Source of the DNA: Candidatus Bathyanammoxibius amoris
GTDB taxonomy: Bacteria; Planctomycetota; Brocadiia; Brocadiales; Bathyanammoxibiaceae
Assembly: GCA_024451685.1 (NCBI GenBank)
Contig: JAMXCW010000003.1
Coordinates: 62,001 to 126,000 of the forward strand
DNA length: 64,000 nucleotides
Direction of reading: 5' to 3'
Both the position numbers and the translations under genes were made by a program. Below, in pieces: positions 1 through 64,000 of this stretch; position 1 is the first letter of the stretch, and the number at the start of each line of letters is the position of its first letter. The notes below the pieces were generated by a model, which worked only from the letters and a program-made list of their open reading frames with translations, did not search any database and was not told where the DNA came from.

Positions 1-794
1 CCTGTTGCTATGGTGAACCAGGTAGTTCAGGGGGCACTATATCCATCTCCGGTTCCACAACCTGCCTCCCGGTTGTCAGTAGGGCCGCCGAGGAGTTTAT
101 GCAAAAACACCCACAGGTAACGATAACGGTATCTCCTGGTGGCTCTGGGGTTGGCGTAAGCGCTTTGGCCAAGGGGGCAGTCGACATCGGTATGACATCC
201 AGAGACATTAGTGAAAAGGAGCAAAGAGAATACCGGGAAGTAGACTTCTTTCTCACACCCTTTGCCCGTGATGCGGTGGTCCCGGTAGTATCCTCAGAGG
301 TCTATGAGGCGGGGATAACCCATCTATCCGTATCCCAAATCGGGGATATTTACAGTGGACAGTTAAAGAACTGGAAAGACCTTGGAGGCCCTGACAGGGG
401 AATCCTGGTAGTGGACAAGGAGTCTGATAGGGGGACCAGACACGTCTTTATGCAGGCCATCTTTGGCGATAAATATGCAGCCCCAGGAGCTACTATAGTA
501 ACAGGCCCTAACGATGATATGCAGATGGCCGTTGCCACTAGCGGTGCGGCAATCGGGTTTCTTTCCCACGCATGGATAAACGCCAACGTAAGAGGTCTGG
601 GAATCAAAGTGGGGGAAGAGGTAATCTATCCCACAACTGCCGATGTCAGAGGCGGACATTTCCCCATATCCCGAAATCTCTCCTTTGTTACAGATGGCCC
701 GCCAAAGGGAATGGCCAAAGAATTCATGGACTTTGTTCTAAGCCCTAAGGGGTTTAGGATAATCGTCGGTGCGAATCTTGTACCTCTAGAATAA
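1..794 (+). CDS. pstS: PstS-like phosphate-binding protein (5' end outside window)
   Basis: Periplasmic substrate-binding component of a phosphate ABC transporter, or a free-standing phosphate-binding protein. The frame is open from base 3, so the start lies upstream of the window. The visible part opens with two Cys residues that could be a lipobox end, then GSTT, the classic first anion-binding loop. Further on are GGSGVG, the TSRDIS segment and DRGTRHVF, matching the SGT-type phosphate loop of the family. The C-terminal half (GAAIGFLSHA, then AKEFMDFVLSPKG) is the usual second lobe. No pstC, pstA or pstB follows, so in this window it stands apart from a transporter operon. An ATG at 99 is internal and not the true start. 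Family assignment is firm; phosphate specificity is inferred. Confidence 0.85.
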   Translation, partial: CCYGEPGSSGGTISISGSTTCLPVVSRAAEEFMQKHPQVTITVSPGGSGVGVSALAKGAVDIGMTSRDISEKEQREYREVDFFLTPFARDAVVPVVSSEVYEAGITHLSVSQIGDIYSGQLKNWKDLGGPDRGILVVDKESDRGTRHVFMQAIFGDKYAAPGATIVTGPNDDMQMAVATSGAAIGFLSHAWINANVRGLGIKVGEEVIYPTTADVRGGHFPISRNLSFVTDGPPKGMAKEFMDFVLSPKGFRIIVGANLVPLE

Positions 795-947
795 AACCTC
801 TCTCCGGTACAACACACTCCAGATTAAGACAGCATATAGACGCTGCATTCTTGTATTGCACTGTTGCAATTTTCAAAAAGTGCAATATTAAGTCCTCATG
901 AAGAAATATAAATTGTGATTGGCATAATGGAATAAAGGGGTGGTTGC

Positions 948-1184
948 ATGGACAACAAGGCACAGCTTCTACATAGGAAAAGGTACGGGATAAGGACAAA
1001 TAGAAGGGTCCGTACATGTCTGATGTGCGGAAAGGGATTTAGGAGTGAAAGCCCTCATAATCGTAGGTGTTACCACTGTAATAACCGCGTAGAGCAAGCC
1101 AGGGAGAGTTCGTATTATGAGCCGAACATTTATTCTATTGAAGGAGATAAGAGAATAGATTCTTTCAGTACTGACCAGGGGTGA
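948..1184 (+). CDS. small zinc-ribbon protein, 78 aa
   Basis: Small basic protein with four cysteines arranged as CLMC then CYHC about 17 residues apart (residues 24-45), the layout of a treble-clef or zinc-ribbon knuckle. The N-terminus is rich in Arg and Lys (RKRYGIRTNRR) and the C-terminus is acidic and probably disordered. A G-rich stretch (AAGGGGTGG) precedes the ATG. Such stand-alone knuckles are often DNA- or RNA-binding regulators, but no specific function can be assigned. It sits alone between pstS and an HD-GYP remnant. I accept it as a real gene because the paired Cys motif is well formed and the length is typical of such proteins. Confidence 0.6.
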   Translation: MDNKAQLLHRKRYGIRTNRRVRTCLMCGKGFRSESPHNRRCYHCNNRVEQARESSYYEPNIYSIEGDKRIDSFSTDQG

Positions 1185-1216
1185 GGTCGCTTCTCTGCGA
1201 ATGGTCTTTTGTGATT

Positions 1217-1390
1217 GTTGCAAAACTTGATTTTGTTGAGTCCATGTCCTCTCACCGGCCTTACCGCCCGGCCCTCGGTATAGACAAGGCATTGGAGGAA
1301 ATCCAGCAAAACAGGGGAGTTCTTTATGACTCTAATGTGGTGGATGCCTGCGTGAGACTTTTTACCATGAAAGGGTTTAGGTTCGAATAA
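1217..1390 (+). pseudogene. HD-GYP domain C-terminal remnant
   Basis: The translated stretch has VESMSSHRPYRPALG, then KALEEIQQNRGVLYD and VVDACVRLF. This is the conserved last part of an HD-GYP cyclic-di-GMP phosphodiesterase domain (family pattern: AMSSHRPYRPALG, followed by a helix with NRG and YDP). The catalytic HD and GYP motifs and any receiver domain that should precede it are absent, and the frame upstream of about 1217 loses resemblance. An ORF can formally start at 1181, but only about 58 residues of family sequence remain. I read it as a decayed gene fragment, probably non-functional. Confidence 0.7.
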
Positions 1391-1544
1391 GAGACCTCTG
1401 TAAAAGCATTTAAGCTGCTACGTGTTTCTTGCATTTGTAATGGCCTGGATAATTTCCTTATAGAAGGGAGAGTTGAATTGCATTAAGTACAAAAAGGCTG
1501 TCCCGTGATGTCGGATTTAACAATCTTTTACTAGGAGACTAATC

Positions 1545-2096
1545 ATGAAGCTAAAACCTTTATTTATTCCAATTTTACTTCTGGGTTTTTTCTTTCTTTT
1601 TGTCCTATCCTGTGCTAAACGTGAGGAGCCAAGAGCGGTTTTTGTTGCACCACGTGCCCCAGCAGCGGACGGAAAGGCACTGTGGAGTTACATCACAAAA
1701 GACTCGCCTTACACTGAATATCAGTTCTGGCCCGGCAAGACGGCACTTTATAAGGGTACTATGCCCCATGGGGCCCTGTTAAACCTCTATGTAAATAACA
1801 AGGCTCTTAGGGCAATAAATAGGGCCATAAAGAGGAAGGCTGGAGTCATAGCCATGCCCAATGGCTCCATCATAGTCAAAGAGAACTACAAGCCTGACAA
1901 GACCCTTGCCGCTATTACTGTGATGTACAAGGTGGCCGGCTACAATCCTGAGGCCAGCAACTGGTTCTGGGCCAAATACTCCCCGAAGGGTGAGATAGCG
2001 ATGGGGGGAAAGGCAGCAGGCAAGGTGCCCATGTGTATCGAGTGCCACGGAATGAAAAAGGCAAACGGTTACATAATGACTGAACATCCGGGATGA
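1545..2096 (+). CDS. cytochrome P460-like monohaem lipoprotein (copy 1)
   Basis: Predicted outer-membrane or periplasm-anchored lipoprotein of 183 aa. A hydrophobic signal ends in lipobox VLSC (Cys23). The mature part follows the cytochrome P460 / c'-beta pattern: FWPG (61-64), HGALLNLYVN (75-84), PNGSIIVKENY (105-115), VMYKV (126-130), NWFWAKY (139-145), and a single C-terminal haem-c site CIECH (164-168). Known members oxidise hydroxylamine or bind NO, and some carry a Lys-haem crosslink; whether this one does cannot be read from sequence. The next gene is a close paralogue with an almost identical leader (GGAGACTAA just before the start), so the pair arose by tandem duplication. The length is slightly below the usual 190-210 aa. 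Haem attachment would depend on the CcsBA system encoded at 23647-26097. Confidence 0.8.
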   Translation: MKLKPLFIPILLLGFFFLFVLSCAKREEPRAVFVAPRAPAADGKALWSYITKDSPYTEYQFWPGKTALYKGTMPHGALLNLYVNNKALRAINRAIKRKAGVIAMPNGSIIVKENYKPDKTLAAITVMYKVAGYNPEASNWFWAKYSPKGEIAMGGKAAGKVPMCIECHGMKKANGYIMTEHPG

Positions 2097-2134
2097 GGAA
2101 AACAAAGGACTTACTATTACTGGGAGACTAACAT

Positions 2135-2656
2135 ATGAAACCAAGGTCATTGTTCATGTCATTTCTGCTTCTGGGGTTTTTATTTCTTCTTGTAACCTCT
2201 TGCGCCGTTAAAGGTGTACAGAAAAAGGTTGTGGTTGCACCCGGCGCTCCGGCGCCCAACGCGGAGGCGCTCTGGAAGTACATCACGAAGGACTCACCTT
2301 ATACGACGTGGCAGTTCTGGCCGGGTAAGGAGGCGTTTTATAATGGTACCGCGCCTCATGGGGCCCTTCTGACCCTGTACGTCAATTTTGAGGCGCTCGA
2401 TTCGGCAATACGGCAGGCCAAAATCATGGCTAACGGCTCCATCCTGGTCAAGGAGAACTATCTGCCCAACAAGAAGTTATTATCCATTACGGTAATGTAC
2501 AAGGTAGAGGGCTGTGATGCTGATTGTGGCGACTGGTTCTGGGCGAAATACACCCCGAAGGGCAGGGCATTGATCTCAGGCTCCCCTCCCATGTGCATAA
2601 AATGCCATAGAGAGAGGAAACACAACGACTATATAATGACCGAGAATACCGGGTAA
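2135..2656 (+). CDS. cytochrome P460-like monohaem lipoprotein (copy 2)
   Basis: Paralogue of the preceding gene, 173 aa, 38 bp downstream. Lipobox VTSC (Cys23), then the same ordered motifs: FWPG (61-64), HGALLTLYVN (75-84), NGSILVKENY (100-109), VMYKV (120-124), DWFWAKY (133-139) and haem site CIKCH (154-158). It differs by two extra cysteines (Cys127 and Cys131, in the segment GCDADCGDW), which could form a disulphide, and by lacking a short basic insert near residues 95-100 of copy 1. The two copies are probably co-transcribed. The substrate (hydroxylamine, NO or another nitrogen oxide) is inferred only from the family. Confidence 0.8.
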   Translation: MKPRSLFMSFLLLGFLFLLVTSCAVKGVQKKVVVAPGAPAPNAEALWKYITKDSPYTTWQFWPGKEAFYNGTAPHGALLTLYVNFEALDSAIRQAKIMANGSILVKENYLPNKKLLSITVMYKVEGCDADCGDWFWAKYTPKGRALISGSPPMCIKCHRERKHNDYIMTENTG

Positions 2657-3019
2657 GTTGAAGGACGCGCCTGTGTATCGGTAAAATGATACCGGGCGCC
2701 CTGTCCGCGCGAATCTCAGAAAGGAAGGTCGATAAGCAGGAGGCCGTGAAGTAAACAGAAGAAACATTTGAGAAAGAGACAGTAAAACTGCCGGAACGTC
2801 GCTCAGGGGGCGCAGACGACTGGTTTGAGTGGGTGCCGCGCTGAGGTCCCGCGGCACGAGTCCTGTCGCAGAAGCGGTCTCCCAAATTATCAACCTGCCG
2901 GAAAGCATGCCGAATTGACCTGAAGTACGCTAAAGTTATTGACAAAAGGCCGTTTGTGTAGTATTTGATGGGGCTTTTTCGTAATCGTAATAAACGCTTT
3001 ATTTGTATGTGTAGTAGCT
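2657..3019 (+). other. intergenic gap upstream of tyrA
   Basis: No convincing gene. It contains a perfect 8-bp inverted repeat with a 9-nt loop at 2833-2857 (GTGCCGCG / CGCGGCAC), which lacks a T-run and so is not a clear terminator. A sigma70-like promoter lies at 2939-2967. Short ORFs here overlap each other and have no family resemblance. Confidence 0.5.
2939..2967 (+). promoter_or_regulatory. sigma70-type promoter for tyrA-purL
   Basis: A perfect -35 box TTGACA at 2939-2944 is followed, after 17 nt, by TATTTG as a weak -10. Transcription would start near 2974, about 45 nt upstream of the tyrA start. The poor -10 is the main doubt. Confidence 0.5.
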
Positions 3020-3898
3020 ATGGCAAGAAAGACGACAAAGACGACAAAGAAACTCGGTACGGTTTGCATCGTAGGGCCCGGCCTGATAGGCGGCTCTATT
3101 GGGCTCGGCCTCAAGAAAAGGAGGCTTGCCGGAACCGTAATAGGTGTAGGCCATCGACGGGTATCCCTGACGAAGGCCGTAAAGATGGGCGCCGTTGACC
3201 GTACCACGCAGGATATAGGGAAGGGCGTATGTGATGCGGACATAGTAATCCTGTGTACGTCAGTACGGCTGATTCCCGAGATGGCCGCTGCGGCCATCCC
3301 TGCCATGAAGCACGGGGCCGTTTTAACAGATGTGGGCAGCACGAAGGGACAGATAGTAGAGCTAATCGAGGGTATGGCAGAAGAAGAAGGCGTAGAGTTC
3401 ATCGGCGGCCACCCTGTCGCCGGCTCTGAGCAGAGGGGAGTGGCGGCGGCAAGAGCCGGCCTGTTCGAGGGGGCCGTCTGCATACTGACGCCCACCGGCC
3501 AGCACGCACGCGCCCTCCGGAAGATAAAATCCCTGTGGCGCGGGCTGGGTGCCAGGGTACACGTTATGACCCCGGACGAACACGACCGCACGCTTGCAGC
3601 GACGAGCCACCTGCCGCTTCTCCTGGCCGCCTCCCTGGCTAACACGGTGGATGAAAAGAAATTACCATACTGCGGGCCCGGAGTCCGCGACATGACGAGG
3701 ATTGCGTCAAGCGACCCCGAGCTGTGGCGCGACATATTACTCCAGAACCGCCATGAGGTTTTGGGCGTATTGAACGTGTTCCAAAAGGAGCTGGACTCTC
3801 TAAAATCCGCAATAGACGGAAGATGGTCACGGGTACTGTCCGCCAAGCTTATGCGTGCCAAACGCCTGAGAGATAAGATCGCGCATAAGGTTAAATAA
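3020..3898 (+). CDS. tyrA: prephenate dehydrogenase
   Basis: NAD(P)-dependent oxidative decarboxylation of prephenate (or arogenate) in tyrosine synthesis, cytosolic. 292 aa, typical of monofunctional TyrA without a chorismate mutase or ACT domain. The Rossmann motif GPGLIGGSIG is at 19-28. DVGSTKG (104-110), GGHPVAGSEQRG (129-140, His131) and ATSHLP (194-199, His197) are the conserved active-site segments. The helical C-terminal dimerisation domain is complete. The start has no obvious Shine-Dalgarno, but it lies just before the Rossmann strand, as expected. It ends 5 bp before purL and is probably co-transcribed with it. Confidence 0.92.
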   Translation: MARKTTKTTKKLGTVCIVGPGLIGGSIGLGLKKRRLAGTVIGVGHRRVSLTKAVKMGAVDRTTQDIGKGVCDADIVILCTSVRLIPEMAAAAIPAMKHGAVLTDVGSTKGQIVELIEGMAEEEGVEFIGGHPVAGSEQRGVAAARAGLFEGAVCILTPTGQHARALRKIKSLWRGLGARVHVMTPDEHDRTLAATSHLPLLLAASLANTVDEKKLPYCGPGVRDMTRIASSDPELWRDILLQNRHEVLGVLNVFQKELDSLKSAIDGRWSRVLSAKLMRAKRLRDKIAHKVK

Positions 3899-3903
3899 CT
3901 CTA

Positions 3904-6771
3904 ATGACACATACCAGGATAGAGATATTTCAGAAACCGGAACTGCCGGACCACGCGGGCGAAGAAATCCTCGCTGAAATTCACTCGCTGGGCATCCAGA
4001 CAATAGAGCAGGTGAGGACAAAGGACATATATCTTATTGAAGGCGAGCTTTCTGATAGAGACATAGAGAAGATATGTACGGAATTGCTCGCCGACGTTGT
4101 TGTCCAGGACTACGCCTTCAATTCACACCGCCCGTCACCCGGGAAGGAAGCCGGGCACACCATTGAGGTGGTCAGAAAGCCGGGGGTTATGGACCCCGTC
4201 GAGTTTACGGCCATAAGGGGAATAAAGGACCTGGGACTTGAGGTTAAATCCCTGAAGAGGACCAGGCAGTATGGGCTCAAGGGCAGGCTGACCGGAGAGG
4301 AATTGAGTGATATAGCTGCCAGGATACTCTCGAACAGCACTATCGAGGACGTGTTCATTGATTCAAAGGAGATACCACATACCAGACCGCCCCGCGATTA
4401 TGTGTTTAAGAAGATAAGCGTTCCGTTGCTCGGCGCCTCTCCTGAGGCGCTGGTTGAGATGAGTAGACAAAGACAGCTGTATCTGAGTCTTGAAGAGATG
4501 TTGTCTGTTCAGGAATATTTTAAAGAAGCCGGCAGGGAACCCACCGACATTGAACTGGAGACCATCGCGCAGACCTGGTCCGAGCACTGCATGCACAAGA
4601 CCCTTCGCGGGCTGGTGGAGTATAACGGTGAAATTATAGACAATCTGCTTAAAGAGACCATAATGAAGGCCACACGTGAGCTGCGCAAGCCCTGGTGCAT
4701 GAGCGTGTTTGAGGACAACGCGGGTATCATAGAGTTCAACAAGGATTATGGTGTTTGTTTTAAGGTGGAGACCCACAATCATCCGTCAGCCATAGAACCT
4801 TATGGCGGGGCAAGCACGGGTATAGGCGGGGTTATACGGGACATACTGGGCTGCGGCCTTGGTGCTAAACCCATTATGAATACGGACGTTTTTTGCTTTG
4901 GACCGCCGGACATGCCTTACGACCGGGTACCCGGAGGCGCCCTGCATCCAAGGCGTGTCTTTAAGGGCGTAGTCCGGGGTGTCAGGGATTACGGGAACCG
5001 GATGGGCATCCCTACGGCAAACGGAGCCATCTTCTTTGACGAAAGGTATGTTGGCAATCCACTGGTCTTCTGTGGCAATGTGGGTCTCATACCCAGGGAA
5101 AGGTGCGAAAAAAGGGTGCTGGCGGGCGACCTGATAGTGCTGGTAGGCGGCCGGACCGGCAGAGACGGCATACACGGCGCCACTTTCTCCTCTGTAGAGC
5201 TTACAGATGAATCCGACACCGTCTCAAGCGGTGCTGTTCAGATAGGTAACCCGATTACGGAAAAGAAGACAACCGATTTGCTGCTTGAGGCGCGAGACAG
5301 GGGTCTCTTCCGTTCCATAACCGACTGTGGCGCGGGCGGCCTGTCGTCTGCGGTAGGAGAGATGGGTAAAGACCTGGGTGCGGTCGTTGACCTTGACACG
5401 GTCCCGATTAAGTACCGGGGGCTTTCGTACTGGGAGATATGGGTCTCAGAGGCGCAGGAGAGGATGGTGCTTGCCGTACCGCCACAGAACGCCGAGAGGC
5501 TTATCAGCCTTTTTGATTCGGAAGACGTGGAAGCCACCGTGATTGGAAGCTTTTCCAGCGATATGACGCTTACACTCAGGTATGAGGGTAAGGTCGTGGG
5601 AGAACTGGATATGGAATTCCTGCACGAGGGGCTTCCTCGTGTGGTACGAAAGGCTGAGTGGACGCCGGAACGTCATCCGGAACCTGACCTGCCTGAGAAA
5701 AACGACTATACGGAAGATCTTTTAAAGATATTGTCCTCGTGGAACGTTTGCAGTAAGGAGTCTGTTATCAGAGAGTACGACCACGAGGTGCAGGGGGGGT
5801 GTGTGCTTAAACCCCTTCAGGGTGTCAGGAACGACGGGCCGGGAGACGCCACCATCGTTACGCCCATTCTGGGTTCAAATCGCGGCGTAATTGTCTCTTG
5901 CGGCATGAACCCTAAATACGGCGACATAGACCCCTACCACATGGCCGCCTGTGCGATAGACGAGGCCCTGAGACAGATAATATCTGTGGGCGGCGACCTC
6001 AAGACGACAGCCCTGCTGGACAATTTCTGCTGGGGTAATACCCAGCTGCCCGATAGACTTGGAGGGCTTGTAAGAGCGGCACAAGCCTGTTATCATATGG
6101 CCCTTTATTTCGGGACGCCGTTTATCTCAGGAAAGGACAGCTTAAACAACGAGTTCAGCGCGGGTGGTGATACTATCTGCATACCGCCGACATTACTCAT
6201 ATCGGCCATATCCGTAATGGAAGACGTGAGGAAGGCGGTATCTATGGACGCGAAGACGCCCGGCGACCTTATAATTATGGTTGGGCCGACGAGGGCGGAA
6301 CTGGGCGGTTCCCACTATTACCACATACACGGCCATGTTGGTAACGAAGTTCCGCGTGTAGACACGCACAAGGCGAAGAATATCATGGACGCCCTTTCAA
6401 AGGCGTCCGGGAAGGGACTTGTCAGGGCGTGCCATGACTGTTCAGAGGGAGGTCTTGCGGTTGCGGCGGCGGAGATGAGCTTCGCTGGCGGGCTTGGCAT
6501 GGAACTGAACGTAAAAGGGGTGCCTGCGGAGGGTGGTGCGATGAGAGATGATACCATCCTCTTTTCCGAGTCACCCTCGCGGTTCGTGGTAGAGGTGAGT
6601 CCGGAGAACTATGAGGCCTTTAAGCGTGTTATGAAGGCCGTGCCCTGCGGTTTCATAGGCAAGGTAAGGGGCGATACGGTCTTTATTGTAAGAGGTTCGC
6701 GCGGAAGGCCAGTAATCTATACCGACATACATCGTCTTAAGGAGGCGTGGCAGGCGCCGCTGAGACGGTAA
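3904..6771 (+). CDS. purL: FGAM synthase, PurS-PurS-PurL fusion
   Basis: Phosphoribosylformylglycinamidine synthase, the ATP-dependent amidation step of purine synthesis that uses ammonia delivered by PurQ. At 955 aa it is about 200 residues longer than stand-alone small PurL. The extra N-terminus consists of two PurS-like units (about 1-76 and 84-157), each with a pattern such as IEIFQKP or IEVVRKPGV at its start. The synthetase part begins near 165 and has TWSEHC (catalytic His228), ETHNHPSAIEPYGGASTG for ATP and Mg binding, TDCGAGGLSSAVGEMG, and a second half with SGKDSLNNEF and CHDCSEGGLAVAAAEM. No separate purS is seen. purQ follows after fhs, so the enzyme is built from two polypeptides. 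Assignment is secure; calling both N-terminal units PurS domains is inference from pattern and length. Confidence 0.93.
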   Translation: MTHTRIEIFQKPELPDHAGEEILAEIHSLGIQTIEQVRTKDIYLIEGELSDRDIEKICTELLADVVVQDYAFNSHRPSPGKEAGHTIEVVRKPGVMDPVEFTAIRGIKDLGLEVKSLKRTRQYGLKGRLTGEELSDIAARILSNSTIEDVFIDSKEIPHTRPPRDYVFKKISVPLLGASPEALVEMSRQRQLYLSLEEMLSVQEYFKEAGREPTDIELETIAQTWSEHCMHKTLRGLVEYNGEIIDNLLKETIMKATRELRKPWCMSVFEDNAGIIEFNKDYGVCFKVETHNHPSAIEPYGGASTGIGGVIRDILGCGLGAKPIMNTDVFCFGPPDMPYDRVPGGALHPRRVFKGVVRGVRDYGNRMGIPTANGAIFFDERYVGNPLVFCGNVGLIPRERCEKRVLAGDLIVLVGGRTGRDGIHGATFSSVELTDESDTVSSGAVQIGNPITEKKTTDLLLEARDRGLFRSITDCGAGGLSSAVGEMGKDLGAVVDLDTVPIKYRGLSYWEIWVSEAQERMVLAVPPQNAERLISLFDSEDVEATVIGSFSSDMTLTLRYEGKVVGELDMEFLHEGLPRVVRKAEWTPERHPEPDLPEKNDYTEDLLKILSSWNVCSKESVIREYDHEVQGGCVLKPLQGVRNDGPGDATIVTPILGSNRGVIVSCGMNPKYGDIDPYHMAACAIDEALRQIISVGGDLKTTALLDNFCWGNTQLPDRLGGLVRAAQACYHMALYFGTPFISGKDSLNNEFSAGGDTICIPPTLLISAISVMEDVRKAVSMDAKTPGDLIIMVGPTRAELGGSHYYHIHGHVGNEVPRVDTHKAKNIMDALSKASGKGLVRACHDCSEGGLAVAAAEMSFAGGLGMELNVKGVPAEGGAMRDDTILFSESPSRFVVEVSPENYEAFKRVMKAVPCGFIGKVRGDTVFIVRGSRGRPVIYTDIHRLKEAWQAPLRR

Positions 6772-6841
6772 TCAATAAATGGTAAGGTTTTTGTAAAGGT
6801 CTGTTTGATTTGCAGGTGACGATAGAGACGGTTTTTTGCCT

Positions 6842-6869
6842 GACAGGCGCGGTATCGGAGGTGCCTGTC
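6842..6869 (+). other. hairpin upstream of fhs
   Basis: Inverted repeat GACAGGC / GCCTGTC with a 14-nt spacer in the 164-bp gap between purL and fhs. There is no T-run and I do not see the conserved cores of a tetrahydrofolate riboswitch. It could be an mRNA leader structure or chance. Confidence 0.3.
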
Positions 6870-6935
6870 CGGCGGCCGGAGTAGTTAAGTAAGGTGTTTT
6901 CAAAGGTTACAAGGCGATCAACTGATGGAGAAAAA

Positions 6936-8651
6936 ATGGCAAACAAAGTCCCAAGCGACATAGAGATAGCACAGGCGGCAAAGCTTAAGCCCATTCAAGA
7001 GATAGCCGGTTCACTGGGGATACAAGATGACGAGCTGGAGTTCTACGGGAAGTATAAGGCCAAGATAAATCTGAGTATCCTGAAAAGGCTGGAAAAGAAA
7101 CCCAACGGGAAGTATATAGACGTAACCGCTATAACGCCCACGCCGCTGGGCGAGGGCAAGACTACCACCACTGTCGGCCTGGGCATGGCCATGAACAGGA
7201 TAGGCAAAAAGACCATAATCGCCATAAGGCAGCCTTCACTGGGACCCGTCTTTGGAATAAAAGGCGGTGCCGCCGGTGGCGGTTATTCTCAGATAGTGCC
7301 CATGGAGGATTTCAACCTCCATCTGACGGGCGATAATCACGCCGTATCCGTCTCTCACAACCTCCTCAGCGCCTTTATTGACAATCACCTGATGCACGGC
7401 AATAAGATGGGCATAGACCCGTATAGCATAACCTGGCCCAGGGTGGTTGACATAAGTGACCGCGCGCTCAGGCACATAATAATAGGCCTCGGCGGCAAGC
7501 TGAACGGCGTGCCCAGGGAGGCAGGTTTCGAGATCTGTGTCGCATCCGAGGTGATGGCCATACTGGCCCTTGCCACTGACCTCAAAGACCTGAGGCAGAG
7601 GATGGGCAGGATAGTCATCGGGAGCACCCGTGACGGAAAACCCGTTTCGGCGGAAGACCTGAAGTGCGCCGGAGCGATGACTGTGTTGATGAAGGACGCG
7701 CTTAACCCCAACCTGCTCCAGACCGTCGAGAACACGCCCGCGTTCGTACACAGCGGCCCGTTCGGCAACATCGCACACGGCAACAGTTCCATCGTGGCCG
7801 ACCAGGTGGCGCTCAAGTGCGCCGATTATGTGGTGACCGAAAGCGGGTTTGGCGCCGACCTCGGCGCGGAGAAGTTTATGAACATAAAGTGCCGCTATTC
7901 GGGCCTCACGCCGAACGCCGCCGTTATCGTGGTTACCATCCGGGCGATGAAGATGCACGGCGGTGTGGGCAAGATAGTGGCCGGAAAACCCCTGCCGGAC
8001 GAACTCCTCAGGGAAAACGTGCCGGCGGTCGAGAAGGGCTGCGAGAACCTTGTCAAGATGATAGAGACCATGAAGGGCTTCGGGGTGCCCGTAGTGGTGG
8101 CGGTAAACGCATTCCACACGGATAAAAAGTCGGAGATAGAGGCCGTGAAGGCGATATCGAGGGAGCACGGTGCCGAAGACGCCGTTGAGTCAAACCACTG
8201 GGCGGAGGGCGGAGCCGGCGCGGAGGAACTGGCCAAGGCAGTAGTCGCCGCCGCTGAAAAACCCTCGAATTTCAAGTTCCTCTACCCCCTGGACGCGAGC
8301 ATTGAGGAGAAGATGGAGACCATCGCCACAAAGGTATACGGTGCTGACGGTATAGACATTATGCCCGCGGCGAAGAAGAAGATAAAACTGTATAACGGGT
8401 GGGGAACGGAGTATACCCATATGCCCATATGTATGGCAAAGACCCACCTGTCGCTGTCACATAATCCGGCGCTCCTTGGCAGGCCCAACGGCTTCCGCGT
8501 GCCTATCCGTGACATAAAGGCCTCCGTCGGCGCGGGCTTCCTCTACGCGCTTCTTGGCGATATGAGGACCATGCCCGGTCTCCCGTCCAAACCAGCCGGA
8601 GAGAACGTCGACATCGACCTGAAAACTGGCAAGATAACCGGCCTGTTCTAG
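6936..8651 (+). CDS. fhs: formate-tetrahydrofolate ligase
   Basis: ATP-dependent synthesis of 10-formyl-tetrahydrofolate from formate, the entry step of the methyl branch of the Wood-Ljungdahl pathway and a source of formyl groups for purines. 571 aa from the ATG at 6936, which has GGAG 5 nt upstream; an ORF extends to 6894 but that part lacks family sequence. The P-loop TPTPLGEGKTTTT is at 68-79. QPSLGPVFGIKGGAAGGGYSQ, DNHL and LTGDNHA follow, as in all members, and the C-terminus has PGLPSKPAGENVDID. Its place between purL and purQ suggests supply of formyl donor to purine synthesis. In an autotroph it would also serve CO2 fixation. Confidence 0.96.
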   Translation: MANKVPSDIEIAQAAKLKPIQEIAGSLGIQDDELEFYGKYKAKINLSILKRLEKKPNGKYIDVTAITPTPLGEGKTTTTVGLGMAMNRIGKKTIIAIRQPSLGPVFGIKGGAAGGGYSQIVPMEDFNLHLTGDNHAVSVSHNLLSAFIDNHLMHGNKMGIDPYSITWPRVVDISDRALRHIIIGLGGKLNGVPREAGFEICVASEVMAILALATDLKDLRQRMGRIVIGSTRDGKPVSAEDLKCAGAMTVLMKDALNPNLLQTVENTPAFVHSGPFGNIAHGNSSIVADQVALKCADYVVTESGFGADLGAEKFMNIKCRYSGLTPNAAVIVVTIRAMKMHGGVGKIVAGKPLPDELLRENVPAVEKGCENLVKMIETMKGFGVPVVVAVNAFHTDKKSEIEAVKAISREHGAEDAVESNHWAEGGAGAEELAKAVVAAAEKPSNFKFLYPLDASIEEKMETIATKVYGADGIDIMPAAKKKIKLYNGWGTEYTHMPICMAKTHLSLSHNPALLGRPNGFRVPIRDIKASVGAGFLYALLGDMRTMPGLPSKPAGENVDIDLKTGKITGLF

Positions 8652-8687
8652 ACCATTCATACACAAACCATCCGTTGTTGATTAACG

Positions 8688-8714
8688 GCAGGGGCGGAGT
8701 TACCCCGCCCCTGC
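8688..8714. terminator. GC-rich hairpin after fhs (terminator or dispersed palindrome)
   Basis: Perfect 10-bp stem (GCAGGGGCGG / CCGCCCCTGC) with a 7-nt loop, 37 bp after the fhs stop. No T-run follows, so intrinsic termination is uncertain. A very similar palindrome (GTAGGGGCGGGGT arm) occurs at 32127-32153, which favours a dispersed repeat that may double as a transcription barrier. Confidence 0.5.
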
Positions 8715-8766
8715 GTCATTGCCGGTACCACCTGTATACCCGATAAACCCTCAAGAAGAAATTCGT

Positions 8767-8794
8767 TTGAAAAAATGGCGGTTCATGGTATATT
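8767..8794 (+). promoter_or_regulatory. sigma70-type promoter for purQ-nuoEF
   Basis: TTGAAA (8767-8772), a 16-nt spacer, then TATATT (8789-8794): five of six matches in each box. It lies just after the hairpin at 8688-8714 and about 45 nt before the purQ start region, so purQ and the following genes probably have their own promoter. Confidence 0.5.
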
Positions 8795-8846
8795 TAAGAT
8801 TTAACGTACCGCCCTGAAAGGGCTGTCAGAAAAGGTCTTACGTTGC

Positions 8847-9635
8847 ATGTCAAAGGTAAAGGCCCTGGTACTTCGCGCGGCCGGAACTAACTGCGATCTG
8901 GAAACGGAGCACGCCCTTAAGAAAGCCGGGGCAGAGACCCAGCGTGTCCATATAAATAGGATCCTTGAGAAGAAGGACGAGATACTCCGCGACTACCATA
9001 TATTAGTCCTGCCGGGCGGGTTTACCTACGGCGACGATATAGCAGCGGGAAAGATTTTGGCCAATCTCCTCCGGTTCCACCTGGAGGAGAACGTGAAGGA
9101 GTTTGTCCGGGACGGGAAACTTATCCTGGGCATCTGCAACGGATTTCAGGCCCTTGTGAAAGGTCGCCTGCTGCCTGCCCTGGATGGCGGCGGCGCACAG
9201 GAAGCGACCCTTACGTTTAACGATTCAAACAAGTTTGAGACCCGGTGGATATACCTCAGGGCCTGCTCCGGGAAATCGGTGTACGTAGAGGAGGGAGAGG
9301 TACTCTACCTCCCCGTTGCCCATGCGGAAGGCAAGTTTGTCACAAGGGATGATGAGACGCTTGAGAGATTGAAGGGTTCCTCTCAGATAATCTTTAAGTA
9401 TGTAAATGAAAAAGGGGAGAGTGCAGGGTACCCCTGCAACCCTAACGGGTCTGTGGATTGTATAGCAGGGGTGTGTGACCCGACCGGGCGCATAATGGGG
9501 ATGATGCCCCATCCGGAGCGGTACGTAGAACCCGCACAACATCCCCACTGGCAGAGAGTGGGCCTTGAGAAGGAGCCTCACGGAACGCAGATATTTAGAA
9601 ACGCGGTAAAATACGTCAGAAAAAACATTCTATAA
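8847..9635 (+). CDS. purQ: FGAM synthase glutaminase subunit
   Basis: Class I glutamine amidotransferase that hydrolyses glutamine and passes ammonia to PurL. 262 aa. LPGGFTYGDDIAAGKI lies near 55-70, GICNGFQAL carries the nucleophilic Cys, and HPE in MMPHPERYVEP supplies the His-Glu pair. Slightly longer than the Bacillus type (about 227 aa) through an insert in the middle (SNKFETRWIYLRACSG). It follows fhs rather than purL directly and is 17 bp ahead of nuoE. Confidence 0.95.
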   Translation: MSKVKALVLRAAGTNCDLETEHALKKAGAETQRVHINRILEKKDEILRDYHILVLPGGFTYGDDIAAGKILANLLRFHLEENVKEFVRDGKLILGICNGFQALVKGRLLPALDGGGAQEATLTFNDSNKFETRWIYLRACSGKSVYVEEGEVLYLPVAHAEGKFVTRDDETLERLKGSSQIIFKYVNEKGESAGYPCNPNGSVDCIAGVCDPTGRIMGMMPHPERYVEPAQHPHWQRVGLEKEPHGTQIFRNAVKYVRKNIL

Positions 9636-9652
9636 AGGAAAAGCACGCAAGG

Positions 9653-10213
9653 ATGAAGAAGGAGATACTAACCAAGGAACCACCGATTGTCCTGGAGACG
9701 CTCCAGAAAGAACTTGCCTCTTATGACCGCAAGATTACGTCCGGGGACCTGATAAACCTTCTGCAGAAGACGCAGGACGCTTACGGCTATCTCCCCAGAG
9801 AGGCCCTTGAGTACATGTCCGGAGAGACCGCCATCCCCATGGCGCGGATGTTCGGGGTAGCGACGTTTTACACCCAGTTCTCGTTCACACCCAAGGGTAA
9901 GTATACCGTCAAGGTCTGTACGGGTACGGCCTGTCACGTCCGGGGTTCTGACAAGGTTTTGGAGGAAATGGAGCGCAGCCTCGAAGTAAAGGAAGGTGAA
10001 ACCAGCAAAGACTTGAAATTCACCTTGCAGTCTGTTGCCTGCGTCGGCACCTGTGCCGTGGGGCCGGTGGTGGTAGTGGGTACCAGCGTCAAAAGCGGAG
10101 GGTCATGTTGTGATTCGCCGCTTGGACAAAAGGTGGCGCTCGGCGATAAGTTCTACGGGCAGGTTGCACCTGAAAAGGTGGAAGAGATACTGGAGAACTA
10201 CAGAGAGGCGTAG
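9653..10213 (+). CDS. nuoE: NuoE-like 24-kDa [2Fe-2S] subunit
   Basis: Thioredoxin-fold [2Fe-2S] protein of the NADH dehydrogenase / NAD-linked hydrogenase / formate dehydrogenase diaphorase module. 186 aa. The helical N-terminus contains LLQKTQDAYGYLP and GVATFYTQFSF. Cluster ligands are Cys89, Cys94, Cys130 and Cys134 (KVCTGTACHVRG, then ACVGTCAVGPVV). After the last ligand there is a short insert with SCCDS (151-155) that is not in standard NuoE. It is followed 3 bp later by a NuoF-like gene. No NuoG or membrane subunits are here, so complex I is unlikely and a soluble formate dehydrogenase or electron-bifurcating complex is the better guess. nuoE is used as a family label only. Confidence 0.88.
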   Translation: MKKEILTKEPPIVLETLQKELASYDRKITSGDLINLLQKTQDAYGYLPREALEYMSGETAIPMARMFGVATFYTQFSFTPKGKYTVKVCTGTACHVRGSDKVLEEMERSLEVKEGETSKDLKFTLQSVACVGTCAVGPVVVVGTSVKSGGSCCDSPLGQKVALGDKFYGQVAPEKVEEILENYREA

Positions 10214-10216
10214 CAG

Positions 10217-11911
10217 ATGGAAAGACTTGATTCCATAGAAGCACTCCAACAATTAAGGGACAGACTCAAGAAGGAAGAAGAAGCCGACAAGAGGCCCACG
10301 GTGGTAGTCTGCGGCGGGACGGGTTGTGAAACCTTCGGCGGTCACGCCCTCTTTAGCGCCTTCGAAGACCTGGTCGAGAAGCGCCAGCTCCACGACAGGG
10401 TCAGGGTGAAAAAGACAGGATGTCAGGGCCTCTGCGAGAGGGGTCCTCTGGTTAATGTCTGGCCTAACAACATATTCTACCAGAAGGTAAAGGAGCAGGA
10501 CGCCACCCGGATACTTGAAGAGACGGTCCTTGAGGGTGGTGTTATTCAGAAACTACTTTATACCGACCCCGACACAGGCCAGAAGGTCGTATATCAACAA
10601 GACATACCTTTCTACAAGAAGCAGGTACGGATAGTATTGAAACTTAACGGCGTTGTCGACCCCACGAATATTGAGGACTACATCCTCTTAGGCGGCTACG
10701 CCTCATTGGCAAAGGCGCTGACAAAGTGTTCGCCGGATGAAGTGATTAAAGAGATAACGGATTCCGGCCTCAAGGGCAGGGGCGGTGCCGGGTTCAGTAC
10801 CGGAACGAAATGGGGATTCGTCCGAAACGCCCCCGGAGACAAGAAGTATATTATATGCAACGGTGACGAGGGTGACCCCGGGGCCTTCATGGACAGGTCT
10901 GTACTGGAAGGCAATCCGCATTCCGTAATCGAGGGGATGCTGATAGCGGCCCACGCCATCGGCGCGCAGGAGGGCTTCTTCTACGTACGCGCCGAGTATC
11001 CACTCGCGGTTAACAACATTGGAATAGCCATACAACAGGCCAATGAGCTGGGCCTGCTGGGCAAGAATATACTTGGCTCAGAGCTGAGCGTCGACTTAAA
11101 GATAAAGAAAGGCGCCGGTGCGTTTGTCTGTGGTGAGGAAACGGCACTGATAGCCTCTATAGAGGGCAAGAGAGGCATGCCTCGCACGCGCCCGCCCTTC
11201 CCGGCGGTCTCGGGGCTGTGGGGAAGGCCCACCTGCATAAACAACGTGGAGACGCTTGCCAACATCCCTGCAATAATTGAAAACGGTGCGCAATGGTTTA
11301 GCGGCATCGGGACGGAAGGCAGCAAAGGTACGAAGATATTTGCCATGGCGGGTAACGTGAGAAACACAGGTTTGGTGGAGGTCCCCATGGGCACCACCTT
11401 GAGGGAGATTATCTTTGACATAGGCGGCGGCATCGCCCGCAAGAGGGGTTTCAAGGCCGCGCAGATTGGCGGTCCGTCGGGCGGATGTATACCCATGGAG
11501 CATCTGGACACACCGATTGATTACGGTTCCCTTCAAAAGGTGGGGGCCATAATGGGCTCAGGGGGCCTGATTGTCATGGATGAAAAGATGTCCATGCCGG
11601 GGATGGCCAGATATTTTATGAATTTCATACAGGACGAGTCCTGCGGAAAATGTGTACCCTGCAGAGTGGGCACCAGAAGGATGCTGGAAATCCTTAACCG
11701 TATTAACGATGGAAACGGAAGGGATGGAGACGTGGAGTTACTGGAAGAACTCGGTACTCAGGTAAAAGACACGTCCCTGTGCGGTCTGGGACAGACCGGC
11801 CCGAACCCCGTCCTGGCGACGATAAGGTATTTCAGGCATGAGTATGACGCCTTGATTAAGGGTGAGGATCTTGAGAAGGCCGAAAAAGCGCCGGTAGTCT
11901 CAAAGGAATAG
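10217..11911 (+). CDS. nuoF: NuoF-like NADH-binding flavoprotein with N-terminal ferredoxin fold
   Basis: FMN and NAD(H)-binding diaphorase subunit, 564 aa. Residues about 25-110 form an extra thioredoxin-like [2Fe-2S] domain (Cys32, Cys37, Cys69, Cys73), as in HydB/HndC-type subunits of bifurcating hydrogenases and NAD-linked formate dehydrogenases. The FMN/NADH core has GRGGAGFSTGTKW (188-200), CNGDEGDPGAFMDR and AYVCGEETAL-like AFVCGEETAL. The C-terminal [4Fe-4S] site is CGKCVPC (476-482) plus Cys522. It lacks the extra C-terminal ferredoxin domain found in some HydB proteins. Translationally close to nuoE and to the P-loop gene that follows. The catalytic partner is not in the window. Confidence 0.9.
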   Translation: MERLDSIEALQQLRDRLKKEEEADKRPTVVVCGGTGCETFGGHALFSAFEDLVEKRQLHDRVRVKKTGCQGLCERGPLVNVWPNNIFYQKVKEQDATRILEETVLEGGVIQKLLYTDPDTGQKVVYQQDIPFYKKQVRIVLKLNGVVDPTNIEDYILLGGYASLAKALTKCSPDEVIKEITDSGLKGRGGAGFSTGTKWGFVRNAPGDKKYIICNGDEGDPGAFMDRSVLEGNPHSVIEGMLIAAHAIGAQEGFFYVRAEYPLAVNNIGIAIQQANELGLLGKNILGSELSVDLKIKKGAGAFVCGEETALIASIEGKRGMPRTRPPFPAVSGLWGRPTCINNVETLANIPAIIENGAQWFSGIGTEGSKGTKIFAMAGNVRNTGLVEVPMGTTLREIIFDIGGGIARKRGFKAAQIGGPSGGCIPMEHLDTPIDYGSLQKVGAIMGSGGLIVMDEKMSMPGMARYFMNFIQDESCGKCVPCRVGTRRMLEILNRINDGNGRDGDVELLEELGTQVKDTSLCGLGQTGPNPVLATIRYFRHEYDALIKGEDLEKAEKAPVVSKE

Positions 11912-11913
11912 CG

Positions 11914-12567
11914 ATGAAGACCATTTCAATAGCGGGTACCGGCAGTGAAGCCGGCAAGACGACCGTTGGAGTCTTTATTATAAAAGCGTTAGAGAACGTC
12001 TGCGCGCTGAAGGTCACCGTCCGGCATGAAGGCTCATGTCCCATAGAAAAAGACAGTTCCTGCAACGGTTGTTCTTCCGAGGAAGGCTCGCTGTTTACGA
12101 TAATTACCGACGAAGAGGTTCTTGGAGAGCCGGGCAAGGACACAGCCAGGTATATTGAGGCGGGGGCCAAAAAGGTAGTATGGCTTCAGACCGAGTTGGA
12201 TTGTGCCGGAGAGGGTATACGAAAGTCCCTGAACGTATTTGATAACGGAGACAGCATACTGATAGAGGGGAACAGATTTGCCGCCGTCGGAGAGGCGGAC
12301 CTGGCGATAATGGTTGTCCCTTCCGATTTGAGAAAGATAAAGCGCTCGGCGAGTGAAGTGTTAGAGAAGATAGACGTCTTCGTTATAAACAGGCGGCGCG
12401 GCACCCCGGAAGAGACCATTAAATCCACAAAGTCGCGCTTGGTGTCCATGGGATGCAAGGCGCCTGTAATAGTTCTTGACCCGCATGAGCCGGAGCCGGG
12501 CGCACGTGACACGTTACTGGCCATGGTCAGAGGGGTCATTAGCCCGCCGGCCGGCGTGGCTGTGTAA
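11914..12567 (+). CDS. MobB-like P-loop protein with Cys cluster
   Basis: 217 aa. Walker A GTGSEAGKTTVG at 8-19, then a Cys group (Cys42, Cys50, Cys53, spacing C-x7-C-x2-C), a conserved-looking ITDEEVLGEPGKDTARY segment, ILIEGNRF and AIMVVPSD, which resemble the later motifs of MobB-type nucleotide-binding proteins. AAGGA precedes its start and it begins 2 bp after nuoF, so it belongs to that operon. MobB relatives help insert the guanylylated molybdenum cofactor, which would fit a molybdo- or tungsto-enzyme such as formate dehydrogenase as partner of the NuoEF pair. The family call is tentative, and the Cys cluster might bind a metal or Fe-S centre. Confidence 0.6.
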   Translation: MKTISIAGTGSEAGKTTVGVFIIKALENVCALKVTVRHEGSCPIEKDSSCNGCSSEEGSLFTIITDEEVLGEPGKDTARYIEAGAKKVVWLQTELDCAGEGIRKSLNVFDNGDSILIEGNRFAAVGEADLAIMVVPSDLRKIKRSASEVLEKIDVFVINRRRGTPEETIKSTKSRLVSMGCKAPVIVLDPHEPEPGARDTLLAMVRGVISPPAGVAV

Positions 12568-12604
12568 GAGCCTTTTGTTCTTACACACATAAGCCGAGGG
12601 TGAG

Positions 12605-14332
12605 ATGAAAAAGAGATGGACATACGATCCTCCTGACGGCGAACTTCTGGACCGTCTTGTCTACAACCTCCGCATCTCACCACTGCTTGCACGGCTGTTG
12701 GTCAACAGGGGGATAAACGACCCTGATTCAGCGCACGCCTTTCTTCAACCGAAGATGACCCACCTTTCAAACCCGCTCGAATGTCCGGAGATGGAAAAGG
12801 CTGCCAGGCGGCTGGTAAAGGCCGTGAAAGCGGGTGAGAAGATAGCCGTATACGGCGACTATGACGTGGACGGCGTTACCGGTACCGCACAGCTCCTGCT
12901 GTTTTTTGGTCTCCTCAAGGCCAATACGACCTGGTACATACCTCAAAGGATAGACGAAGGCTACGGGCTTAACCATGACGCGATAGAGAGATTGAAATCG
13001 GAAGGGGTTGACATAATAGTTACCGTGGATTGCGGTATTACATCCATAGCTGAGGCGGACAAAATTAGGGCTGAGGGTATAGACCTTATAATCACCGACC
13101 ACCATGAGCCGGGAAGCGAACTTCCCGTTGCACTGGCCATAGTAAACCCAAAAGTGCCTGACTCCGGCTATGCGTTTAAGGAGTTTTCGGGCGCGGGTCT
13201 GGCCTTCAGGCTGTGCTGGGCCCTGGCGGAGGTTTTATCGCGTCAGAGAAAGGTTGCGCCGCAGTTCAGGGAGTTCTTGCTGGAGGCTATGGGATTGGCG
13301 GCGCTTGGCACCGTGGCGGATTCGGTCCCGCTTATGGGTGAAAACCGCGTCATCGTGAAGCATGGCCTTGAATTCCTTAGCAAATCCGCTCAGCCCGGAA
13401 TCCAGGCGCTTAAGGAGGTTTCAAACCTCAGGGGCCCCAGGCTTACCACGAAGGACGTGGGGTTTATACTGGGCCCCAGACTGAACGCGGCGGGCAGGAT
13501 GTGGGACGCCGCCTTCAGCCTGGAGTTGCTGACCACAGAGCATTCTGAGAAGGCAAAGAGGCTTGCGGTACACCTGGAAAGATACAACCGTGAGAGACAG
13601 AAGATACAGGCGGAGATGCTTGACTCTACCAGGGAGAAGATTGAAAACGAGATAGACCTTGACTCGACCAGAGTAATCGTCCTGGAGAGTGAATCCTGGC
13701 ATCCGGGGGTAATCGGGATTGTCGCGTCGCGTTTGGTAGATGAGTTTTACAGGCCCGCGATTATGATAGCCATACGCGGGGACGAGGGGCTTGGCTCCGC
13801 CCGTTCAGTGCCTGGATTTCACCTTCCGGTGGCGCTGGAGGCGTCCAGGAGCAAACTTATATCTTTTGGTGGACATTCACAGGCCGCTGGGCTTAAAATA
13901 AAGAGAGAAGACGTGGGCGACTTTAGACACCTTGTGAACAAATATGCCTTTGCAGATATGAAGGAGGAAGACCTTCAACCCACGCTTCATACAGACGGCG
14001 AGCTGGCGTTCAGAGGTATTTCGGTTTCAGGAGTTAGGGAACTGGAACTCCTCGCGCCACACGGCGTGGGCAATCCTGAACCCGTTTTTGTAGCCAGAGA
14101 CCTGCGGATAGTTGGTGAACCGTGCAGGGTAGGCGGCCAGTCCGGCCGGCACCTGAGCTTCTATCTGCGGCAGGGAGACGTTTCGTTCAGGGCCATAGCT
14201 TTCTCTATGGGAGAGATGCTGGCTCAGGCTAAGCAACATCCCGGGCCGGTATCTATCGTTTTTGCTCCTAAGATTTCATATTGGAGAGACGAGGCCGTGG
14301 AGCTTGAGATAAAAGACATTCGGTTCGATTAG
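12605..14332 (+). CDS. recJ: single-strand-specific exonuclease RecJ
   Basis: 5'-3' exonuclease of recombination and mismatch repair. 575 aa, a normal length. DHH-family motifs: YGDYDVDGVTGT (83-94), VDCGITS (141-147), ITDHHEPG (163-170), ALGTVADSVPL and GPRLNAAGRM. The DHHA1 motif GGHSQAAGL follows, then an OB-fold C-terminus. GAGGGTGAG precedes the ATG. It is followed after 25 bp by the YbaK-family gene. Confidence 0.94.
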   Translation: MKKRWTYDPPDGELLDRLVYNLRISPLLARLLVNRGINDPDSAHAFLQPKMTHLSNPLECPEMEKAARRLVKAVKAGEKIAVYGDYDVDGVTGTAQLLLFFGLLKANTTWYIPQRIDEGYGLNHDAIERLKSEGVDIIVTVDCGITSIAEADKIRAEGIDLIITDHHEPGSELPVALAIVNPKVPDSGYAFKEFSGAGLAFRLCWALAEVLSRQRKVAPQFREFLLEAMGLAALGTVADSVPLMGENRVIVKHGLEFLSKSAQPGIQALKEVSNLRGPRLTTKDVGFILGPRLNAAGRMWDAAFSLELLTTEHSEKAKRLAVHLERYNRERQKIQAEMLDSTREKIENEIDLDSTRVIVLESESWHPGVIGIVASRLVDEFYRPAIMIAIRGDEGLGSARSVPGFHLPVALEASRSKLISFGGHSQAAGLKIKREDVGDFRHLVNKYAFADMKEEDLQPTLHTDGELAFRGISVSGVRELELLAPHGVGNPEPVFVARDLRIVGEPCRVGGQSGRHLSFYLRQGDVSFRAIAFSMGEMLAQAKQHPGPVSIVFAPKISYWRDEAVELEIKDIRFD

Positions 14333-14357
14333 CCTGTTGGGAAGGGGGTGAAACAAG

Positions 14358-14828
14358 ATGACTATTGCACGGAAACTGAAGGACTACCTGGGTGAGAATA
14401 AGACAGAGTATAAGGTGAGCACGCACCAGGAGGTGTATACGGCTCAAGAAGTGGCGGCGAGCCTCCACGTCCCGGGTAAAGACGTTGTCAAGGTAGTGAT
14501 AATCAAGACCGGGGACAAGTGCGTCATGGTGGTACTGCAGGCCGACCATAAAGTAAACGTTGACAGGGTGCGTACGGCGCTAAATGACCCGGAAGCACGG
14601 CTGGCGACGGAGGGGGAATTTAAGAACCTGTTCCCTGACTGTGACGTCGGGGCAATGCCGCCGTTCGGGAATCTGTATGACGTGGGAGTGTACGTGGACA
14701 AGTCCCTTGCCGAGGACGAGGATGTAATCTTCCAAGCTGGCAGTCACGTCGAGACTATCACAATGAAGTACGCCGATTTTGAGCGTCTGGTCGGTCCGGA
14801 GGTGGTTGATTTCGGAAAACATCTATAG
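14358..14828 (+). CDS. YbaK/ProX-family aminoacyl-tRNA deacylase
   Basis: 156 aa, the size of a free-standing editing domain. VYTAQEVAASLHVPGKDVVKVVI shows the family pattern of AQEVA followed by a conserved Lys (here in KVVIIK). LFPDCDVGAMPPFGN is the conserved C-terminal segment. Such proteins hydrolyse mischarged aminoacyl-tRNAs (Cys-tRNA-Pro, Ala-tRNA-Pro, Ser-tRNA-Ala and so on); the specificity cannot be read here. GGGGGTG lies upstream of the ATG. It ends 14 bp before selD, so the two are probably co-transcribed, which is suggestive because tRNA-Sec is first charged with serine. No direct evidence links it to that tRNA. Confidence 0.8.
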   Translation: MTIARKLKDYLGENKTEYKVSTHQEVYTAQEVAASLHVPGKDVVKVVIIKTGDKCVMVVLQADHKVNVDRVRTALNDPEARLATEGEFKNLFPDCDVGAMPPFGNLYDVGVYVDKSLAEDEDVIFQAGSHVETITMKYADFERLVGPEVVDFGKHL

Positions 14829-14842
14829 GAGGATAAAATCTT

Positions 14843-15889
14843 ATGGCGGAGAAGAAGCGCCTGACGGATTATGCCACCTGCGGGGGCTGAGCGGGCAAGA
14901 TATCCATGGAATGCATGGAGGGTATACTGGCCGGCCTGCCGGATTTCTCCGGCGGTAAGTTACTTGTAGGCCCTAAAACCCTTGATGATGCCGGAGTGTT
15001 TCAGGTAAGCGGCGAGCTGGCGCTTGTACAGACACTCGATTTCTTCACACCCATAGTTGACGACCCCTACGACTACGGTCAGATAGCGGCCGCCAACGCC
15101 CTTAGCGATGTCTACGCCATGGGAGGGAAGCCTCTCACGGCCATGAACATCCTGACCTTTCCCGTGCGGGAGGTAGACACCTCTACCGTTGCGCGGATAT
15201 TGAAAGGCGGGGCGGATAAGGTGCGCGAGGCGGGCGCCGTGATCGTCGGTGGTCATACCCTGCAGGATTCTGAGATAAAGTACGGACTCTCAGTCACCGG
15301 AACGGTCCATCCTGAAGGGATAGTGAAAAACTCCGGTGTGAGGCCGGGCGACGCAATCATCCTGACAAAACCCCTTGGGAGCGGGCTTATCATATCCGCC
15401 CTTAAGGCCGGTGAGGCCGATGACGCGGAAGTGGCGAAGATGGTTGCGGTGATGAAGAGCCTTAACGGGGCCGCCTCCGAGGTGATGGTTGAGGTGGGTG
15501 CGAGTGCCTGTACCGATATCACGGGCTTTGGCTTCATGGGCCATGCCTATGAGATGGCCACGATGAGCGGCGCGACGCTGTGCTTTTGGGCCAGTAAGGC
15601 CCCGTTGCTGCCGGGCTGCCAGCGACATGCAGAAATGGGTCTGATGCCGGGTGCATCAGTGCTTAACAAGGGATACCTTTCGGATAAATGCAAGCTTGAG
15701 GGGGACGTCTCGGAAGACCTGCTTGAGGTGCTCTTCGACTCCCAGACCTCGGGCGGCCTGCTGATAGCACTCCCCGCAAACAGGGCGGAGCTGTGCCTCA
15801 AGAGACTTAAGGAAGAGGGCGTTGAAGACGCCGCCGTGGTCGGTGAGGCGGTGGAAAAGGGGCAGCACCCGCTTGTAGTAAGACCTTGA
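14843..15889 (+). CDS. selD: selenophosphate synthetase, selenoprotein with in-frame UGA
   Basis: Makes selenophosphate from selenide and ATP for selenocysteine (and selenouridine) synthesis. The real start is the ATG at 14843, preceded by AGGAGG at 14827-14832. Codon 16 is TGA (14888-14890) inside TCGG-U-AGK, exactly where homologues have the catalytic Cys or Sec, followed by the essential Lys19. Reading the UGA as Sec gives 348 aa, the normal SelD length. A naive reading starts at the ATG at 14906 and loses the active site. Downstream are LSDVYAMGGKP, GGHT and TDITGFGFMGHA, all standard. A SECIS-like hairpin is at 14903-14919 and tRNA-Sec at 61047-61143. selA and selB are not in the window. 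Confidence 0.96.
14888..14919 (+). promoter_or_regulatory. UGA recoding site with bacterial SECIS-like hairpin in selD
   Basis: The UGA at 14888-14890 is followed by a perfect 6-bp stem TCCATG / CATGGA (14903-14908 with 14914-14919) and a 5-nt loop GAATG. The apical loop begins 18 nt after the UGA with a G in first position, matching the described bacterial SECIS geometry (loop about 16-37 nt from the UGA, G early in the loop). It would recruit SelB carrying Sec-tRNA. It is coding sequence as well. Confidence 0.75.
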
Positions 15890-15961
15890 AGGTCCCTCTG
15901 TGCACATTATGGTCATGGTTACGGTCATGATGATTATGGACGACAGACACCCATGCCATAT

Positions 15962-16003
15962 CATGCCCCGCGCAGGGCATGCTCCGACGTACCGTGCCAC
16001 TAC
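15962..16003 (-). repeat. palindromic repeat with GTAGTGG head
   Basis: Read on the minus strand, a GTAGTGG head (15997-16003) is followed by a body holding a 7-bp stem CATGCCC / GGGCATG with a 6-nt loop (15962-15981). Similar head-plus-palindrome units occur at 58084-58133, 58150-58198 and 61252-61389. It lies between selD and the methyltransferase gene. Confidence 0.5.
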
Positions 16004-16081
16004 TGAGGCCCTCGAAACCGAAGGCTCGACTACTACAAAAATAAGATATTTGAGTTGAGATTCTTGCGGAGGTCCGGCCCC

Positions 16082-16843
16082 GTGAAAAACGTATTAATGC
16101 GAAACGAGCTCAAGGTAATACCGTACATATTTATAACAGTCGTTTTTTTGTTCACCTGTCTGGAAACGGCATGCGGGGTCAGGGAAGACCTAAGTGGTTA
16201 CAATGATGAGACGTATGCGCGGGAACGGACCAGGATGGTGGAGAGACAGATCAAGGCCAGGGGCGTTATTGACCCCCGTGTGATAAAGGCCATGCTGTTT
16301 GTACCCAGACATCAGTTTGTCCCCGAGAGACGCAGGGCGTACAGTTACCAGGACAGGCCCCTCCCCATAGGTTCCAGCCAGACCATCTCCCAGCCTTATA
16401 TCGTGGCCTTGATGACAGAACTACTCGAGCTGGACGGTGCGGACGTTGTGTTAGAGATTGGCACGGGCTCCGGCTACCAGGCGGCCGTGCTCGCCGAGAT
16501 AGTGAACAAGGTGTACACTATCGAAATAAAGGAGGAACTGGGACTCTTGGCCAGAGAGAGGCTTGCGGAGATGGGGTATACCAATATAGACGTCCGCATC
16601 GGGGACGGCTACAACGGACTCCCAGAGGAGGCCCCGTTTGACGGTATCATCGTTACTGCCGCGCCCGACCATATTCCCGCAGCCCTTACCAGACAGTTGA
16701 AGCCGGGGGGACGGATGGTCATTCCTGTCGGCACGGCGTACGAGGGCCAGTATTTGATACTGATAACAAGGAAAGAAGACGGGCAGCTGCAGAAAAAAAT
16801 GATTATCCCCGTACTGTTTGTGCCGCTGTTAAGGGAGGAGTGA
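16082..16843 (+). CDS. pcm: exported protein-L-isoaspartate O-methyltransferase
   Basis: SAM-dependent repair of isoaspartyl residues. The fold is unmistakable: VERQIKARGV, MLFVPRHQFVP, GSSQTISQPYIVALMTELL and the SAM motif VLEIGTGSGYQAAVLAEI. Unlike the cytosolic enzyme it carries an N-terminal hydrophobic stretch (VIPYIFITVVFLF) ending in a lipobox-like ETAC, which predicts a periplasmic lipoprotein. I chose the GTG at 16082 because GGAGG lies 9 nt upstream; a TTG at 16055 and an ATG at 16097 are alternatives and all keep the signal. The next gene is another lipoprotein. How SAM would reach an exported enzyme is an open question; retention by an uncleaved anchor facing the cytoplasm is possible. 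Confidence 0.88.
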   Translation: MKNVLMRNELKVIPYIFITVVFLFTCLETACGVREDLSGYNDETYARERTRMVERQIKARGVIDPRVIKAMLFVPRHQFVPERRRAYSYQDRPLPIGSSQTISQPYIVALMTELLELDGADVVLEIGTGSGYQAAVLAEIVNKVYTIEIKEELGLLARERLAEMGYTNIDVRIGDGYNGLPEEAPFDGIIVTAAPDHIPAALTRQLKPGGRMVIPVGTAYEGQYLILITRKEDGQLQKKMIIPVLFVPLLREE

Positions 16844-16951
16844 TCAGGTTCACTTCCGGTACAAAACGGGATAAGATATTGTTAGGGAAGCATGCATGTG
16901 CCGGTGGCCCTGCCGGGCATGTCAGTATAAAATCTGTGTATCGTGAGTACG

Positions 16952-17350
16952 ATGAAGTTATATTTTGTCTATTCTCTTCAATTTACGGCCATCCTCTTAT
17001 GGGGTGTCTTCCTGTCGTCCTGCAGCCAGTACGTGGTCCCCAGAGACGTTGTAGGCCCCGCGTACATCGAGGTGAGCCCGCATGAGATTATAGCAAGCGG
17101 TGGGTCGTTCCAGACCATATGGGTTAAGGTGCTGGACGCTGGGCGTAATCCAGTTCCTGAGGTACAGGTTCATGCAAGAAGTGACACGCCGGCCCGGGTT
17201 ATGGTAAGCCCGGAACGTTTATTGACAAACGGGGAAGGAGTAGCGGTGTTCACCGCGAGCGGAATAAGCCGTTTTCCGGGTACGGCTCACATCATCTTTG
17301 ATGCTGAGGGGCTCTCTGCCAGCGTGAAAACTGATTTTCTTGTGTGGTAG
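16952..17350 (+). CDS. small lipoprotein with Ig-like (Big_1-type) domain
   Basis: 132 aa from the ATG at 16952 (a GTG at 16943 is equally possible). The signal ends in LSSC. The mature part is one Ig-like repeat with the invasin/intimin pattern: GGSFQTIWVKVLDAGRNPVPEVQVHA, then TNGEGVAVFTAS and GTAHIIFDAEGLSAS. Probably a surface or periplasmic adhesin-like or structural protein. Function unknown. It converges with trmD, leaving only 12 bp between the stops. Confidence 0.65.
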   Translation: MKLYFVYSLQFTAILLWGVFLSSCSQYVVPRDVVGPAYIEVSPHEIIASGGSFQTIWVKVLDAGRNPVPEVQVHARSDTPARVMVSPERLLTNGEGVAVFTASGISRFPGTAHIIFDAEGLSASVKTDFLVW

Positions 17351-17362
17351 ATGGCTGGCCGG

Positions 17363-18070
17363 TTATCGCGATGTAGTTTCCCGGTTCAAGTCTTTTCGGA
17401 ATAAATCAGGTCTCTTTGTGCGCGTACGTTCTCTGGCCTGCTCCTCACGCCAGCGCTGTATCTTCTCATGATGTCCTGAAAAAAGCACGTCAGGCACCTT
17501 CTGGCCCCTGAACTCTCTCGGTCTGGTGTATTGCGGGTGCTCCAGCAGATTATCGTTAAATGATTCAATCTCAGGCGAGTCTTCGTCGCCCAGTACCCCG
17601 GGTATCAGCCGTACCACCGAGTCAATCACTGCCATCGCGGGAACTTCGCCCCCGCTCAGTATATAATCACCGATAGATATCTCCAGGAAGTCAAAGCCCT
17701 GCCTTATCCTCTCGTCAAACCCCTCGTAGTGTCCGCAGACCAGCATGAGCCGGGTTTCTTCGGAGAGTGCTTTTGCATCAGGCTGAGAGAATTTTTTACC
17801 CTGGGGTGTAAGCAACACCTTTCTGGCAGGTTCGCTGGACGCCTGTTCCACCGCCTCGATAGCCCTGAAAACAGGCTCGGGCATCATCACCATACCGGGC
17901 CCTCCCCCGTACGGCCTGTCGTCCACCTTCTTGTGTTTATCCAGCGTGTAGTCCCTGATGTTCCAGAGATGATAACTTACCAGGCCATTTTCCTGTGCGA
18001 GCCTGAGTATACTGTGCCCCAGGACACCACGAAACATCTCCGGAAACAGGGTTAAAATGTCAATGCGCAT
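17363..18070 (-). CDS. trmD: tRNA (guanine-N1)-methyltransferase
   Basis: Methylates G37 of tRNAs to prevent frameshifting. 235 aa. The SPOUT knot motifs are clear: GGGPGMVMMPEP, LVCGHYEGFDERI and EISIGDYILSGGE, with HPQYTRPREF near the C-terminus. It lies 22 bp downstream of rpsP in the usual ffh-rpsP-trmD order. The expected rplS does not follow. Confidence 0.96.
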   Translation of the reverse strand: MRIDILTLFPEMFRGVLGHSILRLAQENGLVSYHLWNIRDYTLDKHKKVDDRPYGGGPGMVMMPEPVFRAIEAVEQASSEPARKVLLTPQGKKFSQPDAKALSEETRLMLVCGHYEGFDERIRQGFDFLEISIGDYILSGGEVPAMAVIDSVVRLIPGVLGDEDSPEIESFNDNLLEHPQYTRPREFRGQKVPDVLFSGHHEKIQRWREEQARERTRTKRPDLFRKDLNRETTSR

Positions 18071-18092
18071 TTTAGAACCGGCGTTTGTGGTT

Positions 18093-18362
18093 TTAGGAGC
18101 CGAGCTTTATTTTGCTGCGGGAGATACCGTGCCTCTTCAGGATGACGGCAACCTTCTCCGTGGGTTGCGCCCCCACGCTCAGCCAGTACTCAATCCGCTC
18201 CTTTTTGAGTACTTCCCTCTTCTCGATGTCCTTTTCCAGTGGGTCGTAATGGCCCACTTCTTCAATGGCCCTTCCGTCCCTCTCTTCGCGGGCATCAAAG
18301 ATGCCTATCCTGAAAAAGGGCCTGTTCCTGCGGCCCATCCTCTTCATCCTGATTCTTACCAC
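18093..18362 (-). CDS. rpsP: 30S ribosomal protein S16
   Basis: 89 aa. Starts MVRIRMKRMGRRNRPFFRI and contains VGHYDPL, then EYWLSVGAQPTEKV, the standard S16 signatures. Assembly protein of the 30S body. Located between ffh and trmD with 19-22 bp spacers, clearly one operon. Confidence 0.97.
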   Translation of the reverse strand: MVRIRMKRMGRRNRPFFRIGIFDAREERDGRAIEEVGHYDPLEKDIEKREVLKKERIEYWLSVGAQPTEKVAVILKRHGISRSKIKLGS

Positions 18363-18381
18363 TTCGTTCCTCCTTGGTTAA

Positions 18382-19731
18382 TTATCCCTTTTTACCTCTT
18401 CCAAAGACTGTTGGAAGACCCATCTTGGGCATGCCCATCCGCATTGGGCCGCCGGTGACCTGCTTCAGCATCTTCTTCACGAACTTGAACTGTTTGAGGA
18501 GCTGGTTCACGTCTTGAATGGTGGTGCCGCTGCCCCGGGCGATTCTCGCCCTGCGGTTCCCCCCGATGATGTCGGGTTTCAGCCTTTCCGGCCGGGTCAT
18601 GGAACGCATTATCGCCTCTATCCTGTTCATCTGGCGGTCATCTACGTCAAGTCCGTCGAGCTTACCGCCCATCCCCGGTATCATGCCGATAATCTCCTGC
18701 AGCGGGCCCATTTTTTTTATCTGCTGAAGCTGGTCCATAAAGTCCTCAATCGTGAGGGCGTCGTCCTTTATCTTTCTGGCAAAGTCCTTTGCCTTTTCCT
18801 CGTCCGTCACCGCCTGGGCCTTTTCGACCAGGGTTACCACGTCACCCATGCCGAGGATCCTGGAGGCCATGCGGTCCGGGTAAAACTCTTCCAACCTGTC
18901 AAGTTTTTCACCGACGCCCACAAACTTTATAGGCTTCCCGGTGACGGCCTTGATGGAGAGCGCCGCCCCGCCGCGCGTGTCGCCGTCGAGCTTTGTCAGT
19001 ATGACGCCGTCAAACTCGAGGCTAGAGTCGAACTCCTTGGCGCTGTTGACTGCGTCCTGACCCGTCATGGCGTCACACACGAAGTAGATATGGTCGGGCT
19101 CAAGCCTGTCTCTGATTTCCTGCAGTTCGTCCATCAGCTCCTCGTCTATGTGGAGCCGGCCGGCGGTATCCACCAAGATTACGTCCAGGGAGTTGTCTCT
19201 GGCATAATCAACCGCCTTCTGGCATATTGCTATTGGCTGCGCGGAGTCCTCGGAATACACGGGTACGCCCAACTGCTTTCCCAGCACCTTTAATTGTTTT
19301 ATGGCGGCGGGTCTTTTCACGTCGGCGGCCACCATAAGCGGTTTTCTGCCCCTGGACGTTACCAGTTGCGCCAGTTTCGCCGTGGTTGTGGTCTTACCGC
19401 CGCCCTGAAGGCCCACCAGCATCACCACCGTCGGGCCGCCTTCCTTAAAGGTCAGCGTGGGGCCCACGGGACCCATTATGTTCACAAGCTCGTTATGGAT
19501 TATCTTTACTATCTGCTGACCGGGCGTGACGCTCCGTATGACCTCCTCACCCTCGGCCTTCTCAGAGACGCGTTTAATGAAATCTTTTACCACGCGGTAG
19601 TTGACGTCGGCCTCAAGCAGGGCCGTTCTTACTTCACGGAGGCCGTCCCTGATATTTTCCTTTGACAACCGCCCCCTTCCGCGGAGCTTGTCAAATATAC
19701 TCCCTAATGTGTTGTTGATAGATTCAAACAT
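18382..19731 (-). CDS. ffh: signal recognition particle protein Ffh
   Basis: GTPase that binds signal sequences and SRP RNA for co-translational targeting. 449 aa from the ATG at 19731; a longer reading frame begins at 19776 but adds residues without family similarity. NG domain: GLQGGGKTTTTAKLA, DTAGRL, TKLDGDTRGGAALS. The M domain has GPLQEIIGMIPGMGG and the RNA-binding helix around GSGTTIQDVNQLLKQF, followed by a Met-rich tail (GMPKMGLP). First gene of the ffh-rpsP-trmD cluster. The 150-bp gap to murA may hold its promoter. Confidence 0.96.
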   Translation of the reverse strand: MFESINNTLGSIFDKLRGRGRLSKENIRDGLREVRTALLEADVNYRVVKDFIKRVSEKAEGEEVIRSVTPGQQIVKIIHNELVNIMGPVGPTLTFKEGGPTVVMLVGLQGGGKTTTTAKLAQLVTSRGRKPLMVAADVKRPAAIKQLKVLGKQLGVPVYSEDSAQPIAICQKAVDYARDNSLDVILVDTAGRLHIDEELMDELQEIRDRLEPDHIYFVCDAMTGQDAVNSAKEFDSSLEFDGVILTKLDGDTRGGAALSIKAVTGKPIKFVGVGEKLDRLEEFYPDRMASRILGMGDVVTLVEKAQAVTDEEKAKDFARKIKDDALTIEDFMDQLQQIKKMGPLQEIIGMIPGMGGKLDGLDVDDRQMNRIEAIMRSMTRPERLKPDIIGGNRRARIARGSGTTIQDVNQLLKQFKFVKKMLKQVTGGPMRMGMPKMGLPTVFGRGKKG

Positions 19732-19881
19732 GATATACCTGTTACCCCTGCAAAATCTCAATACCTGCCTGTACACAGGTCACAACGCTAACCCATTATA
19801 CATAACCGACTTGTGTGGCACAACCCTAAAAGACTTGCTTTAGCGCAGACACTACTTTTAGCAGCATAATTGCAGTATTTG

Positions 19882-21171
19882 CTAATATTGCTTACTGTCT
19901 GCTACGCGTTTGATTTTTGCCCCCAGTGTGGTGAGGCGTTCTTCGAGACGTTCGTAGCCGCGGTCGAGGTGGTAGATGCTGAGTACCTCTGTGGTGCCGC
20001 CCGCTGCAAGCCCTGCCACAACTAGACTGGCGGCGGCCCTCAGGTCTGAGGGTACGACCTGTGCCGCGGAAAGATGGGGAACCCCGTGCACGATTGCGCT
20101 GGGGCCTTCCTTCTGGATGTTGGCGCCCATCCTGTTAAGCTCGGCTATGTGCATGAACCTGTCCGGGAACACCTTCTCGGTGATAACGCTCGTTCCCTTC
20201 GCAATACTAAGCAGCGACATAAACTGGGGCTGCAGGTCTGTGGGGATTCCGGGGTAGGCCGAGGTAGTGACGACCGACGCCGCCAGGGACCCGCCTTTCA
20301 CGCGGCAGCTGCTGGAATCCGTACTGGCATCCACGCCTATCTCTCTCAGTTTGTCCATCACTGCGCTTAGATGGTCGGGCTGGAGGTTCTCTACGGTTAC
20401 GTCTCCTCCGGTGATGGCGCCGGCGATAAGGAGTGTGCCAGCCTCTATCCTGTCGGGTATGATATGATGCTTGACGGGTTTCAGCTCTTTTACGCCGTCT
20501 ATCACTATGCGGTTTGTGCCCACACCGTGTATCTTTGCGCCGGCCTGCACCAGGAACTTTGCCAGGTCCTGTACCTCCGGCTCGCGGGCGGCACTCTCTA
20601 TGATCGTCGTACCCTCTGCCAGTGTGGCGGCCATCATGACGTTGCAGGTGCCAAGTACGGTGGGGCCGTTGGGTCCGCCCAGATATATTTCCGTCCCTTT
20701 GAGCCGCGAGGTATATGCCACGACATAGCCGTCTTTTAAGGATATTTCAGCGCCCATGGCACGAAGGCCCTTGAGGTGGAGGTCTATGGGCCGCTGTCCT
20801 ATGACACAGCCTCCGGGGAGTGCGACCCTTGCGGCACCGCGCCGGGTAAGAAGCGGGCCCAGGACGCAGATCGAGCCCCGCATCTCGTTCACAAGTTCGT
20901 AAGGGGCGGTTACCCTGTCGACCTCTACCGTGCCTACCTCTACAGAACCATCTTTATGATGCTCTACCTTGAGGCCCAGATGGGGCAGTATCTGCTCCAT
21001 AATGCCGACGTCTGTCAGCTTGGGGACGGCCTTTATGTGGGAGGCTCCCTTCGTCAATATACAGGCCGCCAGGATCGGCAGGGCCGCGTTCTTCGCCCCG
21101 TTAACGCCTATATTGCCCTCGAGACGATGCCCGCCTTCGATTACTATCTTTTCGCTAACTAGATCTAGCAA
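19882..21171 (-). CDS. murA: UDP-N-acetylglucosamine 1-carboxyvinyltransferase
   Basis: First committed step of peptidoglycan synthesis, transferring enolpyruvate from PEP. 429 aa. GGHRLEGNIGVNGAKNAALP at the N-terminus holds the catalytic Lys. The active-site Cys122 lies in PGGCVIGQRPIDLH, so the enzyme should be fosfomycin-sensitive in principle. The C-terminal TEVLSIYHLDRGYERLEERL is typical. The start overlaps the end of prmC by 17 bp, which argues for translational coupling. Its presence shows peptidoglycan capacity. Confidence 0.96.
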   Translation of the reverse strand: MLDLVSEKIVIEGGHRLEGNIGVNGAKNAALPILAACILTKGASHIKAVPKLTDVGIMEQILPHLGLKVEHHKDGSVEVGTVEVDRVTAPYELVNEMRGSICVLGPLLTRRGAARVALPGGCVIGQRPIDLHLKGLRAMGAEISLKDGYVVAYTSRLKGTEIYLGGPNGPTVLGTCNVMMAATLAEGTTIIESAAREPEVQDLAKFLVQAGAKIHGVGTNRIVIDGVKELKPVKHHIIPDRIEAGTLLIAGAITGGDVTVENLQPDHLSAVMDKLREIGVDASTDSSSCRVKGGSLAASVVTTSAYPGIPTDLQPQFMSLLSIAKGTSVITEKVFPDRFMHIAELNRMGANIQKEGPSAIVHGVPHLSAAQVVPSDLRAAASLVVAGLAAGGTTEVLSIYHLDRGYERLEERLTTLGAKIKRVADSKQY

Positions 21172-22072
21172 TTATTACACGCTCTGTATGATTGAGGTCC
21201 TTAACGGTATTCATGTCCCTGAAATGTCCGTTCTTGTATATAAGGTCTTTTACCGGGGCGGCCTGACCTTCTCCCAGTTCCATAATGAGCCAGCCGCCGG
21301 GCCTTAGCCACCTGTGGGCGCCGGCTGCTATTGCCCGGTAGCACTGAAGCCCGTCTGCGCCCGCGACCAGTGCCCCCGGGTCTTCATAATCCCTTATCTC
21401 CGGCTGGAGTCCTTCAAACTCGCCTTCGGGCACGTAGGGCGGATTGGATACAAGAAAATCAACCTGCCCCTCCAGCCCGAGTCTTTGAAAGGCGTCGTAG
21501 AGCGAGCCTCTATGAAAAGATATCCTGTCCTCCACGGCGTGTCTCCTGGCGTTGAGCCTTGCCAGCTTCAGGGCCTTGGGAGATATGTCGGACGCATAGA
21601 CCAACAGGTCCGCGGCATCCCGGAGGCCTGCGGCGATGGATACGGCTATGTTGCCGGAGCCCGTACCGATGTCAATTATCCTCAGCTTCTGCCGGGTGTC
21701 AGCCCTTTCCAGGACGGCCTCTACGAGCAGTTCAGTCTCTGGCCTTGGGACTAATATACCCTTTTTTATCAGAAAATCCAGGGACATGAATTCCACATGT
21801 CCGGTAATGTATTGTAGTGGTATACGGCGAGCCCTTCGGGCGAGGAGTTTGCGGAAGCGCTTCAGGTCTCCGGTCTCAACGGGTTCTGTTAGCCTTGTAT
21901 AGAGTTGGGAACGGGAGACGTCCAATATCGTCGCCAGCAGCACCTCGGCGTCCAGGCGGGGTGAATCCACACCTGAATTGCGCAGCACAGTCGTGGCGTC
22001 AGCAAGGACATTTTGAAGGCTTGTTGACGGCTTTTCAGTCTTTTTCTTCTGAATAAGCAGAGGATGGCCCAC
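21155..22072 (-). CDS. prmC: release factor glutamine methyltransferase
   Basis: N5-methylates the Gln of the GGQ motif in release factors; its substrate RF1 is encoded just upstream at 22192-23283. 305 aa. The N-terminal helical domain is followed by YITGHVEFMSLDF and PRPETELLVEAVL, SAM motif DIGTGSGNIAVSIA and the substrate motif SNPPYVPEGE. The first 17 residues (KKKTEK) look like an unconserved tail, so a later start is possible. Confidence 0.94.
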   Translation of the reverse strand: MGHPLLIQKKKTEKPSTSLQNVLADATTVLRNSGVDSPRLDAEVLLATILDVSRSQLYTRLTEPVETGDLKRFRKLLARRARRIPLQYITGHVEFMSLDFLIKKGILVPRPETELLVEAVLERADTRQKLRIIDIGTGSGNIAVSIAAGLRDAADLLVYASDISPKALKLARLNARRHAVEDRISFHRGSLYDAFQRLGLEGQVDFLVSNPPYVPEGEFEGLQPEIRDYEDPGALVAGADGLQCYRAIAAGAHRWLRPGGWLIMELGEGQAAPVKDLIYKNGHFRDMNTVKDLNHTERVIIARSS

Positions 22073-22191
22073 GTTGACAGAACTGTACAGGGTGATAAAA
22101 AGATTGCCGGGAAAACGGGTACAACAACTTTATTCCGGGTGGGTTGAGGGTTTTATTTTCCACGTGTTACGCTGGGATTACTTGCCGGAGT

Positions 22192-23283
22192 TTATATGGT
22201 GGTTGCCAACTGCCTTAGCTGTTCCTCCTTTTCGTACGCCAGGAGTTTCTCTACAAGTTCGCCCATCTGGCCGAGCATCACGTTCTCAAGGTCGTAGAGC
22301 GTGAAATTTATCCTGTGGTCAGTGACCCTGTTCTGGGGATAATTATAGGTCCTTATCTTTTCGCTCCTGTCGCCGGTACCTATCTGCACCCGGCGGGTCT
22401 GTTCCCTGGCGGACCTCTGTTGTTCCTCGGTGTGCTCGTGGAGACGGCTTCTCAGGATGCGGAGGGCCTTTGCCCTGTTCTTATGCTGGGACTTTTCGTC
22501 CTGGCATCTGACGGTTATGCCCGTGGGGATATGGGTCATCCTGACGGCAGAGCTGGTCTTGTTTACCTTCTGGCCGCCGGGCCCGGACGACCTCATGGTC
22601 TCAACCTTCAGGTCTTTCGGGTCTATGTTTATCTCCACGTCCTCTACCTCGGGCAATACGGCCACCGTGGCCGCAGATGTGTGAACCCTTCCCTGTGTCT
22701 CTGTTGTGGGCACCCTCTGGACGCGATGTGTCCCGCTCTCGTGGCGCAGCTTCTGGTAAACCCCCGGACCGGTTACTGAAAAAATTATTTCTTTGAAACC
22801 GCCTAAATCAGTGGGACTGCTGTCAAACACCTCTACCTTCCAGCCGGAGACCTCGGCGTATCTGGAGTACATTTTGAACAGGTCCGCGGCGAACAGTGCG
22901 GCCTCGTCACCGCCGGTGCCGGCGCGGACCTCCACTATCACCCCCTTGTGGCTGGTACTCTCCTGAGAAAGAAGAAGTTTCTTTATCTCCTCAACCAGCC
23001 TTTCTTCCTCCGTTTCAAGCGTTTTTAGCTCGTCTTCAGCCAGGAGCTTCAGCTCTGCGTCGCCTGCGTTTTCGGACAGGACCTTTCCGGCCTCTTCTTT
23101 ACGTTTGAGGGTCTCCTGCCACTGGACGTACTTTCCAACTATCCTGGAGAGGCTCCCGCGCTCCTTCATGTAGGCGCTGTATTTAGCCGGATTCGACATG
23201 ACGGCCGGGTCTGACACCAGTTCCTCCAGGTGCTTAAACCTGTCGTGCATGGAGCTTAATTTTTGCAGTAATACTTCGTACAT
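22192..23283 (-). CDS. prfA: peptide chain release factor 1
   Basis: Recognises UAA and UAG stop codons. 363 aa. [23 protein letters not shown] carries the PxT-type codon-recognition motif of RF1 (not the SPF of RF2). [20 protein letters not shown] carries the GGQ peptidyl-hydrolysis motif. The C-terminus has [15 protein letters not shown]. Co-directional with rpmE upstream and prmC downstream, a widespread order. RF2, not seen here, would be the factor competing with Sec at UGA. Confidence 0.97.
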
Positions 23284-23299
23284 GATGTTCGGTCTTTAT

Positions 23300-23554
23300 T
23301 TATGTTGCTTCTGCTTTGCCTGTTTCCGCGGCCTCCGGGGCTGCCTCGGCCTTCTCCTTTATTTTATACCTGCGCTTGAACCTCTCCACCTTGCCCGTGG
23401 TGTCTACCAGCTTCTGTTTACCGGTGTAAAAGGGATGGCATTTGGAGCAGATCTCTACCACTATTTTGGGCTTCGTAGAGCGGGTCTTAAACGTTTCGCC
23501 GCAGCCACAGAGTACGGTTGTCTCTATGTACTCTGGATGAATATTTTCCTTCAT
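23300..23554 (-). CDS. rpmE: 50S ribosomal protein L31 (zinc form)
   Basis: 84 aa. MKENIHPEY start, then [13 protein letters not shown] and [25 protein letters not shown]. The Cys residues (CGC and CSKC) are the zinc-binding C+ type. A charged Ala/Glu tail of about 20 residues extends beyond the usual end. 16 bp upstream of prfA. AT-rich sequence just ahead (23587-23625) probably contains the promoter. Confidence 0.95.
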
Positions 23555-23646
23555 CTGTCTTTCCTCAGGTCAAAAGTTCATTTTAGCAAAATATACTATA
23601 CCGGGCAATATGCAAATGGCGCAAATTGTCTTTGGTCTTGTGTTTG

Positions 23647-25146
23647 TCATAGTGTGCCCTGCGACAAGTGGCTTTTCAGCCTCTCAAGCATAGCTTCTTC
23701 GCCTCCCCAGACCCCGAACATTTGCAGGTGTACCAGGAGCCGGCTGCCTGTCGGCCTCTTTTCCACGACGTAGCTGGCCCGGCACCACCTGCCCCACGCG
23801 CGGAACAACATCGCAAAGAAGAGTACGGGGACCGCTATCCAGAGTAAGGGGACGCCCGGGTCGTGGCGGTAGCTGAGCACGGTTCCCGCACGGATGTTTT
23901 CAATTCTAAGTCTCGTGCCCTTTACGTCCACGCCTCTGCCCTGTATGAGCTTAAAGACTTCCGGCATGGGTTTCTCCTCTTTTGTCTCACCTTCCTCTTG
24001 TTCCGGCTCGGTCGGCGTGTATGCAAACTTGACAAAAGGTTCAAGTAAACACTTGCTCCCGTCGTTGAGGTACAGACTACCGGCAATGACCTGCATAGTC
24101 TCAAACTCACCTTCTATACCGGGAATGGTGTATTTGCCCTCATCATCCCCCTGCTCTTCTATTTTTTCATCGCCGGCGTAGAGGTCAAACTTGTAGTCAT
24201 ATGCACTCTGGTATAAGACCAGTCCCCTGTAATGCAGTGGCGTGTTTACCTTGATAAGCGGCTCCTGTACGGGTACACCATGTTCAGATATGACTAAATG
24301 ACTTGAGTATTCTATCGGGAAGTACCGGCCTTCCTTGTTGACAATGGACAGTCCCCCGGGACTGTAGACCTTCTTGAGTCTGGGTATAAGTCCCCTTCTG
24401 GGGAAACCCGTGGCAGACGGCCTCTGGACGTATTGTATAGAAAATTCTTTGAGGCCGAGCTCAAACTTTTCGTCCTCGGATATGATAAAGTCCTCTCCCC
24501 CTCCATACCATTCGTTCCACCAGGTGTCGGTGGAGACCGTGGCTACTTTAACGGGTGCACCGGGAAAGATGGTCAACTCGCTTTCAAAGGCGAAAAGAAA
24601 GGTTATGACAGCCCCGATGATTGTCAGAAGCACTGAGACGTGAAAGGCGAGGGAGAGCCAGATGTAGTGGATAAACCCCTGTTCGCAGACCCCTCCGGAG
24701 TATACGTCTTCACCGCGGATAGTGGAGGGTTTCTTGAGAAACATGCGATGACGGAAGAAGGTTTCGACCTTTGTGGAGGTCTCTTCTGGCGAGCAGGGCA
24801 GTTCCAGGTCAAGGGCGTTCCTGTGGGCGGCTAAGGTGGTGGGCGCCAGTTGGGCGGGCCGCCTTGTCCTCATCATCCATTTCAGACGCTTGTAGGTGCA
24901 CAGACCGAGGCTGAGGAAGAAGAGCCCTACCGTGGTGAGAAACCAGGGTCCTGAATATACGTTTAAAAGGTCAAAGGTTACGATAATCTGACGGACAACG
25001 CCGGTGACCTTTATCTGCTCATAATCCCCGCCGTAGGGGAGGACGTTACCCACAAAGAAAAACAGCATCAGCATACCAAAGAGCACGACGGTGGTCTTTG
25101 TAGACGTCAGTACACCATAAAGATATTCAAGGATTTTTGTAACCAT
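23647..25146 (-). CDS. ccsB: cytochrome c biogenesis protein CcsB/ResB
   Basis: 499-aa membrane protein of system II cytochrome c maturation; with CcsA it exports haem and presents it with reduced CxxCH thiols outside the membrane. Three N-terminal hydrophobic segments (about 15-35, 65-85 and 165-190), a large periplasmic loop with LHYRGLVLYQSAYDYKF, typical of ResB, and a final transmembrane helix (VPLLWIAVPVLFFAMLF). It lies 63 bp downstream of ccsA. The periplasmic domain contains an acidic stretch (EPEQEEGETKEEK) not usual in the family. Confidence 0.88.
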   Translation of the reverse strand: MVTKILEYLYGVLTSTKTTVVLFGMLMLFFFVGNVLPYGGDYEQIKVTGVVRQIIVTFDLLNVYSGPWFLTTVGLFFLSLGLCTYKRLKWMMRTRRPAQLAPTTLAAHRNALDLELPCSPEETSTKVETFFRHRMFLKKPSTIRGEDVYSGGVCEQGFIHYIWLSLAFHVSVLLTIIGAVITFLFAFESELTIFPGAPVKVATVSTDTWWNEWYGGGEDFIISEDEKFELGLKEFSIQYVQRPSATGFPRRGLIPRLKKVYSPGGLSIVNKEGRYFPIEYSSHLVISEHGVPVQEPLIKVNTPLHYRGLVLYQSAYDYKFDLYAGDEKIEEQGDDEGKYTIPGIEGEFETMQVIAGSLYLNDGSKCLLEPFVKFAYTPTEPEQEEGETKEEKPMPEVFKLIQGRGVDVKGTRLRIENIRAGTVLSYRHDPGVPLLWIAVPVLFFAMLFRAWGRWCRASYVVEKRPTGSRLLVHLQMFGVWGGEEAMLERLKSHLSQGTL

Positions 25147-25209
25147 AAGTGTGTTAATTGAGCCTTTATTGCAGAGTGACAGGCTTAAACAGGATAGTCT
25201 GGCAGACCC

Positions 25210-26097
25210 CTAATAGGCGTGCATACTGTAAAGCCCGAAGAGCCGGGTCAGAAACCCTGAACCCATGAAGGTAATAAGCATGGAGACAAAACCCATCAGA
25301 CAAAAGGCGGAGCCCCAGCCCTCGCGCCATTTCGGTATAGACATGGCATGCAGATACATCCCGAAGGCCGTCCAGGTGATAAGCGACAGTATCTCAAACG
25401 GGTCCCATGACCAGTATCTCCCCCAGGCGGCGCCGGCCCAGGCCGCGCCGGAGATTATGCCGAAGGTAAGGAGCGGGAACCCCAGGAGTATCAGCTTGTA
25501 GGACAGCCCGTGAAACCTCGGCACGTCCCGCGTGGGCAGCCCGAAATTCTCCCACGACCTTTTCTCAGAGCTTAGGCGCTTTATAATGACATACGAAAGT
25601 TCTACCGAGCAGCCCACCACGAACACGGCATATGCGCCAAAGGCGATAAGGACGTGCCAGAAGTACCAGGGGCTCTGAAGCGCGGGCGGTAGAGGCGTTA
25701 TTACGGGGTTGTATTTGTTTATGGCCAGGAATAGGGCGGCTATCGAGAGTATTGTTACGAATATGCCCGGCATCGAAAGTTCTTGCCACCTGCGTCTTAT
25801 GTAAAGATAGGTGATGGTGTTGCACCAGGCGAACCAGGACAGGCACTCGTATTTGTTTTGTACAGGTGGTTTGCCCTGTTCGACCCATCGTATGAGTATG
25901 AGCAGGGTGTGGCCAAGGACGGCCAGGTAGAGAAGGCTGGTGGCCATCCTGCCGATGCTGAAATTTTTGTAGAATACGCTGACGCCGAACTGGGCTATAT
26001 GCAGCAGGCAGCTCAGCACGTAAAGCGTTATGACTACAAAGAATATCCTCAGTTCCATGGTGAGGAGGGTGCTCTCGGTGGTAAGTACCTGTTCCAT
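25210..26097 (-). CDS. ccsA: cytochrome c biogenesis protein CcsA/ResC
   Basis: Haem-handling partner of CcsB. 295 aa, multi-pass (about eight hydrophobic segments). The tryptophan-rich haem signature is GAAWGRYWSWDPFE, and the conserved external His residues are in YFWHVLIAFG and FGMYLHAMS. The gene pair fits the several CxxCH proteins in the window (P460-like, c'-like, tetrahaem). The gap upstream (26098-26608) should hold its promoter on the minus strand. Confidence 0.92.
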   Translation of the reverse strand: MEQVLTTESTLLTMELRIFFVVITLYVLSCLLHIAQFGVSVFYKNFSIGRMATSLLYLAVLGHTLLILIRWVEQGKPPVQNKYECLSWFAWCNTITYLYIRRRWQELSMPGIFVTILSIAALFLAINKYNPVITPLPPALQSPWYFWHVLIAFGAYAVFVVGCSVELSYVIIKRLSSEKRSWENFGLPTRDVPRFHGLSYKLILLGFPLLTFGIISGAAWAGAAWGRYWSWDPFEILSLITWTAFGMYLHAMSIPKWREGWGSAFCLMGFVSMLITFMGSGFLTRLFGLYSMHAY

Positions 26098-26608
26098 CTC
26101 TTTTACTACTCCGCAGCGCTGTAAAAGGCCAGAAAAATCTCTCTATCTATCTGTGAATGATAACCTTGGAATGGCTGGAAACATCGGTCGCACACTGACA
26201 AATGTACTCTATACAGCCAAAGGCCTTCATGCCGGCACGTCCGCATGGCTGAAGGCCGATAAAAAAATTCTATCAGTAAAGACTTGTGAATGCAACGGCA
26301 AATTATCGGGTGTTTTACGGAGGTTTTATTCCAGACTGGCGGGGACGTGTTATTTGCGGCGTGTGTGGACATCAGGCAACGGTTTTAGGGCCTCTCTTTA
26401 CCTCCTCAAAGAAGATTAGCCTTCGTTATCCCCCCGGAATGGCTAATTTTTTGGCTTGCATGTTAAATCACGTTGAATCCAGCCATTTACATTTTTGGAT
26501 AAGGTGGTAAATTCCAGGATAGATAGGTAATGGGCGGGGATAATATCTGTTTTTTATACTTAGACCTTTTGAAATCCGCCGAAGCGGCGGTAGCCGGGAG
26601 AAAGAGTG
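26098..26608. other. intergenic gap with two hairpins, no clear gene
   Basis: 511 bp between divergent ccsA and a small hypothetical gene. Contains a strong hairpin at 26222-26257 (GGCCTTCA / TGAAGGCC) and a terminator-like structure at 26415-26452. ORFs in this stretch overlap in several frames and resemble nothing I know. It could hold a small RNA or the remains of a gene on the plus strand. Confidence 0.4.
26415..26452 (+). terminator. intrinsic terminator without an obvious upstream gene
   Basis: Stem ATTAGCC / GGCTAAT (26415-26421 and 26441-26447), extended inward by TTC / GAA, and followed by a run of six T (26447-26452). Orientation is plus. No gene is visible upstream on that strand, so it either ends a non-coding transcript from 26100-26400 or acts as an attenuator for the gene at 26609. 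Confidence 0.6.
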
Positions 26609-26989
26609 ATGCAGTTGGAAGAAAGAGAGAGCGAAATAATCCTTGAGAAATTAGAGCGTATGGAAGACTTTTTGAAATCATTCATCGCCAGCCTGGGAGA
26701 AGAAAGCAAGAGGTTGGAAATAAAATTTGTGCCAATCTACTCCCGTGCAGAAGGCACAATCCACAAATGGAACTTTCGCACCGGTAACCGTGTAGGCAGG
26801 AACGACAAAGTCTGTTTTATCAACCCTGATGAAGAACGAAATCCAAACCCAAAATTGTGGGAGCTTATTCCAGTCCTATCCCCTGCCATGGGCATGCTTA
26901 GTATTAACACATTCTACAAAGACAAGGGCTCTACAGTCCGTTCGTCAAGAGGCATTTTAGGCCATATAGAGCCAAGGGAGAACTATTAA
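26609..26989 (+). CDS. hypothetical protein, 126 aa
   Basis: Not recognised. The N-terminal third is a charged helix (ILEKLERMEDFLKSFI), followed by a mixed alpha/beta part with RNDKVCFINPDEE and NPKLWELIPVLSPAMGM. No signal peptide, membrane helix or Cys cluster. The ATG at 26609 has GGGAG 8 nt upstream. Base composition is more AT-rich than its neighbours, and it sits alone between divergent units, so it may be acquired. Coding is supported by length, ribosome binding site and balanced amino-acid use only. Confidence 0.5.
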   Translation: MQLEERESEIILEKLERMEDFLKSFIASLGEESKRLEIKFVPIYSRAEGTIHKWNFRTGNRVGRNDKVCFINPDEERNPNPKLWELIPVLSPAMGMLSINTFYKDKGSTVRSSRGILGHIEPRENY

Positions 26990-27130
26990 ACGGGCAGGCT
27001 ATGCCGGGCTGCACGCTTGTACTGGTGTGACACTCCCGTATTGAGGCGAAGCGGATTTCAACACTATGTTCCGGTGTTATATGGAAGCCTGCGTAAAGGA
27101 GTAACTTTTGTCCAGTCTCTCCTCCGAGGT

Positions 27131-28603
27131 TCACTCAACCGTAGCTGAAGAACACAAGACGTTTACCGAGACGTCTGTATCCTGAACCGTTGCCGAAGAG
27201 TCCTGTGGCTCTGCGTCAGTATCATTGACGGCCGCACTACTGGCCTTGACGATGGCATTACTGTCTCTCCCGGAGACGTCGGTATTCCTGATAAGGTCAC
27301 AGGAGGGGCCTATAGAGCCGTCAGGCCTGAGCTTTAAGACCCAAATGTCAGGAATATCTTCAACACCGGCACCGACGGACATTGTCCCGCCAGTCATTAC
27401 GTATCCACCGTCATTGGTCTGCTGGATGGAGCATGCCCAATCCCAATGAGCTCCCCCACAGGACTTCTGCCACTCCACGGTCCCCTCCGGACTCAGCTTC
27501 AAGACCCATGCGTCAATGCTCTCGGTACCAAAAGACCGTGTCTCACCGGCCACTATGTACCCCCCGTCAGTGGTCTGTTGGATGGAAAGGGCCGTATCCC
27601 AACTTTCCCCACCATAGGTCTTCTGCCACTCTATGGTGCCATTGGGCTTTAGTTTCAAGACCCAAAGGTCTCTTTGTCCTGCGCCAAAGGACTTGGTCTC
27701 ACCGGCCACTATATACCCGCCGTCATCGGTTTGATGGATGGAGCCGGCCTTGTCCGGGTCTTCACCCCCATAGGTCTTCTGCCACTCTATGACACCATTG
27801 GGCTTTAGTTTCAAGACCCAAAGATCTCCTTGTCCTGCGCCAAAGGACTCTGTACGGCCGGCTACTATGTACCCACCGTCATTGGTCTGACGGACGGAGT
27901 CGGCCAGGTCTGAACCTTCACCCCCATAGGTCTTCTGCCACTCTACAGTACCGTCAGGACCGAGCTTCAAGACCCAAGAGTCCATCTCTATTTGGCCGAA
28001 GGACATTGTCCCGCCAGCCACAATATACCCCCCGTCACCGGTCTGCTGGATGGAGTAGGCCGCATCACCGTAATACCCCCCATAAGTCTTCTGCCACTCG
28101 ACGTTGCCGTCAGCACCTAGTTTTAGGACCCAAAGTTCTTGAGGCCTGATACCGAAGGACCATGTCGCACCGGCTACAATGTATCCCCCGTCTATTGTCT
28201 GCTGGATGGAGCGGGCCTGTTCCGAGTATTTTCCCCCATAAGTCTTCTGCCACTCCACACTCCCATCAGGACTCAGCTTCAAGACCAAAAACTCGATTGT
28301 TATCTTACCCCCGGCACTTGGGTAGGCTATCTTGCCGGCTAGAATGTATCCCCCGTCATCGGTCTGCTTGATTGAATAGGCCAAATCATCCGAATCAGCT
28401 CCACCATACGTGGCGGCCCACCCGGCCGAGCCAGCTGAGACAGGAGCGGTTGTCAGGTCAGACGGAGTTCCTCTGGAGCAAGAGAGAGTGAGCGTGGTGA
28501 AGATAAACGCAAAAAATAGGATGCGGAACACAGCGTACAATGTAAACGTTTGATTTTCCGGGGGAAATCTTCCTCCAGAGTGAAACCGTCTTTGACAGGT
28601 CAT
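27131..28603 (-). CDS. secreted seven-repeat beta-propeller lipoprotein
   Basis: 490 aa. The hydrophobic leader ends in LTLSC, so a lipoprotein is likely; the ATG at 28603 gives an unusually long leader and a later TTG or GTG start is possible. The body consists of seven repeats of about 53 residues, each with the pattern DLWVLKL-PDG-EWQKTYGG-SIQQT-DGGYIVAG. Seven copies of the DGGY core predict a seven-bladed propeller. Such repeats occur in extracellular proteins of many environmental bacteria and archaea. The C-terminal 50 residues hold short Ser/Asp/Val repeats (SSATV, TDVS). The repeats are near-identical at DNA level, so expansion is recent. Function unknown, perhaps surface binding. 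Confidence 0.75.
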   Translation of the reverse strand: MTCQRRFHSGGRFPPENQTFTLYAVFRILFFAFIFTTLTLSCSRGTPSDLTTAPVSAGSAGWAATYGGADSDDLAYSIKQTDDGGYILAGKIAYPSAGGKITIEFLVLKLSPDGSVEWQKTYGGKYSEQARSIQQTIDGGYIVAGATWSFGIRPQELWVLKLGADGNVEWQKTYGGYYGDAAYSIQQTGDGGYIVAGGTMSFGQIEMDSWVLKLGPDGTVEWQKTYGGEGSDLADSVRQTNDGGYIVAGRTESFGAGQGDLWVLKLKPNGVIEWQKTYGGEDPDKAGSIHQTDDGGYIVAGETKSFGAGQRDLWVLKLKPNGTIEWQKTYGGESWDTALSIQQTTDGGYIVAGETRSFGTESIDAWVLKLSPEGTVEWQKSCGGAHWDWACSIQQTNDGGYVMTGGTMSVGAGVEDIPDIWVLKLRPDGSIGPSCDLIRNTDVSGRDSNAIVKASSAAVNDTDAEPQDSSATVQDTDVSVNVLCSSATVE

Positions 28604-28712
28604 ATTCCTGATTGTCCCCCCATATCTTTAAACCCTGCCTCAGCCCGACAGGGACTCTTTATCCTGGTTGTCGTAAAGTAACATTTTCATATGAAAGGTT
28701 CAATACAATAGA

Positions 28713-28756
28713 AGACAGGCAAGGAGAAACCCTCGCTAACGTTTTGTTGCCTGTCT
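28713..28756. promoter_or_regulatory. 10-bp inverted repeat upstream of the panC promoter
   Basis: Perfect arms AGACAGGCAA (28713-28722) and TTGCCTGTCT (28747-28756) with a 24-nt spacer. They lie upstream of the -35 box of the panC promoter, so they would not be in the panC mRNA. It could be an operator for an activator or a dispersed palindrome. Confidence 0.4.
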
Positions 28757-28797
28757 ACGTGTTTCCATGTAAGATACATCGTCCGGTGCAATTTGAA

Positions 28798-28826
28798 TTG
28801 ACAAAGATTTGGTGAGTTGATAACAT
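28798..28826 (+). promoter_or_regulatory. sigma70-type promoter for panC-panD
   Basis: TTGACA at 28798-28803, exactly 17 nt, then TAACAT at 28821-28826. The predicted start of transcription is near 28833, about 24 nt before the panC ATG. Confidence 0.7.
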
Positions 28827-28856
28827 TTCGTATTAAAGGAACGTTACGGTGGGGAT

Positions 28857-29753
28857 ATGGCAGAAGTTATTAAAAAAACAGAAGATATGAAGGCCCGTGC
28901 GGGGATTCTAAAGGCCCGGGGACGGTCCATCGGGTTTGTGCCCACTATGGGGGCCCTGCACGAGGGACATCTGAGCCTTATAAGAAGGGCCGGGGCCGAT
29001 AACGACGCCGTAGTGTTGAGTATATTTGTGAACCCCATCCAGTTCGACCGGCGAAAGGATTTTCAGAGCTATCCCAGGCAGTTTGAAAGTGACCTTGAGA
29101 TGGCTTCCGGGGAAGGGGTAGACGTCGTTTTTGCGCCCGACGAAATAGAGATGTATCCGGAGGGTTTTATGGCCTCGATTGTTGAGGTGAACGGCAGCCT
29201 GACCAGGGGTCTCTGTGGTGACGTGCGGCCGGGTCATTTTCGCGGGGTGACCACTGTCGTGAGCAGGCTGTTTGACATAGTAAGCCCCGACAGGGCCTAC
29301 TTCGGCCAAAAGGACCTTCAGCAGGCGGCCGTTATAAAGAAGATGGTGAAAGGTCTTGGGATGGACATAGATATTGTGACATTGCCCACGGTGCGTGATG
29401 CCGACGGCCTTGCCGTAAGTTCCCGCAACCGGCATCTAACCGGTGAGGAGAGGCGGATGGCCGCATCCATCCACAGGGCGCTCGAAAGGGCGGCAGGACT
29501 TTTTGCCTCCGGTGAGAGGGACGTGAAGGTCTTTGTCCGGGAGATGCGTGATATCATGAACAGTGCCGGTATATCCAGGATAGATTATATATCTATAGTT
29601 GACCCGGAGACACTTGAAGAGGTCGCCGGAACGCGGGCCGGAGTGGTTGCGGCCGTTGCCGCGTGGGTGGGCGGTACCAGGTTGATAGACAATATGACCC
29701 TGGGCGCAGGCGCCGGGCAGGAGTCAGTTTTACATAAAGCACAGACTGTATAA
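28857..29753 (+). CDS. panC: pantothenate synthetase
   Basis: ATP-dependent condensation of pantoate with beta-alanine. 298 aa, slightly over the usual 280. [19 protein letters not shown] carries the HxGH nucleotide motif, SIFVNPIQF and [12 protein letters not shown] bind pantoate and ATP, and AVSSRNRHL is the SRN version of the KMSKS-type loop. It directly precedes panD, whose product makes its beta-alanine. Confidence 0.96.
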
Positions 29754-29764
29754 GGACGATCAAG

Positions 29765-30133
29765 ATGTATCGAGAAATGTGTAAGTCAAAGATTCAGCCG
29801 GCAACGGTGACGGACGCCAATCTCCATTACCATGGGAGTATAACCATAGACGCCGCGCTGCTTGAGGCCAGCGACATCTTAGAGTATGAGAAGGTGCATG
29901 TGCTGAACCTGAACAACGGACAGAGGATAGAGACCTACGCCATAGAGGGAGAAAGGGACTCAGGCACAATCTGCCTGAACGGCGCCGCTGCACGCTGGGC
30001 GCATCCCGGTGACAAGGTCATTATAATCTCTTACTGTCAGGTTGAAGACGTTAAGGCAAAAAACTGGAAGCCGAAGATAGTGCTGGTTGATGAGGCCAAC
30101 AGGCCGCTAAAGGCCGTTTACTCCGGTGGATAA
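29765..30133 (+). CDS. panD: aspartate 1-decarboxylase
   Basis: Pyruvoyl enzyme producing beta-alanine for pantothenate. 122 aa. The self-cleavage site is Gly-Ser in YHGSITID (residues 22-29), which creates the pyruvoyl group, and [18 protein letters not shown] is conserved. 11 bp after panC. No separate panM/PanZ maturation factor is seen. Confidence 0.96.
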
Positions 30134-30177
30134 CGGCTCGCTTACCGAACCCGCCGGGTCTTTCTCTATAAAACGAC

Positions 30178-31029
30178 ATGCGACGAACGCTTCTTGAGAT
30201 CCCCATCCCGTTCCTAGACATCAGTATACCGATATATTCGTACGGGTTCATGATGATGATAGGTTTTCTCTTCGCCGTGCTGGTCGCGAGGAGAAAGGCA
30301 AGCTACGAGGGAATAGACCCACACCAGATAACTGATCTGGGGATTTATACCCTGTTGGCGAGCATAGTGGGTGCGAGAGCGCTTTACGTTACACACCACA
30401 TTGCTGACTATGCAAGACACCCTCTGGACATATTATTGATACATAAAGGGGGTTTGTCCTTTTATGGGGGCGTGGTTGGCGGTGTTATTGTTGCGGTTAT
30501 GTTCTGCAGAAGGCGTGGGCTGTCGCCTCTTAAATGTCTGGACATGATCGCCGTTGGCGGCGCGATAGCACTTGCGTTTGGCAGGATAGGCTGTTTCCTG
30601 AACGGATGCTGCTACGGGCACAGGGTATCGGACGATTTTCTGTTCAGGGTATATTTCTGGAAGACCAAAGACGCCGCCGACAACGTAAACGGCAGTCCTG
30701 TCTTCTTACACCACCTTGAGGAGGGTTGGGTAGGTTTTGCCGATCCGATTTCACGGGCTGTCCACCCCACGCAACTCTACTCCGCACTCGGCGCCTTCGT
30801 GTTATTTCTCATACTAGGCAACCTCTACAAGTACAAGAAGCGAGACGGCGAGATATTCTTGCTGTTTGCCATACTCTATGCACCGATGCGCTTCTACTGG
30901 GAGGCACTGAGGGATGACAGCGCGCCCGTGCTATTCGGGCTTACAGTCTCACAGCTTATAGGCATACCGGCGTTTGTGCTGGCCCTGGGGGTGTTTGTCT
31001 ACGGAAGGCGGCAACAGGCCAGGGCATAG
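30178..31029 (+). CDS. lgt: prolipoprotein diacylglyceryl transferase (copy 1)
   Basis: Inner-membrane enzyme that adds diacylglycerol to the lipobox Cys. 283 aa, about seven hydrophobic segments. SFYGGVVGG holds the conserved region near the essential His/Tyr, and GRIGCFLNGCCYGHRV is the Lgt signature in its Cys-rich variant. An insert of about 40 residues (DNVNGSPVFLHHLEEGW) precedes the conserved HPTQLYSALG. A second, very similar gene follows after 98 bp. Many lipobox proteins in this window are its expected clients. Confidence 0.93.
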   Translation: MRRTLLEIPIPFLDISIPIYSYGFMMMIGFLFAVLVARRKASYEGIDPHQITDLGIYTLLASIVGARALYVTHHIADYARHPLDILLIHKGGLSFYGGVVGGVIVAVMFCRRRGLSPLKCLDMIAVGGAIALAFGRIGCFLNGCCYGHRVSDDFLFRVYFWKTKDAADNVNGSPVFLHHLEEGWVGFADPISRAVHPTQLYSALGAFVLFLILGNLYKYKKRDGEIFLLFAILYAPMRFYWEALRDDSAPVLFGLTVSQLIGIPAFVLALGVFVYGRRQQARA

Positions 31030-31127
31030 CGTCATACCGCGCCTGGCTGACAAAAAATGCCGGGCTGCGACTTGTGATGAATCGGTAACTATACAAATTA
31101 AGGATTCAGCTTATCTTTTAAAATAAC

Positions 31128-31979
31128 ATGCGTCCCACGCTTCTCGAGATACCTATCCCATTTCTTGACTTAACCGTTCCTGTATATTCGTACGGGTTTA
31201 TGATGCTGTTTGCCTTTGCTGTTGGCGTATTCATAGCGCGGAGGAAGGCCAACTTTGAGGGGGTAGACCCTGACGATATGAGCGTTCTTTGTGTCTTCGC
31301 CCTGCTGGCAGGTATATTGGGCGCAAAAGTCTTCCATGTCACGCACCAGATTGCCGGCTACGCAAGATCCCCGCTGGAAACATCCATGATACAAGGGGGG
31401 GGATTGTCGCTTTATGGCGGTGCGATTGCCGGTTTTATAGTATGGGTGATAGTTTGCAGGAGACGGGGGGTGCCAGTGCTTAAGAGTATGGACTTAGGGG
31501 CTGTTGGATTCGCACTGGGACTGGTGTTTGGCAGGATAGGATGCTTCCTGAACGGATGCTGTTACGGCCACAGGGTGGCGGACGATTTTATATTCAGGGT
31601 TTATTTCCCAAAGATCACGGATACAAGCGGCAACATTGACGGCAGTATCGTATTCTTACATCATCTTAAAGAGGGTTGGGTAAATCTTACCGATACTACA
31701 GCACTTCCGGTTCATCCGACCCAGCTATACTCCGCGCTTGGGGCCTTTGTGTTGTTCCTCATTTTGAGCAACGTTTATGAATACAAGAGGCGGGACGGTG
31801 AGGTTGCCTTGCTGCTGGCCCTCCTGTACGCGCCGATGCGCTTCTACTGGGAGATGCTGAGGGATGACAGCGCGCCAGTTATGTTCGGGCTGACGGTCTC
31901 GCAACTTGTAGGCATACCGGTATTCCTGCTGGCCCTGTGGTTGCTTGTTGACGGGAGGCGGCGGCTAAGGAATGCCTAG
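31128..31979 (+). CDS. lgt: prolipoprotein diacylglyceryl transferase (copy 2)
   Basis: Same length (283 aa) and the same motifs as copy 1: SLYGGAIAG, GRIGCFLNGCCYGHRV, the insert with IDGSIVFLHHLKEGW, and HPTQLYSALG. I estimate about 70% identity between the copies from side-by-side reading; the start sequences (RRTLLEIPIPFLD and RPTLLEIPIPFLD) are almost the same. Both keep the signature intact, so both may be active. Duplication probably raised dosage or split substrate range. Confidence 0.92.
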   Translation: MRPTLLEIPIPFLDLTVPVYSYGFMMLFAFAVGVFIARRKANFEGVDPDDMSVLCVFALLAGILGAKVFHVTHQIAGYARSPLETSMIQGGGLSLYGGAIAGFIVWVIVCRRRGVPVLKSMDLGAVGFALGLVFGRIGCFLNGCCYGHRVADDFIFRVYFPKITDTSGNIDGSIVFLHHLKEGWVNLTDTTALPVHPTQLYSALGAFVLFLILSNVYEYKRRDGEVALLLALLYAPMRFYWEMLRDDSAPVMFGLTVSQLVGIPVFLLALWLLVDGRRRLRNA

Positions 31980-32126
31980 TGCTGGATGTAGCGTCATGTC
32001 TCCACGCCAGACGAGACATTGCGCCCCAGAATAGCCTGGTTGCTTGTCATTGCAGGCGAAGCGAAGTCATGCCAGAGGCAGATTCGCCTGAGGCGCGACT
32101 TCAGCCCTGCACAATAGATAAATCAG

Positions 32127-32153
32127 GTAGGGGCGGGGTCACCCCGCCCCTAC
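32127..32153. repeat. GC-rich perfect palindrome
   Basis: Arms GTAGGGGCGGGGT and ACCCCGCCCCTAC around a single central C: 13 paired bases each side. Related to the hairpin at 8688-8714. Confidence 0.65.
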
Positions 32154-32320
32154 AGTAAGATTCCCGGCAACGACGAAAATCAACGGCCATATCGAAGACT
32201 CGCCTCCACCCAAGGCGGATTGGGCAAGAAGGTTGTTGTCTATCAAAAAAATCTAACGGCCAGGAATAGACAACAAAGTTTACTTCGTTGATGCCCGTCA
32301 GCCATCTATTCACCCCCACC

Positions 32321-32349
32321 CCACCCTCCCCCCTTAAGGGGGAGGGTGG
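32321..32349. repeat. C-rich/G-rich 12-bp inverted repeat
   Basis: CCACCCTCCCCC paired with GGGGGAGGGTGG around CTTAA. Typical of short dispersed palindromes in environmental genomes. The next bases (CTCCCCCGTCAAGGGAGAGG) give a second, weaker copy. Confidence 0.6.
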
Positions 32350-32429
32350 AGGCAAAAAACTCCCCCGTCAAGGGAGAGGGATGACGCGGGCGGCAGGCAG
32401 TAGAGGGTGTGTCTGGACGCACGAACGGG

Positions 32430-33740
32430 CTACAGCTTCAGGGGCTCGCGTTCAGGGTATGATACCTCCGCGCCGCTGGAGAGTTTTTTGATTATTGGGA
32501 TGTATTTTTCTTCGATGAGTACGTGGAAGTGCAGTTTGTTGTGTACTGTCCGCTTGCTGAGGACGCAGCCCTTCTCGTATAGATAGGCCGAGAGCCTTCC
32601 GTCTGCGGTACCGCAGGTGAGTTTAAGGTCTACGCACTTCTCGTCGATGAATTCCACGATCTTTCCCCTCAGCTCGTCAAGTCCCCATCCCGTTAATGCT
32701 GATACGGAAATGGCATGTGGGTATTTCGCCCTGAAGAGGGTGGTGATGGTGTCGTCCGAGATGATGTCTGTCTTGTTGAGGACGAGGATAGTAGGCTTTT
32801 TCTCTGATTCCAGTTCCCTCAGTGCTTCGTCTGCCGCCGCTACCTGCTCAAGGACCGACGGCGAGCTTACGTCGACGACATGGAGCAGGAGGTCTGCCTG
32901 TCTCACCTCTTCCAGGGTGGCGTGGAACGACGCCACCAGGTGATGCGGTAATTTCTTGATAAACCCGATTGTGTCGCTTAACAGGGCCTCTCGTCCATGA
33001 CCCAGCCGGAGCAGCCGCGTCTTTGTATCCAGGGTAGAGAACAGCTTGTCCTCTACCGGTACGGCCGCCTCTGTCAGGGCGTTCATCAAGGTAGACTTGC
33101 CGGTATTGGTGTAGCCGACCAGGGAGACCTTAAAACATTCCTTCCTGGAGGCCACCTCCTGGCGCCTGTGACCTTCTATCTCCTTTAGTTTCTTTTTGAG
33201 TTCGTGTATTTTCTTGGAAACGATACGGCGGTCAGTTTCAAGCTGCTTTTCGCCGGGACCCCGCGTGCCTATCCCCCCTTCATACCGGTCAAGGTGGGTC
33301 CACATTCGTTTAAGCCTGGGCTGGGTATATTCAAGCTGGGCCAGTTCTACCTGCATCTGGGCCTGTCTGGTTCTGGCGCGGTGGGCGAATATGTCCAGGA
33401 TAAGCTCGCTTCTGTCCACGACCTTGGCGTTGAGGGTCGTTTCCAGGTTTTTAACCTGCGCGGGTGCCAGGTCGTCGTCACATATGACCACGTCGATTTT
33501 CCGGTCCCTGCAGAGTGAGGCCAGTTCGAGCGCCTTGCCTTTACCGATGTAGTATGTAGGGTCTTTCCTGCTTTTCTTCTGGACCGTTCCGTCAACAATA
33601 AAGGCCCCGGCAGTTTTTGCAAGCCTCGCGAGTTCCTCTAAAGATTCTTTGTTGCAGCCCCTGCTTCTTGAGGATACTACGCCTATCAAAAAGGCCCTTT
33701 CGGCCCTCACCGAGAGGTCTATTTTCTTTAACTCTGTCAC
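32430..33740 (-). CDS. hflX: ribosome-associated GTPase HflX
   Basis: GTPase that splits or rescues stalled 70S ribosomes. 436 aa, GTG start. The N-terminal domain (residues 1-190) ends in the signature GIGTRGPGEKQLETDRR. The G domain has GYTNTGKSTLMNAL, DTIGFIKKLPH and LNKTD. The C-terminus (LKLTCGTADGRLSAYLYEKG) is a normal HflX tail. Last gene of the nusA-hflX run. Confidence 0.95.
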   Translation of the reverse strand: MTELKKIDLSVRAERAFLIGVVSSRSRGCNKESLEELARLAKTAGAFIVDGTVQKKSRKDPTYYIGKGKALELASLCRDRKIDVVICDDDLAPAQVKNLETTLNAKVVDRSELILDIFAHRARTRQAQMQVELAQLEYTQPRLKRMWTHLDRYEGGIGTRGPGEKQLETDRRIVSKKIHELKKKLKEIEGHRRQEVASRKECFKVSLVGYTNTGKSTLMNALTEAAVPVEDKLFSTLDTKTRLLRLGHGREALLSDTIGFIKKLPHHLVASFHATLEEVRQADLLLHVVDVSSPSVLEQVAAADEALRELESEKKPTILVLNKTDIISDDTITTLFRAKYPHAISVSALTGWGLDELRGKIVEFIDEKCVDLKLTCGTADGRLSAYLYEKGCVLSKRTVHNKLHFHVLIEEKYIPIIKKLSSGAEVSYPEREPLKL

Positions 33741-33822
33741 TTATCTCCCGTTGAAAACGTATGTGGCGGGGTTCTCTTTTTCAGCTTTGGCACCTCGAGG
33801 TATCATTCCTCCTTCAGGGGCG

Positions 33823-34578
33823 CTAGCGCTCCTCTTGCATCTCCAGGAGCAGCTCTTTGGGGAGGTTGAAATTTGCATATACGTCTTGAACGTCGTCATG
33901 GTCCTCTAAGGCGTCCATGAACTTAACTACCTTTTTCCCTGCCTTTTCGTCTAATTCTATAAGACTCTTGGGGACCCAGCTGATTTCTGCCGACTCAAAA
34001 GGGATGTCTTGTTCGGTCAGGGTCGTTCTTATACTCTCAAAATCTGACGGGGCGCATATTACCTGGTATACATGCTCCACCCTGACGACGTCTTCTGCGC
34101 CTGCCTCCAGGGCTGTCATCATGAGTTTGTCCTCATCCACGTTCTCGCTGTTGACAACAACCATGCCCCTCTTTTCAAACATCCAGGATACACTGCCGGA
34201 TACCCCCAGACTGCCGCCGTACATGTCAAATATCTTTCTGATTTCCGAAGCAGTACGGTTCTTATTGCCTGTAACAATCTCGAGCATGACGGCCACGCCA
34301 CCGGGGCCATAACCCTCGTACAGGCATTCAAAAAGTTCTTCACCGGATGACCCCCCGGCGCCCTTTTTAATGGCCCTTTCTATGTTGTCTTTGGGCATAT
34401 TGGCCGCCTTGGCCTTCTCAATGGCGTATTGAAGTCTAAGGTTGAGTTTCAGGTCTCCCCCGCCTGTTTTCGCCGCGACCGTTATGTTTCTTGCGAGCTT
34501 GGAGAACGTCTTGCCCCGTTTGGCGTCCGCAGCGCCTTTCTTTCTTTTTATAGTTGCCCAGTGTGAGTGTCCGGACAT
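33823..34578 (-). CDS. yebC: YebC/PmpR-family protein
   Basis: 251 aa. MSGHSHWATIKRKKGAADAKRGK is the invariant family start, and CLYEGYGPGGVAVMLE is the middle signature. Members act as transcriptional regulators and, from newer work, help translate difficult (proline-rich) stretches. The usual neighbour ruvC is absent; here it follows a TPR lipoprotein by 19 bp. Confidence 0.95.
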   Translation of the reverse strand: MSGHSHWATIKRKKGAADAKRGKTFSKLARNITVAAKTGGGDLKLNLRLQYAIEKAKAANMPKDNIERAIKKGAGGSSGEELFECLYEGYGPGGVAVMLEIVTGNKNRTASEIRKIFDMYGGSLGVSGSVSWMFEKRGMVVVNSENVDEDKLMMTALEAGAEDVVRVEHVYQVICAPSDFESIRTTLTEQDIPFESAEISWVPKSLIELDEKAGKKVVKFMDALEDHDDVQDVYANFNLPKELLLEMQEER

Positions 34579-34597
34579 TTCCGTATCCTGGTTTTGG

Positions 34598-36121
34598 TTA
34601 TTGAGTTATCGTTTGTTCCTGGTAAAGTTCGCTTTCAGGTGGTTGTAAGGCATCAAGCCTTTCTAATTGCTTCTTTATCCATGTCATGTTCGGGTCATCC
34701 TCGTAGTCTTGAAACTCTTCGAGGGCGGTTTCCCATTGCTTCCGAGCCATTTCCCAGCGGCCCAGGCCATAGTATATTATTCCTATGTGTTTATATATCT
34801 CAGGGTCCGGAGACGCCTTTACCGCTTCCATAAGTTTTTCCATGGCAAGGTCCATTCTCTCATCATTGTCTGACTCGGTGGCCTGTTTGTAGTACACCCA
34901 TCCCAGACTGTCCAGGTATGCGCCGTTTTCAGGTTCTGTCTCAAGGGCGCTCTCTATAAGCCCCAGGGCTTCGTCCAGGTCTTCACCTCTTTCCGCGTAG
35001 AAGTAACCGAGAAAGTTGCTGGCCTCGTGGGAATTGGGATCTATACTTAACACCTCTCTGAGTTCTCTTTCAACCTGTTCCGGGCGGTTGGCCTCGTAGT
35101 ACAGGTTGGCGAGAAAGAAGTGTACTTCAGTAGATTCCTTATCGGTCTTTGACTTGTTGGCCGCCAATTCGACAACCCTCAAAGCGGCGTTTTTCTCGTT
35201 TTCGGCGACAAGCAGTCTGGCCAGGGTTATGTCTTCTCTTATGTTGCTGGTACCTTGAGCAACCCGCACCTGGAGTAACGCGATTGCCTTTTTACGGTGG
35301 AGGTCTGACTGTTCAGTGTCCTCGGCCTTTGCGTATAACCCCGACAGGAAGGCGTGGGCAAGCCATGCGTTGGGGAATGCCTGCAAGAAGTTATTGGCTT
35401 CGACGATGGCGGTGTCCAGTTGCCCCGTTTCATCATACGCAATCGCCAGATACAACCTTGTTTGCGGTAAATCCGGGTTTAGTTTCTTTGATGTCTCCAG
35501 CGCCTCTCTGGCCTTGTCGTATTCTTCAGATTCAATATATGCCATGCCCATCTCGGCGTAAAAACTGCTGAGATCGATGGGCGGGGCCAGTTTTATAATG
35601 TCTTTTAGACACGTGACGGCCTTGGCGGGCTCGTTGTTAGCGAAGTAGAGATGTGCCAGGTGATAAAGGGTGTTGACTAACAAAGGCATGTCTATCTGCT
35701 TTATGTTACTCCTGGCGGCACGTTCATATTCAGTAATGGCCTCGTCTATTCTGCCTTCGCTCTCATGGATGTTGGCAAGGGTATAGTGAATGGTGAAATC
35801 TTCTCTGTTTATATCTGAGAGTGTCGCCATGTACGATAACGCCTTGTCTTCTTCGTTCAACTGCACATAACAGGCGATAAGGTATCTGAGAATTCTTTGT
35901 GACTTTGGGTTGCCCTCAAGGGCTCTTTCGTAGAATTCTGCAGCCAGTTTCCACTCCTGCCCGGCCATGGCGTAGTAACCTGCACAGAAGTTGGCCATGG
36001 CGGATAGCGAGACCTCCTTCTTCTCGGCAGGTTTTGAGACTACCGGCTTGCCTTCCTTGAGTTGCTCCCGGGCTGTACACCCGCAAAGAACAAGTAATAA
36101 GAGGGTAAGTGCCCTAATCAT
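34598..36121 (-). CDS. TPR-repeat lipoprotein
   Basis: 507 aa. The signal ends in LCGC (Cys15), so it is anchored by lipid. The rest is a run of tetratricopeptide repeats with typical units such as GQEWKLAAEFYERALEGNP, GRIDEAITEYERAA, EEYDKAREALETSKKLNPD and YGLGRWEMARKQWETALEEF. At least eight units are visible. Likely a scaffold in the periplasm, for example for envelope assembly or protein export. It sits between hisG and yebC with spacers of about 20 bp, so it is probably in the same operon. Specific partner unknown. Confidence 0.82.
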   Translation of the reverse strand: MIRALTLLLLVLCGCTAREQLKEGKPVVSKPAEKKEVSLSAMANFCAGYYAMAGQEWKLAAEFYERALEGNPKSQRILRYLIACYVQLNEEDKALSYMATLSDINREDFTIHYTLANIHESEGRIDEAITEYERAARSNIKQIDMPLLVNTLYHLAHLYFANNEPAKAVTCLKDIIKLAPPIDLSSFYAEMGMAYIESEEYDKAREALETSKKLNPDLPQTRLYLAIAYDETGQLDTAIVEANNFLQAFPNAWLAHAFLSGLYAKAEDTEQSDLHRKKAIALLQVRVAQGTSNIREDITLARLLVAENEKNAALRVVELAANKSKTDKESTEVHFFLANLYYEANRPEQVERELREVLSIDPNSHEASNFLGYFYAERGEDLDEALGLIESALETEPENGAYLDSLGWVYYKQATESDNDERMDLAMEKLMEAVKASPDPEIYKHIGIIYYGLGRWEMARKQWETALEEFQDYEDDPNMTWIKKQLERLDALQPPESELYQEQTITQ

Positions 36122-36143
36122 ATCTGCTGGTTACCGCCTGTTT

Positions 36144-37016
36144 TTATGGAATTACCTTGTTAAGGGGGTACTCTATTATTCCCTCTGCGCCGGCCCTTTT
36201 AAGTTCAGGGATAATACTTCGTGCCACGATTTCATCCGTTATCGTTTCTACGGCGTATCCCGAGCCCTCGGCAAGGTTGGAGACCGTCGGGTTTCTCATC
36301 GCCGGGAGCTTCTTAAGGACCGCCTCCAGACAGTCACTGGGGACGTTCATTTTCAGTCCGACCTTCTGCCGGGCTGTAATGGCTCCGGAAAAGAGCATGG
36401 CGAGGTTTTCTGCCTTTTCTCTCTTCCAGGGGTCCTTCCATGAGTCGTTGTTAATAATGAATTGTGTGGCAGATTCTATGACGGTATCGACGATACGCAG
36501 CTTATTTGCCCTTAAGCTGGAGCCCGTCTCCGTAAGCTCCACGATGGCGTCTACAAGATAGGGGGCCTTTGCCTCGGTAGCGCCGTGAGAGAATTCCACC
36601 TCCGCGCTTATTCCTCTCTCTTTCAGGTATTTATTGGTAACGTTGACCAGCTCCGTGGCAATCCGTTTTCCTTTGAGGTCGTTTGGGGTTTGAATGGCTG
36701 AGTCTTCCGGCACGGCGACTACCCAGCGTACCTTGGTAAGCTGTTGTTTGGCATAGACGAGGTTTGTTACGACCGTCACGTTCGAGTCGTTTTCTGCGAC
36801 CCAGTCGGCACCGGTCAGCCCTGCGTCGATGACACCCTTTTCGACGTATCGAGACATGTCCTGGGGGCGGACAAGCCTGCCCTGAAGCTCGTCATCGTTT
36901 ATGGCGGGATAATAGGACCTGCTGCTCGTCCGTACTATGAACCCGGCCCGCGCCATCATTTCGCAGGTGGACTGCTGTAAACTTCCTTTGGGTATTCCTA
37001 GAATAAGTTTAGGCAT
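36144..37016 (-). CDS. hisG: ATP phosphoribosyltransferase, long form
   Basis: First step of histidine synthesis. 290 aa, so it is the long, HisZ-independent type with a C-terminal ACT-like regulatory domain (about 215-290) for histidine feedback. LGIPKGSLQ at the N-terminus, [30 protein letters not shown] for PRPP, and GTSL-like segment [11 protein letters not shown]. Its start codon overlaps the rbfA stop (TAATG), indicating translational coupling with a ribosome-assembly gene rather than with other his genes. Confidence 0.94.
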
Positions 37017-37372
37017 TATACTGTATTATCTCCGCGCAGTGTGTCGTCTATAAGTTTGGACAGGTGTACGCTCTTTCCGGCCGAGTCGTCCAGGAGAAAT
37101 CTAAGGACCGGTGTGTACCGGAGTTCGAGTTGTTTACCTATAATGGACTGGATGTATCCTCGCGCGTGCTTAAGGGCGTTAAGGGTAGTCCTTTTTTTTG
37201 TCTCATCGCCGATAACGGATACGTAGACCTTTGCCATGCGCAGGTCGTCCGAGGGTTCCGTCTTTGTTACGGTAACAAGATTTATCCTGGGGTCCTTAAG
37301 CTCGTAGAAGATAACCTTGCTTATCTCACGCTTTAATGCCTCAGCTATTTTTTCAAGCCTTCTTGTACGCAC
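37016..37372 (-). CDS. rbfA: ribosome-binding factor A
   Basis: 30S maturation and cold-shock factor with a KH-like fold. 118 aa, GTG start. [47 protein letters not shown] and [11 protein letters not shown] are the family landmarks. Position after infB and DUF503 is the standard nusA-infB-rbfA order. Confidence 0.95.
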
Positions 37373-37378
37373 AGTATT

Positions 37379-37660
37379 CTATATTAATTCGAGGCTGTAA
37401 TCTATGAGTTCCACCCTGGGGAATTGCCTGAAGGAGTTCACCAGGCTTGAGAGCACACTGTTAACGTATTGCCTCTCGTTACCAACCATTGCTACTGCCA
37501 GGACACATTGTTTGTGGTTGTTCTGGGCCCCAATCTCTGACAGGGAGACGTTGTATTTCTGCCGTATCCTGTCCTTCAGACTCTTGATGACGCGGCGCTT
37601 ATCCTTAAGTGAATGAGAATCCCTTATCATCAGCTTAATATTTAATATTCCAACGACCAT
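37379..37660 (-). CDS. DUF503 (YlxP-like) protein
   Basis: 93 aa. MVVGILNIKLMIRDSHSLKDKRRVIKSLKDRIRQKYNVSLSE matches the family opening (segments LKDKR and KSL are the most conserved). The fold is ferredoxin-like. A role in 30S assembly or RNA binding has been proposed because the gene nearly always lies between infB and rbfA, as it does here (6 bp before rbfA, 39 bp after infB). Confidence 0.9.
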   Translation of the reverse strand: MVVGILNIKLMIRDSHSLKDKRRVIKSLKDRIRQKYNVSLSEIGAQNNHKQCVLAVAMVGNERQYVNSVLSSLVNSFRQFPRVELIDYSLELI

Positions 37661-37699
37661 GAAACAGGACTAAGGGGAAAGAGGCCCGGGATTTGGTGT

Positions 37700-40009
37700 C
37701 TAGCTAAGGGTGCGGGCAATTTGTTGGATTTCATATGCCTCTATGGTGTCACCTACCTTGAGGTCATCAAAGCCAGCAACCTTCATACCACACTCCAGCC
37801 CCAGGCGCACTTCTTTCACGTCATCCTTTACAATCTTAAGGGAGGAGAGCTTACCCTCGTGGATCACGTTCCCGTCTCTCTGTACCCTTATGAGTGAGTT
37901 CCTGGTAATCTTGCCGTTCCGGACGATGCAGCCCGCAATGTTACCCAGTTTAGAGACCTTGAATATCTGTTGTATCTCAGCGTTACCCAATACGACTTCC
38001 CGTTGCTCGGGCTCCAAGAGCCCTTCCATAGCAGATTTAACGTCTTTGGCAACGTCGTAAATGACCTGGTAAAGTCTGATCTCCACACCGTCTGCTTCAG
38101 CAAGGTTGGCGGCGCCCTCTTCGGGCGTGGTGTGGAACCCGATAATGATTGCGTCAGAGGCATCCGCCAGGATGACGTCAGACTCGGTTATGCTTCCCAC
38201 GCCACTGTGGAGCATCCTAATCTTGATTTCCTCGGTAGAAAGCTCTGCTAACATATTTTTCAGGACCTCTACAGAACCCATTACGTCTGCCTTGAGGATC
38301 AATTTGAGTTCTTTAGTCTTTCCGCGTTCTATATTTGAATAGAGGTTCTCCAGGGTTACGTGTTCACGCGCCTGGAGTCCTGCCTCACGCAGGTTTTCTT
38401 GTCTTTTTATCGCTACCTGCCTGGCCTTCTGAATGTCGTCAATGGCGTAAAACTTTGCTCCCACATCCGGCACTACGGAGAGGTCTGATACGGAGACCGG
38501 TTGGGAGGGACCCGCATGTTCAATGGCAGTTCCTTTGTCATCGTACATGGCACGGACCCTTCCATATGCGTGACCGCACAGCATTACGTCTCCCAGGTGC
38601 AGGGTGCCGTCCTGGACGATTACTTTCGCCACTACGCCCCTGCCTTCATGCACTTGTGCTTCCAGGACTACGCCGCTGGCAGGGTTCTTGGGGTTCGCCT
38701 TAAGCTCGAGGATATCCGCCTCGAGCAGGAGCTTTTCAAGTAGTTCATCTAACCCCTTGTTGCTGGTGGCGGAAGTCTCTACGAATTGTGTCTTTCCGCC
38801 CCATTCCTCCGGTGAGAGGTCGAGTTTTGACAGCTGTTGTTTCACCATCATAGGGTTGGCGTCTGGTTTGTCTATCTTGTTAATGGCTACTACGATGGGT
38901 ACGTTAGCCGCCAGCGCGTGGTTTATGGCCTCTTGTGTCTGCGGCATGACACCATCGTCGGCGGCTACTACCAACACGGTAACATCGGTGGTTTGAGAAC
39001 CCCTGGCACGCATCGCGGTAAATGCCTCATGGCCCGGCGTGTCAAGAAATATCACCGACCGGCCGTTGGTATCCACACGGTAGGCGCCTATGTGTTGAGT
39101 GATGCCACCTGCCTCTGCCCCTGCTACGTTGGCCTTTCTTATGGCGTCGAGCAGTGAGGTCTTGCCGTGGTCAACGTGTCCCATGAAGGTAACTATGGGT
39201 GGTCTGGGTATCATGTCCTCGGGGCTGCCGAGCATTCTTTCAAACTCTTTTTCTATCGCTTGTTCTGCCCCCGGCGGTTTCTTCAGCTCTATATCAGCGC
39301 CGTACTCCATACCCAGTATCATGACCACGTCGTCATCCAGTGTTTGGTTCATGGTCGCACGGACGTTGTGTTCCATCAGGAGTTTTGTGATGATGCTGCT
39401 TGCTTTTATACCTAATGTGGCAGAGAGTTCTTTAACCGTGACCGGCGGTTCCAGAGTGGCCTTGAGTCCTTGAGCCATCACTCTGGGTGCACTTACGACG
39501 TCTCTGGAAGGCCCTCTCCCCCTCCTGGGCGGGCCTTGCCTGCCCCGAAATCCTGGCCTTCCGTGTCTCCTAAATGGAGGGCGCCTGCGCACCTCGATAT
39601 ATTTAGGCGGGCGGATGAGTTTCTTCATAATGCCGGCTGCGGCGGTTTTGCTCTCACCTGTGCCGGTTTTATCCCTGGCCGCAGGGGTGACGGCTTTTAT
39701 CGTGGCTGTCTTTGCCTCCACCTTCTTAGGTATTGCGGTTTTCCCTGGCGAAATCTTCTGTTTTACCGGCCGGGAGACTTCCCTGGGCTTGGCCACCTTT
39801 TGGGTCGTTGTTTCTTTGGCTCCCTTCCTTTCAGCGGGAATGGCGGAAGGTTTAAAAAAGCTGCGTATAAGAGCGGCCTCTTTATCATTGATGGCGTTGG
39901 CATGGTGTGTAATATGCTTGAGCCCGTGTTCCTTGCACTTTTCAATGATGGGGCCGCTTTTTACACCCATCTCTTTTGCCAGTGTACTTATCCTGATTTT
40001 TTTAACCAA
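37700..40009 (-). CDS. infB: translation initiation factor IF-2
   Basis: 769 aa. The start appears to be TTG at 40009. The first 55 residues are an IF2_N unit (IRISTLAKEMGVKSGPIIEKC). A basic, low-complexity linker rich in Lys, Ala, Arg and Gly (about 60-190) contains RRPPFRRHGRPGFRGR. A second IF2_N-like unit follows (VTVKELSATLGIKASSIITKLL). The G domain has MGHVDHGKTSLLDAI, DTPGHEAF and NKIDKP. The C-terminal part (EAYEIQQIARTLS end) is complete. Confidence 0.96.
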   Translation of the reverse strand: MVKKIRISTLAKEMGVKSGPIIEKCKEHGLKHITHHANAINDKEAALIRSFFKPSAIPAERKGAKETTTQKVAKPREVSRPVKQKISPGKTAIPKKVEAKTATIKAVTPAARDKTGTGESKTAAAGIMKKLIRPPKYIEVRRRPPFRRHGRPGFRGRQGPPRRGRGPSRDVVSAPRVMAQGLKATLEPPVTVKELSATLGIKASSIITKLLMEHNVRATMNQTLDDDVVMILGMEYGADIELKKPPGAEQAIEKEFERMLGSPEDMIPRPPIVTFMGHVDHGKTSLLDAIRKANVAGAEAGGITQHIGAYRVDTNGRSVIFLDTPGHEAFTAMRARGSQTTDVTVLVVAADDGVMPQTQEAINHALAANVPIVVAINKIDKPDANPMMVKQQLSKLDLSPEEWGGKTQFVETSATSNKGLDELLEKLLLEADILELKANPKNPASGVVLEAQVHEGRGVVAKVIVQDGTLHLGDVMLCGHAYGRVRAMYDDKGTAIEHAGPSQPVSVSDLSVVPDVGAKFYAIDDIQKARQVAIKRQENLREAGLQAREHVTLENLYSNIERGKTKELKLILKADVMGSVEVLKNMLAELSTEEIKIRMLHSGVGSITESDVILADASDAIIIGFHTTPEEGAANLAEADGVEIRLYQVIYDVAKDVKSAMEGLLEPEQREVVLGNAEIQQIFKVSKLGNIAGCIVRNGKITRNSLIRVQRDGNVIHEGKLSSLKIVKDDVKEVRLGLECGMKVAGFDDLKVGDTIEAYEIQQIARTLS

Positions 40010-40037
40010 CTCGCGTCACCTTCTCTGTTTTTACACG

Positions 40038-41285
40038 TTATTCATTATCGGGAGTAGAGGCTGCAAGTTCCTCCTTGTCATTCCCGAAAGGCGTTTGGTC
40101 CGTGGTTTCGCTTCCCTTTGTCTGGGTCTCTTTCTTAGACAATTTTTCTTCATCGGGAGCAGAGGCTGCAGGTTCTTCCTTGTCATTCTCGGAAGGCGTT
40201 TGGTCCGTGGTTTCGCTTCCCTCTGTCTCTATCTCTTTCTTAGACAATTCTTCTTCATCGGGAGCAGAGGCTGCAGGTTCTTCCTTGTCGTTCTCGGAAG
40301 GCGTTTGGTCCGTGGTTTCGCTTCCCTCTGTCTCGATCTCTTTCTGAGACAATTCTTCTTCGGTAAGTATGTCTATGTCCCAGGTCGTGAGTTTAGAGGC
40401 CAGCCGAACATTTTGGCCTCGCTTCCCAATGGCCAGTGAGAGCTGGTCGTTAGGCACCACTACCGTTGCCTGGCGTGTCTCCGGGGACAGCATAATCCCG
40501 GTAATCTCCGCCGGTTTGAGGGTATTGGGTATTAGCGCCTCAGGGGCCTCATCCCATCGGATAATGTCTATCTTCTCTCCGACCAGTTCGTCAACTATGT
40601 TCTTAATCCTTGAGCCGCGAACTCCGACACACGCGCCTACACAGTCCACATGCGGGTCTTGCGACAGCACGGCAATCTTGGTCCTGTATCCCGCCTCTCT
40701 CGCGATAGCCTTGATTTCGATTACATTTTCTGATATCTCGGGTACCTCTAATTCGAAGAGTTTTTTCACGAAGCTGGGATGGCTTCTCGACAGTACCAGC
40801 TTTACCCTCTGCGTGACCTTTCTCACATCAAGGAGCATTGCGCGCACCCTGTCACCCTGGTGGTAGACCTCGTCTACAATTTGCTCTGATTTGGGCAACA
40901 GCGCCTCGACCCTCCCCAGATGTACAACGATGTTAGGGCCGTCGAACCGCTGCACGTTACCGGTGACGATAGTGCCTTTTCTCTTTACAAACTCCTCGTA
41001 GATGGCGTCTCTTTCCGCCTCCCTTATCTTCTGTATCATGACCTGCTTGGCTGTTTGGGCACTTATTCGCCCCAGTTCCGAGGGGTCAATCCTCCTGTCT
41101 CCTTCCTGGGCGATGAGTTCTCCGGTTGTTCTGTCTATTGTTATGGTGATGTCTTCCCTGTGGGCAAAGTGCTTCCTGGCGGCAGACATAAGTGCAGACT
41201 CTATGCCCTGGAATACTATCTCTTTGTCTATATCCTTTTCCCTGTGCAGGGCTTCGACCAATCTGAGAAGTTCTTCTTTGTCCAC
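40038..41285 (-). CDS. nusA: transcription termination/antitermination factor NusA with acidic repeat tail
   Basis: 415 aa, GTG start with GGAGGGG upstream. The N-terminal RNA-polymerase-binding domain has ALMSAARKHF, followed by an S1 domain (GTIVTGNVQRFDGPNIVVHLG), KH1 (VGACVGVRGSRIKNIVDELVGEKIDI) and KH2 (LAIGKRGQNVRLASKLTTWDIDI). After residue 308 the usual AR or helix-hairpin repeats are replaced by three 35-residue acidic repeats (309-343, 344-378, 379-413). rimP, normally upstream, is not seen. It starts the nusA-infB-DUF503-rbfA operon. Confidence 0.95.
   Translation of the reverse strand: MDKEELLRLVEALHREKDIDKEIVFQGIESALMSAARKHFAHREDITITIDRTTGELIAQEGDRRIDPSELGRISAQTAKQVMIQKIREAERDAIYEEFVKRKGTIVTGNVQRFDGPNIVVHLGRVEALLPKSEQIVDEVYHQGDRVRAMLLDVRKVTQRVKLVLSRSHPSFVKKLFELEVPEISENVIEIKAIAREAGYRTKIAVLSQDPHVDCVGACVGVRGSRIKNIVDELVGEKIDIIRWDEAPEALIPNTLKPAEITGIMLSPETRQATVVVPNDQLSLAIGKRGQNVRLASKLTTWDIDILTEEELSQKEIETEGSETTDQTPSENDKEEPAASAPDEEELSKKEIETEGSETTDQTPSENDKEEPAASAPDEEKLSKKETQTKGSETTDQTPFGNDKEELAASTPDNE
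40047..40361 (-). repeat. three 105-bp tandem repeats in the 3' end of nusA
   Basis: Units at 40257-40361, 40152-40256 and 40047-40151. The first two differ at only a few bases. The third has diverged more. Each encodes 35 residues with the core GSETTDQTP and KEE, strongly acidic and Ser/Thr-rich. Confidence 0.85.
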
Positions 41286-41378
41286 TTATACCCCTCCTAA
41301 AAGGGCAAAATAAAAGAGTGGACAGACCCACTCTCTAAGAACGCTAGACTCTTCTGCAAGCCAAAATAGTATATATTC

Positions 41379-41609
41379 TTAAATCATTTCGAGACTGTCC
41401 TCAACATAGTTTGTAACGCTTCCAAGAAATTTTGTCAAGCCCTCTTTTCGGCGGCTGAGAAAATAGTTGAAGAGTGGAATTGCGAGCGCTATAATTGCCG
41501 AAATTAAAAGTACTTCTGTAAATGCCAATAATGTTTTTGTGACGCTCTTGTGGCGTCCCGTTGTGGATGTTTCATGCCTGAAAATATTTCTAAGGTCTGT
41601 CTGGTTCAC
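41379..41609 (-). CDS. possible small single-span membrane protein
   Basis: 76 aa, GTG start without a clear ribosome binding site. One predicted transmembrane helix at about 27-50 (LLAFTEVLLISAIIALAIPLF), followed by a basic SRRK stop-transfer segment and an amphipathic tail. No family recognised. It lies between nusA and the divergent plsC gene, so the region may simply hold promoters. Low confidence that it is expressed. Confidence 0.35.
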   Translation of the reverse strand: MNQTDLRNIFRHETSTTGRHKSVTKTLLAFTEVLLISAIIALAIPLFNYFLSRRKEGLTKFLGSVTNYVEDSLEMI

Positions 41610-41644
41610 TAGATGTGTTAAAGCTCACCAGGGAGTGGAGATAG

Positions 41645-42334
41645 ATGCCTTCGGAAGGGTCTAAAAGAGGACTAAAGACACAGTTTATGAGGGTTGGTGC
41701 CTCAATTTGCGACTTTTTTGGGTATGTCTCTTACAAGGTTTTGGCACTAATATCTCTGGTTGTGCTAAAGCTGTTTTTCAGGCTTGATGTAAAGGGCAGG
41801 CAGAATATACCTAGTGAGGGGCCCATCATCCTGGCCGCCAATCACTTTAGCATAATAGACCCCTGGGTTCTGCAGGTATCCTGCCCACGAAGGATAATCT
41901 ACATGGTTGAAGACGAGTACTACCAGAGCTGGGGGTGGTGGTTTTATCGAATGCATCGGGCCATACCTGTAAAGACCGGGGGTTTCAACAAGGAAGCTGT
42001 GGTTACAGGGTTGAAGGCCTTAAAAAATAACAGTGTACTGGGTATCTTCCCCGAAGGATGGGGGGAAGAGGTGGATGGTAAGGTTGGACAAGGAAGCGCT
42101 GGCGTGGCAATGCTGTCTTGCAAAAGCCGCGCGCCTGTGTTGCCCATATATATAGACGGGGTATATGAGGCCTTGCCCAAGGGCGCAATCCTCCCGCGTT
42201 TCACGAGAGTGACCGTCAAATATGGAAAACCCATTAGATGTGACACCGCCAAGAAACCCGACAAAGAAACACTGCGCAGGATGACAGACGAGATAATGGA
42301 TAAGATTAGAGAGCTGGCGAAAAATGGAGAGTAG
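41645..42334 (+). CDS. plsC: 1-acylglycerol-3-phosphate acyltransferase family protein
   Basis: 229 aa. A hydrophobic N-terminal segment (VLALISLVVLKLFF), then the catalytic HX4D in ANHFSIIDPW, the region with RRIIYMVEDEYY, and GIFPEGWGEEVDG, the FPEG substrate motif. PVLPIYIDGVYEALPKG completes block IV. Probably makes phosphatidic acid, or acts on a related lipid precursor. GGAG lies 11 nt upstream of the ATG. Alone in its orientation. Confidence 0.87.
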   Translation: MPSEGSKRGLKTQFMRVGASICDFFGYVSYKVLALISLVVLKLFFRLDVKGRQNIPSEGPIILAANHFSIIDPWVLQVSCPRRIIYMVEDEYYQSWGWWFYRMHRAIPVKTGGFNKEAVVTGLKALKNNSVLGIFPEGWGEEVDGKVGQGSAGVAMLSCKSRAPVLPIYIDGVYEALPKGAILPRFTRVTVKYGKPIRCDTAKKPDKETLRRMTDEIMDKIRELAKNGE

Positions 42335-42349
42335 TGTCATGGAGCACAG

Positions 42350-42536
42350 TCCGCCTGAGGCGGATGCCGTACCCGGCCGGTATTTTGTAGACAACGATCT
42401 TCTCGCTCAATAACGTGGCGAGTTTTCGATATGGTTGTTTATTTTGATGTAGGGACAGATTTTTAAACCTGTCCGCAACTGGACAGACCCGAAGGCCCGC
42501 CAGAGGCGGATTCGCTTAGGCAAAAATTGCCTCTAC
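42350..42536. repeat. cluster of short palindromes after plsC
   Basis: TCCGCCTGAGGCGGA (42350-42364), GGACAG / CTGTCC (42453-42474) and AGGCAA / TTGCCT (42518-42532). The segment from GTAGGG (42449) to CTCTAC ends in complementary tetramers GTAG and CTAC, like a compound dispersed element. It lies between the convergent plsC and the first propeller gene. Confidence 0.55.
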
Positions 42537-42549
42537 AGAGTAACAACCT

Positions 42550-43749
42550 CTATTTAGCAGAGGAAGGCCCGATGGCGTAGAGGTTATGGTCGTTAGAGCC
42601 GACGTAGATGACGCCGCCCGGCCCGATTGCCGGAGAGGACTCGATCCAATCCTCTGTCTCAAAAGCCCACAGTAACTTACCGTCAGGGTCGAGGGCGAGC
42701 AGTCTTCCAGCCCTCCCGTTGGCCCCCCTCAATTCACCCGTACCAAAGTAGACATTCCCGTCCGCGTCCAGGGCCGGGGAAGATTCGATTATACCGCCGG
42801 TCTTGTAAGACCATTTGAGGCGCCCGTCCCTGGTTATTACGTAAAAGTTGCCGTCGTAGGAGCCAAAATACAGGGTGCCATCCGAGTCGATGGCCGGCGA
42901 GGCATGTATCTCTCTACCCGCCTGTGCCCGGAAGGCGATTTTGCCGTCCGTATTCAGCCCGTAAAGGCGGCCGGTCTCAGAGCCGATGAACACGTTTTCG
43001 TCCGGAGCAATGGCAGGAGAAGAGTACGATGCATATATGGACCTCCCCAACCTCTTCTTCCACTTGAATGTGCCCTCGGCGGCCAGGGCGAATACTACTC
43101 CGCCATTCGTTCCGAAATACACGGAACCATCCAGCCCGATACCGGGACTCGCGCTAATGGAGCTCGGCGCCGCGTAGATCCATTTAGGCCAGCCGTCCTC
43201 ATTTATTACGTAGAGCTTATTGTCACTGGAACCTATGTATATCGTTCCGTCAGGTGTCAGGGTAGGAGAAGAGTAGATGCTCCCGCCCGTCTCGAAGACC
43301 CACTTCAAGGAGCCGTCCCTATTGACGGCATAGAGTCTCTTGTCCCGGGAACCCACGTATATTGTCCCGTCCGGGGCTATTGCGGGGGATGAGGTGATTC
43401 CTGCCTCAGTATGAAAACCCCACTTCTTCTTGCCTTCGGGGGTAACCGCATAGAGCACGCCGTCTTCAGAACCCACATAGACTGTGCCGTCAGGGCCCAC
43501 CGCGGGAGAAGACGTCACGTTGCCTGAGGTATGGAATTTCCACTTAAGGACGCCCGCCCTTGCGCCCGGATATGGACTCTGTCCGGTGTGGAGCGGATTA
43601 TTTCTGAACATCTGCCAGGGTATTGTGGAATCCTCTCCAGCGGCGCTAACGACCGGGCTGCCGTACGTCATTACAAGAATCAATAACAGGCAGAAGGGGA
43701 GGAGGGAACTCCTGGATATCCCGTGGTGTTTTTCTATTATCATCATCAT
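42550..43749 (-). CDS. secreted PQQ-type 8-bladed beta-propeller (copy 1)
   Basis: 399 aa. A signal peptide (LLPFCLLLILVMTYG) ends near an Ala-rich site, so it is exported. The mature part begins PWQMFRNNPLHTGQS and has eight repeats with the core SSPAVGPDGTVYVGS followed by LYAV or similar and a KW strand. This is the PQQ/BamB-like propeller blade. Quinoprotein catalytic residues are not evident, so a binding or assembly role is more likely than a dehydrogenase. A paralogue follows upstream on the same strand, 50 bp away. Confidence 0.8.
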   Translation of the reverse strand: MMMIIEKHHGISRSSLLPFCLLLILVMTYGSPVVSAAGEDSTIPWQMFRNNPLHTGQSPYPGARAGVLKWKFHTSGNVTSSPAVGPDGTVYVGSEDGVLYAVTPEGKKKWGFHTEAGITSSPAIAPDGTIYVGSRDKRLYAVNRDGSLKWVFETGGSIYSSPTLTPDGTIYIGSSDNKLYVINEDGWPKWIYAAPSSISASPGIGLDGSVYFGTNGGVVFALAAEGTFKWKKRLGRSIYASYSSPAIAPDENVFIGSETGRLYGLNTDGKIAFRAQAGREIHASPAIDSDGTLYFGSYDGNFYVITRDGRLKWSYKTGGIIESSPALDADGNVYFGTGELRGANGRAGRLLALDPDGKLLWAFETEDWIESSPAIGPGGVIYVGSNDHNLYAIGPSSAK

Positions 43750-43799
43750 TGTTAGACCTCTGCAAAGACGTTCAAAAAACTACGCAAAGGGGTATCGGG

Positions 43800-44948
43800 C
43801 TATTCTCCAACTGCATAAAGCCCGCCGTCGGCGGAGCCAAAGTATATGGTGCCGTCGTCTCCGATGGCAGGGGATGAACGCACCGGCCCGTCTGTATGCA
43901 GTCTCCACAAGAACATCCCGTCATTGTCTACGGCGTAGAGGTTTCCATCCCACGAACCAAAATACACGTTGCCTTCCCTGTCCACCGCCGGCGAAGACGT
44001 AATATCGCCGCGTGTACGGTACGTCCACATCGGGGCGCCCCCGCCGCTGACCGCCAGCAGTGTGCCATCGTTTGAGCCGAAGTAAATGCCGCCCTGAGGA
44101 CCGATAGCGGGAGAAGAGTCTATCCAGTGTGGAGCCTTAAAGCTCCACTTGAGCTTGCCGTCATCCCCCAGGGCATACAGGGCGCGACTGCTGGAACCCA
44201 CATATATAGTGCCGTCACTCCCAACTGCCGGGGTAGAGGTTACTGTGCCTGACGTGTCATACCTCCACTTCAGTGTACCGTCGGGACCAATGGCATAAAG
44301 GAAGCGGTCGTTAGAGCCCACATAAACCGTGCCGTCAGGTCCGATTGCGGGAGATGAATCTACGTACTTCCTGGTGTTAAAGGCCCATCTCATCTTTCCG
44401 TCCCCGCCGATTGCGTATAGCCGATAATCATCGGAGCCTACGTAAAGGACCTTGTCACCTTTACCGCCGCCCGTCTCTGAAATTACCGGCGAGGAGCTGA
44501 TCCTGCCGTGTATCTGTATCTTCCACCTGGGCCTGCCTTCAGTGTCCAGGGCAACAACCCTTCCTGCCCACGAACAGACGTATACATTCCCGTCACTGTC
44601 CAGGGCGGGGGAAGAATATATCTTGTTATCCATGGAATAACTCCACTTTACTTTACCCTCCGGCGTGAGAGCATATATATTGCCGTCGAGCGAACCAAAG
44701 TAGATGGTGCCGCCGGCCCCTATTACGGGTGACGAACTTACCTCGTCCTTCGTCTTGAAACACCACTTAAGGGTTCCCTTCCTGCTTCCCGCGTACTGGC
44801 TCTGCCCCGTACGTTGTGGGTCATGGCGGAACATGGGCCATGACTGGCTGGTGCCGGACAGGGAAGTTTTCCCTGAAAAAAGCAGCAATAGAATTACCAA
44901 AAGGCAGTGCCACACAGGGTGTGTCATCTTAACCCCTCTTATGGACAT
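43800..44948 (-). CDS. secreted PQQ-type 8-bladed beta-propeller (copy 2)
   Basis: 382 aa. A signal peptide follows MTHPVWHC (the ATG at 44927 is an alternative start). The mature part opens SWPMFRHDPQRTGQS, matching copy 1, and again has eight blades with SSPAIGPDGTVYVGS-type cores. One blade contains an insert, ETGGGKGDKVLYVGS. Two Cys residues occur at blade edges. Divergent from the DUF1573 gene with 142 bp between starts. Confidence 0.8.
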   Translation of the reverse strand: MSIRGVKMTHPVWHCLLVILLLLFSGKTSLSGTSQSWPMFRHDPQRTGQSQYAGSRKGTLKWCFKTKDEVSSSPVIGAGGTIYFGSLDGNIYALTPEGKVKWSYSMDNKIYSSPALDSDGNVYVCSWAGRVVALDTEGRPRWKIQIHGRISSSPVISETGGGKGDKVLYVGSDDYRLYAIGGDGKMRWAFNTRKYVDSSPAIGPDGTVYVGSNDRFLYAIGPDGTLKWRYDTSGTVTSTPAVGSDGTIYVGSSSRALYALGDDGKLKWSFKAPHWIDSSPAIGPQGGIYFGSNDGTLLAVSGGGAPMWTYRTRGDITSSPAVDREGNVYFGSWDGNLYAVDNDGMFLWRLHTDGPVRSSPAIGDDGTIYFGSADGGLYAVGE

Positions 44949-45013
44949 AGGAGCTTATCGAGAGGGAATATTACAAGACCTCAACCGCTAATTCAACAAC
45001 ATTCTCTTTGCCC

Positions 45014-45042
45014 TTGACCGCCTGCGATAACAGAGGTATCAT
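45014..45042 (+). promoter_or_regulatory. sigma70-type promoter for the DUF1573-cytochrome operon
   Basis: TTGACC (45014-45019), 17 nt, TATCAT (45037-45042): five of six matches in each box. Start of transcription expected near 45049, about 40 nt before the start codon. Confidence 0.65.
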
Positions 45043-45090
45043 ATCTAATCATAGTAACTTATAGAAATTCGCAGGCATTTGGGTCTGACC

Positions 45091-46110
45091 ATGAAGATGA
45101 ATCCTGAGCGTCTCTTTTTATGTCTTTTTGCGGTACTCGTAGTCCTGGTGTTGGGAGGGAAGCTGCCCCTCGCGGCAGATACCGAAACCGAAAAAACACC
45201 CCGCATAGTTTTTGAAGAGGACTCACACGACTTTGGCGTGGTCTACAAGGGAGAAAAGGCTACCCACAGCTTTAGATTCACTAACGCGGGCGCCGGTGAC
45301 CTGGTAATAGAAAGGGTCAAGACGTCCTGCGGCTGCACGGCGGCCGCGCCTTCTAACAAGACGATTCCACCGGGAAATCGGGCGGAGATAGAGGTGGCCT
45401 TCAAGTCGGGCGTCTTCAGGGGCAACATCCGTAAGACTGTGACCGTTACCACGAATGACCCGGAGACACCGAGCTATGTCCTTACCATTAAGGCAAACGT
45501 CCTTGAAGAGGTTGTTGCCGAACCGCGGCAGCTATTTTTTGAACCTGTAAAGCAGGGGCAGTCCGTTACCATGAAGGTGGAGATAAAACCCGTTACAGAC
45601 CTGGAGCTGAAAATAAAAAGGGTTAGAGCGGCCAGTCCTGTCTTAAAGCTGCGTCACAAGAAGAAGGGCGAGGAAAACACCTACATCCTTGAGGTGTCCA
45701 CCAGGAAAGACGCCCCTCTGGGCAGGTTTGCAGGCGACATTCAGGTGTTTACAAATAGTAAGAGGCAGGGCGTGCTTGTCATACCGTTCTTTGGAGAGAT
45801 AATAAGTGACGTGTCCGTCTTCCCGGCCAAGGTCTCTTACGGTGTGGTGCGGAAGGGCAAGGAGACTATGAGACAAATACTTATCACCGTACACAAAAAG
45901 GACGTGAAACTTAAGAGCTTTGACGTTGAACCCGACTACCTCTCCCTGCACCTCATACCTGACACGAACAATTACTTCCACCGACTGGAGATAACGGTTG
46001 GCAAGGACGTCCCCGTGGGAAGAATCGAGGGCAAGCTGAAGATACACACTACCAGTAAGGACCAGCCACTCCTGACCGTACCGATCTACGGCGTAGTTAA
46101 GGAAGGCTGA
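45091..46110 (+). CDS. DUF1573-containing exported protein
   Basis: 339 aa from the ATG at 45091 (a TTG at 45079 is the longer option). A signal peptide (FLCLFAVLVVLVLGG) is followed by an ASH/Hydin-like Ig domain with the DUF1573 signature: DHDFG-like SHDFGVVYKGEKATHSFRFTNAG, then VKTSCGCTAA and PPGNRAEIEV. Two more Ig-like modules fill the rest, each with LxVPIYG or similar at the end. The CGC motif is a hallmark of the family, whose function is unknown. The stop overlaps the next start (TGATG), so the pair is translationally coupled. Confidence 0.8.
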   Translation: MKMNPERLFLCLFAVLVVLVLGGKLPLAADTETEKTPRIVFEEDSHDFGVVYKGEKATHSFRFTNAGAGDLVIERVKTSCGCTAAAPSNKTIPPGNRAEIEVAFKSGVFRGNIRKTVTVTTNDPETPSYVLTIKANVLEEVVAEPRQLFFEPVKQGQSVTMKVEIKPVTDLELKIKRVRAASPVLKLRHKKKGEENTYILEVSTRKDAPLGRFAGDIQVFTNSKRQGVLVIPFFGEIISDVSVFPAKVSYGVVRKGKETMRQILITVHKKDVKLKSFDVEPDYLSLHLIPDTNNYFHRLEITVGKDVPVGRIEGKLKIHTTSKDQPLLTVPIYGVVKEG

Positions 46111-47468
46111 TGAGACCAGTGGGCCCCATAATTTTCTTCTTTTGCCTCCTTACACCTCTCTACATAAATTGCGCATACGGTACTTCTGAGAGACTACATG
46201 ATAATGATACGGAGATTACCATCGCTTTTACCGGCGAAGAAAATGGCTATCTGGAACCCTGCGGCTGCGAGCAGAGACGCACAGGCGGTATAGCGAAGAG
46301 GCAGAGCTTGCTTGCGGTCCTGCGGCTGGCCGGTAAGACAGTCCTACCCCTGAGCCTGGGCGACCTTGCCGGTCACCGGAAGAGACAGGATGAGATTAAG
46401 ATAGAGACGCTGGCGCAGGCCCTTGCAGACATGCAGTACACAGTCCACAACCTCGGCGAAAAGGACCTGCAGATGGGCCTGAAAGTAATTAGCTACACCT
46501 TTTTCCCGGATCGTGTCAAACTGCTTTCCTCAAACGTAGCGCTGACCGATTCGCTGGGTATTGAGGTGCACCCATATGTCGTCGAGGAGTTCCTGATTGA
46601 TGACAGGAAGGTAAGGGTGGGCATCCTGGGTATACTCTCCCCGGAGCTTATCGAGACCGCACCGCATGGAGTGGAAGTAACCCCTCCTTCAGAGGCCGTT
46701 GGCCGTCTAATTGAAGAACTAAAGGACGTGGACCTTTTGGTCCTCATGGCTCACGCAGGGTTTGAGGAGGCGGTCAGGCTGGCCGGGGAGTTCCCGGAGT
46801 TCCAACTCGTTATTTCAGGCCATAACGAAGACGAACCTGTAATTGAGCAGATTGGCGATACGGTGGTAGCCGCGTGCGGCAGTAAGGGAAAGTATGTGGG
46901 GCTGTTTCACTACCGGCCCGGGGACGAGGAGACAGACCTCGAGATGGTTGAGTTAGATGAGCGTTATGAGGATTCTAGTCAGATGGCAGGGCTCCTCAAG
47001 GGCTATCAGCAGAGGCTGAGGGACGAAGACCTCCTGGGCAGGGTGGAAAAGTTCCCATATGACGACGGGGCTGCCTACGCCGGTAACGCCGTCTGTGGTG
47101 CGTGTCACCCGGCAATCTTCGAACACTGGAAGACGACCCCGCACGCCTCGGCCCATGAGACCCTGGTAAAGGCGGAACATGACTACGATCCGGAATGTGT
47201 GGCCTGTCATGTTACAGGTCTTTATTACCGGGGTGGCTTTACGTCTGTAGAGAAGACCCCGGAGCTAAAGGACGTCGGGTGTGAAGAGTGTCATGGACCG
47301 GGAAGTCAACACGTGGAAGCGGCCCGGAACGGGCTCAAGACGAAGGACTACGGTAAAACGGGACCCCGCGGCTGTGAGACATGCCACGATGTGGACCATA
47401 GCTCACAATTCCAATACGAGAACTACTGGCTGAGAATGGCCCACCCCAAGGAACAACCCAAGAACTGA
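46110..47468 (+). CDS. 5'-nucleotidase-like domain fused to tetrahaem cytochrome
   Basis: 452 aa, exported (signal IIFFFCLLTPLYINC). Residues about 35-310 resemble the metallophosphoesterase of UshA-type 5'-nucleotidases: GYLEPCGCEQRRTGGIAKR, VRVGILGILSPE, DVDLLVLMAHAG and VISGHNED. The DxH and GNH(D/E) metal ligands of active enzymes are not evident. Residues 327-452 carry four CxxCH sites (Cys329, 363, 391, 422) with the cytochrome c-554-like pattern HWKTTPHA and GCEECHGPGSQH. The protein is likely a periplasmic electron carrier or redox sensor. Coupled to the DUF1573 gene upstream. Confidence 0.8.
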   Translation: MRPVGPIIFFFCLLTPLYINCAYGTSERLHDNDTEITIAFTGEENGYLEPCGCEQRRTGGIAKRQSLLAVLRLAGKTVLPLSLGDLAGHRKRQDEIKIETLAQALADMQYTVHNLGEKDLQMGLKVISYTFFPDRVKLLSSNVALTDSLGIEVHPYVVEEFLIDDRKVRVGILGILSPELIETAPHGVEVTPPSEAVGRLIEELKDVDLLVLMAHAGFEEAVRLAGEFPEFQLVISGHNEDEPVIEQIGDTVVAACGSKGKYVGLFHYRPGDEETDLEMVELDERYEDSSQMAGLLKGYQQRLRDEDLLGRVEKFPYDDGAAYAGNAVCGACHPAIFEHWKTTPHASAHETLVKAEHDYDPECVACHVTGLYYRGGFTSVEKTPELKDVGCEECHGPGSQHVEAARNGLKTKDYGKTGPRGCETCHDVDHSSQFQYENYWLRMAHPKEQPKN

Positions 47469-47742
47469 GTATACAGGGCACGCCCCTTTGTACTTGATTT
47501 TGGTGTGTGTGGATTCTAAAATCAGTGTCTGATATTTTACATCGCTACGCATAAGTAGTGTGATTACTTATAGTTATACTCAAGAGGAAGCTGTAGAGAG
47601 GGACGGGAAGGGGCTGGCAGTTGCCGGCTCAGGCAAAGAAGTCTGCTTTACCGCTGCGCGACCTCAAACCTAGTGTGCTTGCCCGGATAATTTTAGGGGT
47701 ACATTTTAGGGGTACAATGGATAGGTATAAAAAGGAGCCCAC
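47469..47742. other. galT upstream region with perfect 13-bp tandem repeat
   Basis: 274 bp without a gene. TTTTAGGGGTACA occurs twice with no gap at 47691-47716, ending 26 bp before the galT start. TACAAT at 47713-47718 could be a -10 box overlapping the second copy. A 12-codon ORF starts at the ATG at 47717-47719 and overlaps galT. The rest of the gap shows nothing clear. Confidence 0.45.
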
Positions 47743-48762
47743 ATGCCAGAACTAAGAAAAGAACCGGTGTCGGGACGTTGGGTGATTATTGCCACGGAGA
47801 GGGCCCTCAGGCCCACAGACTTTAAAGCCTCGTCGCACAGCATAAAGGCCGGAGGGTTCTGTCCGTTCTGTAGCGGTAACGAGGATAAGACCCCGCCGGA
47901 GATTATGGCCTACAGGGAAAAAGGAACTGAACCCAATAGCAGAGGCTGGAGGGTAAGGGTAGTGCCCAATAAATTCCCCGCCCTGGTAATAGAAGGCAGT
48001 CTGGACAAGCGAGGTGACGGCATTTATGACGTGATGAACGGGATAGGCGCCCATGAGGTGATAGTAGAATGCCCGCAGCATGAGATATCACTCACCGCCC
48101 TTGAACCCGCTCATGTGCAGGAAATACTCTGGACGTACAGGGACAGGCTGGTAGACCTGAAAAAGGACAAGAGGTATGTCTATGGGATGCTGTTTAAGAA
48201 TGTGGGTGCGGCCGCGGGGGCAAGCCTCGAGCACACCCATACCCAGCTTATTGTCACCCCGATAGTGCCGCAGATTGTGGCGGCTGAGATGGAGGGCTCG
48301 CTGACGTTTTACAAATACAGGGGCAGGTGCCTGTTCTGCGACATGATTGCTCAGGAGAGCGCGGGCAAGGTCAGGGTGTTAATGGAGGGGGAACACTTTA
48401 TCACGTTCGCGCCCTTTGCCTCGCGGTTTCCGTTTGAGCTATGGATCCTTCCGAGGAATCATTCCTCCCATTTCGAGAATATACAGAAGTCCGAGGTCGA
48501 GGAACTTGCGGTGACGTTGAGGTCCGCCCTGTGCAGCCTTGAAAGTATACTGGAAGACCCACCCTATAACTTTATCGTACACACGAGCCCGTTTGACCAG
48601 CCGGAACTGGAACATTACCACTGGCACATAGAGGTCATACCCAGACTGACGCGAATGGCCGGTTTTGAGTGGGGCACAGGCTTCTACATAAATCCGGTGC
48701 CGCCGGAGAGCGCGGTCGAGGACCTGCGGAAGGCGGAATGTTTGAAGAAGGTAACGGAATGA
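47743..48762 (+). CDS. galT: galactose-1-phosphate uridylyltransferase
   Basis: HIT-superfamily nucleotidyl transferase of the GalT family, which exchanges UMP between sugar phosphates. 339 aa. LRKEPVSGRWVIIATERA, CPFCSGNEDKTPPE (zinc Cys pair) and WRVRVVPNKFPA are the N-terminal signatures. The active site is EHTHTQLIV (HxHxQ), and HYHWHIEVIPRL is the C-terminal metal site. AAGGAG lies 8 nt before the ATG. In a glycogen cluster it may act as ADP/UDP-sugar phosphorylase (GalT-like) rather than in a Leloir pathway; galK and galE are absent. The stop overlaps the glgA start (ATGA). Confidence 0.9.
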   Translation: MPELRKEPVSGRWVIIATERALRPTDFKASSHSIKAGGFCPFCSGNEDKTPPEIMAYREKGTEPNSRGWRVRVVPNKFPALVIEGSLDKRGDGIYDVMNGIGAHEVIVECPQHEISLTALEPAHVQEILWTYRDRLVDLKKDKRYVYGMLFKNVGAAAGASLEHTHTQLIVTPIVPQIVAAEMEGSLTFYKYRGRCLFCDMIAQESAGKVRVLMEGEHFITFAPFASRFPFELWILPRNHSSHFENIQKSEVEELAVTLRSALCSLESILEDPPYNFIVHTSPFDQPELEHYHWHIEVIPRLTRMAGFEWGTGFYINPVPPESAVEDLRKAECLKKVTE

Positions 48763-50204
48763 AGATAGTGTTCGTTTCCTCGGAGGTTGCGCCATTTGCC
48801 AGGACGGGCGGGCTGGGAGACGTGGCGGGCTCTCTACCGAAAGGCCTGCAAAAGCTTGGTCATGAGGTCTCTGTATTTATACCCCTCTATGGACGAATCC
48901 GGCGTGACGGGTTCAAGCTCACTGCCACGGGCGAGAGCGCGACTGTGCCGGTTCGTGACAAGTCAGTTACCGGTACTGTATACAGTGCATGCCTGCCGGA
49001 GACAGAGATACCCGTCTACTTTATAGAGAATGACGGGTATTACGACAGGGAGGAGTTGTACGTCGACCCCTCTACCGGAAAAGATTATGTAGACAACTGC
49101 GAGCGGTTCTCCTTCTTTTCTCGTGCCGTATTGGAGACGGTGAAATCAAGAGGTGTCAGGCCCGACGTCATCCATTGTAATGACTGGCAGTCAGCAATGA
49201 TTCCCGCCTACCTGAAGAGCATTTACAGGGATGACGACTTCTTCACGGGGATACTTTCAGTGTTGACCATTCATAACCTCGGCTACCAGGGTCTTTTCCC
49301 CAGAGAAGATTTACAGGCCACGGGGCTAGATGCCGGTTACTATAATAAGAGGCAACTGGAGTACTATGGAAATGTTAATTTGTTGAAGGCCGGTATAGTT
49401 TTCTCGGACATAATTACGACGGTAAGTGAGAAATATGCAGAGGAGATACAAACGGAAGAATTTGGAGCGGGTCTTGATGGGGTGCTCAGGGACAGGGGCG
49501 GGGACCTGTACGGCATAATAAACGGGATAGACTACTCGGTGTGGAGTCCGGAGGTGGACGGGCTTATTCCCGCCAGATATGGCCCGGATGACCTGAAAGG
49601 GAAGAATGAATGTAAGAAGCATCTCCTGAGAAAGGCAGGCCTCATAAATCAAGGGGATGCGCCTTTGATAGGAATGATTACAAGACTTGCAGAGCAGAAG
49701 GGAATAGAGCTGTTGATTGAGTGCTGGGAGGAGTTGATGAAGCTGGATATAAGGTTAGCCCTGCTCGGTAGCGGCGAGAAGCGGTACCAGGAGGCCCTGA
49801 AGGATTTAACGGGCAGATATCCGGGCAAGGCGTATGTTTATATTGGGTTTGACAACCGGCTTTCGCATGAGATAGAGGCGGGCGCCGACATGTTCCTGAT
49901 GCCCTCCAGGTACGAACCGTGCGGGCTTAATCAGATGTATAGTCTCAAATACGGGACGGTGCCTATAGTACGTAAAACAGGGGGACTCGCCGACACGATA
50001 AATCCTTCCGTGGGGTTCGTATTTGAACCCTACTCCTCAGGAGAGATGCTGAAGTCTATCCGGGAGGCCGTAGCGGCCTATGGTGACAGGGCTGGATGGG
50101 CGGGGCTTATGAAGACGGGCATGAGCCAGGACTGGTCATGGGATAAGAGTGCCCGGCAGTATTCAGACCTCTACCGTGACGCCCTCAAGGCGACAGGGTG
50201 TTAG
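48759..50204 (+). CDS. glgA: glycogen (starch) synthase
   Basis: GT5 transferase that elongates alpha-1,4-glucan from ADP-glucose. 481 aa from the ATG at 48759, coupled to galT by ATGA; an in-frame ORF starts earlier but inside galT. MKIVFVSSEVAPFARTGGLGDV opens the N-terminal Rossmann domain (the KTGG-type loop here reads RTGG). HCNDWQSA, TIHNLGYQG and NGIDYSVW follow. The C-terminal domain has SRYEPCGLNQMYSLKYGTVPIVRKTGGLADT. glgC further on supplies ADP-glucose. Confidence 0.95.
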   Translation: MKIVFVSSEVAPFARTGGLGDVAGSLPKGLQKLGHEVSVFIPLYGRIRRDGFKLTATGESATVPVRDKSVTGTVYSACLPETEIPVYFIENDGYYDREELYVDPSTGKDYVDNCERFSFFSRAVLETVKSRGVRPDVIHCNDWQSAMIPAYLKSIYRDDDFFTGILSVLTIHNLGYQGLFPREDLQATGLDAGYYNKRQLEYYGNVNLLKAGIVFSDIITTVSEKYAEEIQTEEFGAGLDGVLRDRGGDLYGIINGIDYSVWSPEVDGLIPARYGPDDLKGKNECKKHLLRKAGLINQGDAPLIGMITRLAEQKGIELLIECWEELMKLDIRLALLGSGEKRYQEALKDLTGRYPGKAYVYIGFDNRLSHEIEAGADMFLMPSRYEPCGLNQMYSLKYGTVPIVRKTGGLADTINPSVGFVFEPYSSGEMLKSIREAVAAYGDRAGWAGLMKTGMSQDWSWDKSARQYSDLYRDALKATGC

Positions 50205-50206
50205 AA

Positions 50207-52333
50207 ATGGGCAAGGTTCATTTCGTCTTCGTCCTGCATAACCACCAGCCTGTGGGTAACTTTGACGGCATCTTCAAGAGGGGGTGTAGCAAGGCCTATG
50301 AGCCGTTCATCAGGCTGCTTGGCAGACACCCTGAGGTGCCCGTTGTACTGCACTACTCGGGGAGCCTGCTGGAATGGATTGAGGCCCACCGCCCGGAACT
50401 ATTCGAAAGGATAAAAATACTGGTAAACAGGGGGCAGGTTGAGTTGCTTGGAAGCGGATTTTATGAACCTATCCTGGGGATGCTTCCCGAGATTGATTGT
50501 GTCGGACAGGTCCGTGAATACGGCGACTGGCTCAACTCGCGTTTCGGCACGCGTGCCCGTGGATTATGGCTGACTGAACGTTTCTGGGAACAAACACTGG
50601 TGAAAACCCTGAAGAAGGCGGGTGTGGAATACACGGTGGTGGACGATTCCCACTTTAAACATGCGGGGCTTGCCGAATCCGAACTTTACGGTTACTTTCT
50701 GACGAACAACAGTGGAAAGAAATTGGGGGTGTTTCCCTGCAGCGAGCGGCTTCGCTATTTGATGCCGTTTAAACGTGTGGAGGAGACAATCGAATATCTA
50801 CGCCGCGCCGCCGATACGTGTGAGGATGCCGTTGTGGTGTATGCCGATGACGGTGAGAAGTTTGGGCTCTGGCCAAATACGTTCAGGCGTGTCTACCGGG
50901 ACGGCTGGCTGGAGGACTTTTTTGGCGCACTGCACGAGAACAGGGACTGGATAAGGCCCACCACACTGGGCCGGGTTGTTGATAACGTTAAGCCGAGGGG
51001 AGAGGTGTCTCTGCCCAACGTCTCCTACCGTGAGATGATGGGGTGGGCCGTTCCCGCGAGGGACGTCCCGTCGAAGAGGGGCGTTGCGAAGGGCAGTAAG
51101 CAACCTTCACAAGACGACCTGGCTGCGAGATTTGCGAAAGGCGGCTCCTGGAGAAATTTTCTCACAAAATACCCTGAGGCCAACCAGATGTACCTCAGGA
51201 TGCTGGAGGTAAGTAAAGAGGTCTCATCAAACAAGAATGCGAGGTCAAAGAAGGTAGTCAGGGCAAGACGTGAACTATACAAGGGTCAATGTAACGACGC
51301 CTACTGGCACGGTATGTTTGGAGGGCTCTATCTGCCCCATCTGCGCGCGGCGGTGTACAGGCACCTGCTGGCGGCCGAGGAGATGACCGATTCCCGAAGG
51401 GGCGTATGCCTGGAGACGCACGACTACGACCTTGACGGGACGGATGAATTCAAGGTGATAGGACCCAAACTAAACGCCTATTTCAAACCCTCGCGAGGGG
51501 GCCACCTGTATGAACTTGATTACAGGCCAAAATGCGTAAACCTCATGAATACGCTGACAAGACGTGAAGAGGCGTATCACAGAAAACTCCGGCATAAAAA
51601 GAAACCGGCACGTGAAGAAGGGGCGAAGAGTATACACAAGCTTACACAGAAGACAAAAAAAGGCGTGGGGAAGGAGCTTGTTTACGACAGATATCAAAAA
51701 GAGGGTCTCATAGACCACTTCTTTGCCCCCGGCACGAGGCTGGTGGATTTTGTAAAGGGAAAGGCGGTTGAACTGGGTGACTTTGTTGCATCGCCCTATC
51801 GTTCAAGCATGAAGAGGTCCGGGGGAAAGATGACGCTGCGAATGTCGCGTACGGGCATTTTGAAAGCTGACGGAAAAGAACTCCCCCTGACGGTGACAAA
51901 GATAGTAGAACCGGTGTCTTCTCCGCCCTCACTCCATATCAGATATCTCCTGGAGAACCTGTCTGATGACGAGATGGAATTCACGTTTGGTGTGGAGTTT
52001 AATCTGTCTATGTCCGCGGGCAGGGCCCCCGGAAGGTACTATCTGTCTGAAGATGGTACCAGGGCGGGAAACCTGGCCATGAAGGGCTGCCTTTCGTCAC
52101 AGTCAGAGTTAACAGTGGTGGATGAAGGTGTCGGCCTGATGGTCTCGTTTGGGTTATCCCCCGATGCGGACGTATGGGTATGCCCGGTTGAAACTGTCTC
52201 GCAGAGTGAGTCAGGGCTTGAAAAGGTGTATCAATGCTCGACGGTGCTGCCCAACTGGGGCCTGACGCTAGAGCCCGGAGGAAAGTGGGAGGCAGAGATA
52301 AAGAAACATATAACAGAAACCAGGCCCGTTTAG
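50207..52333 (+). CDS. GH57 4-alpha-glucanotransferase / alpha-amylase
   Basis: 708 aa. The ATG at 50207 has AGGGTG 6 nt upstream, overlapping the glgA stop; a GTG at 50198 is the alternative. GH57 regions: LHNHQP (region 1), GSGFYEPIL (region 2), LWLTERFWE with the likely nucleophile Glu (region 3), VVYADDGEKFGLWP with the likely acid Asp (region 4) and the helical ETHDYDLDG (region 5). The C-terminal half (DUF1925/DUF1926-type beta domains) ends in LPNWGLTLEPGG. Probably remodels or trims alpha-glucan beside GlgA. Confidence 0.88.
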   Translation: MGKVHFVFVLHNHQPVGNFDGIFKRGCSKAYEPFIRLLGRHPEVPVVLHYSGSLLEWIEAHRPELFERIKILVNRGQVELLGSGFYEPILGMLPEIDCVGQVREYGDWLNSRFGTRARGLWLTERFWEQTLVKTLKKAGVEYTVVDDSHFKHAGLAESELYGYFLTNNSGKKLGVFPCSERLRYLMPFKRVEETIEYLRRAADTCEDAVVVYADDGEKFGLWPNTFRRVYRDGWLEDFFGALHENRDWIRPTTLGRVVDNVKPRGEVSLPNVSYREMMGWAVPARDVPSKRGVAKGSKQPSQDDLAARFAKGGSWRNFLTKYPEANQMYLRMLEVSKEVSSNKNARSKKVVRARRELYKGQCNDAYWHGMFGGLYLPHLRAAVYRHLLAAEEMTDSRRGVCLETHDYDLDGTDEFKVIGPKLNAYFKPSRGGHLYELDYRPKCVNLMNTLTRREEAYHRKLRHKKKPAREEGAKSIHKLTQKTKKGVGKELVYDRYQKEGLIDHFFAPGTRLVDFVKGKAVELGDFVASPYRSSMKRSGGKMTLRMSRTGILKADGKELPLTVTKIVEPVSSPPSLHIRYLLENLSDDEMEFTFGVEFNLSMSAGRAPGRYYLSEDGTRAGNLAMKGCLSSQSELTVVDEGVGLMVSFGLSPDADVWVCPVETVSQSESGLEKVYQCSTVLPNWGLTLEPGGKWEAEIKKHITETRPV

Positions 52334-52600
52334 TACGTGCGGGAAGATCACAATATTATCGGAGTCCAGTCTGCGCCCCCCCCAAAAATGGTGGATTTCC
52401 AACCTGAGGCGGATCGCTGGTGTAATCCACTGACACAGTCAGTGGACTCCAAAAATTATATAAGTAGTTAGCGGAAATGCGGATTTTTGTAGAGGTATGT
52501 AGCAAGAAACTTAAGGAATTTCCAGGTTTTATCGGGTAAAATATATTTTTGAGAAGGGAAGTTTAAAGTATTGGTTGTGCAAGGCCATGAAGGTGTGGAT
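52334..52600. other. gap between GH57 and kinase genes
   Basis: 267 bp. A perfect 9-bp hairpin TCCACTGAC / GTCAGTGGA with loop ACA lies at 52426-52446. It has no T-run, but could end the galT-glgA-GH57 transcript. A Rho-like C-rich stretch (52372-52383) is just before it. No gene seen. AT-rich sequence at 52500-52560 may hold the kinase promoter. Confidence 0.45.
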
Positions 52601-55198
52601 ATGAAGACCGTAGAAACAGGTCAACTGGAAAGAGAAGTTGTTGACAATATACACAGGGTAATTGCAACAACGCTCGACATAAAGGACGTCTACACCGGAA
52701 TAGTAGCTGAGCTGAGGAAACTGGTTGATTTTGACAGGGCAAGCATCGCACTTCTTGGAGATGAGAAGGACACAGCCGTTACTTATGTAATATCAGCTGA
52801 ATATAACGGTGTGGCTCTAAAAGAAGGAGAACCCTATCCGCTGAAGGGAAGCGTTCTGGAGAAGGTAATCACCACCGGGGGGCCCGTAATCGTAGAGGAT
52901 ACCGAAAATGACGAGTTCTCTACCGATAGCCTGCTGTTAAAGGAAGAGGGGATAAGGTCCCGGTTAAGTGTACCACTCAGGGCTAAGGAAAACGTTCTTG
53001 GAAGCATTAACCTCGGCAGTAAGAGGCCTGACAACTTCAGTATCACACATGCGAACCTATTGGAACAGGTCTCGCCTCAATTGGCCCTGGCCACTGAGAA
53101 CACGATACTGTTCCGAAAAATAAGAGATTCAGAAGAAAAATATAAAGACCTTTATGATAACGCCCCGGTGTTATACTGTACTTATAGCATGGACGGCACC
53201 ATACTTGATTGCAATCAGACTGCCGCCAGGTTGCTTGGTTACACAAAAGAATCCATTGTTGGTGAGAAAATAAGCCGTTTTATATTCCCTGAGGACCGGG
53301 AAAAGGCCGAAAAGACCCTGGTAGAGGGTCACGTGGACGATTTGGAACTACGAATGGTGAAGAAGGACGGCACCATAATTGACGTCAGCGTCAGCACCGC
53401 GCCTAAATATGACGTGGTTGGCAACGTTAACGGTTCAAAAATGGTTGCGAGGGACGTTACAGAGAAAAAACGGGCTGAAGATCGGCTGCTCCAGGAATCA
53501 TACAAGGTACAATCCGTTGTCGAAGCCCTGGGCATCGGGCTTTGTTTGATGAATAAGGAGCTCAATATAACTTGGGGCAATAAGAAGATATCTGAGTTGT
53601 GGGGCCTTTCGGAGTCGGTGGTGGGCATGGCGTGTCCGGCAATCTTCCAGTGCAAAGAAATTGTCTGTCCCGCGCAGAAGGCCTTCAAACGTGGAGAAGG
53701 CCGGTTTCACGACATCCAGATTCTTACCAGGGAGGGGCGGCGGAGGTACATTGAGAACATCGCTATACCGATGAAAGATACGAGGGGAGAGGTTAAAAGG
53801 GTCTTGCTCCTCTCAATGGACATCACTGACAGAGAAAAGAGGATACACCAGCTGTCGCTGTTAAGTCAGCTTAGTGACGCGCTACAGCACACCCTTAAGC
53901 TGGAGAAGGTGTTTCAACTGGTCCTCACCTGCGTGACTGCCGGTCACGCGCTCGGTTTTAACCGCGCAATGCTGTTCCTGTTGAACCGTGAGCGAGACGC
54001 TGTCTGCGGAAAGATGGCTATAGGTCCCTCGAATTTGGAGGAGGCCTACGGGGTCTGGCAGGAGATATCCAAGCACCCGACGTTTGAGGGTCTCCTGGCG
54101 GACGTAGTCGAACTCAAGCCGCTCGAATCGGAGCTTAGCACAAAGACCACACTTTTGGCCTTTCCTGTCTCGGATGACAGGGAAATAGTCGTAAGGTGTC
54201 TGAAAGAGAAGGTGCCGCAGGTAGTAGAAGATGCAAATAATGACCCCAGGGTGACTGAGGAATTCCGTAATGCCATTGATGCGAAAGAATTTGTATGTGT
54301 GCCTCTCATGGTGAAGGGTGAGGCCATAGGGGTAATTGTGGCGGATAACGTATACAGCGCTGAACCGATAACGGAGGAGCACGCACGTATCCTGAATATG
54401 TTTGCCAAGTCGGCCGCTCAGGCGATAGAGAATGCCGAGACTTATCAGGAACTCGAGGACAAGATGGCCCAGTTGACGGAGACGCAGGACAGGCTCCTGC
54501 GTGCTGAAAGACTGGCGGCCATTGGCGAGGTGGCCTCATACGTGGCCCACGAGATACGAAACCCGCTGGTTACAATCGGAGGATTTGCGCGCTCCATCAA
54601 ACGTCTTGGCTCAAACGACGAGAATATAGACACAAGCTCCAAGATCATTGTGCAGGAGGTGGGAAGACTTGAAAGGATACTTGACAACATAAGAGACTTC
54701 ACCCGGCCCGCTGCGCCGCTGAAGGCGAGAGTGCACATAAACAAATTAATAGAAGACACCCTGGCGCTGACTGATGGCTATCTCAGGGAAAAGGATGTAG
54801 TTGTGCGCAAAGAACTTGGAGACGACCTCCCCGAGACACTCGCCGACCCATCCCAGATGAAGCAGGTGTTCCTGAACCTGGTAAAGAATGCCGCGGAGTC
54901 TATGGCAGAAGGCGGTATACTAACCGTAAAGACGTACGTGGAGGAGAATTCGATTAAGATAGATTTTGCCGATACGGGAGAGGGTGTGCCTTCCGAGATA
55001 AAGGGAAAACTCTTCACACCGTTTTTCACTACTAAGACGGGCGGCACAGGTGTCGGACTTGCGATATGTCAAAAGATAGTAGACGATCACGAAGGTAAGC
55101 TCATTGTATCCAGCGCAGAAGAACGCGGGAGTGTGTTTTCCATACTGCTCCCCGTGTTGGACGCTGGGGAAGAGGTAAGAAGGGGGGATAAACAATGA
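52601..55198 (+). CDS. multi-sensor hybrid-type soluble histidine kinase
   Basis: 865 aa from the ATG at 52601 (AGGTG upstream; a TTG at 52571 is the longer option). Order: GAF (about 20-165, LVDFDRASIALLGDE), PAS (about 185-300, YDNAPVLYCTYSMDG and LLGYTKESIVGEKI), a second PAS-like unit with PAIFQCKEIVCPAQ (about 305-410), a second GAF (about 425-605, RAMLFLLN and FVCVPLMVKGEAIGVIVADN), a short coiled coil, HisKA with the phosphorylated His in VAHEIRNPLVTIGG, and HATPase with NAAESM, DTGEGV and GGTGVGLAI. No transmembrane segment, so it senses cytoplasmic signals. The stop overlaps the regulator start. Its place between glucan genes suggests control of glycogen metabolism. Confidence 0.92.
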   Translation: MKTVETGQLEREVVDNIHRVIATTLDIKDVYTGIVAELRKLVDFDRASIALLGDEKDTAVTYVISAEYNGVALKEGEPYPLKGSVLEKVITTGGPVIVEDTENDEFSTDSLLLKEEGIRSRLSVPLRAKENVLGSINLGSKRPDNFSITHANLLEQVSPQLALATENTILFRKIRDSEEKYKDLYDNAPVLYCTYSMDGTILDCNQTAARLLGYTKESIVGEKISRFIFPEDREKAEKTLVEGHVDDLELRMVKKDGTIIDVSVSTAPKYDVVGNVNGSKMVARDVTEKKRAEDRLLQESYKVQSVVEALGIGLCLMNKELNITWGNKKISELWGLSESVVGMACPAIFQCKEIVCPAQKAFKRGEGRFHDIQILTREGRRRYIENIAIPMKDTRGEVKRVLLLSMDITDREKRIHQLSLLSQLSDALQHTLKLEKVFQLVLTCVTAGHALGFNRAMLFLLNRERDAVCGKMAIGPSNLEEAYGVWQEISKHPTFEGLLADVVELKPLESELSTKTTLLAFPVSDDREIVVRCLKEKVPQVVEDANNDPRVTEEFRNAIDAKEFVCVPLMVKGEAIGVIVADNVYSAEPITEEHARILNMFAKSAAQAIENAETYQELEDKMAQLTETQDRLLRAERLAAIGEVASYVAHEIRNPLVTIGGFARSIKRLGSNDENIDTSSKIIVQEVGRLERILDNIRDFTRPAAPLKARVHINKLIEDTLALTDGYLREKDVVVRKELGDDLPETLADPSQMKQVFLNLVKNAAESMAEGGILTVKTYVEENSIKIDFADTGEGVPSEIKGKLFTPFFTTKTGGTGVGLAICQKIVDDHEGKLIVSSAEERGSVFSILLPVLDAGEEVRRGDKQ

Positions 55199-55563
55199 TA
55201 AACATCTTGGTAGTAGAGGACGACAAGAACCAATGTCTTCTTTATAGGCAGGAACTTACCGAGGAGGGCTACGACGTGGAGGTCGCCAGGGACGGTAAAG
55301 AGGCGATAACCATGGCAAGGCTCAGGTCCCCGGACCTTATAGTAATGGACATAAACATGGCCGGAATGGACGGCATTGAGGCAATGGGAAAGATTCTGGG
55401 TGAGAACAACAAGATACCCATCATCATAAATACCGCATACACAAGCTACAAGGACAACTTTATGACATGGTCCGCTGATGCGTACGTGGTAAAGTCCTCT
55501 GACCTCGTGGAGCTTAAGAATACGATTAAGGAAATACTGCAGAAAAAGAGTCGTCAAAGATAA
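55195..55563 (+). CDS. single-domain response regulator
   Basis: 122 aa, receiver domain only. VVEDDKNQCLL holds the acidic pair, LIVMDINMAGMDG the phospho-acceptor Asp, INTAYTSY the Thr/Ala switch and YVVKSSD the conserved Lys. No output domain, so it acts by protein contact, as CheY or Spo0F do. Overlaps the kinase gene by 4 bp (ATGA) and is followed 3 bp later by glgC. A direct effect on glycogen enzymes is speculation. Confidence 0.94.
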   Translation: MINILVVEDDKNQCLLYRQELTEEGYDVEVARDGKEAITMARLRSPDLIVMDINMAGMDGIEAMGKILGENNKIPIIINTAYTSYKDNFMTWSADAYVVKSSDLVELKNTIKEILQKKSRQR

Positions 55564-55566
55564 AAT

Positions 55567-56808
55567 ATGTCGATACCAGCCCCGTACACGTTCAATAAGG
55601 TGCTTGTGATTATCCTTGCGGGTGGGGAGGGGCAGAGGCTCTATCCCCTGACAAAAGACAGGGCAAAACCGGCAGTACCATTTGGCGGTGTCTACAGAAT
55701 AATAGACTTCACCCTGAGCAACTGCCTCAATTCCGGGTTCCACAAGATAGCGCTCATCACGCAGTACAAGTCTATGTCGCTGGACCGGCACGTGCGCCTG
55801 GGCTGGTGGAATCTCTTTGTCAGCGAACTGGGAGACTTCCTGGAAATCATTCCACCCCAGATGAGGATATCCCACGAATGGTACCGCGGCACCGCAGACG
55901 CCGTTTACCAGAATATATATACCCTGGAGAGGGAAAAACCCGGGGTAGTTCTGATACTCAGCGGCGACCATGTGTATAAGATGGACTACCGCAAGATGTT
56001 GGATTTCCACCTTAAGAAAGAGGCAGACGTGACGGTGTCGTGCGTAGACGTGCCCATAGAAGAAGCCTGCCGCTTCGGCATCATGGAGATTGATGAGGAA
56101 AGCAGAACAACAGGTTTTCAAGAAAAACCTTCAAGCCCCAAACCCATGCCCTCCAACCCGGACAGGGTCCTGGCCTCCATGGGCGTCTACCTCTTCAACA
56201 CAACAACCCTGGTCAGACGGATAGTTGAGGACGCCAAGACAGATTCGAGACACGATTTCGGCAGAGACGTGATACCCTCTATGATTGACAGAGACAGAAT
56301 CTACGCATATCAGTTTGAAGACGAAAATAAAAGTCCGGTGAGGTACTGGAGGGACATCGGCACCCTCGACGCCTACTGGGAGGCAAACATGGACCTCATA
56401 AGCGCCAGCCCGATATTCAATCTCTATGACACGGACTGGCCGGTGCGCACCTACCGGGAACAATTTCCGCCGTCAAAGACCGTCTACGGCGGTGAAGACG
56501 GACAGATGGGAGAGGTCGTCAACAGCCTCCTCTCGGACGGGTGCATAATAAGCGGCGCAAGGGTAGAAAACTCTGTACTTTCCCCGGACGTCAGGGTAGA
56601 AGCTAAATCCAGTATATCAGACTCTGTCATTATGGAAGGGGTGAGGGTGGACGGAAACGTAAAGATCCGCAGGGCCATAATAGACAAAGGCGTACACGTC
56701 CCCGAAGGGACGGTTATCGGTTATGACCACGAAACGGACAGAAGCCACTTCACCGTGACGGAGAATGGAGTAGTTGTGGTCCCGAAGCAAATTACTATAA
56801 TAGAATAA
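55567..56808 (+). CDS. glgC: glucose-1-phosphate adenylyltransferase
   Basis: Makes ADP-glucose for GlgA. 413 aa. LAGGEGQRLYPLTKDRAKPAVPFGG is the nucleotide loop, and WYRGTADAVYQN, LSGDHVYKMDY and EKP (in FQEKPSSPKP) are catalytic landmarks. The C-terminal left-handed helix part has VENSVLSPDVRVE and VIMEGVRVDG. The start is 3 bp after the response regulator stop. Regulation by allosteric effectors is usual for the family. Confidence 0.96.
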   Translation: MSIPAPYTFNKVLVIILAGGEGQRLYPLTKDRAKPAVPFGGVYRIIDFTLSNCLNSGFHKIALITQYKSMSLDRHVRLGWWNLFVSELGDFLEIIPPQMRISHEWYRGTADAVYQNIYTLEREKPGVVLILSGDHVYKMDYRKMLDFHLKKEADVTVSCVDVPIEEACRFGIMEIDEESRTTGFQEKPSSPKPMPSNPDRVLASMGVYLFNTTTLVRRIVEDAKTDSRHDFGRDVIPSMIDRDRIYAYQFEDENKSPVRYWRDIGTLDAYWEANMDLISASPIFNLYDTDWPVRTYREQFPPSKTVYGGEDGQMGEVVNSLLSDGCIISGARVENSVLSPDVRVEAKSSISDSVIMEGVRVDGNVKIRRAIIDKGVHVPEGTVIGYDHETDRSHFTVTENGVVVVPKQITIIE

Positions 56809-56839
56809 ACACAACACGCAGGAGAAAAGGACCAGCGAC

Positions 56840-57319
56840 ATGAAACGATGCTCTCTTATGACAGTAACTCTGTTGTGCCTGATGGTTTGCTTTCCATCTT
56901 GTGAATGGTCGTGCTACGCGCCAGGCGAAAAACCTTCGGGCGAATACGGAGGCGTCTCTCCATCCGAAGAACGCGAGGCCTTGGAAAAGGCGACCGACAG
57001 TGAACTAAAGGACGTCATGAAGGCATCCGCAAAATATATGAAGAACCTGGAGGCATCGATGGAGAACGGTAACTGGCCTGCCACGAGGGTGTCCGCCAAG
57101 AAACTGGAAGACCTCATCGGAAAGCGCTGCGTGAACCTGTACGTAAAGGTCCATGGACGAGTATCGAGAAAGTTTACCGACATAAGCAAGGACTTCAACG
57201 AGCATGTGCTTAAACTGCTTAACGCCGAGCGGTACAACAAATACGAACTGGCCAGAACCCAGTTCGAAAACATGAAGCTCGACTGCGACAACTGCCATGA
57301 TAAGTTCAGAGAGGAGTGA
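56840..57319 (+). CDS. cytochrome c'-like exported monohaem protein (copy 1)
   Basis: 159 aa. A signal sequence (MTVTLLCLMVCFPSC) may be lipid-anchored at the last Cys. Helical mature part with ELKDVMKASAKYMKNLEASMENGNWPATRVSAKKLEDLIGKRC, then the C-terminal haem site CDNCH (149-153). Four-helix bundle with C-terminal CxxCH is the cytochrome c'/c556 layout, although the length and lack of an N-terminal Met ligand make the subtype uncertain. Paralogous to the next gene. Likely a periplasmic electron or NO carrier. Follows glgC by 31 bp without functional link. Confidence 0.7.
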   Translation: MKRCSLMTVTLLCLMVCFPSCEWSCYAPGEKPSGEYGGVSPSEEREALEKATDSELKDVMKASAKYMKNLEASMENGNWPATRVSAKKLEDLIGKRCVNLYVKVHGRVSRKFTDISKDFNEHVLKLLNAERYNKYELARTQFENMKLDCDNCHDKFREE

Positions 57320-57489
57320 CAGTAGTTTCTCAAACGACGGGCTCCCTGCGGGTCCGTCTAGCGGTCAGAACGCAAGAGGATATCGACGCGGTTTTTTGCC
57401 GGTTGCCGGATTCATAAGGCGCAGGCGGCTTGTGATAAATACCGAGACGACTACACAAAGGAGAGTGGGGCAACCTCCCCCGGAGTAGA

Positions 57490-58065
57490 ATGAAGAAATC
57501 TCTTTATCTTGGTCTGATGCTGCTGTTGTTTATCTCAGTCAACACCGTTTCCTGTGAGAGGGCGGAGGAGGAGCCGGAAGAAGAGACTATGGTGGCGCTC
57601 ATGGAAGAGGAAGAAGAATTCTTCGGAGAAAAAATACCCGCACTTGAAGAGTGGGCGGAGCAGGAATGGGAGGAGAGGGCGCCGGTAGAAGAAGAGGAGG
57701 GGGAAGAGCCCGTAGAGCTTGAGACCCCGGGGGGCCTCAAAGAGGCCATGGCGGCCACCTCGCGCGCCATGAGACGGCTCAGCCGGAGTGTAAAGAAGGA
57801 TAACTGGGAAGGGATAAAGGATTCCGGAAAACAGGTAGAAGACCTGATTGCCGGCCGGTGCGTCACACTGTACTTCAAACAACACCCTTCAGGGGTGCCC
57901 ACGGAATTTATCATCATCGGAGACCGTTTCAGGGCCGCGATACAATCCCTCGTCAGGGGGGCAAAGGGACGTAATTCCGACGACGTGCTTCGCGAGTTCT
58001 TTGTAGTAAAAGGGACCTGCAAGGACTGCCACAAACTCTTCAAAGAGAAGGACGAGGAGGAATAA
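57490..58065 (+). CDS. cytochrome c'-like exported monohaem lipoprotein (copy 2)
   Basis: 191 aa. Signal with lipobox TVSC (Cys22). An acidic, Glu-rich linker (residues 23-75) precedes the helical domain LKEAMAATSRAMRRLSRSVKKDNWEGIKDSGKQVEDLIAGRC, parallel to copy 1, and ends in haem site CKDCH (177-181). The Glu-rich linker is absent from copy 1 and may act as a spacer from the membrane. GGAG precedes the ATG. The 170-bp gap upstream is GC-rich and has a small hairpin (GGGG / CCCC) close to the ribosome binding site. Confidence 0.7.
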   Translation: MKKSLYLGLMLLLFISVNTVSCERAEEEPEEETMVALMEEEEEFFGEKIPALEEWAEQEWEERAPVEEEEGEEPVELETPGGLKEAMAATSRAMRRLSRSVKKDNWEGIKDSGKQVEDLIAGRCVTLYFKQHPSGVPTEFIIIGDRFRAAIQSLVRGAKGRNSDDVLREFFVVKGTCKDCHKLFKEKDEEE

Positions 58066-58390
58066 CGCCCGGCAGTAACATTTGTAGTGGCAGAGCTTAC
58101 TCTGCTTTCATGTAGTGGCAGAGCTTGCTCTGCATAGTGTCGAGCAAGTCATGCCTTAGGCAGACATGCCTATGGCACGGCTTGACCACTACACAGTCGG
58201 TGGGGCAGGTCTTGGTAATCCTTCGCCGAGGGCTACGGACACCTCGCGCCTGGCCGAATGAAAGTGTCCGGCACCCCTCTGATTTCCATTCTGAAGTCAA
58301 AAGGGGAATATGGGTTCAGTACATACACTAAAGCCCGCGTAAGAATTTTCTGAAGGCACACCAGCAAAGAGGGCTATATATTCATGCTAA
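58066..58390. other. intergenic gap of palindromic repeats
   Basis: 325 bp without a gene between the c'-like gene and the convergent nuclease. Two direct copies of a palindrome with GTAGTGG head lie at 58084-58105 and 58112-58133, and an inverted, diverged copy with CCACTAC end at 58150-58198. The rest (58200-58390) shows nothing clear. It marks the left edge of the AT-rich segment. Confidence 0.5.
58084..58133 (+). repeat. two copies of a GTAGTGG-headed palindromic element
   Basis: GTAGTGGCAGAGCTTACTCTGC (22 bases; arms GCAGAG and CTCTGC) and a copy differing at one base, spaced by 6 bp. Related elements lie at 15962-16003 and 61252-61389. Confidence 0.65.
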
Positions 58391-59140
58391 TTAGTCGTCT
58401 GCACTTGTATGTCCCGTACGGCTCAAGTGTATTATCCCATTCATGTTTATCAAATCGATTGGCTTATGTTTTGCAAACTGTTTAACACCTTTCGTAAAAC
58501 CAGAAGTGCAAGCTAATATAGCCCTTTTAGCCTTTGCGTGTTTCATTGCACCGTATAGGTCTCTTACTACAGCAGGGCCAACTGGGTTCTTGTGAACCTT
58601 ACATTGTACAATAACCTTATGCCAACCTTTATGTGCAATAATATCAACCCCTCCATCACCTGAGCCTTTAGCTACTTTTTCAATGTTGTAGCCGTTTCTG
58701 CTCAATACAGATGCAAATTCATGTTCAAACTGTTTACCAGTTAGAGACCCCCAAAATTCAGTCTGTGTCCTAGTGAACCACGCATCAAACTTATCCTTAG
58801 CTTTTTTGTACTCCCTAAATGTCTTAATATGCTTATTGAATAATGGCAGAGTATGATGATAAATGAGTGCGACAAACAATGACACGATAAGCCCACATGA
58901 CGCACCAATTAGAGCCATAAACCCCCCACCAAGTAATGCCATTAATATGTGCCCCGCTTCCACTGCGTGAAAAGGTGTGCCCAAAGGAACTACGAATGTG
59001 AATGCTTGGATTACTCCTAGAACTGCTCCTAGAATTATTACAGTTTTAAAAATCCAATATACAGTTTCTTCTTCATACTTCTTACAGCTACGAATATCCT
59101 CTTTCGTTAGGCCGTAATCTTCTAGTGTTGGTTCTTTCAT
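58391..59140 (-). CDS. membrane-anchored Mrr-type restriction endonuclease
   Basis: 249 aa from the ATG at 59140 (a GTG at 59161 is possible). Two hydrophobic segments near the N-terminus (about 28-50 and 60-92) predict a membrane hairpin. A cytosolic linker and then a PD-(D/E)xK nuclease of the Mrr_cat type follow: GKQFEHEFASVL, GSGDGGVDIIAHKG (catalytic Asp) and VIVQCKVHK (QxK). The usual target is foreign or methylated DNA. AT-rich codon use differs from the surrounding core genes. It is oriented opposite to the pentapeptide gene, with about 220 bp between starts. Confidence 0.82.
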   Translation of the reverse strand: MKEPTLEDYGLTKEDIRSCKKYEEETVYWIFKTVIILGAVLGVIQAFTFVVPLGTPFHAVEAGHILMALLGGGFMALIGASCGLIVSLFVALIYHHTLPLFNKHIKTFREYKKAKDKFDAWFTRTQTEFWGSLTGKQFEHEFASVLSRNGYNIEKVAKGSGDGGVDIIAHKGWHKVIVQCKVHKNPVGPAVVRDLYGAMKHAKAKRAILACTSGFTKGVKQFAKHKPIDLINMNGIIHLSRTGHTSADD

Positions 59141-59202
59141 AATCGTACTCAGTAAGGGCACTAAGCAACAGAATAATAAGGTGTACTTCTTAGGTAGGCT
59201 CC

Positions 59203-59245
59203 TCTAGTGGGGAAATCTACTACTAGCCGGACGCGTTGTCAAGCC
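59203..59245 (+). repeat. left copy of 43-bp flanking direct repeat
   Basis: Gap-free alignment with 60887-60929, 36 of 43 bases identical, ends TCTAGTGGG and TTGTCAAGCC. The pair brackets the pentapeptide gene. Confidence 0.7.
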
Positions 59246-59269
59246 CCCCCTCACAAATGGTCTAGTCTC

Positions 59270-59298
59270 TATACATTCTCCTTATAGCACACTATAAT
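59270..59298 (+). promoter_or_regulatory. promoter-like sequence for the pentapeptide gene
   Basis: TATACA (59270-59275), 17 nt, TATAAT (59293-59298). A perfect -10 and a four-of-six -35. Leader of about 55 nt to the ATG at 59361. Confidence 0.45.
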
Positions 59299-59360
59299 AT
59301 GCCAATCTACCTCAGGTGGACTGACTAATAATCCTTTCGGGTCTTAGAGGGGCAAAGGAC

Positions 59361-60881
59361 ATGGCAGATAATGGGTGCAAATGGGAACCACCTTTTCCCT
59401 GGAGAGATTATGCTAAATGTAGCGAACCACCCCTTCTAAACGACCCCAAGGGCTACTGTCTCCTCCACTCTGAAGACGAGGATAAAGATACTCAAGCATT
59501 CATAAAAAGAGTGAAGGAGAAGATAGAGACTGAAAATAACACAATAGACCTCCGAGGTTGTTTCTTTCCCATAGTTTTTGACTCCTGGCCCTTTAAAAAA
59601 TCAATATTCCCCGAGAAACCTACACTTTTCAACTGGGCAACATTCGCGGAGGGGGTAATTTTAGCCGCAACCACATTCAATGGAGAAACGCACTTTAGCG
59701 GAGCTAAGTTCCTGAAGAAGGCTACGTTCAGAAATGCTATATTTAAAGGAGTGACTGAATTCAGCGATGCCACATTTGAGAAGGGAGCAGATTTCATAAA
59801 TGCTAAGTTCCTGAGTTCTGTGGAGTTCTCTAAAACTACTTTTAAAGGTGAACTAACGAGCTTTAGGGGGGCTGCCTTTGAAGATGTAGACTTTAAGACT
59901 ACACAATTTCTAGCTAAGCAGGTTTCGTTTACCGATACTATCTTTTATGGAAGTACCAATTTTGATAATTCTCATTTCGATAACCAAGTGTATTTTATAC
60001 GAACTACGTTTTATGGAACCCATGAAATAGTCAAATATAAGTTACCGTTTCTAGAATTCCCAGAACCACTCGAAGATAAAATATCTTACCATCATCACAC
60101 TGGTCTTTTCATTTTCAAAGGAGTTATGTCTGGACAAGAAAAGACTCAATTATTAAACCTGTCAGAAGACAAGTTATATGGGAAGACTATAGAGAAGCTT
60201 TCGAACAAGCCTCCAGAAAAACTCCGTAGGTTTTTCTGGGTCGAATTCCCGAGGACGTACAAACAGGCAGTGTTTGCGGATACTGACCTAAGTAAGTCTA
60301 GCTTCCTCAATTCAAACATAGACAAGGTGGACTTCAGGTACTGCAAATTTGTGGAAAATGGAGGAAGGCTAAACGTTTTAAAAGACGAACGTGATGCCGA
60401 TATTGAGGTACAAAAGGATCCTAAAAACAAGAAAGTCAGGGAAAAACAGTATGAGCCGGTACGACGACTCTATTTGGAATTAAAGAAAAACTTTGAAGAC
60501 AAAAAAGACTGGAACAGGGCTGGAGATTTTCACTTTGGGGAGATGGAGTGCGGACGGAAAATGTACGGGTGGTCAATCGTGGAAGGTGTCTTGTTTAACC
60601 TATATTTTTGGGCAAGCGGCTACGGCGAGAGACCACTAAGGGCATTAGGAGTATTTCTAATACTCGTGTTTCTTGTATTCCCGTTGCTTTATTGCCTTTC
60701 GGGGGATGGTTGCTTCTTCCAAAGTATGTGGAACAGCCTAATGGTTACTTCATTTGGTAGGGTTGCTAAGCCAGAAATTACGAGCTATTTGGGGCCAATC
60801 ATTTGGCTGATTGAAATAATAGTTTGTCCCACCCAGTTCGCTCTCTTTGCCCTAGCCCTGAGGAGGAAGGTGAAGAGGTAA
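59361..60881 (+). CDS. pentapeptide-repeat protein with C-terminal two-helix pore domain
   Basis: 506 aa. The N-terminus has a likely zinc knuckle (Cys6, Cys20, Cys33, His36; last part GYCLLHSEDED). Residues about 85-220 are pentapeptide repeats of the A(N/T)F type (ATFAEGVILAATTFNGETHF, then AKF, ATF and so on), which fold as a right-handed beta-helix. A charged region with QYEPVRRLYLELKKNFEDKKDWNRAGDFHFGEME precedes two C-terminal membrane helices around 435-460 and 480-500, with MVTSFGRV between them at the place of a K-channel filter (which normally has TxGxG). Such proteins resemble pentapeptide fusions to Ion_trans_2 domains. AT-rich and flanked by 43-bp repeats, so probably acquired. 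Confidence 0.75.
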   Translation: MADNGCKWEPPFPWRDYAKCSEPPLLNDPKGYCLLHSEDEDKDTQAFIKRVKEKIETENNTIDLRGCFFPIVFDSWPFKKSIFPEKPTLFNWATFAEGVILAATTFNGETHFSGAKFLKKATFRNAIFKGVTEFSDATFEKGADFINAKFLSSVEFSKTTFKGELTSFRGAAFEDVDFKTTQFLAKQVSFTDTIFYGSTNFDNSHFDNQVYFIRTTFYGTHEIVKYKLPFLEFPEPLEDKISYHHHTGLFIFKGVMSGQEKTQLLNLSEDKLYGKTIEKLSNKPPEKLRRFFWVEFPRTYKQAVFADTDLSKSSFLNSNIDKVDFRYCKFVENGGRLNVLKDERDADIEVQKDPKNKKVREKQYEPVRRLYLELKKNFEDKKDWNRAGDFHFGEMECGRKMYGWSIVEGVLFNLYFWASGYGERPLRALGVFLILVFLVFPLLYCLSGDGCFFQSMWNSLMVTSFGRVAKPEITSYLGPIIWLIEIIVCPTQFALFALALRRKVKR

Positions 60882-60886
60882 GATTG

Positions 60887-60929
60887 TCTAGTGGGCAAAT
60901 CTACAACTTGCCAGAAGGCTTGTCAAGCC
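60887..60929 (+). repeat. right copy of 43-bp flanking direct repeat
   Basis: Starts 5 bp after the pentapeptide stop codon. Pair of 59203-59245. Confidence 0.7.
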
Positions 60930-61046
60930 TAATGGCTTTGGTAACCAATAGGTGTCCATGACAACTCAGGATGAACTGTTGACAGTCTGTTGACGGTAAA
61001 ATCTTTTGTTGTTGTCTGCCTAACCCTTTGAGACATAAAGATGTAA

Positions 61047-61143
61047 TGGCGGGAATGTGTGGGAGTCGAACCCACCTATCCGCTTATGAGGCGGACAAAC
61101 CGGATTTGAAGTCCGTCGGGACCACCGGGCCCCATCCATTCCC
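61047..61143 (-). tRNA. selC: tRNA-Sec (anticodon TCA)
   Basis: 97 nt on the minus strand including an encoded CCA. Acceptor GGGAATG pairs with CATTCCC, discriminator G. The D stem is the 6-bp Sec type (GGGGCC / GGTCCC, with one G-U) closed by a 4-nt loop. Anticodon loop CTTCAAA gives anticodon TCA (61107-61109 on plus). The long variable arm is TCCGC / GCGGA, the T arm GTGGG-TTCGACT-CCCAC. The eighth acceptor pair would be G-A, a slight irregularity. It reads UGA as selenocysteine, matching selD at 14843. Its 3' end faces the AT-rich segment. Confidence 0.95.
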
Positions 61144-61251
61144 CTTTGACATCAACGTATCACATCACTATACTCCTGACAAGTGTAAGAACCGGCCTAA
61201 AAGTGCGGAAGACTGCTAATTTGAAGTCTCTTCAGAGGAATTTGGAAAATC

Positions 61252-61389
61252 GCAGGGCTAAAGCCCTGCGGCACCCGCTACAACAACAATGTGTGCCTCA
61301 GAATGACGGTTGTGTAGACGTTCTGAACAAAGATTACGTTTGTGGACTACAGATGTTCGCAGAGTAAACTCTGCCGCTACAACAACAAT
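61252..61389 (-). repeat. two copies of palindrome-plus-tail element
   Basis: Copy A is 61252-61290: GCAGGGCTAAAGCCCTGC, 7 bp, then CGCTACAACAACAAT. Copy B is 61359-61389: GCAGAGTAAACTCTGC then CGCTACAACAACAAT directly. Each is followed by a segment containing ACGTTCTGAA. On the minus strand the head reads GTAGCGG, linking it to the GTAGTGG family. Confidence 0.6.
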
Positions 61390-61422
61390 AGATACGTTCT
61401 GAATAAAGGTCATGAAGCTGTG

Positions 61423-61758
61423 ATGTCTAAGGAACATTCATTTCCAGATGAAGTTAAGAAAAGGGTTGATGCCCGGTTTAAGGGGATGCTCGGCGCCGTC
61501 GGTGAGGAGTATATGCTCTCCCCGGATGACGGTGAGAGCGGGGAAGAAAGTTATAAAAGAGTGGCGCTGTTGATGGACAATATGGGCCTGCTTGTCGTTG
61601 AGGTCCAAATAGACCCTGATAAAAACACAAACATTTACTCCGTTAAATACACCGGTACAAAACCCACCAGGCTGGAAACCCATTTAAGTCAGCAAGGGTT
61701 TACAACAAACGCCCTTCCCTTTAAGGGCCTGACTGCCAGGCTGGAGGAGTTTTTGTAG
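61423..61758 (+). CDS. hypothetical protein, 111 aa
   Basis: Not recognised. The likely start MSKEHSFPDEVKKRVDAR is at 61423; an ORF extends to 61342 through repeat DNA. Weak Shine-Dalgarno. Alpha/beta composition with VALLMDNMGLLVVEVQIDPDKN and SVKYTGTKPTRLE. No signal or membrane helix. It follows the repeat pair and converges with the CARDB gene, leaving 14 bp between the stops. Confidence 0.5.
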   Translation: MSKEHSFPDEVKKRVDARFKGMLGAVGEEYMLSPDDGESGEESYKRVALLMDNMGLLVVEVQIDPDKNTNIYSVKYTGTKPTRLETHLSQQGFTTNALPFKGLTARLEEFL

Positions 61759-61772
61759 CGGTGCACGTGCCG

Positions 61773-62966
61773 CTAGGGTGCTGATACGGTGAGCGCCATC
61801 TCAGGCGTCTGGGTAACGGTCCAGTAGGGGTAGCCGGCATATATCTCGCACTTGACCCTGTATTCCCCCGGCTCCGGTATCTTCTCACGAATATGGTAAG
61901 TAACGCTTTTCCCGGGGCCAAGGACCCAGATACCCTCCTCTACAATTTTGGCGGCGTTGAAGTCGCTGATTGGCCAATAGCGCAGGATTATCGTAGCGCC
62001 GCTGCCGTCGCGCCTGTAGTCGGGGAACATCCAGCGCACGCCTCCTTCATTGACGACGGTAAAGAAAAAATCGATATCATCCTGTGTCGTCGGGCTGCGC
62101 GGTTTCCAGTCTAAATCTACGTGCAGCGGCCCCTCGATTACAGAAATGTACTTTACGCGTTCGTTGTTGATATAGTTGTGCTCGGTGACGCGGCGGTCTG
62201 TGTTGATAGCGGCCTTAACCACGTTTCTGTTATATCTGGTGGAGAAGGTGCCCGTACCCTGGATTTCTCCAAATCTCCATGAGAGGGTCTCGCCCTGCTT
62301 CAGGCCCGGAACGTCGGCCTCCAGGTGGGTAGTATACGCCTCGCTCCCGACCTGCACGTCAAGCTCAAGCCTGAAAGCCCCGGCGTCGGCAGTTCCTTTG
62401 TTACGTATGATGACCTCAATATCCGGCCGGTCGAACACCGAGGGATTTACCGGCGTCCAGCGGATGTCCACGATATCCAGGTCAGGTTGAGGGGGTAATA
62501 TATTTATTGGAACCCTGTGAACGTTATTGTACGTACGTTCTTCTCCCTGAACCGGCTCTATGCGAAAGACAGCTACGTATTCACCCGGAACGGCGTTGCC
62601 AGGTATGACAACCGGGACCTTCATGTCATAAGTGGCCTGTTCCTGACCATAGGGAGGAAGCGTAACCTGGGCCGTGGAGGCTTCTGCCTGCCAGCTCTCA
62701 GGGAGGCCGTATGCCCCGACGTTTACCGGCCCCTCGTAGGTGGTGTTGCCCTGATTTGTTATGGTAATAGTATAGACGACGGTATCACCAGGGGCTACGG
62801 CGTCGCGCAGGTGGAGCCAGGGGTTGTCTTCCACAAGCTTACCGTAGCCGGAGATGACGAGGTCCGGGAATTCTCCCTCTCCACCGCGGGCCCCCGGAAA
62901 AGAGGCGAGTTGAAGACACAGGACACAACAAAATAGCGTGACGCATGAGCGAAGTTTCTGCCTCAT
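61773..62966 (-). CDS. exported CARDB/NEW3-type multi-Ig protein
   Basis: 397 aa. A Cys-rich signal (LFCCVLCLQLASFPGA) then three Ig-like modules. The first (about 35-165) has VVYTITITNQGNTTYEGPV, like the NEW3/DUF11 family. The second is a CARDB unit (DLDIVDIRWTPVNPSVFDRPDIEVIIRNKGTADAGAF). The third (LHVDLDWKPRSPTTQDDIDFFFTVVNEGG) resembles CARDB again. Probably surface adhesion or cell-envelope scaffolding; no enzyme motif seen. Confidence 0.78.
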   Translation of the reverse strand: MRQKLRSCVTLFCCVLCLQLASFPGARGGEGEFPDLVISGYGKLVEDNPWLHLRDAVAPGDTVVYTITITNQGNTTYEGPVNVGAYGLPESWQAEASTAQVTLPPYGQEQATYDMKVPVVIPGNAVPGEYVAVFRIEPVQGEERTYNNVHRVPINILPPQPDLDIVDIRWTPVNPSVFDRPDIEVIIRNKGTADAGAFRLELDVQVGSEAYTTHLEADVPGLKQGETLSWRFGEIQGTGTFSTRYNRNVVKAAINTDRRVTEHNYINNERVKYISVIEGPLHVDLDWKPRSPTTQDDIDFFFTVVNEGGVRWMFPDYRRDGSGATIILRYWPISDFNAAKIVEEGIWVLGPGKSVTYHIREKIPEPGEYRVKCEIYAGYPYWTVTQTPEMALTVSAP

Positions 62967-62993
62967 AACAGGGCTCCATCCGCAGTAGAATAA

Positions 62994-64000
62994 TTACGGC
63001 AAAAGGTTTCCCTCGGTGTCAAAGGACATGGTTGCCGCCTCCGAGACTGTTTCCAGGTCCCGGCGTCCGTTTAATTCACCAGTATAGGCATCTGAGACGC
63101 TCAGTTCTTCGAGGTCCCGGGTGCTCTTTATCCTTACGATACGCGCATGTTCAGGTTTAACGAGACCCAGCGTGTCTAGTGCCTGTGTCAGGGCCTCCCT
63201 GTCAGTAGCACAGGTTGGGGGAATCTTGGCCCCCTCGGGCCTCAGGGCGGTAATACAGTTTACGTCCGTGTCGGCAATGTTTATCTTGTCGACAAGGCGT
63301 TTGGTGGTAAAGTCGGCAAACCCGATCCCACAGGCGTTGCCGTCGGATTTACCTGTAAGGTCTCTGACAAATATCCTTTTTATTTTTATATTGGAGTGTT
63401 CTTTCCTCCCGATGATTGACGTGTCTATTCCAGTACCCGAGATGTCTTTGCCCATCTCGTCTACGACCAGGAGGTCAATCTCATTGAAGGGCAGTTTTGC
63501 CGTCAGGCTGACAGCCTTCTCCAGGAGTTCCGGTTCCCTCTCCAGAAGTCTGTCCGGTAATACGGCCTCCAGCCCCGCAACTTCGCCCCTGGCGTTTTCA
63601 ATGACGGCCAGGCCTAAAAGGACGGGGAGCTTTTTCAGGAGGATAGGGACTGTGTCGTTTATGATTTCGTCGAATGAATATTCCTGTGTCGCGCGGTGGT
63701 ATATTGTGGCAGCGGGCTGCTTGCCCAGCCCTACAAGGAGCATCTTGACGAGACCGCTCTCAATTCTGCCGCTAAAGCGTGTATGTGTCTTGATGCGGTT
63801 GATGAGGACTATGTGGTCTGCCCCGGCAGCATGTTTGTCCATATGCACAGGAAACCCAAGGGGGCTGGTGCCCATATCTACCACCTCCATTGAGGACCTG
63901 ATGGGGACGCCCATGCGGGCCTCCGTAATTCCATACCCGGCCAGCACTGCGGCCTGCCCCTCCGCGGTGGCACCGCCATGGCTGCCCATGGCAGGGATTA
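62994..64000 (-). CDS. LarA-like (DUF2088/DUF362-type) protein, 5' end outside window
   Basis: Open to the window edge; in-frame IPA precedes the first visible ATG at 63989, so the real start lies beyond 64000. IPAMGSHGGATAEGQ at the visible N-terminus is the hallmark GSHGGAT of the lactate racemase N-terminal domain family (LarA, Ni-pincer enzymes). RIKTHTRFSGRIESGLVKM continues the family. The usual pincer Lys and His ligands cannot be confirmed here. No larB, larC or larE is visible. The C-terminus (MSFDTEGNLLP) is complete. Confidence 0.8.
   Translation of the reverse strand, partial: IPAMGSHGGATAEGQAAVLAGYGITEARMGVPIRSSMEVVDMGTSPLGFPVHMDKHAAGADHIVLINRIKTHTRFSGRIESGLVKMLLVGLGKQPAATIYHRATQEYSFDEIINDTVPILLKKLPVLLGLAVIENARGEVAGLEAVLPDRLLEREPELLEKAVSLTAKLPFNEIDLLVVDEMGKDISGTGIDTSIIGRKEHSNIKIKRIFVRDLTGKSDGNACGIGFADFTTKRLVDKINIADTDVNCITALRPEGAKIPPTCATDREALTQALDTLGLVKPEHARIVRIKSTRDLEELSVSDAYTGELNGRRDLETVSEAATMSFDTEGNLLP

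Follow-up and report, generated by a model that had tools for sequence, protein, structure and literature searches.

DNA recognition by the Mrr restriction enzyme of E. coli relies on an N-terminal winged-helix domain, and the beta-helical proteins Qnr and MfpA are soluble gyrase-protection proteins. The Mrr nuclease domain (Mrr_cat, PF04471) also occurs in orphan proteins, such as WP_013283109.1 of the Butyrivibrio plasmid pCY186, and an Mrr-type domain is part of PDC-S02, a PADLOC phage-defence candidate that was derived by 'guilt-by-embedding' and is without experimental validation (PMC10855318).

We analyzed a stretch of 64,000 nucleotides (hereafter the window) from the genome of Candidatus Bathyanammoxibius amoris (2.07 Mb, 26 contigs), in which genes for a membrane-anchored Mrr-type nuclease and a pentapeptide-repeat membrane protein lie close to the tRNA-Sec gene. 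In comparison with E. coli Mrr, the nuclease has two membrane helices where the winged-helix domain would be. It shares the intact D...QxK domain with the orphan Mrr_cat proteins, and several Mrr_cat homologues likewise have a hydrophobic region ahead of the nuclease domain. The Mrr-type domain is common to PDC-S02 as well, although the alignment is limited to model positions 194-305 of 334 and the N-terminal part of PDC-S02 does not align with our protein. The pentapeptide-repeat protein has the beta-helix fold in common with Qnr and MfpA (top Foldseek matches, E ~2e-3), from which it differs by its membrane base and by scores far under the Qnr cut-offs. Streptomyces plasmid proteins (e.g. 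WP_331724264.1) possess the same succession of a Cys/His N-terminus, pentapeptide repeats, a GEME...SGYG motif, two C-terminal helices and a KR end, with ~ 25-45% identity in pieces and with different neighbouring genes. Since the full architecture is common to these plasmid proteins, the protein appears to belong to a wide, uncharacterised family.

The reading that we prefer, with a probability of roughly 77%, is that this part of the window is a recently acquired patch in an intergenic spot of variable content beside selC, and that its two accessory genes are unrelated and transcribed separately. At the level of sequence, it is comparison that shows the acquisition, the separateness and the architecture of the two genes.

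The low-GC segment beside the tRNA-Sec gene

The segment at positions 58391-60890 has a GC content of 0.414, whereas 2.5-kb windows taken elsewhere in the window average 0.529 ± 0.020. Among 55 long ORFs, which have a mean GC of 0.530 (sd 0.034), the two genes of the segment rank lowest, at 0.404 and 0.416, and their GC3 values are 0.34 and 0.44, compared with an ORF mean of 0.62. An intact tRNA-Sec gene (selC; 61047-61143; Rfam RF01852, 70.1 bits) lies on the minus strand, so that its 3' end is directed toward the segment, from whose end it is separated by 165 bp. The AT-rich stretch that the original prediction had placed at the 3' side of tRNA-Sec is thus confirmed, and a deviation is seen in GC and GC3, where it had proposed a check of GC and codon use. 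The Rfam scan of the segment revealed nothing beyond tRNA-Sec, and a terminator-like hairpin 3' of the pentapeptide gene (60975-60997, plus strand) is weak, as matches of this type are no more frequent in the region than in shuffled sequences.

The cytochrome c'-like gene at 57490-58065 and the tRNA-Sec gene are also neighbours in G006, which belongs to the same genus, and in G001 and G008. The gap between them measures 2982 bp here and 238 bp in G001, and is ~ 0.8 kb in G006 and ~ 1.1 kb in G008, each of which holds a different single gene. Neither the nuclease gene nor the pentapeptide gene is present in the corresponding gaps of these three relatives, which is the empty-site comparison that had been suggested, and the low-GC segment between the two flanking genes is confined to this genome; the family offers only 9 genomes for comparison, several of them in fragments. 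The neighbours are kept together in these relatives from three genera, which carry neither gene there, so that a gain of the segment in this lineage is most likely, at a spot whose content varies. The cytochrome c'-like genes adjoining selC form a tandem (56840-58065), and a third copy is located in or near the interval in G001 and G008. The immediate neighbours tested encode a GH57 glucanotransferase-like protein, a histidine kinase and a GlgC-like nucleotidyltransferase, and no strong match to a defence family was found among the ten upstream ORFs tested.

Could the segment be a site-specific integrative element for which selC served as the attachment site and whose integrase has since been lost? 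Such an origin would be in line with the location at the tRNA-Sec 3' end, with the foreign composition and with the varying content of the site among relatives. However, no tRNA-derived att copy was found, the longest word shared with the tRNA 3' half being 7 nt, compared with 8.6 nt in shuffles; the segment contains no integrase, phage gene or mobile-element cargo and stops short of the tRNA; and the inserts at this spot in the relatives are single ordinary genes. We regard this origin as very unlikely. As far as sequence features can tell, the locus resembles a tRNA-targeting island in its absence from the relatives' site and differs from one in that an integrase and a duplicated tRNA 3' end were not found. 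The predicted island holds in a weak sense, as an acquired segment of foreign composition that is missing from this spot in all relatives checked, and the idea of a tRNA integration hotspot gained no positive support; the accompanying remark that integrase and att copy are lacking was accurate.

The nuclease and the pentapeptide-repeat protein

The nuclease ORF (58391-59161, minus strand) offers two starts, GTG at 59161 (256 aa) and ATG at 59140 (249 aa). The latter agrees with the N-terminus of the best homologue, L081 in the planctomycete G320, which is full-length and alike at its N-terminus, and the gene is given here as 58391-59140. The Mrr_cat domain (58424-58744, minus strand) matches PF04471 with an E value of 5.4e-27 and 94.6 bits, against a Pfam cut-off of 21. 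The helix residue E139, the catalytic D166 and Q179-x-K181 are unchanged in 9 homologues. With a domain above cut-off and intact D and QxK residues, the protein is, by these annotation criteria, an Mrr-type PD-(D/E)xK nuclease. No Pfam match was obtained N-terminal to Mrr_cat, where a hydropathy scan instead predicts two membrane helices (residues 33-51 and 75-93; 58862-59044, minus strand), in agreement with the membrane anchoring stated in the original prediction; thus, no N-terminal winged-helix domain of the kind expected of a type IV Mrr restriction enzyme was detected. A peptide-pattern search of viral contigs and genome contigs with the nuclease gave no match.

A single-sequence AlphaFold model of the nuclease (mean pLDDT 61) displays the PD-(D/E)xK order of helices and strands and, at low confidence, long helices at residues 13-53 and 64-131. 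All Foldseek matches of this model were weak, those to Ecl18kI, EcoT38I and AspBHI among them, and the fold searches served as consistency checks only because the models are of low confidence outside the beta-helix of the pentapeptide protein. The likeliest role of this orphan nuclease would be to cut foreign DNA near the inner membrane, in which its two helices would anchor it, and its domain and distribution suggest that it is probably restriction-like at the membrane.

The divergent gene at 59361-60881 (plus strand) encodes the pentapeptide-repeat protein of 506 aa, with a Pentapeptide_3 match (PF13576) at E 2.8e-22 and 79.1 bits (Pfam cut-off 27). Close homologues were found in Planctomycetota MAGs. 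The beta-helix is modelled with a pLDDT of 83-94 at residues 81-190, and the C-terminus is modelled poorly. At the N-terminus, a Cys/His motif (C6, C20, C33 and H36; 59376-59468, plus strand), unchanged in four aligned homologues, forms a possible zinc site. The C-terminal region (60450-60878, plus strand) comprises the GEMEC...SGYGER motif and two membrane helices (residues 428-446 and 480-498), the helix pair that had been noticed earlier, and the protein ends in a basic KR. Many other proteins encoded in the family genomes share a ~ 55-aa segment of it (residues 226-289; 60035-60226) at 37-49% identity, including ~ 10 proteins in G007 and the loci L035, L038, L026, L027 and L135, as an unexplained common module.

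Another question concerns the nature of the C-terminus. In the low-confidence model, it has the order helix, short helix, helix, and its profile matches KcsA colinearly, yet with an E value of only 1.7, which is not significant; the GYG filter is absent, and neither Ion_trans_2 nor another Pfam channel family was matched in the C-termini of the 8 members checked. A significant match to a true K+ channel was thus not obtained, and the C-terminus may form a pore. HalA, a Foldseek match at rank 47 (probability 0.06), was too weak to use, and a literature search on it gave no result. The protein may be pictured as one copy of a multi-paralogue family in which a Cys/His knob and a beta-helix would stand on a two-helix membrane base, and it would probably work independently of the nuclease, in oligomeric form, as a sensor, scaffold or pore. 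A more far-reaching proposal is that the members form an undescribed family, common to planctomycetes and Streptomyces, of gated pores or membrane-disrupting effectors that act in conflict or stress, alone or with varying partners; we consider it rather doubtful.

The surroundings of several homologues were also recorded. In two genera (L043:9264-11260 and L044:4787-6701), the homologue lies near genes that, judged by eye, resemble those for an HK97-type prohead protease and a capsid protein. Locus L120:2115-6448 comprises an Eco57I-type methylase gene (E 1e-30), an ORF of 207 aa with no Pfam match, which is possibly the restriction enzyme partner of the methylase, and then a full-length pentapeptide homologue. 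In G005 (L024:166-2615) and G001 (L042:2179-4976), the homologue is divergent from the same conserved membrane-protein gene, which resembles a cytochrome c biogenesis gene; in these two genomes the copy may thus have been inherited vertically.

Association of the two genes

These descriptions lead to the key question of whether the two genes belong together. The original prediction saw in them a possible undescribed two-gene defence module. As an abortive-infection module, the nuclease would sense or attack phage DNA and the pentapeptide protein would open a killing pore in the membrane. The adjacency of a membrane nuclease and a two-helix membrane protein in an acquired segment is compatible with such a module, as is the nearest PADLOC model to the nuclease, PDC-S02, matched at E 1e-15 over the Mrr part only. 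The distributions of the two genes, however, differ. The nuclease is present in one of the 9 family genomes, with one more marginal match at 30%, and is patchy in the order, where 10 of 59 genomes strongly match the G320 homologue. Pentapeptide relatives occur in 8 of the 9 family genomes, and a single genome often holds several. Among 392 genomes sampled across the phylum, 50 have a nuclease match and 10 a pentapeptide match, and the only one with both is that from which the window was taken.

At the loci that were fetched, no nuclease match was found around pentapeptide genes and no pentapeptide match around nuclease genes, so that the two were never neighbours in any other genome searched, an outcome that the original prediction had itself named as its refutation. 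The pairing is not conserved in these genomes, and the adjacency that would be expected of a two-gene anti-phage module was not seen outside the window. The pentapeptide protein has no PADLOC match and was likewise without a match in a search of viral contigs, and literature searches gave no description of a defence pair of a pentapeptide and an Mrr protein.

The divergent genes also have separate promoter-like sites, each with 10 of 12 consensus matches: TATACA-17-TATAAT at 59270-59298 (plus strand) for the pentapeptide gene and TTGACA-17-TAGATT at 59214-59242 (minus strand) for the nuclease gene. Two observations count against separateness: the divergent intergenic region of 220 bp would permit shared control, and the position of the full-length homologue in L120 directly beside the Eco57I-type methylase gene may indicate an association with restriction genes. 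The abortive-infection module, for which no neighbourhood of defence genes was found among the ORFs tested either, appears highly improbable to us, and we retain the reading of two unrelated accessory genes.

The 54-nt promoter-like element

A feature absent from the original prediction is a 54-nt direct repeat, 80% identical between its copies at 59192-59245 and 60876-60929, which lie on either side of the pentapeptide gene; the end of the second copy coincides with the end of the region then described. The promoter-like site of the nuclease gene is located inside the first copy, which is likely, by prediction, the promoter of that gene. The second copy contains TTGACA-17-TAGATT at 60926-60898 on the minus strand, antisense into the pentapeptide gene, and is followed by no long ORF. 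As a DNA hairpin, copy 1 is no better than shuffles (z 1.35), and copy 2 is weak (z -1.8).

Direct repeats that bound exactly the pentapeptide gene, together with ~ 10 similar copies in other parts of the genome, could point to a mobile cassette that entered beside a separate, older nuclease gene. This reading seems unlikely to us: the other copies are single and in most cases precede unrelated ORFs by 16-130 nt, with promoter-like spacing, and neither a recombinase nor inverted ends were found. For the same spacing and single occurrence upstream of genes, the repeat was rejected as an att site or a transposon end. What is constant among the copies is a TTGACA-17-TAGATT-like core within the consensus TTGACAAyCCTTCCnGCTAGTAGTAGATT, with an invariable 17-nt spacer and conserved sequence downstream. 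The element occurs in the three genomes of this genus and, at up to 3 mismatches, in none of the other genera of the family (reversed control zero).

Copies of the element were identified in loci L003, L005/L014, L007, L004, L009, L118, L119, L002, L008, L142 and L143. The genes below it are accessory, and many are low in GC; they encode the Mrr nuclease, an HSDR_N-like protein, TPR proteins, a lipoprotein and a dodecin-like protein. In L118:308-1108 (minus strand), the same element precedes a gene for a 266-aa HSDR_N_2 protein (E 1e-8; GC 0.44), which is the second nuclease-like gene that carries the promoter-like element of the Mrr gene.

Judged in this way, the patch beside selC seems to be composed of parts of known kinds and gives no evidence for a new system, and a plausible but unsupported candidate for a defence module can be taken off the list. 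Two leads are obtained in its place. One is a widespread family of membrane proteins that combine pentapeptide repeats with two transmembrane helices and whose C-terminal domain has no name; the other is the promoter-like element, specific to the genus, that precedes accessory genes, of which many have a low GC content and two or more are nuclease-like.
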